DNA from: Phycisphaerae bacterium
Lineage (GTDB): Bacteria > Planctomycetota > Phycisphaerae > Phycisphaerales > Phycisphaeraceae
Assembly: GCA_030432595.1 (NCBI GenBank)
Contig: JAUIGU010000029.1
Coordinates: forward strand, 1 to 49,606
Direction: 5' to 3'
Length of the DNA: 49,606 nt
Position 1 is the stretch's first letter, and the number at the start of each line of letters is the position of its first letter. The position numbers and the translations under genes were made by a program. Below are positions 1-49,606 of the stretch, piece by piece. Below the pieces are notes generated by a model. That model was given only the letters and a program-made list of their open reading frames with translations, made no database searches and had not been told where the DNA came from.

Positions 1-368
1 CCCCACGCTTCGCAAGACCCCCGACGGGACAAGGGCCAAGGGAGTCCAATCCGAACGCGACGGCTCGCCGGGGTTGATGCGAGGTGTGCATCAGCGTGGT
101 GCTGCGTGAAGTGGGAGCCGCCGCCGCGTGGGACGAAGGTCCGGCCTTGGTGAAGGTGGCGAAATAAAGCGGCCGACGGTGTCGGCCGTGCTCGGGCGCG
201 TGGGTTTGCGAGCGCTCGACGGCGGCCACCGGCCGCCGCTTTGTAGAGCTGCCGGCTCTTTGACAAGTGAAGCAGGGGCGTTGTCGCTCCACGAAAGCAC
301 GAGAGAAGAGAAGAAGCCCACGTTCACTGAACGTGGGCTTCGGGTTGGTGTGATGATCTGTGCGTGGG
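1..368. other. left-edge stretch without a recognisable gene
   Basis: Plus frames 1 and 2 are open from the window edge to stops at about 150 and 106. Neither peptide resembles a family I recognise, so an upstream gene tail cannot be confirmed. A TTGACA at 260-265 has no -10 box at a suitable distance. The only clear element is the hairpin at 314-340. Confidence 0.4.
314..340 (-). terminator. intrinsic terminator of the AsmA-like gene
   Basis: AAGCCCACGTTC (314-325) pairs perfectly with GAACGTGGGCTT (329-340) around a 3-nt loop. Read on the minus strand the stem is followed by a pyrimidine-rich tract, and it sits about 30 bases after the stop of the minus-strand gene at 369-1208. It uses the same GCCCACG/CGTGGGC core as the terminators at 23898 and 45854. 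Confidence 0.75.
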
Positions 369-1208
369 TTACTCGTCTTTGTTGCCGCCGAGCAGCCCGC
401 CCAGCCCTTCGCCGACGCCTTCGAGCGCTTTATTGACTCCGTCGCCCGCGCCCTCGAGCGCCTTACCCGCGTCGCCGCCGACCTTGTCGAGGGCTTCGGT
501 GGCTTGAGCGCCGACGTCGCCGAGCATGTTCTTCAGGTCGCCCAGGCCCGGGACGTTGCCGGCCACGCCCTCGGTGGCGTTGAGCATGATCGTCTCGAGG
601 ATCAGGCCCACCGCGTCCTGGAGCTTGACGCCGCTACCGTCGGACCCGATGCCCGTCTTGTGGATGTCGGCGATCTTCAGGTCGATCTGGATCGGGTCGC
701 TGCCCGGCACCAGCGCGACGGCGCCCGTGACGGTCGTGTTCGTGACCTGCAGGTCTTCGATGATGACGTTCTTGCCTTCGCCGCTGTCGGCGGGGCTGTC
801 GTCGGCGCCGCCGGTGTTCTCCTCGATCTGTTTCATGAGCTCGGTGAGGTTGAGCTTGCCGTTCTCGAAGGCGACCGTGACGTGGGCGCCGTCGATGTGC
901 ACCTTGGGGACGACGACGGTGTCGGAGAACAGCGAGCCGGTCTTGAGCTGCACGTCGGCGCTGCCCAGCTCGAACGCGGACTCGGCCTGGAAGCCCTCGG
1001 GGTTGCCGAGCTTGAAGTCGTTGAGCGACGCGGACCCGCTGAACACCCCGACGTTCACGCCGCCCAGCGTGGTGTCGACGCCCGTCGCCGAGCTGCCGGC
1101 CGACTGCACCGCCGACTTAACGATCCCGTTGAGCGAAAGCATCACGACGACCACCGCCACGATCAGCAGCACGACCAGCACGCCCACAATCCGCACGACC
1201 CATTTCAT
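369..1208 (-). CDS. AsmA-like membrane-anchored protein
   Basis: 279 residues. One N-terminal membrane helix (about residues 4-26) is followed by a periplasmic beta-rich region. The order 'VDTTLGGVNVGVFSGSAS', a later 'NPEGF' and a 'VHIDGAHVTV' segment matches the AsmA / DUF748-type repeat seen in outer-membrane homeostasis proteins. Such proteins are thought to help lipid transport or envelope assembly, and no enzymatic motif is expected. The C-terminal 70 residues are Gly/Asp/Leu-rich and low in complexity. The start is supported by AAAGGG about 6 bases upstream. It is transcribed alone and ends at a good terminator. Family placement is by pattern only. Confidence 0.65.
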   Translation of the reverse strand: MKWVVRIVGVLVVLLIVAVVVVMLSLNGIVKSAVQSAGSSATGVDTTLGGVNVGVFSGSASLNDFKLGNPEGFQAESAFELGSADVQLKTGSLFSDTVVVPKVHIDGAHVTVAFENGKLNLTELMKQIEENTGGADDSPADSGEGKNVIIEDLQVTNTTVTGAVALVPGSDPIQIDLKIADIHKTGIGSDGSGVKLQDAVGLILETIMLNATEGVAGNVPGLGDLKNMLGDVGAQATEALDKVGGDAGKALEGAGDGVNKALEGVGEGLGGLLGGNKDE

Positions 1209-1307
1209 GTTGAACCCTTTCGGTGAATATCCAAACCGTCACGCAGGCCACGGCCCCACGCCGCGGCGCGACGCCCCGATTCTACCGCCGTCCGTATCAT
1301 CGCCGGC

Positions 1308-2339
1308 ATGAATGAAACGCAGGCCATGCAGCGGGCCCTGGAGCTGGCCCGACGCGGGCAGGGCTACGTCGAGCCCAACCCGATGGTCGGGTGCGTGCTC
1401 CTGCGCGGCGGGTCATCCGTCGGGGAGGGGTTTCACGAGCGTTTCGGCGACGTTCACGCGGAAGTCGCGGCCTTGCGCAACGCTCGCCAACGTGGGAATG
1501 ACCCCGCGGGCGCCACGGCCGTGGTCACGCTCGAGCCCTGCGCCCACCACGGCAAGCAGCCGCCGTGTGTCGAGGCCCTGATCGGTGCGGGCGTGTCGCG
1601 CGTCGTGGCCGCGATGGAAGACCCCGACCCGCGCGTCGCCGGGCAGGGATTCGACACGCTGCGTCAAACGGGCATTGAAGTCGAGGTCGGGATTCACGAA
1701 GCGCAGGCGCATCGCCTCAACGCCCCGTTCATCAAACGCACCACGACCGGCCTGCCCTGGGTCATCGCCAAGTGGGCCCAGACCCTCGACGGCAAGGTGG
1801 CGACATCCACGGGCGACTCGAAGTGGATCAGCAACAAGACGTCACGCAAGAAGGTGCACGAGCTGCGGGCCCGCGTGGACGCCATCATGGTCGGCGTGGG
1901 CACCGTCATCGCGGACGATCCGGCGCTCACCGCCCGCGAGGTCGAACTCAAACGCGTCGCGCGACGCGTCGTGTTCGACCGCACCGGCCGGCTTGAACGC
2001 GCGTTCCCGCAGGCGAAGCTTCTCCACGACGGCGGCCCGCCGGTCACGGTTTGGTCCGGCGAACCCGAAGCGGGCCTGCGGCAGCTCGCCGACGAGGGCG
2101 CGACGAATGTGCTGCTGGAAGGCGGCCCGACACTCACCAGCGCCATGTTCGACGCGGGCCTGGTGGATGAGGCGTGGGTCTTCGTCGCGCCCAAGGTGCT
2201 GGGCGACGCGTCGGCGAAGGACGCGTTGTCCGGGCGGACTTGCGCGTCGATCACCGAGGCCTTGAGCCTGCATCTCGAACATGCCGAGACGCTCGACGGC
2301 GACCTCTGGCTGCGCTACCTCGTCCCGCAGGGGCGTTGA
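1308..2339 (+). CDS. ribD: riboflavin biosynthesis bifunctional deaminase/reductase RibD
   Basis: 343 residues, normal for RibD. The N-terminal deaminase shows the zinc motif HAE (H50, E52) and P77-C87 with C78 and C87 as ligands. The C-terminal half, from about residue 150, is the NADPH-dependent reductase, with 'AKWAQTLDGKVA' and 'LLEGGPTLTSAMFDAGLVDE'. It deaminates and then reduces the pyrimidine from GTP cyclohydrolase II in the cytoplasm. No other rib gene and no FMN riboswitch lies nearby. There is no Shine-Dalgarno sequence. Instead TATCAT (1295-1300) ends 7 bases before the ATG, suggesting a leaderless mRNA. Confidence 0.95.
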   Translation: MNETQAMQRALELARRGQGYVEPNPMVGCVLLRGGSSVGEGFHERFGDVHAEVAALRNARQRGNDPAGATAVVTLEPCAHHGKQPPCVEALIGAGVSRVVAAMEDPDPRVAGQGFDTLRQTGIEVEVGIHEAQAHRLNAPFIKRTTTGLPWVIAKWAQTLDGKVATSTGDSKWISNKTSRKKVHELRARVDAIMVGVGTVIADDPALTAREVELKRVARRVVFDRTGRLERAFPQAKLLHDGGPPVTVWSGEPEAGLRQLADEGATNVLLEGGPTLTSAMFDAGLVDEAWVFVAPKVLGDASAKDALSGRTCASITEALSLHLEHAETLDGDLWLRYLVPQGR

Positions 2340-2363
2340 ACCCGCAGCGTTTACACTCCCGGC

Positions 2364-3476
2364 ATGCCGCTGCCCTTTCACCTCACCGTGGCGCTGTTCG
2401 CGCTGTTGACCGTCACGCTCGCCGCCTGTGCCCAGACGCCCGACGCCCCCGGGATGAACCACGCTACGCCCGCACTGATTAAGCCCAAAGCCCTGCAACC
2501 CGGCGACACGATCATGTTCGTCGCGCCCGCCGGCGACCTGAACCGCGAACGCACCGAGCTGGCGATCAAGACCCTGCGCGACCTGGGCTACGAGGTGCGG
2601 GTGCCCGACGACCTTTACCGCAAGCTCAGCTATTTGGCCGGCGACGACGAGACCCGCGCGGCCGAGTTGATGCGGGCGTTCACCGACCCCGAGGTCGACG
2701 CGGTCTTCCCCGGCACGGGCGGCTACGGCGTGACGCGCATGCTCGACCTGCTCGACTACGACGTGATCGCCGAGAATCCGAAAATCCTCATCGGCTTCTC
2801 CGACATCACCGCGCTGCACATCGCGATCCACCAGCGCACCGGGCTGGTCACGTTCCACACACCCAACCCGCTGTGGGGCCTGGGCAGCGACAACGGCCTG
2901 CACCCGCTGGCGGGCAAATACTTCTGGCGCACGCTGCTCGCGTCGGAATACGAAGACACGGAGACGCCCGGTTTTGCCTACGACTTCACCGGATACGACG
3001 ACGTGGAACCCGTGGTGAAGCTGACGTCCGGCAAGGCGACCGGCCGGATGATCGGCGGCAACCTCTCGCTGGTGGCGGCGATGATGGGCACGCCCTTCGA
3101 GATCGAGACCGAAGGCAAGATCCTCTTCCTCGAAGACGTCGGCGAAGCCCCGTACCGCGTCGATCGCATGCTCCGGCAGCTCGAATCGGGCGGGAAGCTC
3201 GACAACCTTGCCGGCGCGGTCATGGGCTACTTCACCCGCCGGTCACGCGACGACGATCCGGATGAGGGCGAGTGGACCCAGGACGACATCATCCGGCAGT
3301 ACTTCGAAGACCGCGACTACCCGGTGCTGATGCGCGTCCCGGTCGGGCACGTGCGGTGGAACACGACCTTCCCCGTCGGCGGCCTGGTCGAGATCGACGC
3401 AGACGCCGGCACGCTCAAACTGCTCGAAGACCCGGTGACGCTGCCGGATGACAACGCGCCGAGCGTGGGAAGGTAA
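2364..3476 (+). CDS. S66-family LD-carboxypeptidase-like lipoprotein
   Basis: 370 residues. A signal peptide ends in the lipobox LAAC (C22), so the protein is probably lipid-anchored. That is unusual, because classical LdcA is cytoplasmic. The serine peptidase S66 signature 'GFSDITAL' puts the nucleophile at S146. The expected partners are E257 in 'LFLEDVGE' and H329 in 'PVGHVRWN', completing the Ser-Glu-His triad. The family cleaves the L,D bond of the peptidoglycan tetrapeptide or, in MccF members, microcin conjugates. An exported form would fit peptidoglycan turnover. TACACT (2352-2357) ends 6 bases before the ATG, a leaderless arrangement. The gene follows ribD by 24 bases. Confidence 0.85.
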   Translation: MPLPFHLTVALFALLTVTLAACAQTPDAPGMNHATPALIKPKALQPGDTIMFVAPAGDLNRERTELAIKTLRDLGYEVRVPDDLYRKLSYLAGDDETRAAELMRAFTDPEVDAVFPGTGGYGVTRMLDLLDYDVIAENPKILIGFSDITALHIAIHQRTGLVTFHTPNPLWGLGSDNGLHPLAGKYFWRTLLASEYEDTETPGFAYDFTGYDDVEPVVKLTSGKATGRMIGGNLSLVAAMMGTPFEIETEGKILFLEDVGEAPYRVDRMLRQLESGGKLDNLAGAVMGYFTRRSRDDDPDEGEWTQDDIIRQYFEDRDYPVLMRVPVGHVRWNTTFPVGGLVEIDADAGTLKLLEDPVTLPDDNAPSVGR

Positions 3477-3582
3477 ATAATCACGCGTGGCCCATGCCGG
3501 AGAACGTCAAGCGTTCGCGGACTTTCGTGGATCCGTTTCGTTCGTCGTCGATCGTCAGAACTTCCCGGTCCGTCAGCGGGAT

Positions 3583-4077
3583 TCACTCGCCAATCCCGCC
3601 GCGGCTCGCCCACCCCGCCGCCCGCGCCCGCACCGCCGCGAGGATCGGCCCGTTCGCCTCTGGAAACGCGTAACGGTCCAACGCATCCGGCGTCACCCAC
3701 GCCAGCCGATCCGCCGCCAGCGGTCGCGGCTCTCCCGACACCAGACCACATTCCCACACCGCGATGCGCACCCGGCCGTGGTCGTATCGGTGACCGACCT
3801 CGCACAACGGTTCGCCGACCCGAACGGTCACCCCGATTTCCTCGTGAAACTCGCGCCGCAACGCCGCCTCCCGCGTCTCGCCCGGCTCGACTTTTCCACC
3901 CGGAAACTCCCACCGCCCGCCCAACACCGAATCCGTCCGCCGCTGGGCGATCAGCACCTCCGGCCCGCCCGCTTCGACCCGGACCAACACGCCCACCACC
4001 ACCTCGATCACGGGTTCTTCGTGGGCCTCGGATAGGCTCCGCGTCCGAGATGAATCCCGCTCCGGGGGCCCGCTCAT
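3583..4077 (-). CDS. NUDIX hydrolase, MutT-like
   Basis: 164 residues from the chosen start. The Nudix box is intact from G61 to V83 in the order G-x5-E-x7-REFHEEIGV, with R75, E76, E79 and E80 as the metal-binding set. The preceding 'VLIAQRR...GGRWEFPGGKVE' is typical of MutT-type (8-oxo-dGTP) diphosphatases. The exact substrate cannot be read from the sequence. The first in-frame ATG is at 4113, but I prefer 4077, which trims a poorly conserved N-terminus. TTATTT lies 7 bases upstream of 4077, a weak -10-like box. It converges with the LD-carboxypeptidase gene. Confidence 0.85.
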   Translation of the reverse strand: MSGPPERDSSRTRSLSEAHEEPVIEVVVGVLVRVEAGGPEVLIAQRRTDSVLGGRWEFPGGKVEPGETREAALRREFHEEIGVTVRVGEPLCEVGHRYDHGRVRIAVWECGLVSGEPRPLAADRLAWVTPDALDRYAFPEANGPILAAVRARAAGWASRGGIGE

Positions 4078-4208
4078 CACGGAAAAATAACGCAAACCCC
4101 GTCCGCCATTCAACTTGCGCTTGATCCGACGTCTATCGCAAGACGATTATCGTAAATCATTGTCTGGTTTTGGTTTACATGAATCATCATAATCTCACTC
4201 CGCTTCCG

Positions 4209-4238
4209 TTGACACCGCCGGAAATCTGCCGATAGGAT
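4209..4238 (+). promoter_or_regulatory. sigma-70-like promoter of the candidate small RNA
   Basis: TTGACA (4209-4214), an 18-base spacer and TAGGAT (4233-4238). It is a near-consensus promoter with no start codon in a sensible position. It points into the structured 88-nt stretch that ends at the terminator at 4292-4332. Confidence 0.65.
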
Positions 4239-4243
4239 GGCGA

Positions 4244-4332
4244 GTCGTGGTGTTCGGGCCGGTGCCCGGACCCCGCCTTAGCCGTGGCGCGCCCCCGCTC
4301 TCAGGTTCGGAGCCCTGGAGCGGGGGTTTTTT
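4244..4332 (+). ncRNA. candidate small RNA of about 88 nt
   Basis: The stretch between a near-consensus promoter and a strong intrinsic terminator has no credible reading frame but folds well by eye. There is a 7-bp hairpin with a CGGT loop (4253-4270), a short CGCC/GGCG hairpin (4274-4277 with 4286-4289), and then the terminator hairpin. It is not 4.5S/SRP RNA, because the conserved GGAAG-loop motif is absent. It also does not match 6S RNA or tmRNA as I know them. It could instead be a terminated leader (attenuator) of the gene at 4620, although that gene has its own promoter at 4515-4543. The family is unrecognised. Confidence 0.45.
4292..4332 (+). terminator. intrinsic terminator of the candidate small RNA
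   Basis: CCCCCGCTC (4292-4300) pairs with GAGCGGGGG (4318-4326). An inner CAGG/CCTG pairing (4302-4305 with 4314-4317) extends the stem. It is followed directly by six T (4327-4332), making it one of the strongest terminators in the window. Confidence 0.85.
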
Positions 4333-4514
4333 CGTGGCCGGATCGGCCGCGCGCTCCCAGCGAAAAACACAAAACCTCGCTTCCAGGCAAGAGACGCATC
4401 CATGCTGGGTCCGTTCCAAGTTATTCAACATCTTTTGAACATTCACGTTCATCCAGGGTGTCTCTTCACTTTTACAACGCATTCACAGCCCAAACAAAAA
4501 TCAAAAATAAATCC

Positions 4515-4543
4515 TTGACATCGGTTTTTGTTTGGGTCATACT
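4515..4543 (+). promoter_or_regulatory. sigma-70-like promoter for the gene at 4620
   Basis: TTGACA (4515-4520), a 17-base spacer and CATACT (4538-4543), in an unusually AT-rich stretch for this genome (about 4370-4550). It predicts transcription from about 4550, giving a 70-nt leader that ends in the AGGAAG ribosome site of the gene at 4620. Confidence 0.7.
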
Positions 4544-4619
4544 GATGCCGTTCAAGTTCCGAACAAGTGGTCTCGTTGACCGCCCGAACCCCGTTTCGCC
4601 ACGACCCCAGGAAGCCGTC

Positions 4620-5261
4620 ATGCTCAGCCTCCACCGCATGTCCCGCCTGATCGAGTCCGACGACACCGGCCGCCTCTGGGCCGAACTGGCCGGGCACGGC
4701 GTCAACTGGCCCCTGCCCCTGCGGGTCCGCCTCGAAGACACGCCCGTCGCCGCCTGGGCCCTGGCGCTCCGTCGGCTCTGCGAACTGACCCACGGCCCCA
4801 CGCCCTTAGCCCGACAGCTCACCCACCGCCTGCTCGGCACCCAGCAGCCCCACGGCGCCTGGACGCTCCACGACCGCGACGACGCCCTGACCACCGCGCT
4901 CGCCGCCGCCGCCCTGCACCGCCGGCTCCGCGAGCCCGGGGCCGACCGCCGCGACGACCACGCCCGCCTCCGCCTGGCCCACGAAGCCGCCCTCGCCGCC
5001 CTCGACACCCTCCAGCACCCCGCGGACGGGCTGTTCGGCGGCCCGGAAGACCAGCCGGCCGAGTACCGCCTGACGCAATCCGTGTTCATCCTCTTCCTCC
5101 TGGCCGAAGACCATGGCGCGGCCGGCCACCTCAAACTCCTCCCCCTCCGCGACACGCTCGACCGACATGCCGACCGTTTCGACCCGGCCGTCCGCGAGGT
5201 TTACGACATGGCGAACCTCCTCCTCGACCACGCCCCGGCTCCGACGCCGCTGGCCGCGTAG
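4620..5261 (+). CDS. unknown protein with a terpene-cyclase-like QW motif
   Basis: 213 residues, helical and Ala/Leu/His/Arg-rich, with no signal peptide. I do not recognise the family. Residues near 73-79 read QQPHGAW, a match to the QxxxGxW (QW) motif of squalene-cyclase and prenyltransferase alpha/alpha toroids. It is followed by 'DDALTTALAAAAL', which resembles the helix that follows QW motifs. The protein is too short for a cyclase and lacks a DxDD motif, so it is at most a toroid fragment or a scaffold. The start is set by AGGAAG at 4609-4614; the open frame extends upstream without a ribosome site. It has its own promoter at 4515-4543. Confidence 0.65.
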   Translation: MLSLHRMSRLIESDDTGRLWAELAGHGVNWPLPLRVRLEDTPVAAWALALRRLCELTHGPTPLARQLTHRLLGTQQPHGAWTLHDRDDALTTALAAAALHRRLREPGADRRDDHARLRLAHEAALAALDTLQHPADGLFGGPEDQPAEYRLTQSVFILFLLAEDHGAAGHLKLLPLRDTLDRHADRFDPAVREVYDMANLLLDHAPAPTPLAA

Positions 5262-5397
5262 CCCGGGAGAAAGCGACACGACGCGGGCCGGTCCCGATGG
5301 TGGGCAAGCTTTTGCGGGGCGGCCTTTCCGGGGCGTCGCCTGAACCGGACCACGGGGCGGAGGGGCGGCCGACCGGCCGTCGGGCCACAATGGCGCA

Positions 5398-7311
5398 GTG
5401 AACTTTCTCGCGCACCTCTATCTGGCCCGGCCGCGCGAGGTCGCGCCGCCGCTCGAACTGGTCGGCAACCTCATGCCCGACCTGGTCCGTGGCCGGCTCC
5501 CCGCCGACCTGCCCGCGCCGGTGGCCGCGGGGGTCGATCGGCACCGCGCGGTGGACCGCTGGTGCGACGCCCACCCCGCCTTCGGCCGGACCCGGCGACG
5601 GCTCACGTCGTCACTCGCGCCCACCCAGGGCCGGTTCGCGGGGATCGTGGCGGACGTGTTGTTCGACCACGCTCTGTCGCTGCGATGGAGCGAGCACCAC
5701 GAGCTTCCGCTGCCCGACTTCATCGCGTCGTGCTACGCCGGTTTGACCGATCCGGACGCCACGGCCGTGATGCCCCCGCGGATGGCCGCGGCCGTCACGC
5801 TCATGGTGGAGCAGGACTGGCTCGGGCGATACCGAACCGACGCGGGCCTGACCGCGACCTTCCGCCAGATGTCCGAGCGGTTCTCGCAACGCTTCGACCG
5901 GGCGGTCAGCCTCGACACGACGATCGAGCATCTTCCCCAGCAGCGCGACGCGCTCCTTTCCGACTTCGACGAACTCTTCGCCTCATTGGTGCAACGGATC
6001 GACGGGATCGCGAAGCCCGCCCGGCGTTACGATCCGGGCATGACGACCACGACTTCCGTCCTCAAACCCGTCGCCCTGGGCCTGACCCCGTCCTTCGGCT
6101 TCGGCGACCGGCTCGGGCTCGCGACCCCCGGGCACCTCGCGGCGCTCAAGGCCGACGGCGGGCCCATCGCCGGCATCTTCGCCCAGCAGTCCATCCGTGA
6201 GATGACCCGCACGCAGCGCTCGGCGACCGAGGTCATGACCGCCGCCGTCGCCGCGCTGAGCGCCGCAGGGTTCGACCAGTCTTGGGGTGCCGATGCCGAC
6301 CACCTCAAGACGCCCGCCGACGTCGACGTCACCGCCGACGCCGGCTTCGTGTTCTTCACGATCGACCCGTCCGACCACGTGGATCAGAAAGCGGACAACT
6401 ACGACGCCGCGACGGTGGATGCGAAATACATCGCGCCGCCGTGGGCGGAGCAATACCTCGGCCAAACGCTCAAGGCCGGCGACACGGTCTCCCTCACGTT
6501 CGACGAACTGACGGTCAAGCGCGCCGCGGTGAAGTACGGCAAAGCCATCGAACACGCGCTGGAACTGGCCGCCTACATCAAGAGCGCCGCGGAGCAGCGA
6601 GGCCAGCCGCACGAGATCGAGGTCTCGATCGACGAGACGGATCAGCCGACCACCCTGCACGAGCACTACATCATCGCGGACCAGTTGCGTCAGGCCGGCG
6701 TCAACGTCGTCTCGCTCGCGCCGCGCTTCATCGGCGAGCTCGAAAAAGGCGTGGACTACATCGGCGACGTCGCGGCGCTCGAAGCCTCGCTCGCGGACCA
6801 CGCCGCCATCGCCGAACACCTCGGGCCCTACAAGCTGTCGCTGCACTCGGGGTCGGACAAGCTTTCGATGTACCCGGCGCTGGGCCGGGCGACGAAGGGC
6901 CGGTTCCACGTCAAGACCGCCGGGACGAGCTACCTCGAGGCGCTGCGCGTGGTGGCGATCGAAGACGTCGCGCTGTTCCGCCGGATCGTGGACTTTTCAC
7001 GCGATCACTACGACACGGACAAAGCGACATACCACGTCCACGCCACGCTCGGCAGCGCCGCGCCGCAGGGCGACATCAAGGACGACCACGCGTTGATCGG
7101 CGAATACCTCGAACACTGGGACGACGTGCCCGCCAATACCGGCTTCACCAAGCCGGGCCGGCAGATCCTGCACTGCACGTTCGGCTCGGTGGTGACCGAC
7201 ACAGACCTGGGCCCGGCGCTGCGCCAATGCCTCGCCGAGCACCCCGGCACATACGAGGCCGTCTTGAAAGACCACTTCGCGCGGCACCTTCAGGCGCTGC
7301 GCGCGGGGTGA
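5398..7311 (+). CDS. AcpH domain continuous with UxaE-type epimerase (read-through or fusion)
   Basis: One 637-residue frame contains two unrelated proteins. Residues 1-214 are an ACP phosphodiesterase (AcpH, DUF479): 'MNFLAHLYLA', 'GNLMPDLVRG', 'DRHRAVDRW', 'GIVADVLFDHAL'. AcpH normally ends near 195 residues and removes phosphopantetheine from acyl carrier protein. Residues 215-637 are a tagaturonate epimerase (UxaE). There is no stop codon between them. The GTG start at 5398 has CACAAT (5386-5391) 6 bases upstream and no ribosome site. A second -10-like box and ATG occur exactly at the domain border (6028-6042). The arrangement may be a real fusion, lost termination, or a lost stop in the assembly. 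Confidence 0.75.
   Translation: MNFLAHLYLARPREVAPPLELVGNLMPDLVRGRLPADLPAPVAAGVDRHRAVDRWCDAHPAFGRTRRRLTSSLAPTQGRFAGIVADVLFDHALSLRWSEHHELPLPDFIASCYAGLTDPDATAVMPPRMAAAVTLMVEQDWLGRYRTDAGLTATFRQMSERFSQRFDRAVSLDTTIEHLPQQRDALLSDFDELFASLVQRIDGIAKPARRYDPGMTTTTSVLKPVALGLTPSFGFGDRLGLATPGHLAALKADGGPIAGIFAQQSIREMTRTQRSATEVMTAAVAALSAAGFDQSWGADADHLKTPADVDVTADAGFVFFTIDPSDHVDQKADNYDAATVDAKYIAPPWAEQYLGQTLKAGDTVSLTFDELTVKRAAVKYGKAIEHALELAAYIKSAAEQRGQPHEIEVSIDETDQPTTLHEHYIIADQLRQAGVNVVSLAPRFIGELEKGVDYIGDVAALEASLADHAAIAEHLGPYKLSLHSGSDKLSMYPALGRATKGRFHVKTAGTSYLEALRVVAIEDVALFRRIVDFSRDHYDTDKATYHVHATLGSAAPQGDIKDDHALIGEYLEHWDDVPANTGFTKPGRQILHCTFGSVVTDTDLGPALRQCLAEHPGTYEAVLKDHFARHLQALRAG
6040..7311 (+). CDS. uxaE: tagaturonate epimerase family protein (UxaE), internal-start form
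   Basis: 423 residues if translation starts at the ATG at 6040, in frame with the AcpH frame above. Family signatures are 'GLTPSFGFGDRLGLATPGHL', 'FAQQSIREMTRT', 'GADADHLKT', 'FFTIDPSDHVD' and 'YKLSLHSGSDKLSMYP'. Members interconvert D-tagaturonate and D-fructuronate in hexuronate (pectin or alginate-type sugar) catabolism. No other uronate gene is in the window. TACGAT (6028-6033) lies 6 bases before the ATG, the same geometry as other apparent leaderless starts here. I therefore think this form is made independently of AcpH. Confidence 0.75.
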   Translation: MTTTTSVLKPVALGLTPSFGFGDRLGLATPGHLAALKADGGPIAGIFAQQSIREMTRTQRSATEVMTAAVAALSAAGFDQSWGADADHLKTPADVDVTADAGFVFFTIDPSDHVDQKADNYDAATVDAKYIAPPWAEQYLGQTLKAGDTVSLTFDELTVKRAAVKYGKAIEHALELAAYIKSAAEQRGQPHEIEVSIDETDQPTTLHEHYIIADQLRQAGVNVVSLAPRFIGELEKGVDYIGDVAALEASLADHAAIAEHLGPYKLSLHSGSDKLSMYPALGRATKGRFHVKTAGTSYLEALRVVAIEDVALFRRIVDFSRDHYDTDKATYHVHATLGSAAPQGDIKDDHALIGEYLEHWDDVPANTGFTKPGRQILHCTFGSVVTDTDLGPALRQCLAEHPGTYEAVLKDHFARHLQALRAG

Positions 7312-7454
7312 GGTTTCTCGATCTCCCGTTCGGATTACTGGACGCCGGATGAAGCCGGGGCCGTGGTGACCTCGCCGTGATTATTTGCGCCCTCCGCAAT
7401 CAACGGGTTTGAAGTCTCGGCTTTTCGTTGCTATCGCGTGTTAGGATCGCGGCG

Positions 7455-8327
7455 ATGTTCGCGGTCAAGCGGAAAGAGCCGGTGGTCAAGGCGATGCGGC
7501 GCACGGCGTGCGAACGGCTGGACCGCGCGCTCGCGTCGCTGCACACGGCTGACGCGGGGTTGGCGGGGGTTGCGGACCGGGTGCGGAACGACCTGGATCG
7601 CCTGCTCGCGTTGTGGGCGTTGGTGTCACCGGGCATGGACAAGGCGGCGGCACAGCGTGAGGCGAAGGTGCTGCGACGGTCGTGGCGCAAGATGCAGCGG
7701 AAGCCGGACGTGGAGGCGCGGCTGCGGGCGTGCCTGGAGTCGGCGGGCGGAAACCTCGCCGGCATCACGCCCGAAACGATCTTCGAACCCGCGAGCCAGG
7801 ATCAAGAAAACGAATCAAAACCGCGCCGGCGCAAGCGGGGGCCCGACCCGGCGGTGCACCGCATGATCGCGGACCTGGCCGAGGTACGGATGCGGGCGGG
7901 ATACTGGCACGTCGCCGGCGAAGGCTTCGCGGCGCTGATGCCGGGATTCCGTTCGACGTACACGCGGGCGAGGCGGCTGGCGACGGAGGAACCCCTCGGC
8001 GACCCGGCCGACCTTGCCGTGGCGCTGCGCCGTCTCGCGGACCAGCAGCGCTGGCTCGAACGGTGTTGGCCGGAGGTGCTCGGGGCGCAGCGGCAGCGGC
8101 TGATCGATCTGGCCGAGGTGGCTAACGGGTGCGCTGAAGACCTTGCGTTGTCCGAGACGCTGCCCGAGGGTGGAGCATCACAACGCGTCGCGGCGTTCAT
8201 CGACGCCCAAACGCAACAAGCCGAAAGCACGATCCGACAACAAGCCCGTGCCCTGTTTTCAGAAACCCCCGGACGCTTCATCGACCGCCACGCCGCCTAC
8301 TGGTCCGCGTGGCGATCGGACACATAA
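7455..8327 (+). CDS. CHAD domain protein
   Basis: 290 residues. Two helical halves carry the basic patches of CHAD domains: 'RVRNDLDRLLALW...LRRSWRKMQRK' in the first half and 'LAVALRRLADQQRWLERCWPEVLGAQ' in the second. A linker of about 20 residues, 'ESKPRRRKRGPDP', joins them. CHAD proteins are alpha-helical, bind polyphosphate with conserved Lys/Arg/His, and often neighbour CYTH enzymes or polyphosphate granules. No CYTH gene is present here. The ATG at 7455 is chosen because TAGGAT (7442-7447) lies 7 bases upstream. An in-frame TTG at 7428 would precede that box. Confidence 0.75.
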   Translation: MFAVKRKEPVVKAMRRTACERLDRALASLHTADAGLAGVADRVRNDLDRLLALWALVSPGMDKAAAQREAKVLRRSWRKMQRKPDVEARLRACLESAGGNLAGITPETIFEPASQDQENESKPRRRKRGPDPAVHRMIADLAEVRMRAGYWHVAGEGFAALMPGFRSTYTRARRLATEEPLGDPADLAVALRRLADQQRWLERCWPEVLGAQRQRLIDLAEVANGCAEDLALSETLPEGGASQRVAAFIDAQTQQAESTIRQQARALFSETPGRFIDRHAAYWSAWRSDT

Positions 8328-8391
8328 TCGCAGACCACGCCCTCTCGGACTCGTTGCTTAAGCAACCAGTCCACGCGACCAACAATCCGCA

Positions 8392-9918
8392 TCACGCCTC
8401 CGCCTCGGCGTCGTGCTCAATCGTCAACGCCCTTCTCATGATCTTTCCCGTCGGGTTGCGCGGCAGCTCGTCCATGACACGGATGTCGCGCGGCACCTTG
8501 AACGGGGCCAGATGCTGCCGGCAGAAGTTGCGGGCCTCCGACGGGTCGAAGTCCTCCGCGCCGTCCTTGAGTTCGACGAAGGCGACCGGCACCTCCCCGC
8601 GCGACGGGTCGGGCGCGCCGATCACCGCAGAGGCGCCCACCGCCGGGTGCTTGTCGAGCACCTCCTCGATCTCGCGCGGGAACACGTTCTCGCCCGAGAC
8701 GATCAACATCTCCTTCTTACGCCCGGTGATGTAGAGGAAGCCGTCCGCGTCGCGCTTGCCGATGTCGCCCGTGCGGAACACGCGAACCGGTTGAGCTTCG
8801 CCCGGCAACTCCATGTTCAGGATCACCTGCCCGGTCAGCTCCGGCAGGCCGTGGTAGCCGCGCATCACGTTGGGCCCGGCGATGCAGATCTCGCCCTCCG
8901 CGTCGTCGGGCAACAACTCGTCCTTCTCACCCAGGATCAAATTACGAACGCCCGGCAGCGTCGGGCCGACCGAGCCGGGCTTGTGCCGGTCCGGCGTCGA
9001 CCAGTTCGTCACCGGCGACGTCTCCGTCAGGCCGTAGCCCTCGTAAAGCTGCACGCCGAAGCGCGTGCGGTACTGCTCGTCCAGCGCGGCGGGGAGCTTC
9101 TCGCCCCCGGCAATCGCGTAACGCAGCGACGAGAAGTCGTCGCCCTGGGCCGACTTCACCGACAGCAGCGCGTGGTACATCGACGGCACCGCGACGAACA
9201 CGTCCGGCCGGTGCTCCTTCATCAACTCCACCAGCCGCCGCGGCACAAACCGCGCCGTGTACACCACCCGCGCTCCCAGCAGCAGCGGCACCAGTGTCAG
9301 CACCGTCAGCCCGAATGTGTGGAACTGCGGCAGCACGCCCAGGAACACGCACCGCTCGTTGAGCTGCGCGTGTTCGATGCTCGCGCGGGCGTTGCTTTCC
9401 AGGTTGCCGTGCGTCAGCTCGACGCCTTTGGGTTTGCCGGACGTGCCGGACGTGTACAGCAAGACCGCCAACTCGTCGTCGCCCGGATTCGGCGGGAGGC
9501 GCAGCGGCGGCAGGCCCTTGAACTTCTGCTCCTCGAGCTTGACCAGGTTCAGCGTGTCGGGGATCGCGTCCTCGGCCGTGTTCTTGTGGATGTGGTCGAG
9601 CAGCTTGCCCGCGGTGAGCAGCGTGTCGATCTCGGCGTCGTTCAAAACATGGTGCAAATCGTCGCGCGAGAGCAGGTAGTTGATCGGCACCGGCACCCGC
9701 CCGGCGAGCCAGCACCCCAGCACCGCGATGGGGAACGCCCCGCCCGTGGGCAGCATCACGCCGACGTGCTTGGCGTCGGTGGTGCGCTCAATGGTGCGGG
9801 CGACAAAGAACGCCCCGGCGAGGATGCGCCCGTACCGGTACGACCCGAGGTCGTCGACGGCGGCGGGGTGCCGAAGGTGGGTGAGCGCCTTGCGGAGGAT
9901 GGGGCGCAGCAGCGACAT
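8392..9918 (-). CDS. AMP-forming acyl-CoA synthetase / ligase
   Basis: 508 residues, typical for class I adenylate-forming enzymes. The P-loop-like motif 'LLYTSGTSGKPKG' is at about 153-165, then 'GYGLTETSPV', 'FRTGDIGKRDADGFLYITGRK' and the C-terminal catalytic lysine in 'NPTGKIMRR' at about 493. It activates a carboxylic acid, probably a fatty acid, as acyl-AMP and then acyl-CoA. Substrate specificity cannot be read from the motifs. There is no signal peptide. The start has TATAGT (9926-9931) 7 bases upstream and no Shine-Dalgarno sequence. It converges with the CHAD gene. Confidence 0.9.
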   Translation of the reverse strand: MSLLRPILRKALTHLRHPAAVDDLGSYRYGRILAGAFFVARTIERTTDAKHVGVMLPTGGAFPIAVLGCWLAGRVPVPINYLLSRDDLHHVLNDAEIDTLLTAGKLLDHIHKNTAEDAIPDTLNLVKLEEQKFKGLPPLRLPPNPGDDELAVLLYTSGTSGKPKGVELTHGNLESNARASIEHAQLNERCVFLGVLPQFHTFGLTVLTLVPLLLGARVVYTARFVPRRLVELMKEHRPDVFVAVPSMYHALLSVKSAQGDDFSSLRYAIAGGEKLPAALDEQYRTRFGVQLYEGYGLTETSPVTNWSTPDRHKPGSVGPTLPGVRNLILGEKDELLPDDAEGEICIAGPNVMRGYHGLPELTGQVILNMELPGEAQPVRVFRTGDIGKRDADGFLYITGRKKEMLIVSGENVFPREIEEVLDKHPAVGASAVIGAPDPSRGEVPVAFVELKDGAEDFDPSEARNFCRQHLAPFKVPRDIRVMDELPRNPTGKIMRRALTIEHDAEAEA

Positions 9919-10101
9919 GGCGGGGACTATACCAAGGGGGGTTTGAGGGGAAGGTGAACGGCAGGAGGATCAGTCGAGGCGGGCCCGAAGAATGAACAGG
10001 TCACGCGTGAAAGCAGCCTACGCATCATTCTGAATTGTGACACCGCGAAAAACGTCTTTTGTGAGACGACCTCTTGTGTTTCCGCCACTGGAGTCAAGGT
10101 T

Positions 10102-10533
10102 GTGGCTGGACGCAAAACGCACCGCCGATGGCTGGTCACTGGCGCAGTGATCTCAGTAATTATGTATCTGTACTTGGGCTGGGCCCACCACCGCGCCGTG
10201 GAACACATGCCCTTCGTCTATCCCCAGTACCACGCCGAACTACCACCGTATCCGTACCCCGACCGGTGGCTCAACCATTTCCACAACTTGCTTGATGATC
10301 TAAGGCCGGTCCCGCCCGGCACACTTAAGATGCATGGCGAGTTACCGAGGGTCCGACTCACGCTGTCCGTATCCATGCTGCTCTGTGCTTTCGGAAGCAT
10401 CCTCTTCACGTTCTGTGCATGGAAACTCCGTCCGGTCTCCGGCCACTGCCCCGCGTGCGGGTACGACCTGCGCGGCAACCCCGGCGCGGCGTGTCCGGAG
10501 TGCGGGGCGGAACGCACTACGATGAACGCATGA
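10102..10533 (+). CDS. membrane protein with C-terminal zinc ribbon, paralogue 1 of 3
   Basis: 143 residues. There is an N-terminal membrane helix (about 10-27), a Pro/Tyr/His-rich exposed region, a second helix (about 93-110) and a cytoplasmic tail with two Cys pairs: CPACGYDLRGNP then CPECG. This four-Cys ribbon is common in Planctomycetota membrane proteins, and its role is not known to me. The GTG start follows GGAG (10090-10093) by 8 bases. The stop overlaps the next start in ATGA (10530-10533), so translation is probably coupled. Confidence 0.75.
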   Translation: MAGRKTHRRWLVTGAVISVIMYLYLGWAHHRAVEHMPFVYPQYHAELPPYPYPDRWLNHFHNLLDDLRPVPPGTLKMHGELPRVRLTLSVSMLLCAFGSILFTFCAWKLRPVSGHCPACGYDLRGNPGAACPECGAERTTMNA

Positions 10534-11045
10534 TCCGCCGATGGTGTCCGTACGTCGTGGCGGGGGTGTTAGTGTGCGTGTGGGCGGCGTCGCGGTGGTG
10601 TGACTTCGGCGTTGCGTACCGCGCCGCGGCGGGCGGGTCATCTCAGACGTACGACGGCCGACACCTCGGGCTGGGGTTTCTGAACGGGCACGCCGTGGGC
10701 TACTCGACCACGGCGAGCGACTACGACCCGTACGGCTTCTGGGATTCCACGTGGTACCTCGGTCCGTTTGGATTTTTCTTCGACACCGATCAAACCAAAT
10801 TTCCGGAGCGATTTGTGCCGTTCTGGCAAGCCGTCAGCTTTGCGCCCGGCTTCCGCGTCGACACGGTCGGGGTGACCTCGCACTACCTGTTGGTCTGCGG
10901 CTTCGCTCTGATCGCCATCACCCTCTGGCGTCGCCGCTCGCGTCCCGGCCCCGGCTGCTGCCCAACGTGCGGCTACGACCTGCGTGGCAACCCCGACATG
11001 GCGTGCCCGGAGTGCGGGCGCGCTCAAAGTGAGGTGACGACGTGA
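10530..11045 (+). CDS. membrane protein with C-terminal zinc ribbon, paralogue 2 of 3
   Basis: 171 residues beginning 'MIRRWCPYVVAGVLV'. It has the same layout as its neighbours: an N-terminal helix, an aromatic-rich exposed domain ('DYDPYGFW', 'FGFFFDTDQ'), a second helix, then a basic stretch RRRSRPG and the ribbon CPTCGYDLRGNP...CPECG. The start codon is inside the preceding stop (ATGA) and its own stop is inside the next start (GTGA, 11042-11045). The N-terminal 15 residues are nearly the same as paralogue 3, indicating recent tandem duplication, while the exposed domains have diverged. Confidence 0.75.
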   Translation: MIRRWCPYVVAGVLVCVWAASRWCDFGVAYRAAAGGSSQTYDGRHLGLGFLNGHAVGYSTTASDYDPYGFWDSTWYLGPFGFFFDTDQTKFPERFVPFWQAVSFAPGFRVDTVGVTSHYLLVCGFALIAITLWRRRSRPGPGCCPTCGYDLRGNPDMACPECGRAQSEVTT

Positions 11046-11518
11046 TTCGACGTTGGTGGCCGTACGTCGTCGCGGGGGTGTTGGTGGTCTTCTGGATCGG
11101 CAGCCTTTTCCTGACTTATGGGTTCTGCGTACAGACCTCGATTCCATCGCAAGGGTCGGTTCACGGCATGGCCATGCTCGGAACCAACTTGGCCGTGTTT
11201 CAGTTGAGTGGCATCGATTGGATGGCATTCCTTGTGGGCATGGATGGCCTTGATCCAAACTGCATCTTCGCGCGTTACAACGACTACCACCACACCTTCT
11301 TCATTCCTGAACTTGTGGTTGAGTCGTCGGGTAAGCATGGGCTTGTGGCGGTGTCGTCCCATTACGTGCTTGTATTTGCAATCGCCCTTGTGGTCTTCAC
11401 GCGTTGGCGTCGCCGCTCGCGCCCCGGCTGCTGCCCCGCGTGCGGCTACGACCTGTGCGGCAACCCCGACGGGGCGTGCCCGGAGTGCGGGGAAGTTCAG
11501 CCAAAGATGACGACCTAA
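11042..11518 (+). CDS. membrane protein with C-terminal zinc ribbon, paralogue 3 of 3
   Basis: 158 residues beginning 'MIRRWWPYVVAGVLVV' from a GTG that overlaps the previous stop (GTGA). The layout is the same: helix, exposed domain, helix, RRRSRPG, then CPACGYDLCGNP...CPECG. The usual Arg of the ribbon is Cys here (YDLCGNP), giving a fifth cysteine in the motif. It is the last gene of a three-gene coupled operon, and no terminator is obvious before the convergent PilZ gene. The function is unknown. The shared cytosolic ribbon and variable outer domain suggest sensing or partner recognition, but this is inference. Confidence 0.75.
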   Translation: MIRRWWPYVVAGVLVVFWIGSLFLTYGFCVQTSIPSQGSVHGMAMLGTNLAVFQLSGIDWMAFLVGMDGLDPNCIFARYNDYHHTFFIPELVVESSGKHGLVAVSSHYVLVFAIALVVFTRWRRRSRPGCCPACGYDLCGNPDGACPECGEVQPKMTT

Positions 11519-11586
11519 ACCGCCGGCGATGACTCGGCGGTTTGAGAAAGTTGTGTCGGTGGCGTGTCCGAGCCCGGCGCGTTGCG

Positions 11587-12516
11587 TCAGTAGATCTCGA
11601 CGCACTTGGACGCCATGCGGGCGAAGCGGCCGAACTCGGCACGGACGTCGTCGGGCAGGTCGCCGAACTTCAGGCCGTAGTCGAAGGTGCGCCAGCCGAC
11701 TTTCTGGATGCGGACGACCTCGACGGGGGCGCGGAGGGTGCGGCCGGCGGCGTGGAGGTCCATCATGAAGACGCTGCCGACGCGGACGGGCGCGGCGCCG
11801 CGGCGGCGGACGCGCAGGCCGGTGGCGGAGATGTCCATGACCTTGCCCAGGGAGGACTCGGCGTCGTCGGCGGCGAGTCGGCCGGCGAGGCGGTGGTTGA
11901 GTTCGCCGGGGCGGGTTTCGCGCGGCTCGGGTTCGCCCGTCGCGGTCGTGCGCCAGTTGGGCGTCTCCGAGTCGTGGGCGTCATCGGTGTTGGCGGACGG
12001 TTCGTGGATCATGGCGGCCTGGCTCGTGGCTTGCTCCGCGAGGTCGCGCAGCGCGGAGTCTTCGGGGTCCCCCACGGACACGTTTGGTGCGTATTCGTCG
12101 TCTTGTGCGGCGGCCTCGTCGTCGGTCATCCAGCCGACCTCGATCCGCGGGACCTCGCAGCCGTCTTCGATGATCTGTTCGATCTCGCGGTGCTGGGCCG
12201 GGGTCAACCGGCGGAACTCGACGCCCAAGTCGACGGTGTGTTCGTTGATGTCCTGCGCCTCGAAGAGCCCGTCGAAGTCGCCCATGCGGTACGCCTCGAT
12301 CAGGCGGACGGGCAGCAGCGTGGCGCGGTCGTCGGCCCGGACCTCGACCTTGAAGGGCTGCCCGGGGTCGATCGGCGGCGACTGCGGGCAGCGGATGCGC
12401 ATGCCCGACACCGAGATGTCCACGACCCGGCCGAGCGCGCTGACCGCATCATCGGGGATGTGGCGTGGGTCGCGGCGGCGGTCCTTACCTTGCGTATCGG
12501 CTGGATCGGTCATCAT
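11587..12516 (-). CDS. protein with two PilZ domains
   Basis: 309 residues. The first PilZ domain (about residues 10-115) has the c-di-GMP-binding pattern RRDPR followed by DISVSG. The second (about 205-300) has the DISATG box, but the upstream Arg motif is a weaker RLAGRL, so it may bind less well or only structurally. An acidic linker of about 90 residues joins them. Two adjacent ATG codons occur at 12516 and 12513. The same strand continues open far upstream, but that extension is out of frame with and antisense-like to the next gene, so it is not real. It follows the single-PilZ gene by 50 bases and is probably co-transcribed. Confidence 0.85.
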   Translation of the reverse strand: MMTDPADTQGKDRRRDPRHIPDDAVSALGRVVDISVSGMRIRCPQSPPIDPGQPFKVEVRADDRATLLPVRLIEAYRMGDFDGLFEAQDINEHTVDLGVEFRRLTPAQHREIEQIIEDGCEVPRIEVGWMTDDEAAAQDDEYAPNVSVGDPEDSALRDLAEQATSQAAMIHEPSANTDDAHDSETPNWRTTATGEPEPRETRPGELNHRLAGRLAADDAESSLGKVMDISATGLRVRRRGAAPVRVGSVFMMDLHAAGRTLRAPVEVVRIQKVGWRTFDYGLKFGDLPDDVRAEFGRFARMASKCVEIY

Positions 12517-12566
12517 CGTTTCGCCTATCGACGGTTGAAGGGGAGCGATTAATCGGGCGGTTCGGG

Positions 12567-13010
12567 TCAGGCGTGGGGGTTGCGGACGCCGGGCGTGACG
12601 CCGCTGGAAGCGATCTGCGCGAGGAACGACAGGCTGCGCTGCTGGCGCTCGTCGAGCTCGCGGAAGCGCAGGCCCACGTCGATGCCGCGGAAGCCGACCT
12701 TCTGCATGCGGACGATCTCGACGGGCAGGACCACGAGCTCGCCGCCGGCCTGGATCTCGAGCACGAAGGTGGCGCCCACATCGACGCCGGGGTGGCCGTT
12801 GCGGCGGACGCGCATCCCCGAGCGGGAGACGTCGAGCACGCGGCCGAGGTTGGAGCGGACGTCGCGCGTGGCCAGCCGGCCGTGGCGTCGGCGGTTCGCG
12901 CCCTGGGCCTGGTCCGCCGCGGCCGCCTGGCCCGGCGTGGGGGCCGGGGCCTCGTCGCCGTCGGGCGGCGGCGGGTTGATCATGATGGCGCGGAGCGCGG
13001 CGCTGGACAT
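12567..13010 (-). CDS. single PilZ domain protein
   Basis: 147 residues. A disordered Pro/Ala-rich N-terminus of about 45 residues precedes a PilZ domain with RRRHGR, DVSRSG (the DxSxxG box) and the 'LPVEIVRMQKVGFRGIDVGLRFREL' strand region. That region is close to 'VEVVRIQKVGWRTFDYGLKFGDL' in the second domain of the downstream protein, so the two genes are duplicates. The expected role is c-di-GMP-dependent control of surface behaviour, and the target is unknown. The start may instead be the ATG at 12983. Confidence 0.85.
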   Translation of the reverse strand: MSSAALRAIMINPPPPDGDEAPAPTPGQAAAADQAQGANRRRHGRLATRDVRSNLGRVLDVSRSGMRVRRNGHPGVDVGATFVLEIQAGGELVVLPVEIVRMQKVGFRGIDVGLRFRELDERQQRSLSFLAQIASSGVTPGVRNPHA

Positions 13011-13129
13011 GCCGATTGAATCGGCCGGATCGGCGGGGCAATGAACCGCGGCCCAGGGCCGGCTTGACCCGGACCGGCCGATGCGGGGCCGCGGCGTGGG
13101 GGTGGTGACGGTTGTGCGGGTTGCGCGGC

Positions 13130-14077
13130 TCAGCCGGACGCCAAGCCGTACAGCGCGACGGCCGCGACCATGCACACCGCCGCGAGCACCCGCCAGGCCA
13201 GGATGTGCGGCTGGTGCTTGGTCTCGATGTGGTGCCCGCCGCGGTGGGCGACCAGCGCCCCCAGCACGACCGACCACAGCGAGCGTGTGCTCTGCAGGAT
13301 CGCACCGTACACCACGCCCAGCGTGCCGAACGCGGCGTAGAGCGTCACCATCGCGATCGCCCAAAAGATCGTGTACGGCAGGGCGACGATCCACGCCTGC
13401 CGCTTCCGCGTGCCCAGCCACGGCGCACCCAGCAGTGCTAGCACGCCCGTCCCGGCGTAGACCACGGTCGCCACGAACGCCGCGACGTGCAGGCGAGCGC
13501 CCGGCGAGTCCTCCGCGATGAATTCGGCCTCGAGCTGCTGCGCCACCATCACGTCCGACGCCCGCGCGATCGACACGTCGCAGAACGCGTACCCGAAAAA
13601 CATCGCCACGATCACCACCCACATCCGCGACGTCGGCGCCCGCCCGAACCCCTGGATCAGAAAGGCTGCCGCGATCGCCAGCCCCACGCCGGCCCAGCCC
13701 AGAAGCGGCACCGCCTGTCCCGGCCCCCACACGCCCACCACCGTCAGCAGCGCGATCACCGACATCTTCACCGACATCAGCGGCGCCAGTGTCGACGCGT
13801 CCACGTGCCGCAGCACCCAGAAAAAGCAGGCCTGGCTGAGCATCAGCACCACCGCCGCCGACAACGCCGGCCCGGCCCACGCCGCGCTCAGCGCCAGCCC
13901 GGCCGGCCACGCGAACCCCAACCCCGCCGCCGCCAGCACCCCCAACTGGACGTGGACAATGATCAGCAGCTCCCAGTTCGTCCCCCGCCCCGTCACCGTG
14001 AACCACCGCGACACCAGGTACGCCAACGAGTGGCACACCCCCGACACCAACCCGATCATGAGGCCGAACGCAAGCAC
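13130..14077 (-). CDS. 10-TM DMT/EamA-like membrane protein
   Basis: 315 residues, almost entirely hydrophobic, with about ten membrane helices and the pseudo-twofold look of the drug/metabolite transporter superfamily. 'ASTLAPLMSVKMSVIALL' and 'YGAILQSTRSLWSVVLGALVAHRG' resemble the ends of the two EamA repeats. The substrate is unknown. I place the start at GTG 14077 because TACACT (14086-14091 on the minus strand) lies 8 bases upstream. The reading frame is open for another 21 codons upstream. It sits upstream of, and on the same strand as, the PilZ pair. Confidence 0.7.
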   Translation of the reverse strand: MLAFGLMIGLVSGVCHSLAYLVSRWFTVTGRGTNWELLIIVHVQLGVLAAAGLGFAWPAGLALSAAWAGPALSAAVVLMLSQACFFWVLRHVDASTLAPLMSVKMSVIALLTVVGVWGPGQAVPLLGWAGVGLAIAAAFLIQGFGRAPTSRMWVVIVAMFFGYAFCDVSIARASDVMVAQQLEAEFIAEDSPGARLHVAAFVATVVYAGTGVLALLGAPWLGTRKRQAWIVALPYTIFWAIAMVTLYAAFGTLGVVYGAILQSTRSLWSVVLGALVAHRGGHHIETKHQPHILAWRVLAAVCMVAAVALYGLASG

Positions 14078-14192
14078 GCGGCGGGAGTGTAACGCCCGCG
14101 GTACGGCGCAGCATCGGAACGTCGGCCAAGAACGACACACCCGTGTACCACAAGAACCACCCCACCGACGCCATCGACGTGTCGTTTTTCAT

Positions 14193-14543
14193 TTACGGCA
14201 GGTGGCTCTCGATCACCACGTTGTCGATCCCGAGCAGGTCGCCGCCCGCGCCGCCCACGAGGTTCGCGTTGGTCTCCCAGACGATGACGATGGCCCCGTA
14301 GCCCGCCGGGATCGAGAGGCCGGTCGCGCTGAAGGTCGTCCAGCCGTCGGTGCCGGTGTCGGCCAGCGTGAAGCTGTGCAGCAGGTCGCCATCCCAACTC
14401 TCGCCCAGCATCCCGGGCGGGATCGGCGCGGCCGGGGCACGTGCGACCAACGACTGATCATCGCGGGTTCTTTCTGAGATACTCCGCCCTGCTTCTGCGC
14501 CTGCTCCAACGCCCCGGGCCCCACCGACGCCCCGAACATGCAC
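14193..14543 (-). pseudogene. C-terminal remnant of a secreted beta-sandwich protein
   Basis: The last about 75 residues (from 'GESWDGDLLHSF' to 'LGIDNVVIESHLP') look like the end of a secreted jelly-roll domain: 'TDGWTTFSATGLSIPAG', 'VIVWETNANL', 'LLGIDNVVI'. Such an ending occurs in planctomycete surface proteins just before a sorting tail. No signal peptide or N-terminal domain is attached. Upstream the frame runs into the 116-base dispersed repeat (14424-14539), where it is low-complexity. I read it as a gene whose front was lost, possibly when the repeat arrived. It lies 16 bases after the neighbouring PEP-CTERM gene. Confidence 0.5.
14424..14539 (-). repeat. 116-bp dispersed repeat, copy A
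   Basis: On the minus strand this stretch matches 17419-17534 on the plus strand with about 14 mismatches over 116 bases (hand alignment). Read from ATG 14539 it encodes 'GALEQAQKQGG' followed by 'KEPAMI'. Copy B encodes the same in its gene's frame. Here it lies between the end of a PEP-CTERM gene and a headless gene remnant. Confidence 0.75.
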
Positions 14544-14559
14544 GCCATCATCTTACCCT

Positions 14560-15966
14560 CTAGATCAGCGGCGCAAAACGAAACCTTCCGCACAGCGTCA
14601 CACCCCCCACGAACACGCAAGCCGAAGGTTCGGGGATGAACCGCCCATTGACAATCACGCCACGGCGATAGCTGAAACCCGGCCCCGCAAAATGAAGATA
14701 TTCGAATGTGCCAGTGGAATCGACGGACAACGTGAGTCGTGCGTCCGTGAAGTCGGTGACTCCCCAAACTTCTGCGGTGCCGGGGCTCCAAGCTTGGCTG
14801 AGTAATTGGCCGCCGTCGGCGGGGAACACGGCGAGCACCGAAGCGCCTAAGTCTGCCGCTCCGCCGCCGAGTCCTGCCTGAGCGATGTAGGTGTCGAACG
14901 CAAGCGAGTCGGACAGGGTCAGGTCTTCAGGCCTTGGGCGTCGGCCTGACGTGTTGCCAAGGTCATCACGATTAAATCCCCCTTCATCCAGACGAATCAG
15001 CAGTTGTGACCAAACGTATTCATCGCCCGGTCCGAGATCGAACCGGATGTCCGTCGTCACGAATCCGTCGAGGGCCGGGCCGCCCGGCGTGTTGTCGACC
15101 GGCACGAAGCGGATGACCACCGACTCGGGGTTGGTGACCGGGACGGAAGGCTCGGCGAATGTCGGAGAACCGACACCCAAGCCCAGCAATATCACGCCTG
15201 CGATGAAAGCCGGGGACCGCGCCTTGTCGTCATCGACGTGTGCCGGCATCGTTGCCCGTTGGCCTGCAATCCCGTGCCCGAGCCGCCTGAACGTGTGCAT
15301 AAAGAGCAGGAAAAATGTGCCTGCACACAGTATGGCCGAGGGTTCCGGAACGAGTTGGCCGTCAACGATCACGCCTTGGCGGTAGCTGACGCCGCCGGGG
15401 CCTGCAAAAAGGAGGTACTCGAACCTGCCGGTGGACTGATCAGACAAGGTGAGCCGTGCATCCGTGAAGTCAGTGACTCCCCAGACCTCCGCCGCTGCGG
15501 GGTACCACGATTGGTTTAGGAATTGCGCGCCGTTCGCGGGAAACGTTGCAAACACGGACCCGCCGAGATTGAAGGCACCGCCACCGACCGCGGTGGTGAC
15601 GTAAGTGTCAAACGCAAGCGAGTCGGACAGGGCCAGGTCTTCGGGGCGGGGACGCAATCCTGCTGGAGAACCCAAGGGGTCACGGTAGAAACCACCTTCA
15701 TCCAAGTGGATCAAAAGTTGAGAACCAGAATATTCATCACCTGGTCCGAGATCGAACCGGATGTCCGTCGTCACGAATCCGTCGAGGGCCGGGCCGCCCG
15801 GCGTGTTGTCGACCGGCACGAAGCGGATGACCACCGACTCGGGGTTGGTGACCGAGACGGAAGGCTCCGCCAAGGCCGTGGCCGAGACGGTCAGCAGACC
15901 CCACGCCAGTATCCAGCGGCACGCGCGGTGAGCCTTGGCATTCTGATGGTGGTCTTGTGTGTTCAT
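14560..15966 (-). CDS. self-fused tandem duplicate of a PEP-CTERM secreted protein
   Basis: 468 residues from the ATG with AGGTG upstream. It is two head-to-tail copies of one protein with a 238-residue (714-bp) period. Each copy has a signal-peptide-like helix ending in A-EPSV, a domain starting 'NPESVVIRFVPVDNTPGG', the segment 'PRPEDL.LSDSLAFDTY', 'AEVWGVTDFTDARLTLS', and a PEP motif. Copy 1 ends VPEPS, a membrane helix, then FRR, a complete sorting tail now buried mid-protein. Copy 2 has IPEPS and a short damaged tail. An internal ATG ('MPAHVDDDKAR') could still start copy 2 separately. Function unknown; predicted to be exported and exosortase-processed. Confidence 0.75.
   Translation of the reverse strand: MNTQDHHQNAKAHRACRWILAWGLLTVSATALAEPSVSVTNPESVVIRFVPVDNTPGGPALDGFVTTDIRFDLGPGDEYSGSQLLIHLDEGGFYRDPLGSPAGLRPRPEDLALSDSLAFDTYVTTAVGGGAFNLGGSVFATFPANGAQFLNQSWYPAAAEVWGVTDFTDARLTLSDQSTGRFEYLLFAGPGGVSYRQGVIVDGQLVPEPSAILCAGTFFLLFMHTFRRLGHGIAGQRATMPAHVDDDKARSPAFIAGVILLGLGVGSPTFAEPSVPVTNPESVVIRFVPVDNTPGGPALDGFVTTDIRFDLGPGDEYVWSQLLIRLDEGGFNRDDLGNTSGRRPRPEDLTLSDSLAFDTYIAQAGLGGGAADLGASVLAVFPADGGQLLSQAWSPGTAEVWGVTDFTDARLTLSVDSTGTFEYLHFAGPGFSYRRGVIVNGRFIPEPSACVFVGGVTLCGRFRFAPLI
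15031..15155. repeat. near-identical core of the tandem duplication (partner at 15745-15869)
   Basis: The two stretches are offset by exactly 714 bases and are almost identical over about 125 bases, while the rest of the two copies has clearly diverged. This local identity suggests strong constraint or recent gene conversion between copies. Confidence 0.8.
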
Positions 15967-16160
15967 CTTGCACCTCATCGCAATAGGGGCATCCTCCACC
16001 TAAAGCTAGATGATCGATGCCACAGACGGAAGCGAAATCCTGGCAAACGTAGAGGTTATGTGTCCTAACGGCTTCAAGACGACGTGAACAAAGCCGCCAA
16101 TGGCATTGGCGATTCACATATGAGTCGCCGAGTCCGGATGAGAAAGTTCCGGCGACGCGT

Positions 16161-16184
16161 CCGCGGAGGCCGTCCGCGGTTTTT
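16161..16184 (+). terminator. orphan intrinsic terminator upstream of the glycosyltransferase gene
   Basis: CCGCGGA (16161-16167) pairs with TCCGCGG (16173-16179) around a 5-nt loop, followed by five T. No gene on the plus strand ends here. Only a 47-codon Arg-rich frame (16120-16263) crosses it, so it may insulate the downstream gene or end an unseen transcript. The rest of 16000-16365 shows nothing else I can name. Confidence 0.55.
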
Positions 16185-16365
16185 GTTCATAGAACCTGCC
16201 CGCACCCTGTCCGAGAACCCCGCCGAGCACCCCCGGGTCGCTGTGGGGCGGGGGAGCTTCTAGACTATGGCTCGACCCGGAGGACCGCAGCCGCCGGGGG
16301 CTGCGGCGGGAGGCGGGCGGAGACCCTGCACCCGGCCGCTCGTACGGGGCCTCGGGACCGCGACC

Positions 16366-18150
16366 ATGAACACGACGACGGCTTCGGCCGCGCCACCACC
16401 CCGAAACTCCGAACCCCGCCGCGTGGACCCCGCGTCCGCGGCGGTCGCGCCGCCGCGCGCCGCCGAAGCCGCGGACCCGGCGCGTCAGTCCGCCGGCCCG
16501 CCGCACCGGCGTTGGCCGGGGTCGCTGATCCTTTTTGCGCTGCTGCTGGCCGCGGCGGTGCCGATGCTCTGGGGCATCGGCGACGCGCCGGTGCGCGACG
16601 CGAGCGAGGCGTGGCTGCTGGACACCAGCCGAGAGACGTGGCAGCGCGCGGTGGCCTGGGGGGATGAGTCCTGGAGTGTGAGCCGGTTCCTGCCGGTCCG
16701 CGCGGGTGAGCCCGTCCTTCATGAAGCGCCGGGGCAGGTTTGGATGACCGTCGCCGCGTGGCTCCCCGCCGACGCCGAGACCGCGGCCCGGCCTGAGTTG
16801 GTGTTGCGGGCCCGCTTGCTCAGCGCGGGGATGATTTTGCTGGCGGTGGCGGCGGTGTTTTGGGCGGGGCATGCGTTGGGCGGGCTGCCGGTCGCGGGGC
16901 TTGCGACGCTGGTGGTGGTGGCGAACCCGTTGTTGACGCTGGCGGGCCGGACGGCCAACGGCGAGGCGCTGGTGCTGGGCTGGACGATGCTCGCGGGCGC
17001 CGCGGCGCTGTGGGCGATGCGCCCGATGAAGCCGGCGGCGGCGGTGGGCCGGCAGGGCTTCGGCTGGGCGATCTGCGGCGGGGCGCTGGGCATGACCGCG
17101 CTGGTGGGCGGGATCGACGCGGCGCTGCCGGCCGTGTTGCCTTTGTGTTTGTTGGTTCTGCTGTGTCCGCGTCGGCCCGGCAACGCGCTGGGGTTGTTGG
17201 TGGCGGGCGCGATTGCGGGGTTGATGGTGTTGCCGTGGGTGGTGCATGTGCATGAGCACCGGCCGGACATGTGGCAGGCGTGGCTGGACCGCGTGTCGCC
17301 GACGCAGCCGTGGTCGGGCACGACGCTGTGGGAGCGGGCGGTGGAGCGGGGCACGTTGATCGCGTCGGCGTGGGGCGTGTGGGGGCTGGTGGTGGTGCTG
17401 GCATTGATCTGGCCGTTCATGCCCGGGGCGTCCGCGGGGGCCGGGGCGTTGGAGCAGGCGCAGAAACAGGGCGGAAAATCACGGAAAGAACCCGCGATGA
17501 TCGGGCGTTTGTCGCACGTGCCCGGGCCGCGCCGGCGGCTGTTCGTGGGCTGGGGCTGGTTGGTGGGCGTGACGGCGATGGTGTTGCTCGCTCCGGCGGG
17601 GATGACCGCGGGCGTGGTGCTCGCGACGCTGCCGATCGGGGCGTTGGCGGCGGGCCAGGCGCTGTGGAGCGTGAGTCAGGCCGCGGGCCAGGGCCAGCGT
17701 GTGTGGGTCTGGCGGGTCTTGGCGGGGACGACGGCGGGGGTGTTGCTGCTGGCGTCGGGCGCGTTGCCGTGGGCGATGGCGTCGCTGCCGGAGTTGGTGG
17801 ACCGCGGCTGGCTGGCGAGCGTGTTCGCCGGGGCGATGTCGCCGTGGTTCTGGGTTGTGTCCGGCGTGCTGCTCGCGGTACTCGCGTTGGGCGGATTGGT
17901 GCTCGCGTTGGGCGACCGGCCGGCGCGGACGGCGGTGTGCTGGTCCGCGTGGTCGCTGGTGGCCACGACCGCGGTGATGGTGGCCGTCGCACGCGGCCCG
18001 GGCGTGGCGATGATCCGTCTGCACGAGTCCGGCACCCCGCCGACCGGCGACCCGGTCAAGGAAGCCGCGGCCGCCGACGCGGATACCCCGCTCCACCCCG
18101 AGTCGAGCGATCCCGGCGACGCGGCGCTGCGGCGGTGGCGGGCATCGTGA
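16366..18150 (+). CDS. GT-C-like membrane glycosyltransferase (ArnT/PMT family)
   Basis: 594 residues from the second candidate start. About twelve membrane helices follow a Pro/Ala-rich cytosolic head. The first exposed loop 'GDAPVRDASEAWLLDTSRETW' has the acidic residues at the position used by ArnT/PMT-type GT-C enzymes, and 'VHVHEHRPDMWQAW' resembles the later loop. Such enzymes transfer sugars from polyprenyl phosphate to lipid or protein outside the membrane. The 116-base repeat (17419-17534) sits in frame in a loop between helices and adds about 38 hydrophilic residues. A longer start at ATG 16267 is unlikely, because the -10-like TAGACT (16261-16266) abuts it. Confidence 0.65.
   Translation: MNTTTASAAPPPRNSEPRRVDPASAAVAPPRAAEAADPARQSAGPPHRRWPGSLILFALLLAAAVPMLWGIGDAPVRDASEAWLLDTSRETWQRAVAWGDESWSVSRFLPVRAGEPVLHEAPGQVWMTVAAWLPADAETAARPELVLRARLLSAGMILLAVAAVFWAGHALGGLPVAGLATLVVVANPLLTLAGRTANGEALVLGWTMLAGAAALWAMRPMKPAAAVGRQGFGWAICGGALGMTALVGGIDAALPAVLPLCLLVLLCPRRPGNALGLLVAGAIAGLMVLPWVVHVHEHRPDMWQAWLDRVSPTQPWSGTTLWERAVERGTLIASAWGVWGLVVVLALIWPFMPGASAGAGALEQAQKQGGKSRKEPAMIGRLSHVPGPRRRLFVGWGWLVGVTAMVLLAPAGMTAGVVLATLPIGALAAGQALWSVSQAAGQGQRVWVWRVLAGTTAGVLLLASGALPWAMASLPELVDRGWLASVFAGAMSPWFWVVSGVLLAVLALGGLVLALGDRPARTAVCWSAWSLVATTAVMVAVARGPGVAMIRLHESGTPPTGDPVKEAAAADADTPLHPESSDPGDAALRRWRAS
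17419..17534 (+). repeat. 116-bp dispersed repeat, copy B, inside the glycosyltransferase gene
   Basis: Matches the minus strand of 14424-14539 at about 88 percent by hand. It lies in frame and encodes a hydrophilic loop 'GALEQAQKQGG...KEPAMI' between two membrane helices. The flanking helices are not repeated, so the repeat looks inserted rather than part of a shared gene. Confidence 0.75.
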
Positions 18151-18188
18151 AGCCGGTGAGGTGCGCTACAAAGAGATGTTTCGTTGCC

Positions 18189-18282
18189 GGGTGCCACGGT
18201 CGCTTGCGACCGTGCCGTACTTCCCAAACAACCGTTCGTCTGACTTTTCTGATGCGCACGGTTGCAAGCAACCGTGGCACCC
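18189..18282. repeat. REPIN-like palindromic element, copy 1
   Basis: Two inverted REP-like units face each other. The left one, GGGTGCCACGG, opens a perfect hairpin CACGGTCGC/GCGACCGTG. The right one has the hairpin CACGGTTGC/GCAACCGTG and ends GGCACCC. About 40 unrelated bases separate them. The element at 27788-27880 has the same ends and a different middle. It fills most of the gap between the glycosyltransferase gene and thiE. Confidence 0.8.
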
Positions 18283-18355
18283 ATTTCGGCGACCTTGTCA
18301 TTAGGGGCTCGCGCGTGAGAGTCATCAGACCGCAGCCAAGCCGGAGGATTGATTC

Positions 18356-19444
18356 GTGTCCGTGCTGCGCGTGATCGACGCCAACGCCAACCGTGCCCGC
18401 GAAGCCTTGCGCGTGATGGAAGACGCCGCGCGCTTTGTCCTCAACGACAGCGCGTTGACCGCCGAGGCAAAACACTTGCGGCACGCGTTGCGCGAGGTGC
18501 TCGCCACGCCGCCAAACCTCACCGCTCCGCAAACCCCTGAAAACCCAGACGAATCTGCCCCACTCACCCACCGCGACACGCCCGGCGACGTCGGCACCGC
18601 GCTCAACACCGACGCCGAACACAGCCGCAAAAACCTCCGCGACATCGTCACCGCCGCCGCCAAACGCCTCGGCGAAGCGCTCCGCACGCTCGAAGAGTTC
18701 ACCAAGCTCCCCCACGCCCCCGGCAACCCCGCGGCGCTCAAGCAACTCCGCTACCGCGCCTACGACCTCGAGCAACAACTGCTGAACCGCCTCGCCGCGT
18801 CCCAACGCGGAAGGCATTGGCGGTTGTGCCTGCTGCTGACCTGTTCGCTCTGCACCTTGCCTTGGGAAGACGTACTCAACCAATGTCTTGCCGCCGGTGC
18901 CGACTGCATCCAGGTCCGCGAGAAAGACGGCACCGACGCCGACCTGCTCGCCCACGCCACTGATGTCGTGCAACGCGCCCGCGCGTTCTCCCAAAACCAC
19001 CCCGACCAGCCCGCCCCCAGCGTCATCATCAACGACCGCCCGGATATTGCCTTGGCCAGCGGTGCCGACGGCGTCCACCTTGGGCAGCACGACCTGCCCG
19101 CCCGCGCCGCCCGGTCCGTCCTCGGCCCGTCGCGCCTCGTCGGCGTCAGCACCGCAAACCCCCACCAGGCCCGTGCCGCCGAAGAAGCCGGTGCCGACTA
19201 CTGCGGCGTCGGCCCGATGTTCGCCACCACCACCACGCACAAGCCGGACCTCGCCGGGCCCGCGTACCTCCGCGCCTACCGCGAATCCTTCACCCTCCCG
19301 CACCTGGCCATCGGCGGGGTCACGCCCGACAACATCCGCGAACTCGTCGATGCCGGGGCGCAGGGCGTTGCCGTCTGCGCCGCCGTGCTCAAGTCCGAGA
19401 ACCCCGGCGGGGTCGTGTCCGACCTCCTTGCCGCCTGGTCTTAA
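18356..19444 (+). CDS. thiE: ThiD2-ThiE fusion: thiamine-phosphate synthase
   Basis: 362 residues. The N-terminal about 155 residues are a ThiD2-type domain: 'RVIDANANRAREALRVMEDAARF', 'GDVGTAL', 'RLGEALRTLEEF'. The rest is ThiE: 'QVREKDG', 'INDRPDIALASGADGVHLGQ', 'GVSTANPHQARAAEEAGADY', 'GPMFATTTTHK', 'AIGGVTPDNI'. ThiE joins HMP-pyrophosphate and thiazole phosphate to thiamine monophosphate. The GTG start follows GGAGGA (18343-18348) by 7 bases. No TPP riboswitch is seen in the 200 bases upstream; a REPIN lies there instead. Confidence 0.93.
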   Translation: MSVLRVIDANANRAREALRVMEDAARFVLNDSALTAEAKHLRHALREVLATPPNLTAPQTPENPDESAPLTHRDTPGDVGTALNTDAEHSRKNLRDIVTAAAKRLGEALRTLEEFTKLPHAPGNPAALKQLRYRAYDLEQQLLNRLAASQRGRHWRLCLLLTCSLCTLPWEDVLNQCLAAGADCIQVREKDGTDADLLAHATDVVQRARAFSQNHPDQPAPSVIINDRPDIALASGADGVHLGQHDLPARAARSVLGPSRLVGVSTANPHQARAAEEAGADYCGVGPMFATTTTHKPDLAGPAYLRAYRESFTLPHLAIGGVTPDNIRELVDAGAQGVAVCAAVLKSENPGGVVSDLLAAWS

Positions 19445-19601
19445 TCGCGCCCCGCCCCGAATCAGGCCGACATACCCACAGGGGCCCGTCCCCCGGGCGC
19501 GGTCGCCGACCGCGCCTCCGCCCGTACGCGCGCCCCGTCCCGTGCCCACGCTCGGCCGCGCCGCGCACCTTGTCCCGCCCCGCCTGCCCGAGGTTCCGGT
19601 G

Positions 19602-21527
19602 ATGACCCCACGCCCGACGCCCAGCCCCCGCCGCCCCCGCTATCCCTTCGTCGCCACGCTCGCCGCGGCGCTGATGGTGCTGTCCGCCCCGGCCTGCCAG
19701 GCCCCGACGCCCGCCGCCCCGCGCCCCGCCGCCGCGTCCCCGAGAGCCGCCGCGCCGTCGCTCAGGCTCGCCCTCGACCCGGCGACGTCTGCCCCGCAGG
19801 CTTCGCTTGCGGACTCTCCGCTGGCCGCCGGGTTCCAGTCGGCCTGGTCCGGCGTCGCGCTCGCCGACCCCGCCACCCCGGCCCTCGACACGCTGCAGAT
19901 CGAACTCACCCACCCCGCCCCCGACGGATCACCGCCCCCGCTCCACGCCGGCCCGATCAACCTCGCGCCCGGCAACCTCGCGCCCCTGAGCACCGCGTCG
20001 AACCAAGCCGACCGCGCCGCGCCGCCCCGCCTGCTCATCCTGCGTCGGCCGGGCGTCACGGTCACCCTGGCCGCCGCGCGCTCGCCGGACCACGGCGCGG
20101 GGGCCTCCCAGGGCGTGGCCCGGCTTAGCTTCACGCCCGGGTTCCTCGACGCCGCCGACCAGCTCGCCGACCCGCCGCACCGACCCGCCGACGCGCTCTG
20201 GCTCGCGCTGCTGGGACTCTCCGCCGACGACCTTCATACCTTCGCCGACGTCGGGCCGACCTACAGCCTCGCCGACGCCGCCCGCCTCGCGGGCGCGGGC
20301 CTGAGCGCCCAGGACCTCCGCGACTACCGCCGGCTCAACCTGCGCTTCAGCGTCCCCGAACACCTCGCCCTCCGCCGCGCCGGCGTCAGCCCCGCCGTCG
20401 CCGAAACCTACCTGGTGCGCGGCGTCCCCGCCGACGCAGGCACCCTCGCGCAGTACCACCGCAACGCTCAGGCCCAGGAGCGCGAACAAGCCCGCCGCCA
20501 CGCCGAGGAACAACGCCTCGCCCAGCAGCGCGAAATGCAACGTCTCCAGGAAGAACAACGCCGCGCCGCCGAAGAACAAGCCCGCCAGGACGCCGCCCGT
20601 CTCGCGGAAGAACAACGGCTCACCCAGCAGCGCGAAATGCAACGTGTCCAGGAAGAACAACGCCGCGCCGCCGAAGAACTGGCCCGGCAAGAGGCTCGCC
20701 GCGCCGAGATGGACCGCCTCGCCGCCGACCTCGAAGCCCAGCGCGCCGCGATGCGTGAGCAGGCCGTCGCCGAAGCCGCCGACGCGGACCCGGCCACGAC
20801 GGTGTCCGCCGACGCGACGCCCGCCGACACCGACATCAACGCCGACATCAAACCCGGCACTGTCACCGAAGCCGACCCCGCCCCGCCGACCCCGACCCCG
20901 ACTCAGGTCGTGTCCGTGACCGAAGCGTCGCCGGATCAATCCGAACAACCCGACGGGCCTTCGTTTTACGACGTCGTCGTTGCCGAGGTCCGCGCCGACC
21001 CGCCGCCGCCCGCCGCGACCGGCCAAACCGTTTCCGAAACGCCGACCGTCGTCGCGATGAACGACCCCGAACCCGCGCTCGAAACCGACCCGGAGCCCGA
21101 GCCGGCGATCGCCGCGCCGCCCGTCACGAACCCCGCGCCCGCCGACTACGCGGGCCTGCTCGCCAAACTCGGGATCACCGAGCCCGGCCACGCCGCCGCG
21201 CTCTTCGAGGCCCGCGTCCCGCCGCGCTACATCCACCGGCTCCAGGCCGCCGGGCTCACGCCCACCGTCCTCGAACTGCTCGACGCCCACCAGCTCGGCC
21301 TCGACCCCGCCGACGCGCTCACCCTCGCCGACGCCGGGTACCGCTTCTCCGTCGCCGACCTTTCGATGTTGCACACCGCCGACGTCGATCCGCGCTACGT
21401 CATCGCGCTCTATGACGACCGCTTCAAACCGCTCACCGCCGAGCAGCTCGTCCAACTCTGGAACCACCGCGTCACCCTCGCGGCCGTCCGCGCCAAACGC
21501 GAAGAAGCGATCCGCGTCACGGAGTAA
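19602..21527 (+). CDS. secreted Ala/Pro-rich protein with repeated coiled coil
   Basis: 641 residues of unknown function. The N-terminal signal region ends 'LSAPACQAP', which could be a poor lipobox or a Sec site. An N-terminal domain and a domain at about 200-275 ('ADVGPTYSLADAARLAGAGLSAQDL') precede a charged coiled coil at about 290-390. That coiled coil contains two near-identical 35-residue units around 'QQREMQR.QEEQRRAAEE' (105-bp period, for example 20528 and 20633). An acidic Pro/Thr linker follows, then a C-terminal helical domain. The helix phrases 'LADAGYRFSVADL' and 'FADVGPTYSLADAARL' recur in both end domains, suggesting an internal repeat. GAGG lies 8 bases before the ATG. Confidence 0.75.
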   Translation: MTPRPTPSPRRPRYPFVATLAAALMVLSAPACQAPTPAAPRPAAASPRAAAPSLRLALDPATSAPQASLADSPLAAGFQSAWSGVALADPATPALDTLQIELTHPAPDGSPPPLHAGPINLAPGNLAPLSTASNQADRAAPPRLLILRRPGVTVTLAAARSPDHGAGASQGVARLSFTPGFLDAADQLADPPHRPADALWLALLGLSADDLHTFADVGPTYSLADAARLAGAGLSAQDLRDYRRLNLRFSVPEHLALRRAGVSPAVAETYLVRGVPADAGTLAQYHRNAQAQEREQARRHAEEQRLAQQREMQRLQEEQRRAAEEQARQDAARLAEEQRLTQQREMQRVQEEQRRAAEELARQEARRAEMDRLAADLEAQRAAMREQAVAEAADADPATTVSADATPADTDINADIKPGTVTEADPAPPTPTPTQVVSVTEASPDQSEQPDGPSFYDVVVAEVRADPPPPAATGQTVSETPTVVAMNDPEPALETDPEPEPAIAAPPVTNPAPADYAGLLAKLGITEPGHAAALFEARVPPRYIHRLQAAGLTPTVLELLDAHQLGLDPADALTLADAGYRFSVADLSMLHTADVDPRYVIALYDDRFKPLTAEQLVQLWNHRVTLAAVRAKREEAIRVTE

Positions 21528-21611
21528 ACCGCGCGAAGACCACGCGCCCCGGACTTGGTCGCTTCAGCGACCAGTCCAGTCCCGTGACGCTTCGCCAACG
21601 CTCCCCGGTTC

Positions 21612-22781
21612 TCAGAACGCGCACGTCCACTGCAGCGTGAGCGACGCGTAGTTGTGTTCGTTGTCCTGCTCTTCGAAGGTGCGGGTCAGCCAGACGTTGC
21701 TGTAGATGAACTCCAGCCGGTGCTTGTGCGCGAACCGGTACGCCAGCGACACGCCGGTCTCCAGCTCGCCGACCCACGGCTCGGCGCTGACCGACGGGCT
21801 GGGGTTGCGCCAGTTCGAGCCTTCCAGGAAGGTGTTCCACTCGACGTACCGGGCGGTGCCGCGCACGAACCCGTAGACGCTCCACGGGCTGTCCAGGCCC
21901 AGCGGGTGGTCGCCGCCAAGGTTCATCGGCCGGCGCGGGTGCCCGGTCGCCGACGCCGGGTCGTGGAGTCGGCCGGGCCCGAAGTCGTCGGGCAGGTTGA
22001 CGCCCCACCGCAGCAGCCCCGTGCCCGCGACGTTGCGCCGCACCGTGCCCAGGTTTAGCTCCGCCGCGGGGATCAGTTGCAGCGCCGTCGGCGTGCCCGC
22101 CACGTCGAACACCCACGGGTCCAGCCGCACCTTGTGCCGGTACCCCAACTGCACCGCGACCTCGTCGCCGAGTTGGCTGTCCCACCCCATCGGGTCGTCG
22201 CCGGCAAAGAAGTCGTGGATGCCGACCTGCACGCCCTTGCCCTGCGCACTGGGCCCGACGACGCCCAGGTCCAGTTGCAGGTGGTCGAGGTGCCGGCCTT
22301 CCTGCCGCTGGATGTATGCGCCGCCATGCAGATACGCGGCGTACGGCCGATCCATCGGGTCGGGCGGGTCCGCGAGCAGGTCGTTGGGCGTGTAGATCTC
22401 GTGCGCAAACACCAGGCCGAACGCCGCCGCGTCCGACGGGCCCAGCCACTCACCCAGCAAGCCGTCGAGCGCGTCCTTGGCCTTCGGCGACGGCCAGGCC
22501 GCCGTGATGCCCGTCGCGTTCGTGTAGTACCGGTCCTTGTTGCCCCACGGCTTGAACGGGCTCGAGTCGTTCTCCCAGTGCAACGAGACCTGCACGTTGT
22601 GGTTCTCGTAGTACGGGAACACGTCCGGCCGCTCGCCCGCGCCCAGCGCCCCCGGCGCGCCGTCCGACGCACCCGCGACCTGCGCCGTCGCCGGCACGGC
22701 CACGCCCGCCCCAAACGACAAAGCCAAAGCCAACCACACCGGACGGATCAGCCCGCCGTCACGCCTGCATCGTTCCTGCAT
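21612..22781 (-). CDS. lipid A deacylase LpxR family outer-membrane protein (DUF2219)
   Basis: 389 residues with a signal peptide ending ATAQ. Family hallmarks appear in order: 'ENDSSPFKPWGNKDRYYTNA' with the N-D-x-x-Y-T core, 'HEIYTP', 'DRPYAAYLHGG', 'DLGVVGPSAQGKGVQ', 'GWDSQLGDEVAVQLGYRHK', 'LNLGTVRRNV' and the final strand 'LTLQWTCAF'. LpxR is a calcium-dependent beta-barrel that removes the 3'-acyloxyacyl chain from lipid A. Its presence implies an outer membrane with LPS-like lipid. The start has GAGGG 8 bases upstream and overlaps the end of the upstream PEP-CTERM gene by 34 bases. Confidence 0.85.
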   Translation of the reverse strand: MQERCRRDGGLIRPVWLALALSFGAGVAVPATAQVAGASDGAPGALGAGERPDVFPYYENHNVQVSLHWENDSSPFKPWGNKDRYYTNATGITAAWPSPKAKDALDGLLGEWLGPSDAAAFGLVFAHEIYTPNDLLADPPDPMDRPYAAYLHGGAYIQRQEGRHLDHLQLDLGVVGPSAQGKGVQVGIHDFFAGDDPMGWDSQLGDEVAVQLGYRHKVRLDPWVFDVAGTPTALQLIPAAELNLGTVRRNVAGTGLLRWGVNLPDDFGPGRLHDPASATGHPRRPMNLGGDHPLGLDSPWSVYGFVRGTARYVEWNTFLEGSNWRNPSPSVSAEPWVGELETGVSLAYRFAHKHRLEFIYSNVWLTRTFEEQDNEHNYASLTLQWTCAF

Positions 22782-23818
22782 CGCTCGTCCCTCGATCGGC
22801 CGCAAAGCCGAAGCATACCGCCCCGCCCCGACCGCCGAGCCACCAGGATGGTCGCCGCGAACGCCCACCCGCACGCCGCCGGCTCGGGCACCACCGCGGA
22901 CGACCGCGCCGGCACCGACGTGTCGCCCCAGTTCAAGAGCACGCCGTCCAGCTCGTTCTGATCGACCAGGCCGTCGAACGCGCCGCCGCCGGGGAAGTTG
23001 ACCCAGTCAGTGACGTCGGAAATGTCCGTGTCGCCCCAGTTGGAGAGCACAAAGTCCAGGTCGGTCTGCTCGACCTGACCGCCGTTGTCGTAGTCGCCCA
23101 CGATGCCTCCGCCCACCGCGTTGCCGGTGAGGACGACCTCGCGAAACGCGAAGCCCTCCGTGCCCGCGTCGGTGTCGCCCTCGTACGTCAGCACCAGCGA
23201 CGAGCCGGTCCCGGCCACCGGCACGGTCAGCGTCGTGAAGTCGTTGGTCAGTGGCGTGCCGTTCATCGACATCGGGTCGTTGAGCGTGACCACCGTGCCG
23301 CTGTCCATCGTGTAGTCCGCCGACCCCATCGTATCGACGTCATTCTCGAAAAGGGTCGAGGCTTCGCCGCCGTCGATCGCCGCGGTGAAGGTGTGCGTGT
23401 CCGTGCCCTCGAAGTCCCCCATGGCCGCGAAGTCGATCGACAAACTCAGCGAGTCGAACCCGGCGATGTCGAACGTCCAGCTCGCGCTGTTCAGGTCGTC
23501 GCCGACCTCGTTCACCGTGTCGACCACGCCGAAGAACGGCGCGGTGTCGTTCTCGGCGATGATGCCCAGGTCGTCGGTGTCGCGCGTCGGGCTGTCGTCG
23601 ACGATGGGGTCGGGCAGGCCCGGCGTGCCGGGGTTGAGCCGGCTGCGAATCCCGAACATGTCGCCGTCCACCGTGTAGTCCGGGTCGGCGGTGAAGGACA
23701 CGAAGTGGTCGGGCGCCGTGCTGACCGCCCGGCCGACCTCCGCGGCCTGCGTCGTTGCCGCGTTCAATGCGGCCACGCCGCACAACACACCCCAAACCAG
23801 TCGGTCGCTCCGGAACAT
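22748..23818 (-). CDS. PEP-CTERM protein with dockerin-like module
   Basis: 356 residues. The start is set by GGAGGTG just upstream of ATG 23818. Order: a signal peptide ending TQAAE; a jelly-roll-type domain ('ASWTFDIAGFDSLSLSIDFAAMGDFEGTD', 'VPVAGTGSSLVLTYEGDTD'); a dockerin-like pair of acidic loops ('GDYDNGGQVEQTDLDFVLSNWG' and 'GLVDQNELDGVLLNWG'); then VPEPA, a membrane helix and ARRSGRG. A normal PEP-CTERM tail would stop at the arginines. This one runs 20 residues further, into the start of the lpxR-like gene, probably through loss of its stop. Predicted surface protein processed by exosortase. Confidence 0.85.
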   Translation of the reverse strand: MFRSDRLVWGVLCGVAALNAATTQAAEVGRAVSTAPDHFVSFTADPDYTVDGDMFGIRSRLNPGTPGLPDPIVDDSPTRDTDDLGIIAENDTAPFFGVVDTVNEVGDDLNSASWTFDIAGFDSLSLSIDFAAMGDFEGTDTHTFTAAIDGGEASTLFENDVDTMGSADYTMDSGTVVTLNDPMSMNGTPLTNDFTTLTVPVAGTGSSLVLTYEGDTDAGTEGFAFREVVLTGNAVGGGIVGDYDNGGQVEQTDLDFVLSNWGDTDISDVTDWVNFPGGGAFDGLVDQNELDGVLLNWGDTSVPARSSAVVPEPAACGWAFAATILVARRSGRGGMLRLCGRSRDERCRNDAGVTAG

Positions 23819-23897
23819 GTTCACCTCCGCGGAAAAACGAAAAGGATCAAGCTTTCGAATGAGCCTTACAGAGAATTGTGAAAAGATGACAAAGAAT

Positions 23898-23927
23898 AAG
23901 GCCCACGGGGGCAAACCCGTGGGCCTT
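23898..23927 (-). terminator. intrinsic terminator of the PEP-CTERM gene at 23956
   Basis: AAGGCCCACGGG (23898-23909) pairs perfectly with CCCGTGGGCCTT (23916-23927) around GGCAAA. On the minus strand it follows the gene at 23956-25332 by about 28 bases and is followed by a T-rich ATTCTTTG tract. It shares the GCCCACG/CGTGGGC core of two other terminators in the window. Confidence 0.8.
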
Positions 23928-23955
23928 GGTGGTCAAAGTGTCATGCCGGTGGCAC

Positions 23956-25332
23956 TCAGGCGCTGCGGCGACGCAGGGCCAGGGCACCCAGGCCGGCGAG
24001 GACCGCGAGGCTGGTCGGCTCGGGGACGTTGCTGCCGGAGAAGTCCGGGGCGCTGGTGCTGCCCCAGTTGAGCAGGACGCCGTCGAGCTCGTTCTGATCG
24101 ACGAGGCCGTCGAACGCGCCGCCGCCGGGGAAGTTGACCCAGCCGGTGACGTCCGAAATGTCGGTGTCGCCCCAGTTGGAGAGGACGAAGTCCAGGTCGG
24201 TCTGCTCGACCTGCCCGCCGTCGTCGTAGTCGCCTTCGATGCCGCTGCCGCCGATGAGCTCGCCCTCGATGACGATGTTGTCGAAGCCGAACTGCTCGCC
24301 GCCGCCGTTGGACGCGGCCAGGAGGGTCAGGGTCAGGGTGTCGCCGGTGCCGGCCACGGCGGTGGTGAAGGTCTGGAGCTCGTTGGTGAGCTGCGTGTCG
24401 GAGACCTGCTCAAAGAGCGGGTCGACGAACGGGGCGTTCTCGATCTCGTCGAAGATGCCGAAGTCGTTCTCGACCGAGTAGGCCATTTCCTCGAAGGTGC
24501 CGGCGGCGCCGGTGTTGGGGACGAAGCCGTCCAGCGCGGTGGTGTCGCCGTTGGTCACGCCGTCGTCGAGGCTGCTGAAGGCGATCTTGATCTCGTCGCC
24601 GTTGCCGGGCGTGCCGTCGGGGTCGAACTCGAGTTCGGGCACGGTCGGGTCGGCCTGGGCCAGGATCGCGGCCTGGTTGGCGACGAGGAAGTCGTACTCG
24701 GCCTGGACGTAGAACGGCAGGGGCGCACGGTCGGGCGTGGTGCCGTCGTCCATGGTCAGCAGGTACGGCGTGTTGGCGTCGTCCTGGGCCTGGGTCATGG
24801 TGCCGTTGAAGACGGTGGTCGCCGCGCCGCCGTCGATCGAGGCCTCGAAGAGGAAGATGTCGTCGGTCTCGAAGTCGCCCCAGGCCACGGCGTCGAGGCT
24901 GACGGTGATGTTTTCGTAGCCGGTGATGTCGAAGGTCCAGGTGGCCTCGCCGATGCCCGACGGGTTGTCGTTGTTGACCAGGTCGGCGATGCCGACGAAG
25001 TTACCCGGGTCGTTGGCGCCCACGCCGGCGAAGCCGTTGGTGTCGCCGGGGAAGCCGTTCTGGGTGTCGTCGGCCCAGTCGAAGTTGACGTTGCGGTTGG
25101 TGATGCCGAAGAGGTCGAAGTTGCTGCCGGGGAACACGCCGGGCGTGACGCCGTCGAAGCTGAAGTTGCCGGAGTTGTCGGGGGTGAAGGACCGGCTGGC
25201 GTAGTCGGTGCCCTGGACGCTGGTGTCGAAGTCATCGAAGCCGATGGTCGTCTGGGCGCCGGCGGGCAGCGCCAAGGCGGCGGCCAGCGTCGAGAGGGTG
25301 AACGGGGCGGAGCGTGGGGTCGTCATGCGCAT
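23956..25332 (-). CDS. PEP-CTERM protein with dockerin-like module
   Basis: 458 residues with a signal peptide ending AGAQ, an acidic jelly-roll-type domain ('EATWTFDITGYENITVSLDAVAWGDFETDD', 'GEQFGFDNIVIEGEL'), the dockerin-like pair ('GDYDDGGQVEQTD', 'GLVDQNELDGVLLNWG'), and a complete PEP-CTERM tail: VPEPT, a Leu/Ala membrane helix and RRRSA. The dockerin-like module is almost identical to the one in the next gene (24060-24240 versus 22950-23110), while the remainder is only distantly similar. GGAAGAG lies 6 bases upstream; a second ATG two codons later is possible. Confidence 0.88.
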   Translation of the reverse strand: MRMTTPRSAPFTLSTLAAALALPAGAQTTIGFDDFDTSVQGTDYASRSFTPDNSGNFSFDGVTPGVFPGSNFDLFGITNRNVNFDWADDTQNGFPGDTNGFAGVGANDPGNFVGIADLVNNDNPSGIGEATWTFDITGYENITVSLDAVAWGDFETDDIFLFEASIDGGAATTVFNGTMTQAQDDANTPYLLTMDDGTTPDRAPLPFYVQAEYDFLVANQAAILAQADPTVPELEFDPDGTPGNGDEIKIAFSSLDDGVTNGDTTALDGFVPNTGAAGTFEEMAYSVENDFGIFDEIENAPFVDPLFEQVSDTQLTNELQTFTTAVAGTGDTLTLTLLAASNGGGEQFGFDNIVIEGELIGGSGIEGDYDDGGQVEQTDLDFVLSNWGDTDISDVTGWVNFPGGGAFDGLVDQNELDGVLLNWGSTSAPDFSGSNVPEPTSLAVLAGLGALALRRRSA

Positions 25333-25459
25333 GGTTTCTCTTCCTGGAAAAGGGTGGGTTACAAACGGTTCAAGTAAGTTTGGCAGGCGAAGGTGAGGAT
25401 CGTGTCAGCGGCCTGATCCCGGATCGTTCAATCACCGCCGACGGGTTTCGGTGGGTGCG

Positions 25460-26350
25460 TCATCGCGGGGTGGGCTCGGCCCGGTCGGGCTCAAACGAGC
25501 CCCAGACGATCTGGCCCTCGGCGGTGGTGTGGACGCCGTCGTCGGTCTGGAACGCCGCGGGCCGGCCGTTGGGGTAGGGGTCGCGCTCGTTGGCCAGGGC
25601 GACCTCGATGGTCGAGGCGTGGCCGTCGATGAACAGGAAGTTGGCGCCCTTGCCGGGGTGGCGGAAGTCGCCGGCCTGGTCGTCGTCGATGTGCGGCGTG
25701 GTGGGCATGATCGAGAGCCCGCCGATCACGCCGGTGTCCTGGTCGTCCAGTTCGGGCTCGCCCAGGTACATGGTGTTGCTGGGGCTGGGCATGTTCAGGA
25801 CGCTGTTCATGCCTTGGTACGCGGCCAGCGAGCTGTAAGCGGGCTTGTTCGTCGAGGTGCCGTTGAGCACGCGGTTCATCGCGTAGTTGAACGGGTTGAT
25901 GCGGTCGGCCCCGCCGGACGGGCAGTACCAGATGTTGCTGCTCTTGAACTCTTCGCTGACGTCGCCGTTCAGGCCCGCGCCCTCGCGCGGCGGCAGGGTC
26001 GGGTCCCACGCCTCGGCGTAGGTCTGCTGGCCGACCAGCGGGGGCAGGGCGTTGTGCCACATGTACCACTGGGTGTTCGTCTGCGGCGCGTTGAAGTTGC
26101 CGATCTCTTTGGGGACGCGGTCGTTCTCTTCGGTGATGAAGATGTTCAGCGCGATGCCCCACTGACGCATGTTGCTCAAGCACGCCACGCTGCGTGCCGT
26201 GCCGCGCGCCGCACCCAGGGCCGGCAGCAGGATCCCGATCAGCAGCGCGATGATCGAGATCACCACCAGCAGTTCGATCAATGTGAAACCCGCCGCGGGG
26301 GTCGGGGATGAAGAAGACACACGGGGGCGGCCGGCCGACATCCTGTTCAT
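25460..26350 (-). CDS. prepilin-type N-terminal domain protein (type II secretion-like pseudopilin)
   Basis: 296 residues. A prepilin peptidase site lies at G21/F22 in '[26 protein letters not shown]', with E26 at the expected position +5. The exposed part has '[20 protein letters not shown]', 'NIWYCPS', and near the C-terminus '[18 protein letters not shown]', the H-x-DG element of planctomycete prepilin-like proteins. Here H and DG are ten residues apart rather than nine. It probably forms a pilus-like or secretion pseudopilus surface structure. AGGAAGGAAG precedes the ATG. The promoter at 26662-26689 implies a leader of about 305 nt. Confidence 0.88.
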
Positions 26351-26661
26351 GGGGCTTCCTTCCTGGCAACGGGGACCATTTTCGGACGACTGGTTCGGGG
26401 CTGGGGATCGGACTCGGGCGTCAGGCCCGGGGACGACCACGCGGACCCGCCACCCAACCAACCCAACGCGCGCTGTGCACGCCACGCGCGGAAGCACGGC
26501 GCTGGCTTCGGAATTCCGCACCGGCGATCCCGTGCCCGCCACGCCTCCCTCCCCACCACGCCCCCCCGCAGCCCGTACCAAGGCCGGTGTGTCGCCGAGG
26601 CGGTCCACGGGGAACGGACCCACCGACGCGAACACCGGTCAGTCCATTTTCGCAACCCCTG

Positions 26662-26689
26662 AATATAGAAGATTTCACTTGGGTGTCTA
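26662..26689 (-). promoter_or_regulatory. promoter of the prepilin gene
   Basis: On the minus strand TAGACA (26684-26689), a 16-base spacer and TATATT (26662-26667). Transcription from about 26655 gives a leader of about 305 nt before the ATG at 26350. That leader has no credible gene. Confidence 0.6.
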
Positions 26690-26838
26690 GGGCGGCGCGG
26701 CCCCGGCTAACAAGTTTTTATTCATCTCCGACCCGCCATGCCCCGTTTTTAAGCAGCCCGCGGGGGTCGGGGGGCCGAGATTGCCCAATCTGACTGCAAA
26801 CCTGCCCCGATCCTGCTTAGCATCCAACCCGGGCCCAC

Positions 26839-27771
26839 CTACGGCACTGGCCCCGTGACTGGCGATCGCGGCGGGGTCGGCGTGGCCGTCCCGTCCGTCC
26901 GGAACACCCGCAGGTCCGCCTCCACCCCGGCCGGCGACACCCGCAACGCCCACACCTCGGCCTCCCGGCTGCCATCAACCTTCAGCCGCGGCAGCGGGAT
27001 CGGCCGGCCGGCCTCCACCGCGTCGAGCATCTCCGCGACCATCGGCTTGGCCAGCGTCTCGGCCGGCAACTGCTCGCGCACCAGGCCGATCAGCCGGCCC
27101 ACTGGCAGCGGCACGTTTCCGGCCGTCGCCTTGTCCACCGTCACCGACCACGGCGGCGCATCCCCCGATGCTCCCGCTTGCGCCGCATCGGACCCCGCGT
27201 CCGACGTGTCTTCCGGCGGGTCTTCCGGGGGCGGCAGGTCTTCCGGGGGGTGCAGTTTGAGGTACACGCTCACGATCTGGCGGAGCTGCGGCAGGTCCAC
27301 GTCCGCCGCGATCACGATCCGGCCGTCACGCTCGTGCACCATCACCGCGCCCACGCCCCGGGGCATCGCGATGCCCCGGTTCTGGAGGAGCGCCTCCAGC
27401 CGCTGGTCCAGCCAGGCGTTGATCTCCTCGAAGCTCGCCTCGAGCGTGCGCACGCCGTCGGTGCCCGGGTCGATCCGATCGGTGTAGGCCTTCGGCAGCC
27501 GCATCTCGACCTGCCGCGCGAGCTGGTCGCGTTCCTGCTCGGTGGTCTGCGCGATCCACCGCTGGACCTGCGCCACGTGGGCGGGCGTTGCGGTCCACTG
27601 CCGGTAAAGCACAAACCCGCCAAGCGTCACCAGCGCGAGCAACACGAGCACGACGGTGAGCGGCCGGACCTTGCGGCGCAGTTTGTTGCCTGGTTTATCA
27701 GCCGGTTCGGGGATGCGGGGGCTCCGGGGGCTCGGTGCGGCGGCGTTTATGGTGCGAACACCATAGCGCAT
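26839..27771 (-). CDS. membrane-anchored hypothetical protein
   Basis: 310 residues. A basic cytosolic head is followed by one membrane helix (about 38-57, 'LTVVLVLLALVTLGGFVLY') and an exposed alpha/beta region with 'AMPRGVGAVMVHERDGRIVIAADVDL' and an acidic Pro-rich insert (PPEDLPPPEDPPEDT). I do not recognise the family. The 'GIAMPRGVG...' segment and overall plan resemble other planctomycete single-pass proteins only loosely. The start lies 17 bases from REPIN copy 2, and the exact start is uncertain because there is no clear ribosome site. The gap between it and the prepilin promoter shows nothing else. Confidence 0.6.
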   Translation of the reverse strand: MRYGVRTINAAAPSPRSPRIPEPADKPGNKLRRKVRPLTVVLVLLALVTLGGFVLYRQWTATPAHVAQVQRWIAQTTEQERDQLARQVEMRLPKAYTDRIDPGTDGVRTLEASFEEINAWLDQRLEALLQNRGIAMPRGVGAVMVHERDGRIVIAADVDLPQLRQIVSVYLKLHPPEDLPPPEDPPEDTSDAGSDAAQAGASGDAPPWSVTVDKATAGNVPLPVGRLIGLVREQLPAETLAKPMVAEMLDAVEAGRPIPLPRLKVDGSREAEVWALRVSPAGVEADLRVFRTDGTATPTPPRSPVTGPVP

Positions 27772-27787
27772 GTCGGGCGCGACAGTT

Positions 27788-27880
27788 GGGTGCCACGGTC
27801 GCTTGCGACCGTGCTACGGCGGACATGCGAATCGCCGCCGCAAGGACACCAAGTCACGGTCGCAAGTGACCGTGGCACCC
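27788..27880. repeat. REPIN-like palindromic element, copy 2
   Basis: Begins GGGTGCCACGG with the perfect hairpin CACGGTCGC/GCGACCGTG and ends GACCGTGGCACCC, mirroring copy 1 (18189-18282). The middle about 40 bases differ completely. The right hairpin here keeps pairing through a G-T pair where copy 1 has a different base pair. It sits between the hypothetical membrane protein start and the GrpB-family gene end. Confidence 0.8.
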
Positions 27881-27903
27881 AACTCACATCCGTGTTGCGT
27901 CTC

Positions 27904-28431
27904 TTACCCGCCCCACCATGCCAGCGCCCGCGCCTCGGCGTCCTGGATGAACGCGTCCTTGCCGTCCATGTAGGCCTCGATGTCGTCGGGGTGTTGCCGG
28001 GCCAGACGCTGTTTGAGTTCGCCGTAGCGAGTTGACCAGTCCGGATGCGCCCGCAGAAAGTCGCGGAAGGCGAGATGACGCTTCACTTCGTCGTTCCCCG
28101 CCGTGTAGGCGTGGACGTGGTGCGTGCGGTCACCATCCGCGTCGTCTTTGCGGAAGAACCGCCGGCCCGGCAGCCCGAACTCGCCCACCGCCTCGTAACC
28201 CAGCGCCGCCATCGCGCCGTTCCGCGCGTCCACCTCCACCGGCGATGTCGCCTCGACCAGCATGTCGATCAACGGCTTGGCGTGCAGGCCCGGCACCGAC
28301 GTGCTGCCGATGTGGTGCACCGCGACCACGCAATCCCCCAACGCGTCACGCACCCGCGCCGCCTCGACGTCAAACATCGCCGGCCACCGCACGTCGTACG
28401 GCACCACCACCACGCGTCGCATCATGCCCAT
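27904..28431 (-). CDS. GrpB/UPF0157 family nucleotidyltransferase-fold protein
   Basis: 175 residues. It has the family motif 'VHHIGSTSVPGLHAKPLIDMLV', whose GS...D pattern is that of the nucleotidyltransferase fold. 'HVHAYTAGNDEVKRHLAFRDFLRAHPD' and 'YGELKQRLA' are also typical. Despite the name, these proteins have no proven role in all hosts; some are fused to dephospho-CoA kinase. The start is set by GGAGGT (28440-28445) 8 bases upstream of ATG 28431. Later in-frame ATGs at 28425 and 28422 are weaker. Confidence 0.9.
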   Translation of the reverse strand: MGMMRRVVVVPYDVRWPAMFDVEAARVRDALGDCVVAVHHIGSTSVPGLHAKPLIDMLVEATSPVEVDARNGAMAALGYEAVGEFGLPGRRFFRKDDADGDRTHHVHAYTAGNDEVKRHLAFRDFLRAHPDWSTRYGELKQRLARQHPDDIEAYMDGKDAFIQDAEARALAWWGG

Positions 28432-28497
28432 GACGCCCGACCTCCACAGCAATGATGAAACACAAGCAGAATCGAAAGGGAAACAGATCTGCTGGGA

Positions 28498-29172
28498 TCA
28501 CGCCCGCGCCTTCACCAGTGCCCCCGCCGCGTCCGCCAGGGCCTGGTGCAATAACTCGTGGTCGCCGCACGCCGTGATGTACGCCTCGAGCTGATCCACC
28601 CGCGCCTCCGTGCCCGGCGGCGCATCCACCGCCGCCAGCGCCGCGTCGCCCAGCGCCTCGGACGCGCTCACGAACCAGTGCCGCGGCGTCACGCCCGTGC
28701 CCAGCGCATCGTCCGGCTGCCGCGGCCGGTTCCGCAGCGTCGCCGGCGGGGCATCCACTTCACAACACACCGCCGGGCCCTCGAAACTCCGCAGCGTCCA
28801 GCGCGCCGCGTCCGCGTCGTTGTCCGCCCACAGCACCTCAAGATGCTCGCCGGTGTTCCGCGCCGTTTGCAGCAGCGCCTGCGCATCGTCCGCGCTGCGG
28901 GGCCGAGTCAGCACCACGCACCCCGCGCCCACACTTTCCCCCGCCGGCTCGTCACCCTCGGCCGAACCCAGCTGCACCGCCGCGTCCGCCGCGATCATCC
29001 GCCGCTGCCGCCGCGCCTCCTGCAACGGCATCACCACCCGGGCGTACAACGACCAGTCCCTCGCCCCGCGCGCCGCCGCCAACGCCTCCAGGCACAACGC
29101 CTCGCACCCGAGGTAGTCCATGTCCACCAGCTTCGCGCTGGCCTCGTGCATCAGGTCCTCAACATTGGGCAT
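28498..29172 (-). CDS. conserved-looking hypothetical protein
   Basis: 224 residues, cytosolic. The N-terminal about 55 residues ('LMHEASAKLVDMDYLGCEALCLEALAAARGARDW') look like a short TPR-type helical pair. The rest is alpha/beta, with 'GAGCVVLTRPRSADDAQALLQTAR' and 'PRHWFVSASEALGDAAL'. Function unknown. The ATG at 29172 is chosen because TACAAT (29179-29184, minus strand) ends 6 bases upstream. That -10-like box includes two bases of the terminal repeat of the neighbouring GxxExxY unit, so the unit's arrival may have shaped this promoter. Confidence 0.6.
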   Translation of the reverse strand: MPNVEDLMHEASAKLVDMDYLGCEALCLEALAAARGARDWSLYARVVMPLQEARRQRRMIAADAAVQLGSAEGDEPAGESVGAGCVVLTRPRSADDAQALLQTARNTGEHLEVLWADNDADAARWTLRSFEGPAVCCEVDAPPATLRNRPRQPDDALGTGVTPRHWFVSASEALGDAALAAVDAPPGTEARVDQLEAYITACGDHELLHQALADAAGALVKARA

Positions 29173-29182
29173 CGGGGCATTG

Positions 29183-29652
29183 TAAGAAACCACGGAGGCA
29201 CAGAGAACTCGGAGAGCACCGAGTTAAAGAATCAGAGGATGATCCGCCGGATGCCGTCTTTGAGGACGGGTTCGTGGAAGTTCAACAGCAAGCCGAGTTT
29301 GATGCCTGTGGCTTTCAGGTAAGCCAGTGTCTGGGTAACGTGGGCATCATGCAGCTTGGTGACGGCCTTCAATTCAACGATGAGCCGCTCATCGATCAAC
29401 ACATCAATCCGGCCTTCTCCGAGCGAGCGCCCCTTGTACTTCAGTTCGACCGGAACCTAGCACGCGAACGGTATACCACGCAATTCGAGCTCAATACACA
29501 CCGCCTTTTCGTAAGTTGATTCAAGAAAACCTGATCCAAGGTTCCAATGAACCTCAATCGCAGCCCCGATCACCTGCCCGGTCAGTTGATCCAATTCATC
29601 GCTCATATTCGCTCCGTGTTCTCCGCGCCCTCCGTGCCTCCGTGGTTTCTTA
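29183..29652. mobile_element. 470-bp unit with terminal inverted repeats carrying a GxxExxY gene
   Basis: Perfect 19-bp inverted repeats TAAGAAACCACGGAGGCAC lie at 29183-29201 and, inverted, at 29634-29652. Weaker pairing extends inward to about 41 bp (29183-29223 with 29612-29652; about 35 of 41 match by hand). The only content is the broken GxxExxY gene (29232-29606), which almost touches both repeats. The right end supplies the TAA stop of the aspartate kinase gene. The left end supplies part of the -10 box of the next gene. There is no transposase and no clear target duplication, so it would be non-autonomous or a resident cassette. Confidence 0.65.
29232..29606 (-). pseudogene. GxxExxY family protein, interrupted by an in-frame TAG
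   Basis: Translating the minus strand from ATG 29606 gives 124 codons with a full-length GxxExxY protein plan: 'GQVIGAAIEVHWNLG', the name motif GFLESTY (residues 26-32), 'ELELRGIPFA', 'VPVELKYKG', 'GRIDVLIDERLIVELKAV', 'AYLKATGIKLGLLLNF' and 'KDGIRRIIL'. Codon 50 is TAG (29457-29459), where relatives usually have Gln before VPV, so one C-to-T change (CAG to TAG) explains it. The rest of the frame is intact, implying recent inactivation. The D...E-x-K pattern resembles a PD-(D/E)XK nuclease core. A sequencing error cannot be excluded. Confidence 0.85.
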
Positions 29653-31056
29653 CCTCACGAACGCCGCGTAGATCGCCCGCACGGCTTTCTCGAAGTCGTC
29701 GCTGTTGACGCCGACGATGATGTTCAGCTCGCTGGAGCCCTGATCGATCATGCGGATGTTGATGCCCGCGGTCGCGAGCGCGCCGAACAGCCGCGCGGCC
29801 ATGCCCGGCTGGGTCTTCATCGCCCGGCCGACCGTCGCGATCAGCGCCAGGTCCGCATCGACCTCTATGGTGTCCGGCTCGACCTCGCGCTTGAGCGCTT
29901 CCACCACGTCGTCGAGCTTGCCTTCGAGCTGCGTGTCCTCGACCACCAGCGAGAGCGTGTCGATGCCCGAGGGCATGTGCTCGAAGCTGATCCCGGCCCG
30001 GCGGAGCACGCCGAGCACCTTCTCGCCGTAGCCGACCTCGGTGTTCATCAGTGCTTTTTCGAGCGCGATGATGGTGAAGTCCTTGCGGCCGGCGATGCCG
30101 GTGATGGGCACGGCGTCGGCGGTGGGCTGGACCTGGAGCGGGTGTTCGTCGGTGTTGGCGACGATGGTCGTGCCGGGGTCGTCGGGGGCGTTGGTGTTGC
30201 GGATGTTGACGGGGATGCCGGCCTCGCGCACGGGGAACACGGCCTCGGGGTGCAGGACCGTCGCGCCCATGTACGAGAGCTCGCGCAGCTCACGGTAGGT
30301 GAGCAGCTCGATGGTGCGGGGGTTGTCGACGATGCGCGGGTCGGTCATGAGCAGGCCGGACACGTCGGTCCAGTTTTCGTAGACGTGGGCCCCGAGGGCG
30401 CGGGCGACGATGGCGCCGGTGATGTCGGAGCCGCCGCGGGAGAAGGTTTTGATGCGGGGCGGGTCGTGGTCGTCCTTGCCGGGTTGCGTGCCGTAGAAGC
30501 CGGGGATGACGACGTGCCCGCCGCCGGCGTGGTCCACGGCATCGGCGACGGCGGCGTAGGTCTTGCCCGCGTCGAGCCGGCCGGCGGGCGTGAAGTGGAT
30601 GACGTCGGCGGCGTCGATGAAGGCCCAGCCCAGGTGCGCGGCGAGCAGGCGGGCGTTGAGCGCTTCGCCGCGGCTGGCGGCGTAGTCGGGGCCCTGGCCG
30701 TCGGCGGCCTCGCGTTCGATCCCGGCCTCGACACGGTCGAGTTCCTCGGTGAGCCACCCCGTGTCTTTGACGCCGAGTTGGTCAGCGATCTCCACGAAGC
30801 GCTGCCGCACGGGCTCGAACACGCCGGCGATCCCGTCGCCGAGCGCCGCGGTGTTGTGGCATTGGTAGAGGCGGTCGGTGATCTTGGCGTCGTGGTCGCT
30901 GCGCCGCCCCGGGGCCGAGGGCACGGCCACGCGTCGCGCCGGGTCGGCGCGGAGGATCGCGGCGGCCTTGGCGATCTGGGTCGCGTCGGCGAGCGACGTG
31001 CCGCCGAACTTGGCGACCTTGAGGGGGGGCACGGGGGTGGGCGTCACGGGGGCCAT
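29650..31056 (-). CDS. lysC: aspartate kinase
   Basis: 468 residues from the second candidate start. It has the catalytic motifs 'KVAKFGGTSLAD' and 'TFSRGGSDITGAI', plus 'WTDVSGLLMTDPR' and 'MGATVLHPEAVFPV', then two C-terminal ACT domains ('ITGIAGRKDFTIIALEK', 'LIATVGRAMKTQPGMAARLFGALATAGINIRMID'). It phosphorylates aspartate at the head of the lysine, threonine and methionine pathway, and the ACT domains suggest feedback control. The frame is open to GTG 31092. TACGCT lies 9 bases upstream of ATG 31056. The stop TAA lies inside the terminal repeat of the GxxExxY unit. No lysine riboswitch is seen. Confidence 0.92.
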   Translation of the reverse strand: MAPVTPTPVPPLKVAKFGGTSLADATQIAKAAAILRADPARRVAVPSAPGRRSDHDAKITDRLYQCHNTAALGDGIAGVFEPVRQRFVEIADQLGVKDTGWLTEELDRVEAGIEREAADGQGPDYAASRGEALNARLLAAHLGWAFIDAADVIHFTPAGRLDAGKTYAAVADAVDHAGGGHVVIPGFYGTQPGKDDHDPPRIKTFSRGGSDITGAIVARALGAHVYENWTDVSGLLMTDPRIVDNPRTIELLTYRELRELSYMGATVLHPEAVFPVREAGIPVNIRNTNAPDDPGTTIVANTDEHPLQVQPTADAVPITGIAGRKDFTIIALEKALMNTEVGYGEKVLGVLRRAGISFEHMPSGIDTLSLVVEDTQLEGKLDDVVEALKREVEPDTIEVDADLALIATVGRAMKTQPGMAARLFGALATAGINIRMIDQGSSELNIIVGVNSDDFEKAVRAIYAAFVR

Positions 31057-31093
31057 GGGGCGATCAGCGTAGCGGAGTGGGGCGCCCCTCACG

Positions 31094-31122
31094 TTGCCCG
31101 CCGCGCGGCGCTTCCGTACACT
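31094..31122 (+). promoter_or_regulatory. promoter of tRNA-Leu
   Basis: TTGCCC (31094-31099), a 17-base spacer and TACACT (31117-31122). Transcription would start near 31129, about 50 bases before the mature tRNA. Confidence 0.55.
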
Positions 31123-31178
31123 GCCCCGCTCGCCTGCGCGAGCAACCCACGCCCCGCTCGCCCCGGCGAGCAGCCCAC
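31123..31178 (+). repeat. two tandem 28-bp hairpin repeats in the tRNA-Leu leader
   Basis: 31123-31150 and 31151-31178 are direct repeats matching at 24 of 28 positions. Each carries GCTCGC pairing with GCGAGC. They fill exactly the space between the -10 box and the first base of the tRNA. Confidence 0.75.
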
Positions 31179-31264
31179 GCCCGGGTGGCGGAACTGGCAG
31201 ACGCGCCGCGTTGAGGTCGCGGTGGAGGTAAAACTCCTTGGAGGTTCGAATCCTCTCCCGGGCA
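31179..31264 (+). tRNA. tRNA-Leu (anticodon GAG)
   Basis: 86 bases folding as a class II tRNA. The acceptor GCCCGGG pairs with CCCGGGC, the anticodon stem CCGCG/CGCGG holds loop TTGAGGT with anticodon GAG, and there is a long variable arm and the T loop TTCGAAT. The discriminator is A, as expected for Leu. The 3' CCA is not encoded, so a CCA-adding enzyme is needed. Confidence 0.95.
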
Positions 31265-31503
31265 TTCCCTTCACGTCAGGCGCGGTGCGCTGCATCGTCG
31301 TGATGCTTCGCGGGGAATCAATAACGGCAAAGGGGGCATTGGCGGCGCGCTTGTGCTGCTGTGTGTGGCGTGCCCACGTCTCGGTCCGGGCAAGCGTGGG
31401 ACCAGACATCGCTTGCGCGGACAGCACAAGGCTGACGGAAGGATCGGAGCCGGGGCGACCGTCTCATTTAAGACGAACACCGCCGACGCGGGTACCGTAG
31501 GCC
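31265..31503. other. gap between tRNA-Leu and the VKOR gene
   Basis: About 240 bases with no gene or clear terminator that I can support. The last part carries TACCGT (31493-31498), a -10-like box just ahead of the GTG start at 31504. Confidence 0.4.
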
Positions 31504-32745
31504 GTGCAGGGTCGATGGCTTCATCGGGGACGCGCCTTGGAATCGACGAACGACACATCCCAAACGGCGGCCGGCGGGCGCGGTGCCTGGGGGTTGGCGT
31601 GCGCGCTCGCGTTGGCGGCGCTGGCGGTGTCGGTCTATTTAGCGGCGACGTCGTGGGCGGGCGGTGGGCCGGCGGGGTGTGGCGACGGCTCGGGCTGCGG
31701 CGCGGTGCTGGCGAGCAAGTGGTCGAAGGTCGGCCCGGTGCCCGTCGGGGCGTTCGCGGCGCTTGTGTACGCCGGGGTGTTGGCGCTCCTGGGTATGCAA
31801 CTGCGGCCGCGGCAGACGCCGAGCGCGCCCGCGGTGTTCGCGACCGGCGTGGCGATCGGCCTGATCGTCGCGGCCGCGGGGTGGTTCGTGTTCGTTCAGC
31901 TCGCGCTGCTTAACGCCGTCTGCCCGTACTGCATGGCGGGCCACGCCTTGGGTGTCGCGCTGGCGTTGACGCTGGGGTTCGCGGTGGCGCGGCGAGGCGC
32001 GGGCGCGCTGGCGGTCGGCGTGGTCGTGGGTTTTCTGGGCGTGGCGGGTGTGGCGGCGTGGCAGCACGTTGCGGATGCGCCGGTCCACCGGCTCGTGGTG
32101 CCGACCGACGGCGACTACGACGTCCGTGACGACCAACGGCGCGCGGTCGGGCTGCTCGGCGGAGAATTGCGTCTGGCGTTCGACGAAGAGCCGGTCTGGG
32201 GCAAAGTCGATGCGGACCAGGTCGTGGTGCTGATGTACGACCACGCGTGCCCGCACTGCCAGCACACCCACCACGTGCTACGAAAGGTCAAAGATGCGCA
32301 AGGCGATTCGCTGGCCGTGGTTCTCATGCCGGTGCCGCTGAACCACGCGTGCAACGGGTTCGCGAACGAAGACCTGCCCGAGCGCTTCGACGAGAGCTGC
32401 GAGCGGACGCGCATCGCGCTGGCGGTATTCCTGGCGGAGCCGGCGGCGTTTTTAGACTTCGACACGTGGATGTTCGACGCGGAGACGTATCGCACGGCCG
32501 AAGCAGCGCGGACCAAGGCGGAGCAGCTCGTCGGGGCCGACGCCTTGCGTGAGCACCTCGCCGACCCGCGCGTCGAGGCGATGCTGGCCCGCAACGTCGA
32601 GGCGTTCGGAAGCGCGGGCGGGCAGCGGGTCCCGGTCACGCTGGCGCCGTGGGCCGACGCCATCGACGGCCGGATCGAAGACGCGGCGGCGTTCGACGCG
32701 CTGCTGTCGCAATCCCGGGAGGGGCGTCCCGCAAACGCGGAGTGA
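31504..32745 (+). CDS. VKOR-thioredoxin fusion, disulfide bond formation protein
   Basis: 413 residues. The N-terminal VKOR domain has about four to five membrane helices, the loop cysteines C59 and C65, and the quinone-site CxxC at C140-C143 (CPYC). An exported thioredoxin/DsbA-like domain follows with CPHC at 248-251 and a cis-proline-type 'RVPVTLAP' near the end. It oxidises exported cysteines and passes the electrons to quinone, so one protein does the DsbA and DsbB jobs. It could serve the Cys-rich envelope proteins of this genome. The GTG start has TACCGT 5 bases upstream and no ribosome site. Confidence 0.85.
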   Translation: MQGRWLHRGRALESTNDTSQTAAGGRGAWGLACALALAALAVSVYLAATSWAGGGPAGCGDGSGCGAVLASKWSKVGPVPVGAFAALVYAGVLALLGMQLRPRQTPSAPAVFATGVAIGLIVAAAGWFVFVQLALLNAVCPYCMAGHALGVALALTLGFAVARRGAGALAVGVVVGFLGVAGVAAWQHVADAPVHRLVVPTDGDYDVRDDQRRAVGLLGGELRLAFDEEPVWGKVDADQVVVLMYDHACPHCQHTHHVLRKVKDAQGDSLAVVLMPVPLNHACNGFANEDLPERFDESCERTRIALAVFLAEPAAFLDFDTWMFDAETYRTAEAARTKAEQLVGADALREHLADPRVEAMLARNVEAFGSAGGQRVPVTLAPWADAIDGRIEDAAAFDALLSQSREGRPANAE

Positions 32746-32967
32746 CGCGGAACCGTCCAATCTTCCGGCACGACTCCGGTGGGATTGCCCGGTGTTTCCC
32801 GGTGTTTTCGGCGATTGCCACCCGATGTTCGGCACCTCGCCGCACATTTTTCGCCCGGGGAACTGCATCGGGGGTCGCGGCGTACGTCATTACAATGTCG
32901 CCACGGACGGTTTGCCTCGAATCGAGCATGCGCCCGTGTTTGCCTGCCCTTTTTTCGGGAGTGATTC

Positions 32968-33990
32968 ATGTCCGAGGCGTATGTCGAGCCAGGCGGAGAC
33001 GACGTTGCGTTGTTGCAGGAAGCGTCGCGCGGCTACGAAGACCTGGAGGCGCAGATCAGCCGCGTGGTCATCGGGCAGCGTCCGACGGTCCGCGCGTTGC
33101 TGGCGGCGATCTTCAGCGAGGGGCACGTGCTGCTGGTCGGCGTGCCGGGCCTGGCGAAGACGCTGCTGGTCAAGACGCTGGCCGAGGTGCTCGGCTGGGC
33201 GTTTCACCGCATCCAGTTCACGCCCGACATGATGCCCGCGGACATCACGGGCATGGAACTGCTGCAGGACACGGGCCAGGGCGGCCGGCAGATGCGGTTC
33301 GTGCGCGGGCCGATCTTCGCGAACATCATCCTGGCCGACGAGATCAACCGGACCCCGCCCAAGACGCAGGCGGCGCTGCTCGAAGCGATGCAGGAGCGCC
33401 AGGTCACGTCGATGGGCAAGCGCTACGAACTCGAGCCGCCCTTCGTCGTGGTCGCGACGCAGAACCCCATCGAGCAGGAAGGCACGTACCCGCTGCCCGA
33501 GGCGCAGCTCGACCGCTTCATGTTCAGCCTGTGGATGGACTACCCCAGCGTGGAAGACGAGGAGCGGATCGTCATGGAGACGACCGCGCCGCGCGAGCTG
33601 GACCTCAAGCCTGTGTTCACGAAGGACCAGCTGCTCGCGATCCAGCGGCTGGTGCGCCGGGTGCCGGCCAGCCGCCACGTCGTGAGCTACGCCGTGGCCA
33701 TCGCGCGGGCGACGCGGCCCAACAGCGCGGCGGCGAGCGACCACGCGCGGCGGTACGTCGAGTGGGGCGCGGGCACGCGCGCGGCGCAGAACATGGTGAT
33801 GGCGGGCAAGGCGCTCGCGGTGCTGGACGGGTCGCCCGCCGTGTCCGCCGCGCACATCCGCGAGGCCGCGCCGTACGTGCTGCGCCACCGCCTGCTGACC
33901 AACTACCAAGCGTCCGGCGAGGGCGTCGAGGTGACCGAGGTCATCGACCACGTGCTCGCCGAGATCTCCGAGCCGCGCTACACGGATTGA
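32968..33990 (+). CDS. MoxR family AAA+ ATPase
   Basis: 340 residues. Walker A is GVPGLAKT (58-65), Walker B is in 'IILADEINRTPPK' (about 120-132), and sensor 1 is in 'VVVATQNPIEQEGTYPLPEAQLDRF', the MoxR signature. MoxR ATPases act as chaperone-like partners that mature or insert vWA-domain proteins, and three vWA/DUF58 proteins follow directly. GGGAGTG precedes the ATG. A -10-like TACAAT (32891-32896) may start the operon about 65 bases upstream. It is the first of seven plus-strand genes. Confidence 0.93.
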   Translation: MSEAYVEPGGDDVALLQEASRGYEDLEAQISRVVIGQRPTVRALLAAIFSEGHVLLVGVPGLAKTLLVKTLAEVLGWAFHRIQFTPDMMPADITGMELLQDTGQGGRQMRFVRGPIFANIILADEINRTPPKTQAALLEAMQERQVTSMGKRYELEPPFVVVATQNPIEQEGTYPLPEAQLDRFMFSLWMDYPSVEDEERIVMETTAPRELDLKPVFTKDQLLAIQRLVRRVPASRHVVSYAVAIARATRPNSAAASDHARRYVEWGAGTRAAQNMVMAGKALAVLDGSPAVSAAHIREAAPYVLRHRLLTNYQASGEGVEVTEVIDHVLAEISEPRYTD

Positions 33991-34021
33991 CCCGGGTCCC
34001 CCGCCTCGGCCGACGCCGCCC

Positions 34022-35035
34022 ATGTCGCAAACCGCCGCACCTCCATCTTCCGCCGGCCCTTCCTTCCGGTACCTCCGCCCGCAGGACCTGCGGAGCCTGC
34101 GCCACCAGACGTTTTCGCCGCGGCACCGGGTCGAGGGCCGATACGCCGGGCGGCACACGACCCGGCAGCGCGGCCACACCGTCGAGTTCAACGACTACCG
34201 CGAATACCTCCCCGGCGACCCGGTGACCGACATCGACTGGAAGGTGTACGGCCGGTCCGACCGGCTTTTCATCAAGCAGTTCGAACACCAGACCGAGATG
34301 ACGGTGAACCTGCTGGTCGATGCGTCGGCGTCGATGGACTACGCCGGCTCGGAAAACCGTGTCATGGGCGGGCGGTCCTGGTTGGGGGCCGTACGGTCGG
34401 CGGGCCGGAAGATCCGCGACCGGTCGTTGACCCGGGAGATGGATCGCCCGTCCAAGTACGACCAGGCGTGTTTCGTCGCCGCCGCCATCGCGTTCCTGAC
34501 CGTGCAGCAGCAGGACCGCGTTGCGCTCGGCCTCGCGCAGGACGGGCTCGCGGGGTTCGAGCCCGCGGGCGGGTCGTTCCGCCACCTGCACAAGGTCGTC
34601 GGTCGGCTCGAACGGCAACCCCACGGGCGCGCCGACATGCCCTCGGCCATCGAGGCGTTCGCGCGGCGGACCGGTCGGCGCGGCGTCATGATCCTGCTCT
34701 CGGACCTGATGGAAGACCAGGCGGACATCGCCCGGGCGTTGTCGCGGCTGACCCACCGGGGGACGGAGGTCATCGTCTTCCACGTGATGCACCCCGACGA
34801 GTTGAAGCTGCCCGACCTGGGCGAGGCCGTCTTCGTTGACAGCGAGTCGGGGCAGAAGGTCCGGGTCAACGTGAACGACATCCGCAATCACTACGGCCTG
34901 CAGGTGCGGGAGCGCCTGGACCGCTGGGCCCAACTGTTCCGCGGCCGGGGGATCGACTACCGCCGGGTGACCACGGACACGCCGTACCGCGTCGCCCTCG
35001 AGCGGTACCTGGCGCACCGCGACGCGCGGGCCTGA
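34022..35035 (+). CDS. DUF58 protein with vWA-like fold
   Basis: 337 residues, cytosolic. The DUF58 signature is 'EFNDYREYLPGDPVTDIDWKVYGRSDRLFIKQFE' in shortened form: FNDYREY, G65-D66, DIDW, then KQFE. A MIDAS-like DASAS follows at D100-S104 and 'VMILLSDLMED' further on. DUF58 proteins are the usual partner of MoxR ATPases, and the biochemical role is not settled. It starts 31 bases after moxR. An insert around residues 110-140 (basic, 'RSAGRKIRDRSLTREMDR') lengthens the domain between the MIDAS strand and the next helix. Confidence 0.88.
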   Translation: MSQTAAPPSSAGPSFRYLRPQDLRSLRHQTFSPRHRVEGRYAGRHTTRQRGHTVEFNDYREYLPGDPVTDIDWKVYGRSDRLFIKQFEHQTEMTVNLLVDASASMDYAGSENRVMGGRSWLGAVRSAGRKIRDRSLTREMDRPSKYDQACFVAAAIAFLTVQQQDRVALGLAQDGLAGFEPAGGSFRHLHKVVGRLERQPHGRADMPSAIEAFARRTGRRGVMILLSDLMEDQADIARALSRLTHRGTEVIVFHVMHPDELKLPDLGEAVFVDSESGQKVRVNVNDIRNHYGLQVRERLDRWAQLFRGRGIDYRRVTTDTPYRVALERYLAHRDARA

Positions 35036-35055
35036 CCCCGTTGAGTTGATCGCCC

Positions 35056-37182
35056 ATGCCCACGCTGGCCGCCATCTCGCTGCTGTGGCCCGCCATGCTC
35101 GGCGGGCTGGCGCTCGTCGCGCTGCCGGTGCTGGCGCACCTGCTCAACCGCCGGGCGCGGCGCACGATGGTCTTCCCGGACGTGGCGCTGCTGGCGGCGT
35201 CCTCGGCGAGCCAGTCGTCGTTGTGGAAGCTGCGCCGCTGGCTGCTGTTGCTGCTGCGGTGCGTGGCGGTGCTGCTGCTGGTGCTGGCGTTTGCCCAGCC
35301 GATCCTGTTCCAGAGCGCCGCCGTCGCCGACAGTTCGCGCGAGGGCGCGGCCGTGGTGCTGGTGGTCGACCTGAGCGCATCGACCGCGCAGCAGACCGCC
35401 GGCGTCGCGTCGGCGTCGCGGTTGTACTCGCCGGCGTTCGGCGTGCTCGACGGCCTGCGGGCCGGCATCGACCGGGCCAACCTCGTGTTTGCCCGCGCCC
35501 GGCCGACCGCTGCCTTCCCCGAGCCGACCGCCAACCTCGACGCCCTGCGCGCGGAACTCCGCGCGCTGGAGCCGACCGCGCAGCGCGCCGACCTGGCCGC
35601 TGCCCTCGCGCTGGCCGGACGCCAACTGTCGGCGCACGGCGGCGCACGGCACCTGGTCGTGTTCACCGACCTTCAGGCCACGAACTGGGACGGGCTCGCC
35701 CGCCTGGGCCGGGTGTTGCCCAACGGGACGCGCATCACCGTCGTGCCCCTCGACACGCCGCCGCCCGACAACGCCGGCATCGCCGCGCTCACCGCGCACC
35801 CGCCCCTGCCGGTCGTCGGACAGGCGTTCCAGGTCAAAGCGAACGTCCAGAACTTCGGCGGCGTGGCCCGGCCGTTCCAGGTCCGCATGACCCTCAACGA
35901 CCGCACGGTCGACCAGCGCGAGGTGACGGTCGGCCCGTGGTCGTCGGGGCAGGTCGTGTTCGAGGCCACGCTCGATGAACCCGGAGACCACCGCCTCGGC
36001 GTGCGCCTCGAAGACGACGACGCGCTGCCGGCGGACAACGCGGGCTGGCTTTCGGTGCGCGCGGTCGGCCGGTTGCCGGCCGTGATCATCGGCGACGACG
36101 ACCCGGCCCGGCCCGGCAGCGCGAGTTACTTCCTCGACCGCGCACTCGCGCCGCGCGGGGACGAGCGCGACCCCTTCGCCGTCCGTCACGTCGGCGGCGC
36201 GTCGGTCGATGCGGCGGCGCTGTCGGGCGCGGCGGCGGTCTTCATCAGCGCCGTGGGGACGCTCACCGACGACGCGGCGGCCGCGCTACACGCGTACATG
36301 GACGCCGGCGGCGGGGTCGTCATGTTCTGCGGCGACGGCGCGGTGCAGGCTAACCTCGCGGCGCTCGAGCGCCACGCCGGCGCGGCCGTCGCGCCCTGGC
36401 GCGTCGGGCCCCGCCAGGACCTGCTGCGCCACGGCGAGAGCCTGACCATCAATCAGGGGCAGTGGCGCTCGCCCGGCTTGAGCGTGTTCGATGTCACGGC
36501 CCAGCAGGCGCTGGAGCGCGTGCGCTTCACCCAGGTCTGGCCCGCCGTGGAGTTGGCCGAAGATGCGCTGGTCCTGCTGCGTTTCAATGACGGGTCGCCG
36601 GCCCTGGCGCAGCGTGCCGTCGGCGCAGGCCGGTTCGTGATGGCCGCCTTCGGCCCGGCCCAGACCGACACCGACCTGAGCAAGTACGGCTCGTTCGTCG
36701 CGCTCGTGCAACACCTGGCGGTATCGCTGCGCCCACACCCGCAGGCGGCGGCCCCGACCTTCTGCGGGCAGCCCCTCCAACTCGACACGACCGACAGCGT
36801 CGATCCCGTCGGCCCCCCCATTCGTGTCGTCGATCCTAATGGAGACCTCACGCCCGACCGCGTCTCCCCCGAGCAGGGCGTGGCCACGGTGGTGGTCACG
36901 CAGACCGATCAACCCGGCGTCTACACGGCGGTGCAGGGCGACCGCACCGTCGGCCAGGCCGCCGTCAACGTCGACCCGCGCGAGAGCGACCTGCGCCGGT
37001 CGCCCGAGGCGGAACTGCTCGCGGCGTTGAGCACCGCGGGCGACGCGGTCGAAGCGCAGACCGCCGGCGGTGACGGTTCTGTCCTGAGTTTTCACGGCGT
37101 GCCGCTGTGGGGGTGGATGCTCGCGGGGCTGATGCTGACGCTCGCGCTGGAGTCGTCGCTGCTGGGGTGGGTCAAGCGATGA
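35056..37182 (+). CDS. BatA-like membrane protein with vWA domain
   Basis: 708 residues. The aerotolerance-regulator (BatA) N-terminal domain has two membrane helices (about 8-30 and 62-84) with 'LPVLAHLLNRRARRTMVFPDVALL' between. A vWA domain follows with MIDAS D105-L-S-A-S and 'HLVVFTDLQATNW', then beta-rich domains, a glutamine-amidotransferase-like stretch ('GGGVVMFCGDGAV') and a C-terminal helix at about 683-703. It is probably anchored at both ends with the bulk outside the cytoplasm. Its stop overlaps the next start (ATGA, 37179-37182), so translation is coupled. Confidence 0.85.
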   Translation: MPTLAAISLLWPAMLGGLALVALPVLAHLLNRRARRTMVFPDVALLAASSASQSSLWKLRRWLLLLLRCVAVLLLVLAFAQPILFQSAAVADSSREGAAVVLVVDLSASTAQQTAGVASASRLYSPAFGVLDGLRAGIDRANLVFARARPTAAFPEPTANLDALRAELRALEPTAQRADLAAALALAGRQLSAHGGARHLVVFTDLQATNWDGLARLGRVLPNGTRITVVPLDTPPPDNAGIAALTAHPPLPVVGQAFQVKANVQNFGGVARPFQVRMTLNDRTVDQREVTVGPWSSGQVVFEATLDEPGDHRLGVRLEDDDALPADNAGWLSVRAVGRLPAVIIGDDDPARPGSASYFLDRALAPRGDERDPFAVRHVGGASVDAAALSGAAAVFISAVGTLTDDAAAALHAYMDAGGGVVMFCGDGAVQANLAALERHAGAAVAPWRVGPRQDLLRHGESLTINQGQWRSPGLSVFDVTAQQALERVRFTQVWPAVELAEDALVLLRFNDGSPALAQRAVGAGRFVMAAFGPAQTDTDLSKYGSFVALVQHLAVSLRPHPQAAAPTFCGQPLQLDTTDSVDPVGPPIRVVDPNGDLTPDRVSPEQGVATVVVTQTDQPGVYTAVQGDRTVGQAAVNVDPRESDLRRSPEAELLAALSTAGDAVEAQTAGGDGSVLSFHGVPLWGWMLAGLMLTLALESSLLGWVKR

Positions 37183-39434
37183 CGGTCGACGCCCCGCTGC
37201 TTTTGGCGTTGATCTGGCGGCCGTTCTTCCCGCCGGCGTTGACGTTCGCGGTCGGCGCGGTCGTGGCCGCGGCGGCGGTGTTTGCCTGTGTCCGCGCGTT
37301 TGGCCTGCGGCCGGTCACGAGCGTGACGGGTTGCGCGATGCGTCTGACGTTGATCGCGGCGGTGGTCACGCTGCTGCTGGGCCCCAGCACGATGCCGCCG
37401 CAGACGCAGCGCCCCGACCGGCCGTGCCTGACCGTCATGCTCGACACGTCCGCGTCGATGCAGACCCGCGACGTCGACGGCCAATCCCGCATCGGTTTCG
37501 CCGTGGACCGGTGGCTGAGCGATTCGCTGCTCGAAGAACTCGGCACCGCGTACGACGTGTCGCTCGTGGCGTTCGACGCGTCGGCCCGGCCGATGGCGCC
37601 CGCGAACCTGTCCGGCGACGACGAGGAGCGCGCCGACGGCCAGGCTTCGCACATCGCCCGCAGCCTCACCGACACCGTCAACGGCCTGCGCGAGGGCGCC
37701 GACGGGTCCGCGGTGCTGCTCATCAGCGACGGCCGGGACACGCAGTCCGAGCCGTTCCACGCCGCCGCCCGCGTCGCGCGGGACCGCGACGTCGCCGTCC
37801 ACACCGTGGCGCTGGGCACGACCAGCGGGCAGCGCGACACCGCCGTGATCGCGCTGCCCAGCCAGCCCTACCTGTTGGCCGGCGAAGAGGCGGTCCTGAA
37901 CGTCCGCCTGCTCCAATCCAACGCGCTGGGCAGCACGACGCGGCTGACCGTTACCTGTGGCGACGACGTCCAGCACCACGACGTGACTTTCGCGAACGAC
38001 GACACGGTCAGCCTCGCCCTGCCGATCCTGCACGACGAGCCCGGCACGTACGAGTACCAGGTTGCGCTCGACCCGCTCGACGGCGAGGCCGAAACCAGCA
38101 ACAACCAACAGTCCGTGTTCGTCGACGTCACCGGCGAGCGCATGGCCGTGCTGATCCTCGACGGCCAGCCGTTCTGGGACACCAAGTTCCTCGCGCAGTC
38201 GCTCCGCAAGGACGACCGGATCGGCGTGACGCAGATCGCACAGATCGCCCCGCAGCGCCGGGAGACCATCCTCACCCGCGCCGACGACGACCAGCCGCGC
38301 AACCCCGAGACGCTCGAAGACCTCGCGGCGTACGACGTGATCATCCTGGGCAAGGGCGTCGAGAACGTGCTGTCCCGGGAGACGCTCGCGCTGCTGCCAC
38401 AGTACGTGTCCGAGCAGGGCGGCTGCCTGGTGTTCGCGCGCGGCCGGGCCTACGACCCGCAGACCGCGGCGGGGCGTTTGGCGTCGCAGACGCTCGGCGT
38501 GCTCGAGCCGGTGGTCTGGGGTGGGGATCGGCAGTACGACCTGGTGATGAACATCGAGCCGGCGGGCCGGCAGCACCCCTCGCTGTCCGGCGCACCGGGC
38601 GAGCCGGGGGTGGACGACCTGACGCACGCGCTGCCGTGGCTGACGTCGGTGCCGGTGGTCACGGCGGAGAAGCCGTCGGCGCGGGTGCTGGCGCGGGCGC
38701 GGCCGCCGGGCGCGGCCGGGGCCGAAGGCCTGCCCGTGCTGACCACGATGCCCTACCACCGCGGGATGGTGGTGTCGGTTTTGGGCGAAGGCCTGTGGCG
38801 TTGGCGGCTGGGCGGCCGGGACCACCAGGACCTCGCGGGCGTGTTCGACCGGTTCTGGTCCAACATGGTGCGCTGGATGGTGATGGGCAGCGACTTCCAG
38901 CCCGGCCAGCCGGTCGCGCTGCGGCTCGCGCAGCGCACGGTCGAGACGGGCCAGCCCATGTCGTTCGACGTCGTCGGGCGCGTCGCGTTCGACCCGGAAC
39001 AACTCGAGGTGTCGGTCGTCGGTCCGGACGGTCAGCCGCGCGGCGTGGCGCTGCGGTCGGTCGCCGGGTCGGACTTCGGCTACCGCGGCGAAGCGGACAC
39101 GCCCGAGCCCGGCGCGTACGAGGTGGTGGTGGCCGGCGACGTCGTCGGCGACGAGCCGCTGCGGGCCAAATTTACGTCCTACCGCATCGACCCCGAACGC
39201 TTCTACGCCGCGGCCAACCCCGGGGCGCTGGCGAACCTGGCGGAGCAGACCGGCGGGGCCGTCCTGGACCCCTTTGATCCCAAGGTCTTGGTGGATACCC
39301 TTGAACGGCAACGCACGGCGTCGATCGTCCCGGCGCGGCCGGCGTACGTCTGGGACCAGGCGTGGCTCATGGTCGCGCTGCTGGTGTGGGCCGGCGCCGA
39401 GTGGCTGATCCGCAAACAAGGGGGCCTGCTTTGA
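37179..39434 (+). CDS. vWA and amidotransferase-fold membrane protein
   Basis: 751 residues. Two N-terminal membrane helices (about 20-40 and 54-70) are followed by a vWA domain with MIDAS D89-T-S-A-S and 'GSAVLLISDGRDTQ'. Next come immunoglobulin-like regions, a class I amidotransferase-like domain without a visible catalytic Cys ('MAVLILDGQPFWDTKFLAQSL', 'DVIILGKGV'), and a C-terminal helix. It is a paralogue in plan of the preceding BatA-like protein. It starts inside the previous stop, and its own stop overlaps a TTG start of the next gene (TTGA, 39431-39434). The upstream open extension to 37107 lies inside the previous gene and is not needed. Confidence 0.82.
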   Translation: MTVDAPLLLALIWRPFFPPALTFAVGAVVAAAAVFACVRAFGLRPVTSVTGCAMRLTLIAAVVTLLLGPSTMPPQTQRPDRPCLTVMLDTSASMQTRDVDGQSRIGFAVDRWLSDSLLEELGTAYDVSLVAFDASARPMAPANLSGDDEERADGQASHIARSLTDTVNGLREGADGSAVLLISDGRDTQSEPFHAAARVARDRDVAVHTVALGTTSGQRDTAVIALPSQPYLLAGEEAVLNVRLLQSNALGSTTRLTVTCGDDVQHHDVTFANDDTVSLALPILHDEPGTYEYQVALDPLDGEAETSNNQQSVFVDVTGERMAVLILDGQPFWDTKFLAQSLRKDDRIGVTQIAQIAPQRRETILTRADDDQPRNPETLEDLAAYDVIILGKGVENVLSRETLALLPQYVSEQGGCLVFARGRAYDPQTAAGRLASQTLGVLEPVVWGGDRQYDLVMNIEPAGRQHPSLSGAPGEPGVDDLTHALPWLTSVPVVTAEKPSARVLARARPPGAAGAEGLPVLTTMPYHRGMVVSVLGEGLWRWRLGGRDHQDLAGVFDRFWSNMVRWMVMGSDFQPGQPVALRLAQRTVETGQPMSFDVVGRVAFDPEQLEVSVVGPDGQPRGVALRSVAGSDFGYRGEADTPEPGAYEVVVAGDVVGDEPLRAKFTSYRIDPERFYAAANPGALANLAEQTGGAVLDPFDPKVLVDTLERQRTASIVPARPAYVWDQAWLMVALLVWAGAEWLIRKQGGLL

Positions 39435-42319
39435 CCGCGAACGACGTGAACCACCTGCTGACGCGGACGCACCGCCTCGTGTTCCTCACGGACCTGGCGG
39501 GGGCGATGTTGCGCGGGGCGGTGTGGGTGATCGGCGCGGTGGTGGGGCTGGTCCTCGTGGACGCGGCGCTGGGCCTGCCGGCGACGGGGCTGGTCGTGCT
39601 CGACGCGCTCCTGCTGGCCGTGGTTCTGGTCGTCGCGGGCAAGCTGCTCTGGATCGCGTGGTGCGGCCGGTTCCGCGGGGCGCGCGTGGCGCGCCTGATC
39701 GAGCAACGCGTCGGGGTCGACGGCTCGCGGCTGATCAACGCGCTCGAGTTCGGCGGCGCGGTGCCGGCGTCGGCCAGCGCCGCGCTGTCCGACTGGGCCG
39801 TCCGCGACGGCAACGACACCGCGCGGCGCGTGGAACCCGGGCGCGTTGTCGCGTGGGACCGCCTGCGGCACGCGGGGATCGTCTTCGGCGTCGCGCTGCT
39901 CCTGGTCGGCGCGTTCTACCTCTCGGCACCCAACGTCGTCGGCGCCGTGGTCCCGCGCCTGGCCGACCCCTTCGGCAATCACCCGCCCTACACCGCGCTG
40001 CGCTTCGACGTGTCGGTCGAGCCCGAACCGCTCTACGCCGGCCGGCCCGCCGAGGTCCACGCCGTGCTCCGCGGCCCCGTCGCGGTGGACCGCGCCGCCG
40101 TGGTCTTCCTCGACGGCCCCGACGACCCGACCGCGCGGGCGCCCATGCTCCCCCGTGCTCAGGACCTGGCGGCCGCAGGTTCGGCCGCGTCGGACAACTC
40201 CCGCACCTTCGTCTTACGCATCGACCGGGCCGAGCGCTCCCGGTCCTTCTACATCGACACGCCCCAGGGCCGCAGCCCGACCTACGAGCTGCACGTCGTC
40301 CCGGTGCCGCAGTTCGATGCGGTGCGCGTCACGTACGACTTCCCGGCCTACACCGCCTGGGACGATACCGTGCAGCCGGTCGACGCCGACGGACTCCGGG
40401 CGCTCGCCGGCACCGCGGCGCGCCTCCGTGTGCAGAGCAACGTGCCGCTGAAGTCCGGCGTGATCGACTTCCAACCCGCCGACCCCGCCGCGCCGCCCCA
40501 ACGCATCGCGCTTCGCCCCGACCCCGACGACCCGACCGCCGTCGTCGGCGTCCTGCCCATCACCACCGACGGCCACGCCGCGCTGTCGCTCACCGGCCGC
40601 GACGGCACGCCCAGCGACGAGGCCTTGACCCTCCCCGTCGCCGTCGTGCCCGACGCCGCGCCGCGCATCGCCATCTCCGCCCCGGAACCACGCCTGGTCG
40701 TCCCCGTCGGCTGGGCCGTCGATGTCCGCCTCGACACCGCCGACGACATCGGCGTCGACCGCCTCACGCTCCAGCGCTCGGTCAACCAATGGGGTGCCTC
40801 GCGAATCGAATTGGACCCCGTCCACGACGGCCCCGACCGCACGCGCGCGTCGAGCACCTACCGCTTCGACCTCGCCGAGCTGGGCGCCCGGGCCGGCGAC
40901 GTCATCCACTACCACGCCACCGTCTACGACAACCACCCCGGCACCGCGAACGCGGCCGACTCCGACATCCACGTCATCCAGGTCATCTCCGAAGAGGAGT
41001 ACCTCGAGTTCGCCCGGACGCGCTACCGCATCGACCAGATCCACGACGAGTTCAACGCCCTCCAGGACGAGCTCGCCGCGCTCGAGCGGGCCCGCCAGGA
41101 AGCCCTCGAACAACTCGAACAGCTTGAGAACAAACTCGCCGCCGGGCAGCCGCTGACGGACCAGGAAGCGCTGGCCCTGCGCGACCTCGAGGACCGCCTC
41201 GAAACCTACCGCGCGCAGGCAGACGACCTGGCCACCGAGCTGCGCGAGCGTGTCGATCAGCCGTCGCTCTACGAATTCGAAGACGCCTACAAGGAGAAGC
41301 TCGCCGCCCTCGCCGATCAGTTGGAGCAACAGACGCGCCTCGCCGACGCGCTGGGTGCCGCGACGTCGCAGCTGCGCCAGGACCAGGCCGCCCCGCAGCG
41401 TGAACGCTTCGCCCGCGCCGCCGAGGCCTTCCGCGCGGATGATGCGCCCTTCGACGAAACCAGCGCAGCCGAGCAGGCGCAGACTCAGCAAGACCTCGAA
41501 GCACTGCGTCTGGCCGAGGAGCTGCAGGCCCAGGGCGAGCGGCTGCGCATGATCATTCAGGAACAGGACGACCTCGCCCAACGCCTCTCGGCGTTCAACC
41601 ACGCCGACACGCTCTCGGGCGCGGACCAGCTCCGCCTGCAACGGATGGCCCAGGAACAGTCGGCGCTCGAAACCGAACTGACCGAAACCACCGCCGCCCT
41701 CCGCGCCGCCGCCGACGCGGCGCAGGACCTCCTGCCCAACATGTCCGCCGGCGCGATGAGCATCGCCGACCGTATCGACTCGATGAACATCGTCGGCGAC
41801 ATGAACCAGGCCGCCGCCCGCGCCGCCGCCGGCCAGCACCGCGACGCCTACGCCCCGGCCCGCGCCGCGGCGGACAAGCTCGACTCGCTGCTCAGCGACT
41901 GCAACAGCATGGGCCAACAGGCCGACTCGGACCTCGACGGCTGCTTCAACCTCCCGCGCGAGTCGATCAGTCAGTCATTGCAGCAGATGGCCCAGGCGCG
42001 CGGCGTCCCCGGCATGGGGCAACGCGGCGGCGACGGCGCGGGCTTCTCCGGTTCGCAGGCGCGCATGGCCATCCGCGGGCCCGCCCAGCTCGGACAAAAC
42101 GGCGGCGGCGCCGACGGCCGCCTCAGCGGCGCCGCCGGCGAGGGCGGCGGCCAGACCGACGGCCGCGTCGAAACCCTCGAACCCGTCGAGACCCTCCGCC
42201 CCGGCGAACGGACCGGCCGCGGCGGCGCCGGCGGCGTGCTCGGCGGCGTCCCGCTGCCCTACCGCGGCGAAGCCGAGGCCTACTTCCGCCGACTCGCCGA
42301 CGACGCCGTCGGCGACTAA
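39431..42319 (+). CDS. large membrane coiled-coil protein, DUF4175-like
   Basis: 962 residues. Three membrane helices in the first 180 residues ('AVVGLVLVDAALGLPATGLVVLDALLLAVVLV', shortened here as a helix pair at about 30-75, and one at about 155-175) precede beta-rich exposed domains. A long coiled coil runs at about 520-780 ('EFNALQDELAALERARQEALEQLEQLENKLAAG'), and the tail is Gly-rich. The plan matches DUF4175-type proteins that accompany MoxR/vWA clusters; no enzyme motif is seen. The TTG start is chosen because it overlaps the previous stop; GTG 39446 is an alternative. Evidence for the family is pattern only. Confidence 0.7.
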   Translation: MTANDVNHLLTRTHRLVFLTDLAGAMLRGAVWVIGAVVGLVLVDAALGLPATGLVVLDALLLAVVLVVAGKLLWIAWCGRFRGARVARLIEQRVGVDGSRLINALEFGGAVPASASAALSDWAVRDGNDTARRVEPGRVVAWDRLRHAGIVFGVALLLVGAFYLSAPNVVGAVVPRLADPFGNHPPYTALRFDVSVEPEPLYAGRPAEVHAVLRGPVAVDRAAVVFLDGPDDPTARAPMLPRAQDLAAAGSAASDNSRTFVLRIDRAERSRSFYIDTPQGRSPTYELHVVPVPQFDAVRVTYDFPAYTAWDDTVQPVDADGLRALAGTAARLRVQSNVPLKSGVIDFQPADPAAPPQRIALRPDPDDPTAVVGVLPITTDGHAALSLTGRDGTPSDEALTLPVAVVPDAAPRIAISAPEPRLVVPVGWAVDVRLDTADDIGVDRLTLQRSVNQWGASRIELDPVHDGPDRTRASSTYRFDLAELGARAGDVIHYHATVYDNHPGTANAADSDIHVIQVISEEEYLEFARTRYRIDQIHDEFNALQDELAALERARQEALEQLEQLENKLAAGQPLTDQEALALRDLEDRLETYRAQADDLATELRERVDQPSLYEFEDAYKEKLAALADQLEQQTRLADALGAATSQLRQDQAAPQRERFARAAEAFRADDAPFDETSAAEQAQTQQDLEALRLAEELQAQGERLRMIIQEQDDLAQRLSAFNHADTLSGADQLRLQRMAQEQSALETELTETTAALRAAADAAQDLLPNMSAGAMSIADRIDSMNIVGDMNQAAARAAAGQHRDAYAPARAAADKLDSLLSDCNSMGQQADSDLDGCFNLPRESISQSLQQMAQARGVPGMGQRGGDGAGFSGSQARMAIRGPAQLGQNGGGADGRLSGAAGEGGGQTDGRVETLEPVETLRPGERTGRGGAGGVLGGVPLPYRGEAEAYFRRLADDAVGD

Positions 42320-42377
42320 CCGTTTCCCTTCGTTTTCGCCCTGTTCTCGCGTACCATGACCTGATCCGGAGCCCGAC

Positions 42378-43073
42378 ATGACCAAGCCAGGAACCTGGAC
42401 GCTGATGATCGCCGTGGCCGCGTTGATGGTCGGCCTCGCCGTGGATCACGCGCTCGCCGTCAGCAGCCACGTCGAGTCCGAGCCCGGCACCGTCCGCTGC
42501 GCGAACCTCACCTACGGCAACCAGAAGACCTCCGTCTGCTTCTCCGATCAGTTCCTCAAGCAGATCCAGCGCGAAACCAACATCAAGGCCGACGACACCT
42601 TCCACCCGGTGAACCTCGAGTCGATCGAGCTCTTCGAGTTCCCGTTCGCCGTGATGAGCGGCGAAGGCTCGTTCACGCTCACCGACGCACAGCGCGAAAA
42701 CATGCGGGACTACCTGCTCAACGGCGGGTTCATCATCGCCTCGGCCGGCTGCAGCTCCAAGCCCTGGAACGCCTCGCTCCAACGCGAGATCGAACTCATG
42801 TTCCCCGACCATGAGCTCACCCGCCTGACCGTCGAACACCCGATCTTCCACACCGTCTACGACGTCGAGTCGTCCAAATACAAATCCGGCGGCGAGAAGT
42901 TCCCGCAGCTCGAAGGCCTCGAGATTGACGGCCGGACCGCCCTGATCTGGTCGCCCGACGGTCTTAACGACACCGCCAACGCCGGCGGCAACTGCTGCTG
43001 CTGCGGCGGCAACGAGGTCAAGTCCGCGCGGCTGCTCAACGTCAACATCCTGGCCTACGCGCTGACCCACTGA
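42378..43073 (+). CDS. DUF4159 protein with Cys-rich patch
   Basis: 231 residues with a signal peptide ending DHALA. The DUF4159 region has 'CANLTYGNQKTSVCFSDQFLKQIQ', 'ELFEFPFAVMSGEGSFTLTDAQRENMRDYLLNGGFIIASAGCSSKPW' in pieces, and 'HELTRLTVEHPIFHTVYDV', an amidotransferase-like fold. Near the end 'GGNCCCCGGNE' puts four cysteines in a row, and further Cys occur at the N-terminal side, so disulfides or metal binding are likely. GGAG lies 7 bases before the ATG. It follows the coiled-coil gene by 58 bases and is exported like its neighbours. Confidence 0.85.
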   Translation: MTKPGTWTLMIAVAALMVGLAVDHALAVSSHVESEPGTVRCANLTYGNQKTSVCFSDQFLKQIQRETNIKADDTFHPVNLESIELFEFPFAVMSGEGSFTLTDAQRENMRDYLLNGGFIIASAGCSSKPWNASLQREIELMFPDHELTRLTVEHPIFHTVYDVESSKYKSGGEKFPQLEGLEIDGRTALIWSPDGLNDTANAGGNCCCCGGNEVKSARLLNVNILAYALTH

Positions 43074-43091
43074 GCCGACCCGGGACCCGCC

Positions 43092-44063
43092 ATGCCCACG
43101 CCCCTTCGAGTCCGATATGCCGGATGTCGGCCGCGCCCGGCCGCGTGGCGATGCGCCGCCTTGGTCCTCCTGTTCGTGTCCGCATGGCCCGCCGCGGCCG
43201 CGGAACTTTCCGACCGCATCCGCTTCAACACCCTCGAGGCCGGCGCCGCCGAGGCACAGGCCCGCGGCCATGCGCTGGTCGTCTTCTTCACCGCCGACTG
43301 GTGCGGCTGGTGCCGCAAGATGAAGGCCACCACCCTGCAGGACCCGGCCGTGCTCGCCTTGACCGACCGGACCGTCTGGGCGGAGGTCGATATCGACGAA
43401 CGGCCCGACGTCGCCGCGGCGCTCAAGATCAACGGCGTCCCCGCCGTCGCCGTCGCCAACCCCCGCGGCCAGCTCCTGGCCCTCGCGCCCGGGTACCAGT
43501 CGGCCGAGCGCTTCGCCGCCTGGCTGCAACCCTGGATCGATCAGCCCGACGCCGCGCCGGGACCCGCGGGCGTGCCGGGCACCGTGCTGGCCCCGTTGAA
43601 CAGCGCGGTCGACGCCGTCTTCGAAGCGTCCACGCCCGAAGAGGCCCACACCGCGGTCGGCGCCCTGTTGGATCGGTTGTCCGGCTCCGAACCGACGCCC
43701 CGGGCCGCCGCCGTCGAACGCGTCCGCCGCGCCGGCTGGCTCGTCTGCTCGGCCCTGACCGAGGCGCTGGCGTCCGACACCCTGACCATCCGCGCCGCGG
43801 CGTACGACCTGCTCGTCGCCGCGACCGGCCAGACCCTCCCCTTCGACCCCTTCGCCGACCCCGACACCCGCGCCGCCCAAATCCGCGACTGGCGGGTCTG
43901 GATCGCCGAACAACAACCCCCCGACGCCCCGGCCGATGCCCCACCCCAAGCCGACCCGCCCGCGGCCCACGCCCCCACCGCCCCGGCCGTCCCGGGATTG
44001 CGACAACCCCGCCCCCGGAATCCCACGGCCGCACCGGCGGCCGGCGGTATAGATGCCCGATGA
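43092..44063 (+). CDS. exported thioredoxin-fold protein
   Basis: 323 residues. A signal peptide ends 'WPAAAAE'. A thioredoxin domain carries 'VVFFTADWCGWCRKMKATTL' with the redox pair C71-C74 and 'INGVPAVAVANPRGQ' with the cis-Pro, as in DUF255/thiol:disulfide interchange relatives. A helical region (about 165-260, HEAT-like by pattern) and a Pro/Ala-rich tail follow. It is the last gene of the MoxR cluster, 18 bases after the Cys-rich DUF4159 gene, which is a plausible redox client. There is no strong ribosome site. Confidence 0.85.
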   Translation: MPTPLRVRYAGCRPRPAAWRCAALVLLFVSAWPAAAAELSDRIRFNTLEAGAAEAQARGHALVVFFTADWCGWCRKMKATTLQDPAVLALTDRTVWAEVDIDERPDVAAALKINGVPAVAVANPRGQLLALAPGYQSAERFAAWLQPWIDQPDAAPGPAGVPGTVLAPLNSAVDAVFEASTPEEAHTAVGALLDRLSGSEPTPRAAAVERVRRAGWLVCSALTEALASDTLTIRAAAYDLLVAATGQTLPFDPFADPDTRAAQIRDWRVWIAEQQPPDAPADAPPQADPPAAHAPTAPAVPGLRQPRPRNPTAAPAAGGIDAR

Positions 44064-44843
44064 ACACGAAACACTCCGGAAGCGCCCCGCTTGACAGCGA
44101 ACGGCCTTCACCCGACAATGCGACATGTCGGGTTTCCCCGCCTTGATGCGGACCCGGTCTGACCCTTGGGCAAGGGTTTCCGCCGAATCCGAAGACCCCT
44201 CGTTTGGGACCCCTTCGCGGTTCGTGGAGACGCTGGACGTTTCCGCCTGTGCCCCGGGCTTTCAGACCTTCCCGCTCGGCCCATGAGACCGCCGATCGTC
44301 GACTGACGACCGACCCCGACGCCGGCCTGCTACCCGGCACATCCCCGTTTCCCTCACGCCCTCCGGGATGGTCCCGGACCCAAGGGCGAGGCGTTTGACC
44401 CGGCCTGACACGGCCCGTTTCGACGACGGACCCGACCGGACCCAGCACGGAATCGACCGCCCACGCGTGCCTCGACCCGTTGCCCCACCCGCGTAAGGAG
44501 ACCTGCCGCCACCCCTTTGGGGAGCCGATTCGGAAGCCTGTTATCTTCCATCTAAATGTCTGTCCCATACCGGGCGGCCGACCCTTCCGGATTCCTACCC
44601 CGGCCGACCGCCCCCCGACGACTCCCCCGGCATCCCTTACCCCCCGTGGACTGCAACCGGCCCGACGCCGAACAAGCGCTCGACCCGGCTGCCCGTTCAG
44701 GTTCTGATCTCGCGACTGGTTCCGGATCGCTGTTTCCCCCGCCCGACCCCCGTGGTCGTTCAATGGGGTCCCCCTCGATCCGTTTCGTGCTCCGACCCGG
44801 CCACCCGCCGACCTCCGCGTCCCCAACTTTGGAGACTTCTCAG
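44064..44843 (+). other. 780-base non-coding stretch: promoter and long leader of the second prepilin gene
   Basis: TTGACA at 44091-44096 and GACAAT at 44114-44119 predict transcription from about 44126, leaving about 718 untranslated bases before ATG 44844. The stretch is rich in C runs and has no convincing frame. An in-frame extension to ATG 44556 exists but lacks the prepilin context. A second weak promoter (TTGGGG 44517-44522, TTATCT 44541-44546) could shorten the leader. No terminator of the MoxR operon is visible. Confidence 0.55.
44091..44119 (+). promoter_or_regulatory. near-consensus sigma-70-like promoter
   Basis: TTGACA (44091-44096), a 17-base spacer and GACAAT (44114-44119), located just after the thioredoxin gene and directed at the long leader of the prepilin gene. 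Confidence 0.65.
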
Positions 44844-45812
44844 ATGCGTACTTCTCATGCTTCCCGCACCACGGGTTTCACCCTCATCGAGCTGCTCGTC
44901 GTGATCTCGATCATCGCGCTGCTCATCGGCATCCTGCTGCCCGCCCTGGGCGCCGCCCGCCGCACGGCCCGGCAGATGCAGAACAACACCCAGCTCCGCG
45001 GCATCACCCAGGGCTTCTTCACCTTCGCCCAGGGCAACAAGTCCGGCGGCCAGGACGGCTTCTACCCCGGCCTGGACAGCCGCGGCCGGGCCCTTGAAAA
45101 CGTCACCGCCAACGAGATCGCAGACGGCACCTTCGGCAACGGCAACATCATCCTCGGTTACGACACCGACATGGACGACGACGTCACCTGGACCAGCGGC
45201 GGCGGCGGTGAGATGAACGATGCCAACGGCGAGGGCTTCATCCAGTACGCCTTCGCCGAGCTGCTCACCGGCGACTTCATCCCCTCCGGCTCGTCGGAGT
45301 ACTTCATCAACCCCGCCGACAGCGAGAAGACCCGCTTCATCGCCGGCGAGACCGGCACCGCCGCCGGCCAGCCCGGCCACTTCGCCGCCGACAAGGTCTC
45401 CTACGCCATCGTCGATGTCTCCGTCGAGCAGTACGAGAAGGAATGGAAGGAAACCGCCAACACCCAGGCCATCGTCCTGGCCGACCGCGCCGTCGGTGAC
45501 GGCAACGACTTCGGCAACGACTCCGACCCGGCCCCCAGCAGCGTCTGGACCGACGAGGACTCCGACGAGTGGCGCGGCGGCGTGGCCCGCAACGACGCGT
45601 CCACCGAAACCCAGACCACCTTCGCCCTCGAGAACTCCGGCCTGAAGTTCGGCAACTCGACCTTCCAGGACGGCGACGTCGACAACATGTTCGCCCTCCG
45701 CTCCGCCGAGACCCTGCCCACCATGGCCGGCACCGGCGGCGGCACGGACGGCATCGAGTCCGACGAAGGCATCCTCTACGACGAGGACGAGACCGACAAC
45801 GCCGGTTTCTAA
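44844..45812 (+). CDS. acidic prepilin-type N-terminal domain protein
   Basis: 322 residues. The prepilin cleavage site is at G11/F12 in '[32 protein letters not shown]', with Glu at +5 of the mature protein. After the pilin helix the protein is strikingly acidic and Gly/Asn-rich ('GYDTDMDDDVTW', 'TDEDSDEWRGG', ending 'DEDETDNAGF') and has no H-x9-DG element, unlike the paralogue at 25460. It is probably a pseudopilin with a calcium-binding or exposed acidic head. GGAG lies 9 bases upstream of the ATG. A strong terminator follows 41 bases after the stop, so it is a single-gene unit. Confidence 0.85.
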   Translation: MRTSHASRTTGFTLIELLVVISIIALLIGILLPALGAARRTARQMQNNTQLRGITQGFFTFAQGNKSGGQDGFYPGLDSRGRALENVTANEIADGTFGNGNIILGYDTDMDDDVTWTSGGGGEMNDANGEGFIQYAFAELLTGDFIPSGSSEYFINPADSEKTRFIAGETGTAAGQPGHFAADKVSYAIVDVSVEQYEKEWKETANTQAIVLADRAVGDGNDFGNDSDPAPSSVWTDEDSDEWRGGVARNDASTETQTTFALENSGLKFGNSTFQDGDVDNMFALRSAETLPTMAGTGGGTDGIESDEGILYDEDETDNAGF

Positions 45813-45853
45813 TTCAAACCGTCGCTCGCGCGACACCCACAACTGAATCCCCC

Positions 45854-45888
45854 GAAGCCCACGCCATCACGGCGTGGGCTTCTTTTTT
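45854..45888 (+). terminator. intrinsic terminator of the acidic prepilin gene
   Basis: GAAGCCCACGCC (45854-45865) pairs with GGCGTGGGCTTC (45871-45882) and is followed by six T (45883-45888). It has the GCCCACG/CGTGGGC core shared with 314-340 and 23898-23927. Confidence 0.9.
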
Positions 45889-45960
45889 GGTCCGTGGGCG
45901 GGCGCGCAGGCCGTTGGCCTGCGGCTACGCAGCAACGCGTTTCTTGGAATGACATGGTCG

Positions 45961-46665
45961 CTACTTCAGCTCCACCGACCAGTACGCGTTGTCGAGGAAC
46001 TGCTTCCAGGACGCGTACTTCTCGTGGCCGACGCGCACGGACAGCAGCGGGTTGCGCTTCGGTTTGACCGGCTTCTTGATCAGCGGCATGTGCGCCTGGC
46101 GCGGGGTTCGGCCGCCCTTCTTGCTGTTGCACGACACGCAGCAGCACACGAGGTTTTCCCAGCTCGTGCCGCCGCCCTGGCTGCGCGGGGTGACGTGGTC
46201 GAGCGAAAGCTCGGAGGTCGCGTGTTTCTTGCCGCAGTACTGGCAGCGGTTCTGGTCGCGCGCGAAGATGTTGCGCCGGTTGAGCTTCACGCCCGCCGCG
46301 GGCAAACGGTCGTACCCCAGAAGCCGGATCACCTTGGGCACCGGGATGTCCATCCGCACGGTGCGCACCCACTCGTAGTGCCCGTCGGATTCGCGCTCGA
46401 AGCGCGCCTTGGCGCCGGCCAGCTCGGTCCAGCTCGAAAAGTCGTGTCCCGCGAAGCTGCCGTCGTCCACGCGGATGACCTCGGCCATGTCGCGCACGAG
46501 CATCGCGAACGCCCGCCGCGCATCCACCACGCGGATCGCCATCCACAGCTTGTTGAGCACCAGCACGTGGCTGTCCAGCGCCGTGCCGACCTGGGACACG
46601 GCGACGGCCGGCGCGGACGACAGGTCTCCACTTCCGGGGGCGGGCAAAAGCACGGCAGGATTCAT
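45961..46665 (-). CDS. HNH endonuclease family protein
   Basis: 234 residues. An N-terminal about 125-residue region of unknown role ('LVLNKLWMAIRVVDARRAFAML') is common in this HNH family. The HNH domain follows with zinc cysteines C141 and C144 (RCQYC), D156-H157 (LSLDHVTPRSQGG), N171 (SWENLV) and a second Cys pair ending C179 (CCCVSCN). These metal-dependent nucleases are widespread in Planctomycetota and usually have no known partner. No defence or mobile genes flank it here. ATG 46665 is preferred for GGAGG upstream; the frame also opens at 46707, where TACGGT lies too close to the ATG. Confidence 0.88.
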   Translation of the reverse strand: MNPAVLLPAPGSGDLSSAPAVAVSQVGTALDSHVLVLNKLWMAIRVVDARRAFAMLVRDMAEVIRVDDGSFAGHDFSSWTELAGAKARFERESDGHYEWVRTVRMDIPVPKVIRLLGYDRLPAAGVKLNRRNIFARDQNRCQYCGKKHATSELSLDHVTPRSQGGGTSWENLVCCCVSCNSKKGGRTPRQAHMPLIKKPVKPKRNPLLSVRVGHEKYASWKQFLDNAYWSVELK

Positions 46666-46798
46666 ACGCAAGGGCCCCTCCGTGGGGTTCACAGCCAGAC
46701 AGGACATCTAACCGTAACCCATCATCGGCGGCGGGTCTACCGTTTCACCCCGTCAGAATCCCGTGAGGTGGGGGTTCTGGGGGAATAGAGCGGTTCTG

Positions 46799-46833
46799 GT
46801 GTCCGGTGTCGGGTGTCGGGTGTCGGGTGTCGG
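46799..46833 (+). repeat. five tandem copies of a 7-bp unit (GTGTCGG)
   Basis: One GTGTCCG followed by four perfect GTGTCGG units. The evenly spaced G runs could form a G-quadruplex. It lies in the gap between the HNH gene and tRNA-Tyr. Confidence 0.8.
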
Positions 46834-46855
46834 CGGGAGCGCAAGGTCGGCCGGG

Positions 46856-46980
46856 CGCGGGTCTGGGGCTTGGGGTTTGGGGTTTGGAAGAAGAAGCGAC
46901 CCATCTAAGGCGGGCGTTCGACGATGCCGACCCATCGCCAAGCCCAACCCCACCCCCAAGCCCCATACCCGAGACCCGCG
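46856..46980. repeat. G-rich imperfect inverted repeat
   Basis: The left arm begins CGCGGGTCT and continues GGGGCTTGGGG with further TTTGGGG. The right arm (46938-46980) read on the other strand gives GGGGCTTGGGGG preceded by CGCGGGTCT and a short insertion. The arms are about 50 bases apart. No gene crosses them in a credible frame, although low-complexity frames exist. Confidence 0.6.
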
Positions 46981-47048
46981 TGCCGTGTCGCCTCCAACGC
47001 CACGCCACGCCCAATCGAACTCCAATCCCCAACCCCCGGCGCGACGCG

Positions 47049-47078
47049 TTCGACAGCGCACGACGCTCCCGATACGAT
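47049..47078 (+). promoter_or_regulatory. promoter of tRNA-Tyr
   Basis: TTCGAC (47049-47054), an 18-base spacer and TACGAT (47073-47078). Transcription would start about 7 bases before the mature tRNA. Confidence 0.5.
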
Positions 47079-47091
47079 CCCCCGTCTCCAC

Positions 47092-47174
47092 GGGTGAATG
47101 CCGGAGCGGCCAAACGGGGCGGACTGTAAATCCGCTGGCTTACGCCTACGGTGGTTCGAATCCACCTTCGCCCA
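47092..47174 (+). tRNA. tRNA-Tyr (anticodon GTA)
   Basis: 83 bases, class II. The acceptor GGGTGAA pairs with TTCGCCC, the anticodon loop CTGTAAA has anticodon GTA, and there is a long variable arm and the T loop TTCGAAT. The discriminator is A and CCA is not encoded. The ankyrin gene begins 64 bases downstream and could be co-transcribed. Confidence 0.95.
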
Positions 47175-47238
47175 TTTTCATTTCTCTGATCCGGGGAATG
47201 CGTAGCGGCACGGGTCGGCTTGCGCGACGGGGTTGAGC

Positions 47239-47796
47239 ATGATCTACGACGAAACCACGCCCTTCTATCGCCTGCTCGCGACGAAGTATGACCCGCAGCG
47301 CGAGCCCGAGGCGCTCGACATCCTCGAGCAACACCCCGAGATCGCGCTTCTGCACTGGCCCGGCCCCGACGACCGCGGTCAGCCCTTCGTGCGCGGCAGC
47401 ACCGCCCTGCACTACGCCGCCAACGACGGGAAACTCGAACTGATGGCACGTCTGGTCGAACACGGCGCCGACGTCAACGCCGACGGCGCAAACTGGTGGC
47501 GCTCCGTCCTCGCCTGGGCCGCCAACAACGCCCGCCTGGACGCGCTGCGCTGGCTGCTCGACCACGGCGCAAGGCCCGACGCGCTGGACGCCCTGCACGC
47601 CGCCGCGTGTGGCGGCTCCACCAACGGCCAAGACCCCGAGAAAAACTACACCCAAGCCATCAAACTCCTCGTGGACGCCGGCGCCGACATCAACGACCGG
47701 AGGCACTACGAAAACCGTACCCCCCTGTTCGTCGCGCTCGACACGGGCCACGAGCAGGCCGCCGCGTGCTTCCGCGAACTGGGCGGCACAGCCTGA
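47239..47796 (+). CDS. ankyrin-repeat protein
   Basis: 185 residues, cytosolic. It contains three to four ankyrin repeats: 'GSTALHYAANDGKLELMARLVEHGADVNADG', a less regular one with 'WRSVLAWAANNARLDALRWLLDHGARPD', and 'YTQAIKLLVDAGADINDR...RTPLFVALDTGHEQAAACFREL'. The first about 50 residues have no repeat. It should act as a protein-binding module with an unknown partner. ATG 47239 is chosen; a TTG two codons upstream is possible. It is followed by a REP-like palindrome that may end the transcript. Confidence 0.88.
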   Translation: MIYDETTPFYRLLATKYDPQREPEALDILEQHPEIALLHWPGPDDRGQPFVRGSTALHYAANDGKLELMARLVEHGADVNADGANWWRSVLAWAANNARLDALRWLLDHGARPDALDALHAAACGGSTNGQDPEKNYTQAIKLLVDAGADINDRRHYENRTPLFVALDTGHEQAAACFRELGGTA

Positions 47797-47803
47797 TGCG
47801 ACT

Positions 47804-47838
47804 CCCTCTCCCGGGCAGGGAGAGGGCCGGGGTGAGGG
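47804..47838. repeat. REP-like palindrome CCCTCTCCC/GGGAGAGGG
   Basis: CCCTCTCCC (47804-47812) pairs with GGGAGAGGG (47818-47826), followed by CCGGGGTGAGGG. This exact style of palindrome is dispersed in many bacterial genomes. It lies between converging genes and could act as a weak bidirectional terminator. Confidence 0.6.
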
Positions 47839-47965
47839 TCGAAGCACACGACACCTTCGACTTTCGATCGTGCCGCGGCTACGAGTGTGCGACCTGCGCC
47901 CTCCGCTTCCCTGAAAGCAAAACGACCAAACCACCACGCCGCGCGAACCAACCGCGCGTCCCCCG

Positions 47966-48697
47966 TCACCGCCCCAACACCGGCGACAACAAACACCCCA
48001 CCCCCACCGCCGCCAGCAGCACGTACGCGATCCCGCGCAGCTGCCGACGTGAAAAACGGTCGCCCACGTCCGCGCCCAGCTTGCCCGCCAGCACCACCAC
48101 CGGCGTCGACGCCAGCCCCACCGCCACGCCCAGCAGCACCGGCCAGCCGAAACGCCAACCCATCACCGACAACTGCACCGGCGTCAGCATCCCGAACGTC
48201 ACCCACAGAAACACCCGCGTCCGCCGCGTCGGCCAGTCGTGCGCCCCCACCCACAACACCACCGGCGGCCCGCCGATCCCCAACGCCCCCGCCAGCACGC
48301 CCGAGCTCAACCCTACCGCCGGCGTCCACGCGCGGTGTACCCGCTCCCGCGGCGCCGGCCGAAACACCGCGTTCGCCAACACCGCCGCCAGCACCACCGC
48401 GCCCACCGCCGCCTTCGCGTAGTTCAGCCCCATCCCGTCCAGCAACGCCAACAACGCCACGCCCACCGGCATCGCCACCACGCGGTACCCGAACATCGGC
48501 AGCACGTCCCCCCACACCACCGACGAACGGAACCGCCACGCCCCCGTCGCGCACTGCGTCACCACCGCCGACAACAACACCGCCACGGACACCGACAACG
48601 GCACCCCCGCCCACAACAGGATCGGCAACGCCACAATCCCGAACGCAAACCCGATCGCCCCCTGCACAAACGACCCAACGCAAAGCGCGAACAACAC
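47966..48697 (-). CDS. TauE/SafE-family (TSUP) permease
   Basis: 243 residues with about eight membrane helices. The TSUP repeat signature 'GSFVQGAIGFAFGIVALPILL' is near the N-terminus and 'GVLAGALGIGGPPVVLW' opens the second half, the pair diagnostic of the family. Members move organosulfonates, sulfite or similar anions across the inner membrane; the substrate is not readable here. The start is GTG at 48697 with no alternative upstream in frame for a long way. The gap to the ankyrin gene holds a REP-like palindrome and nothing else. Confidence 0.87.
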   Translation of the reverse strand: MLFALCVGSFVQGAIGFAFGIVALPILLWAGVPLSVSVAVLLSAVVTQCATGAWRFRSSVVWGDVLPMFGYRVVAMPVGVALLALLDGMGLNYAKAAVGAVVLAAVLANAVFRPAPRERVHRAWTPAVGLSSGVLAGALGIGGPPVVLWVGAHDWPTRRTRVFLWVTFGMLTPVQLSVMGWRFGWPVLLGVAVGLASTPVVVLAGKLGADVGDRFSRRQLRGIAYVLLAAVGVGCLLSPVLGR

Positions 48698-48846
48698 CCA
48701 AGCAAGCTGGACGGGGTTCGAGAAGTCGATGCGGAAGGTTGTACGCGATCCGGCCGCGCGACGGTGAGAGAACCAGCGTGCTCACGCCAAGCAGGTCTGC
48801 CGTTGTAAAGGGTGGATTCGCTGATCCTGCAAAAACGCATCGATCG

Positions 48847-48875
48847 TTGACACCGGATGGCGCCGGACCGATGAT
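48847..48875 (+). promoter_or_regulatory. promoter of the secreted-protein gene at 48915
   Basis: TTGACA (48847-48852), a 17-base spacer and GATGAT (48870-48875), predicting a leader of about 33 nt that contains GGAG before the ATG. Confidence 0.55.
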
Positions 48876-48914
48876 CGGATCGATCAGAATCTCGGCCGTC
48901 TCCCGGAGTTGAAC

Positions 48915-49415
48915 ATGGATTCCCCACGGGTTGCTCGGGTTCTTGCGGTCGGTGTCATCACGGTGAGCCTGGGAGCGATCACTTTGTACGCCGACGACGG
49001 CGATGGCAACGCGCAAACCGCGTCGGGTCCTGTGCCGCTCCAAGTCATTCATGACCGCGGCATCCGCGGCCAACTCGGCGTCAGGCTGGGCACGCTCGTC
49101 GAAGTCGAAGGCGAGGTCATTCCAAACCAACAGAAAGTCAAAGACCTCGCCCACATCGATTCGTACCTGAAGATCTCAAAAGTCGATGGGCATCTTCTCG
49201 AAGAACCGGTTCAGTTTGTTTTCCAGACCGCGAATCAGTGGGCCGAAGTGTCGGAACCTCCGGTGGGCGAGCGGTTCCATTTCGTCGGCTACGAGTCCGG
49301 CTTTTACCGTGGTGCCGTCGAGGGTGAGTTCGAGTACGTCCAACCTTACGCGACGTATGGATTCGGTTTTGAATCCTGTTTCTTCGTGTTGGCCGAGAAC
49401 CCCAAAGCTGAATGA
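48915..49415 (+). CDS. small secreted hypothetical protein
   Basis: 166 residues. The signal-type helix 'VARVLAVGVITVSLGAITLYA' is followed by an acidic mature part with 'GVRLGTLVEVEGEVI', 'DSYLKISKVDGHLLEEPVQFVF' and 'VGERFHFVGYESGFYRGAVEGEFEYVQPYATYGFGFESCFFVL'. The alternating strands suggest a small beta-barrel of the OB type. I do not recognise the family. GGAG lies 7 bases upstream of ATG 48915, and a near-consensus promoter precedes it. Confidence 0.7.
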   Translation: MDSPRVARVLAVGVITVSLGAITLYADDGDGNAQTASGPVPLQVIHDRGIRGQLGVRLGTLVEVEGEVIPNQQKVKDLAHIDSYLKISKVDGHLLEEPVQFVFQTANQWAEVSEPPVGERFHFVGYESGFYRGAVEGEFEYVQPYATYGFGFESCFFVLAENPKAE

Positions 49416-49606
49416 ACATGCGTTAGGACGTTCATGCTTTTCTGCGCACGCTTGGCCCGGTACTTCGCCGCGGTGTCTTGACCCGCGGGTAAAATGTAGG
49501 TGCAGACGAAGGGCGTGGCCTCCGCGTGGGTGCCAGGTGGGTGAGGGCTTGAGTTCCTTAATCACGAAGTGACGTGCGGCCTTGGACACGGGTGAGTTGG
49601 GACGGA
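49416..49606. other. right-edge stretch without a recognisable gene
   Basis: 190 bases after the last stop. A short ATGAAC/GTTCAT hairpin with a TTTT tail just after the stop (about 49412-49441) might be a weak terminator. Nothing else can be supported. Confidence 0.35.

Follow-up and report, generated by a model that had tools for sequence, protein, structure and literature searches.

Between two same-strand genes of a bacterial genome, a pair of inverted repeats encloses a short unit whose sole gene encodes a GxxExxY protein. Is this unit mobile, is it one of many, and what does its protein do? The function of GxxExxY proteins is not treated in the literature that we searched, and six iteron words are absent from it; preprints and most subscription journals were outside the scope of that search, so either may have been described elsewhere. 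The original prediction, made from the DNA letters, was a cassette of terminal inverted repeats (TIRs) and a nuclease gene that is either self-mobile or moved in trans.

A GxxExxY gene between inverted iteron arrays

The window, by which we mean the whole 49.6-kb stretch of DNA analysed, is the entire contig 49 of a 4.39-Mb genome assembled as 73 contigs. Of the 90 inverted-repeat pairs in it (20 nt or longer, no more than 1500 apart), the pair that bounds the unit ranks first (Table 1). The arms are 42 nt each, 86% complementary, and separated by 388 nt. The outermost 20 nt of the two arms, read from the sequence, are identical. Each arm consists of AAACC followed by four words of the CACGGAG type, the iterons, whose starts are 8, 9, and 9 bp apart (read from the sequence). 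With up to three mismatches allowed, ACCACGGAGGCACAGAG has two matches in the window, which are the two arms; at least two matches occur in 5 of 100 shuffles. The ends recur in the genome, where CCACGGAGGCACRGAG, with up to two mismatches, has 45 matches, compared with 12 for the reversed control pattern.

Table 1 Features of the unit and of its flanks in window coordinates.
Feature	Position	Strand	Basis
Left arm	29182..29223	+	Inverted-repeat search; iterons read from sequence
Left-arm iterons	CACGGAG 29191-29197, CACAGAG 29199-29205, CTCGGAG 29208-29214, CACCGAG 29217-29223		
Right arm, inverted	29612..29653	-	Inverted-repeat search; iterons read from sequence
Right-arm iterons	CACGGAG 29644-29638, CACGGAG 29636-29630, CGCGGAG 29627-29621, CACGGAG 29618-29612	-	
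GxxExxY gene (PF13366/TIGR04256, PD-(D/E)XK), in-frame TAG at 29457-29459	29232..29606	-	Profile match
TAA stop of neighbouring ORF 29650-31092, within right arm	29650..29652	-	Sequence and ORF list
Next same-strand gene; likely ATG 29172, ten bases off left arm	28498..29172	-	ORF list and orthologous start in congener
Neighbouring gene, aspartate kinase by motif	29650..31092	-	ORF list

The gene between the arms matches PF13366 with 130.9 bits (cut-off 22) when it is read through one TAG. This TAG is in frame at codon 50, so the frame is not intact. Interrupted in this way, the window copy is probably a decayed or dead member of its family. In-frame stops of this kind are found in 11 of the 216 GxxExxY loci that we collected.

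Both neighbours reach or approach the arms. The right neighbour, which we take to be aspartate kinase from its KFGGTS start motif, stops inside the right arm; its orthologue in the congener G001 stops at its own TGA. The longest frame of the left neighbour begins with a GTG at 29193, inside the left arm. The TACAAT at 29184-29179 is only 6 bp from the likely ATG of this gene, three of its six bases lie within the arm, and no sigma-70-type promoter was found in 29050-29750.

The original prediction is largely right at this locus. A TIR-bounded unit with a GxxExxY gene held, as the arms and the PF13366 match are confirmed, and so did perfect 19-bp TIRs (~41 bp with mismatches) and a right end that provides the TAA of aspartate kinase. 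The claim that the left end contributes to a TACAAT -10 box is weak. The gene had been taken as intact, with the in-frame TAG overlooked, and this part failed.

Other repeats accompany these features. Two alike hairpins of ~100 bp in the window (27784-27884 and 18189-18282; GGGTGCCACGGTCGC..., arms 97% and 93% complementary) represent a second interspersed palindrome family with no relation to the iteron words. A hairpin of G-rich 7-letter words (TTGGGGTTTGGGG) at 46856-46980 may be another word class with a like plan. Single arrays with the window's word type at L003-L018 sit inside a longer conserved interspersed repeat of the source genome.

Iteron ends at other loci, dispersed arrays, and vacant sites

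The source genome has seven PF13366 genes, and six of them lie between inverted ends scoring at least 18, i.e., share the TIR-gene-TIR plan. The words differ among them (C27, CGCAGAG/CGCGGAG; C63, CGCGGAG; window, CACGGAG; C32, CACAGAT/CGCAGAT; C50, CACGAAG/CGCGAAG; C38, CACAAGA-like). The seventh gene (C17) has an end score of 7. The six intact paralogues score 106.6-149.4 bits against TIGR04256 (cut-off 35).

The 216 loci comprise the seven of the source genome, the best 80 of 266 in GTDB genomes, and 129 of 153 hits in relatives. Using 150-bp flanks and counting a score of at least 18 as inverted ends, we find such ends in 165 of 213 testable GxxExxY loci. The controls give 4 of 525 for other ORFs of those loci and 102 of 2117 for mismatched pairs of flanks. 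With two duplicates removed (L299 is L131, L300 is L128), the count is 163 of 211. Some duplicates remain in the 213-locus end count, the spacing count, the tree, the independent and close pairs, the 62-ORF control, the single-residue rules, the unit-length and duplication test, and the orientation count. An earlier test with 200-bp flanks gave 61 of 85 loci; for mismatched pairs the figure was 34 of 839, and for shifted segments 6 of 303. For a held-out set, two predictions were written down before the loci were opened. This set combines 27 of 30 phylum loci (three were already known) with 60 stretches, 87 in all, and comprises 84 loci after removal of three that repeat earlier loci (L400, L439, and L443). 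Inverted ends (at least 18) are found in 63 of the 84, compared with 0 of 62 other ORFs.

Judged by record titles and scores, loci with ends occur in Planctomycetota, Myxococcota, Cyanobacteria, Chloroflexota, Proteobacteria, Bacteroidota, Acidobacteriota, and Verrucomicrobiota, mostly in metagenome bins. The 48 of 213 loci that score below 18 include one source-genome gene and a divergent group, L305-L314. These ten relatives' loci without ends cluster on the protein tree, and could be a domesticated lineage.

The iterons are tandem 7-letter words of type CRCNRAK, mostly three per arm and four in the window unit. Three words make up the commonest arm (187 of 346 arms), and the spacing is 8, 9, or 10 bp in 586 of 652 cases. 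The median unit length is 482 bp (165 units). Judged by the longest open frames, both neighbours lie on the gene's strand in 82 of 148 units and both on the opposite strand in 18; neighbours are mis-assigned by this method, including those of the unit in the window. All four plasmid records that were opened have both neighbours on the strand of the gene. Two GxxExxY frames are near each other at L063, L107, L148, L066, and L146, and are in tandem at the first three. At L057:2465-2866, the longest frame begins upstream of the left iterons, so the words would be translated (NHRDTETQR); the start codon was chosen mechanically.

GxxExxY genes are present in 63 of the 101 relatives searched and in 138 of 294 genomes of the phylum. 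Searches with one query protein find them in 7 of 72,556 plasmid records and in none of 50,697 phage records. Scanning viral contigs for a single peptide pattern yields one stretch, an unconfirmed match, and PHROG yields one weak endonuclease match for one of six proteins. On these three results, a phage origin was rejected. A search of four loci for known RNA families gives only two matches, which are far under their gathering scores.

Palindromes that have such words and no gene are dispersed as well. A generic three-word pattern has 184 matches in the source genome, compared with 7 for the reversed pattern, and 6615 across 101 genomes, compared with 570 for the control; long tandem runs (e.g., in G042) contribute overlapping matches to these numbers. 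The number of arrays rises with the number of TIR-type GxxExxY genes (Spearman 0.76, 101 genomes). This value leaves out 18 genes that were presumed, on the basis of low profile scores or a weak hit, to lack TIRs; only 10 of the 18 were read. With all GxxExxY genes counted the coefficient is 0.69, and the reversed control pattern also correlates, more weakly (0.43). The median is 82 arrays in the 54 genomes with a TIR-type gene, compared with 4 in the 47 without one (largest 194).

The arrays match the genes in class as well as in number. CGCCAAG arrays have a median of 28 where a CAAG-class gene is present (13 genomes) and 0 where it is absent (88); CRCNGAT arrays have a median of 70 in the 12 genomes with a gene of that class and 0 in the other 89. 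The reversed controls for the two patterns give 0 and 3 matches, and the gene classes rest on 136 loci of 160 PF13366 hits. There are many exceptions. Nine genomes have at least 20 three-word arrays and no TIR-type gene, and no gene of the class is detected in five genomes with at least ten CAAG arrays (the source genome among them) and in 15 with at least ten GAT arrays. G025 has 194 three-word arrays, 158 of the GAT type, and no PF13366 match; its bin is 87% complete.

In the source genome, at least two gene-less hairpins, at C24:5892/5934 and C30:59102/59144, match the C27 gene's own ends in their words and in an unequal 9/10 spacing. Palindromes are also nested in mirror order, with CAAG outside GAG or GAT, or GAG outside GAT (C9, C17, C18, and C19); by eye, the palindrome at C17:102363 has four layers. 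At L490 (G000:C18:3120-3977), nested CAAG and GAT arrays surround ~800 bp that include a GGGTGC-type hairpin and an open frame that looks decayed, and it is possible that other cargo is present inside nested units.

Some sites are vacant in related genomes. Only one genome of the search, G001, belongs to the same genus. It lacks the window unit, whose two neighbours are separated there by 25 bp, and has no PF13366 match. The junction was read from the sequence, and the MAFFT alignment misplaces the gap. Units are also missing at the sites of L153 in G038, L140 in G058, and L139 in G097. A gap shared in genus g9, which we take to be lysS-lolE from the protein ends, is differently occupied. It holds a GxxExxY unit in G009, and the matching flanks are 122-144 bp apart in G050, G048, G041, G036, and G045. 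By eye, these intervals contain other palindromes, whose words are GCAGGAAA-like in G050 and G048, CTAGAAA-like in G041 and G036, and CAGGAT in a second copy in G045; the first copy in G045 gives no clear reading.

At the sites that we read, the arrays sit between genes, and we noticed no sequence that these insertion sites share. An attempt to define exact insertion points was dropped, because the intergenic parts of the congeners have diverged too far for alignment. The longest direct matches that flank the two ends of 165 units are as in mismatched ends, i.e., no target-site duplication is detected, with unit boundaries uncertain by a few bases. This absence would suit a mechanism unlike DDE transposition.

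The cassette claim is supported, and the choice between movement in cis and in trans is undecided. It would have been refuted if the ends had no second copy, or if every relative carried the unit at the same site; neither was the case. The existence of gene-less units bearing matching words is consistent with it.

The protein and its iteron words

All six paralogues match PDDEXK_3 in Pfam, and none matches a transposase model up to E 10. Among 78 sequences, D75, E85, K87, and Q99 are conserved at 90% or more and Y103 is invariant. D, ExK, and QxxxY form the motif of RecB/Cas4-like PD-(D/E)XK nucleases, which these conserved residues match. The AlphaFold2 model of the L057 protein has a mean pLDDT of 94.9. 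Its nearest solved folds are SSO0001 (4ic1), which we take to be a Cas4-family protein, and phage-type exonucleases including LHK-Exo, with moderate scores. The best Foldseek match, 4ic1, has E 0.003, probability 0.99, and TMq 0.43, with none at E 0.001 or below; a fold comparison with VIA-align gives Z 9.1 over 103 residues with an rmsd of 4.6. A search for solved relatives by sequence gives only one hit (E 0.076). PADLOC gives weak Cas4 matches (best E 0.005), each for one of six proteins. A role in defence was rejected, since these matches are only weak.

The words differ between genes yet track the protein tree. We took as the word of a locus the commonest CNRAK match in ends scoring at least 16, and left out loci without a word (e.g., 9 held-out loci). 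On a tree of 216 proteins, 164 of them with a word, the last letter (G/T) changes 4 times, compared with a mean of 31.4 and a minimum of 27 in 200 shuffles. For the four-letter word there are 56 changes, compared with a mean of 99.0 and a minimum of 91.

The covariation extends to single residues. Within the NRAK part of the word, base 1 covaries with domain column 2 and base 2 with column 5; in the L057 protein these columns are residues 12 and 15, which the model places in a predicted N-terminal helix. With duplicates removed, Asp2 with Ala5 is found at 25 of 25 loci with a CAAG word and at 0 of 137 others. Thr5 goes with G at base 2 in 69 of 71 cases, and Ala5 with A at base 2 in 39 of 44. 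Among close pairs that differ at base 2 (n = 53, median identity 0.58), column 5 has the top excess of all columns and differs in 87%, compared with 39% of controls; among those that differ at base 1 (n = 62), column 2 has the top excess and differs in 87%, compared with 46%.

On a tree built without columns 2 and 5, there are 11 changes of C at base 1 and 10 of the Asp/Ala pair. For the CAAG word, only three independent pairs lie on supported branches, of which two agree, none opposes, and one shows no difference. Residue covariation with the last letter was tried and rejected, because four changes on the tree are too few.

In the held-out set, Asp2 with Ala5 is found at 2 of 2 CAAG loci and at none of the 56 others to which a word was assigned, and Thr5 goes with G at base 2 in 37 of 37 cases, for which there was no prior prediction. 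Single-residue rules assign base 1 in 41 of 60 cases, compared with 37 by the commonest base, and base 2 in 50 of 59, compared with 46. For the 21 held-out proteins less than 60% identical to the first set, the rules give 12 and 17, compared with 11 and 16. The residue code is thus real in trend but partial.

A putative dispersal system, its rivals, and known systems

The recurring plan and the protein-matched words point to an unrecognised system that, we infer, probably scatters short palindromes through bacterial genomes. Reasoning by analogy, we think it likely that this is a dispersal system comparable to REP/RAYT and built on a Cas4-like nuclease instead of an HUH transposase. That the protein binds the iterons, cuts them, and thereby drives dispersal is inferred throughout; none of these steps has been observed, and the evidence on movement is limited to presence and absence between species. 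The window unit of ~0.47 kb would be one decayed copy of a mobile unit. GxxExxY would be a small Cas4/lambda-exonuclease-like PD-(D/E)XK nuclease encoded between inverted iteron arrays, which its own N-terminal helix would most likely read, with residue 2 specifying base 1 and residue 5 specifying base 2 of NRAK. The nuclease would bind both arrays and bring the arms together. The two arrays could pair as a hairpin or cruciform, and the nuclease would nick or process the paired arrays, by which the unit and gene-less palindromes with cognate arrays would be copied or moved. Their targets would be short intergenic gaps, often the middle of older palindromes.

A bolder reading can be put as one claim, which in our judgement is as apt to prove wrong as right. 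GxxExxY proteins would be sequence-specific nucleases that read iterons word by word via a simple helix code (residue 2: Asn for A, Asp for C, Glu for G; residue 5: Thr for G, Ala for A), they would be an independent counterpart of REP/RAYT, and the intergenic regions of many bacterial phyla would be filled with nested, rapidly exchanged palindromes. A two-residue code would leave the specificity open to direct test.

The rival that survives best, which we nevertheless consider unlikely, is that GxxExxY genes are passengers, i.e., that REP-like palindromes are spread by another enzyme and the genes merely settle inside them. Some genomes with arrays have no detected GxxExxY gene, or none of the cognate class, and nesting shows that palindromes attract insertions. 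However, word and protein covary down to two residues and array classes track gene classes. Mere settling predicts neither, which argues against this rival.

We regard it as very unlikely that GxxExxY is a DNA-binding regulator of its own and other genes, with the arrays as operators. The arrays are intergenic at the sites read, and recognition of the word by the protein is very likely, though no binding has been observed. Against this, the nuclease residues are conserved, the arrays are inverted pairs that are nested and swapped between congeners, and a second inverted array downstream of the gene would be superfluous for autoregulation.

There is as little to recommend a conventional DDE-type transposon or a MITE whose transposase comes from elsewhere. 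The terminal inverted repeats, gene-less relatives, and empty sites fit such an element. However, direct repeats at the outer ends of the 165 units do not exceed those at mismatched ends, the only gene inside is a PD-(D/E)XK nuclease with no DDE transposase within the unit (transposases elsewhere in the genome were outside the survey), and specificity tracks the GxxExxY protein.

A homing or defence nuclease that cuts unoccupied or foreign DNA, with arrays that mark self or are a trace of repair, would suit a PD-(D/E)XK fold near Cas4-like and phage-type exonucleases and the weak PADLOC Cas4 matches, but is very improbable given that the insertion sites read have no noticed sequence in common and that thousands of dispersed arrays are unexpected for a homing nuclease.

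If the dispersal system that we favour is real, it would give a function to the widespread orphan nuclease family GxxExxY, account for the large class of intergenic palindromes counted above, and mean that REP-like dispersal has evolved twice, the second time around an unrelated enzyme.

Several known systems share part of this plan. MITEs and other short intergenic palindromes are gene-less units of ~100 bp between genes. Gene-less arrays resemble them in size and position, but the iteron words fall into classes matched by a resident nuclease family and no target duplication is seen. Rpn/YhgA-like proteins are also PD-(D/E)XK nucleases; they have once been linked to DNA mobilisation, but belong to a different Pfam family (PF04754) (PMC5350276, PMC10327210). 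Cas4/lambda-exonuclease-like PD-(D/E)XK nucleases are found beside cas genes or in phages. GxxExxY shares their D, ExK, and QxxxY and has its nearest solved folds among them, but is only ~130 residues long, has no conserved cysteines for an iron-sulphur cluster, and is encoded between iteron arrays. In TIRYT/TIRtrons, a gene is likewise flanked by longer inverted repeats, some of them from repeated families, but the enzyme is an HUH-type tyrosine transposase and the shared TIR motif, GGGGWSAS, differs from the iteron word (PMC3733652).

The closest parallel is REP/RAYT (REPtron), in which a gene is flanked by inverted repeats, gene and repeat coevolve, repeat abundance tracks the gene, and mosaics occur (PMC2817692, PMC8266576). 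Here too, a nuclease gene lies between two inverted copies of a genome-dispersed repeat, enzyme and repeat coevolve, repeat number tracks the presence of the cognate gene with many exceptions, and mosaic composites are found. The differences lie in the enzyme and the repeat. RAYT is an HUH/tyrosine enzyme related to IS200/IS605, whereas GxxExxY is of the PD-(D/E)XK type. A REP is a small palindrome in its own right and frequently carries GTAG at one end, whereas a GxxExxY arm consists of tandem direct 7-letter words and a palindrome arises only between the two arms (judged by eye, without a hairpin test of single arms). As enzyme class and repeat architecture are unrelated, GxxExxY units are not members of REP/RAYT; by analogy, they appear to work like it.
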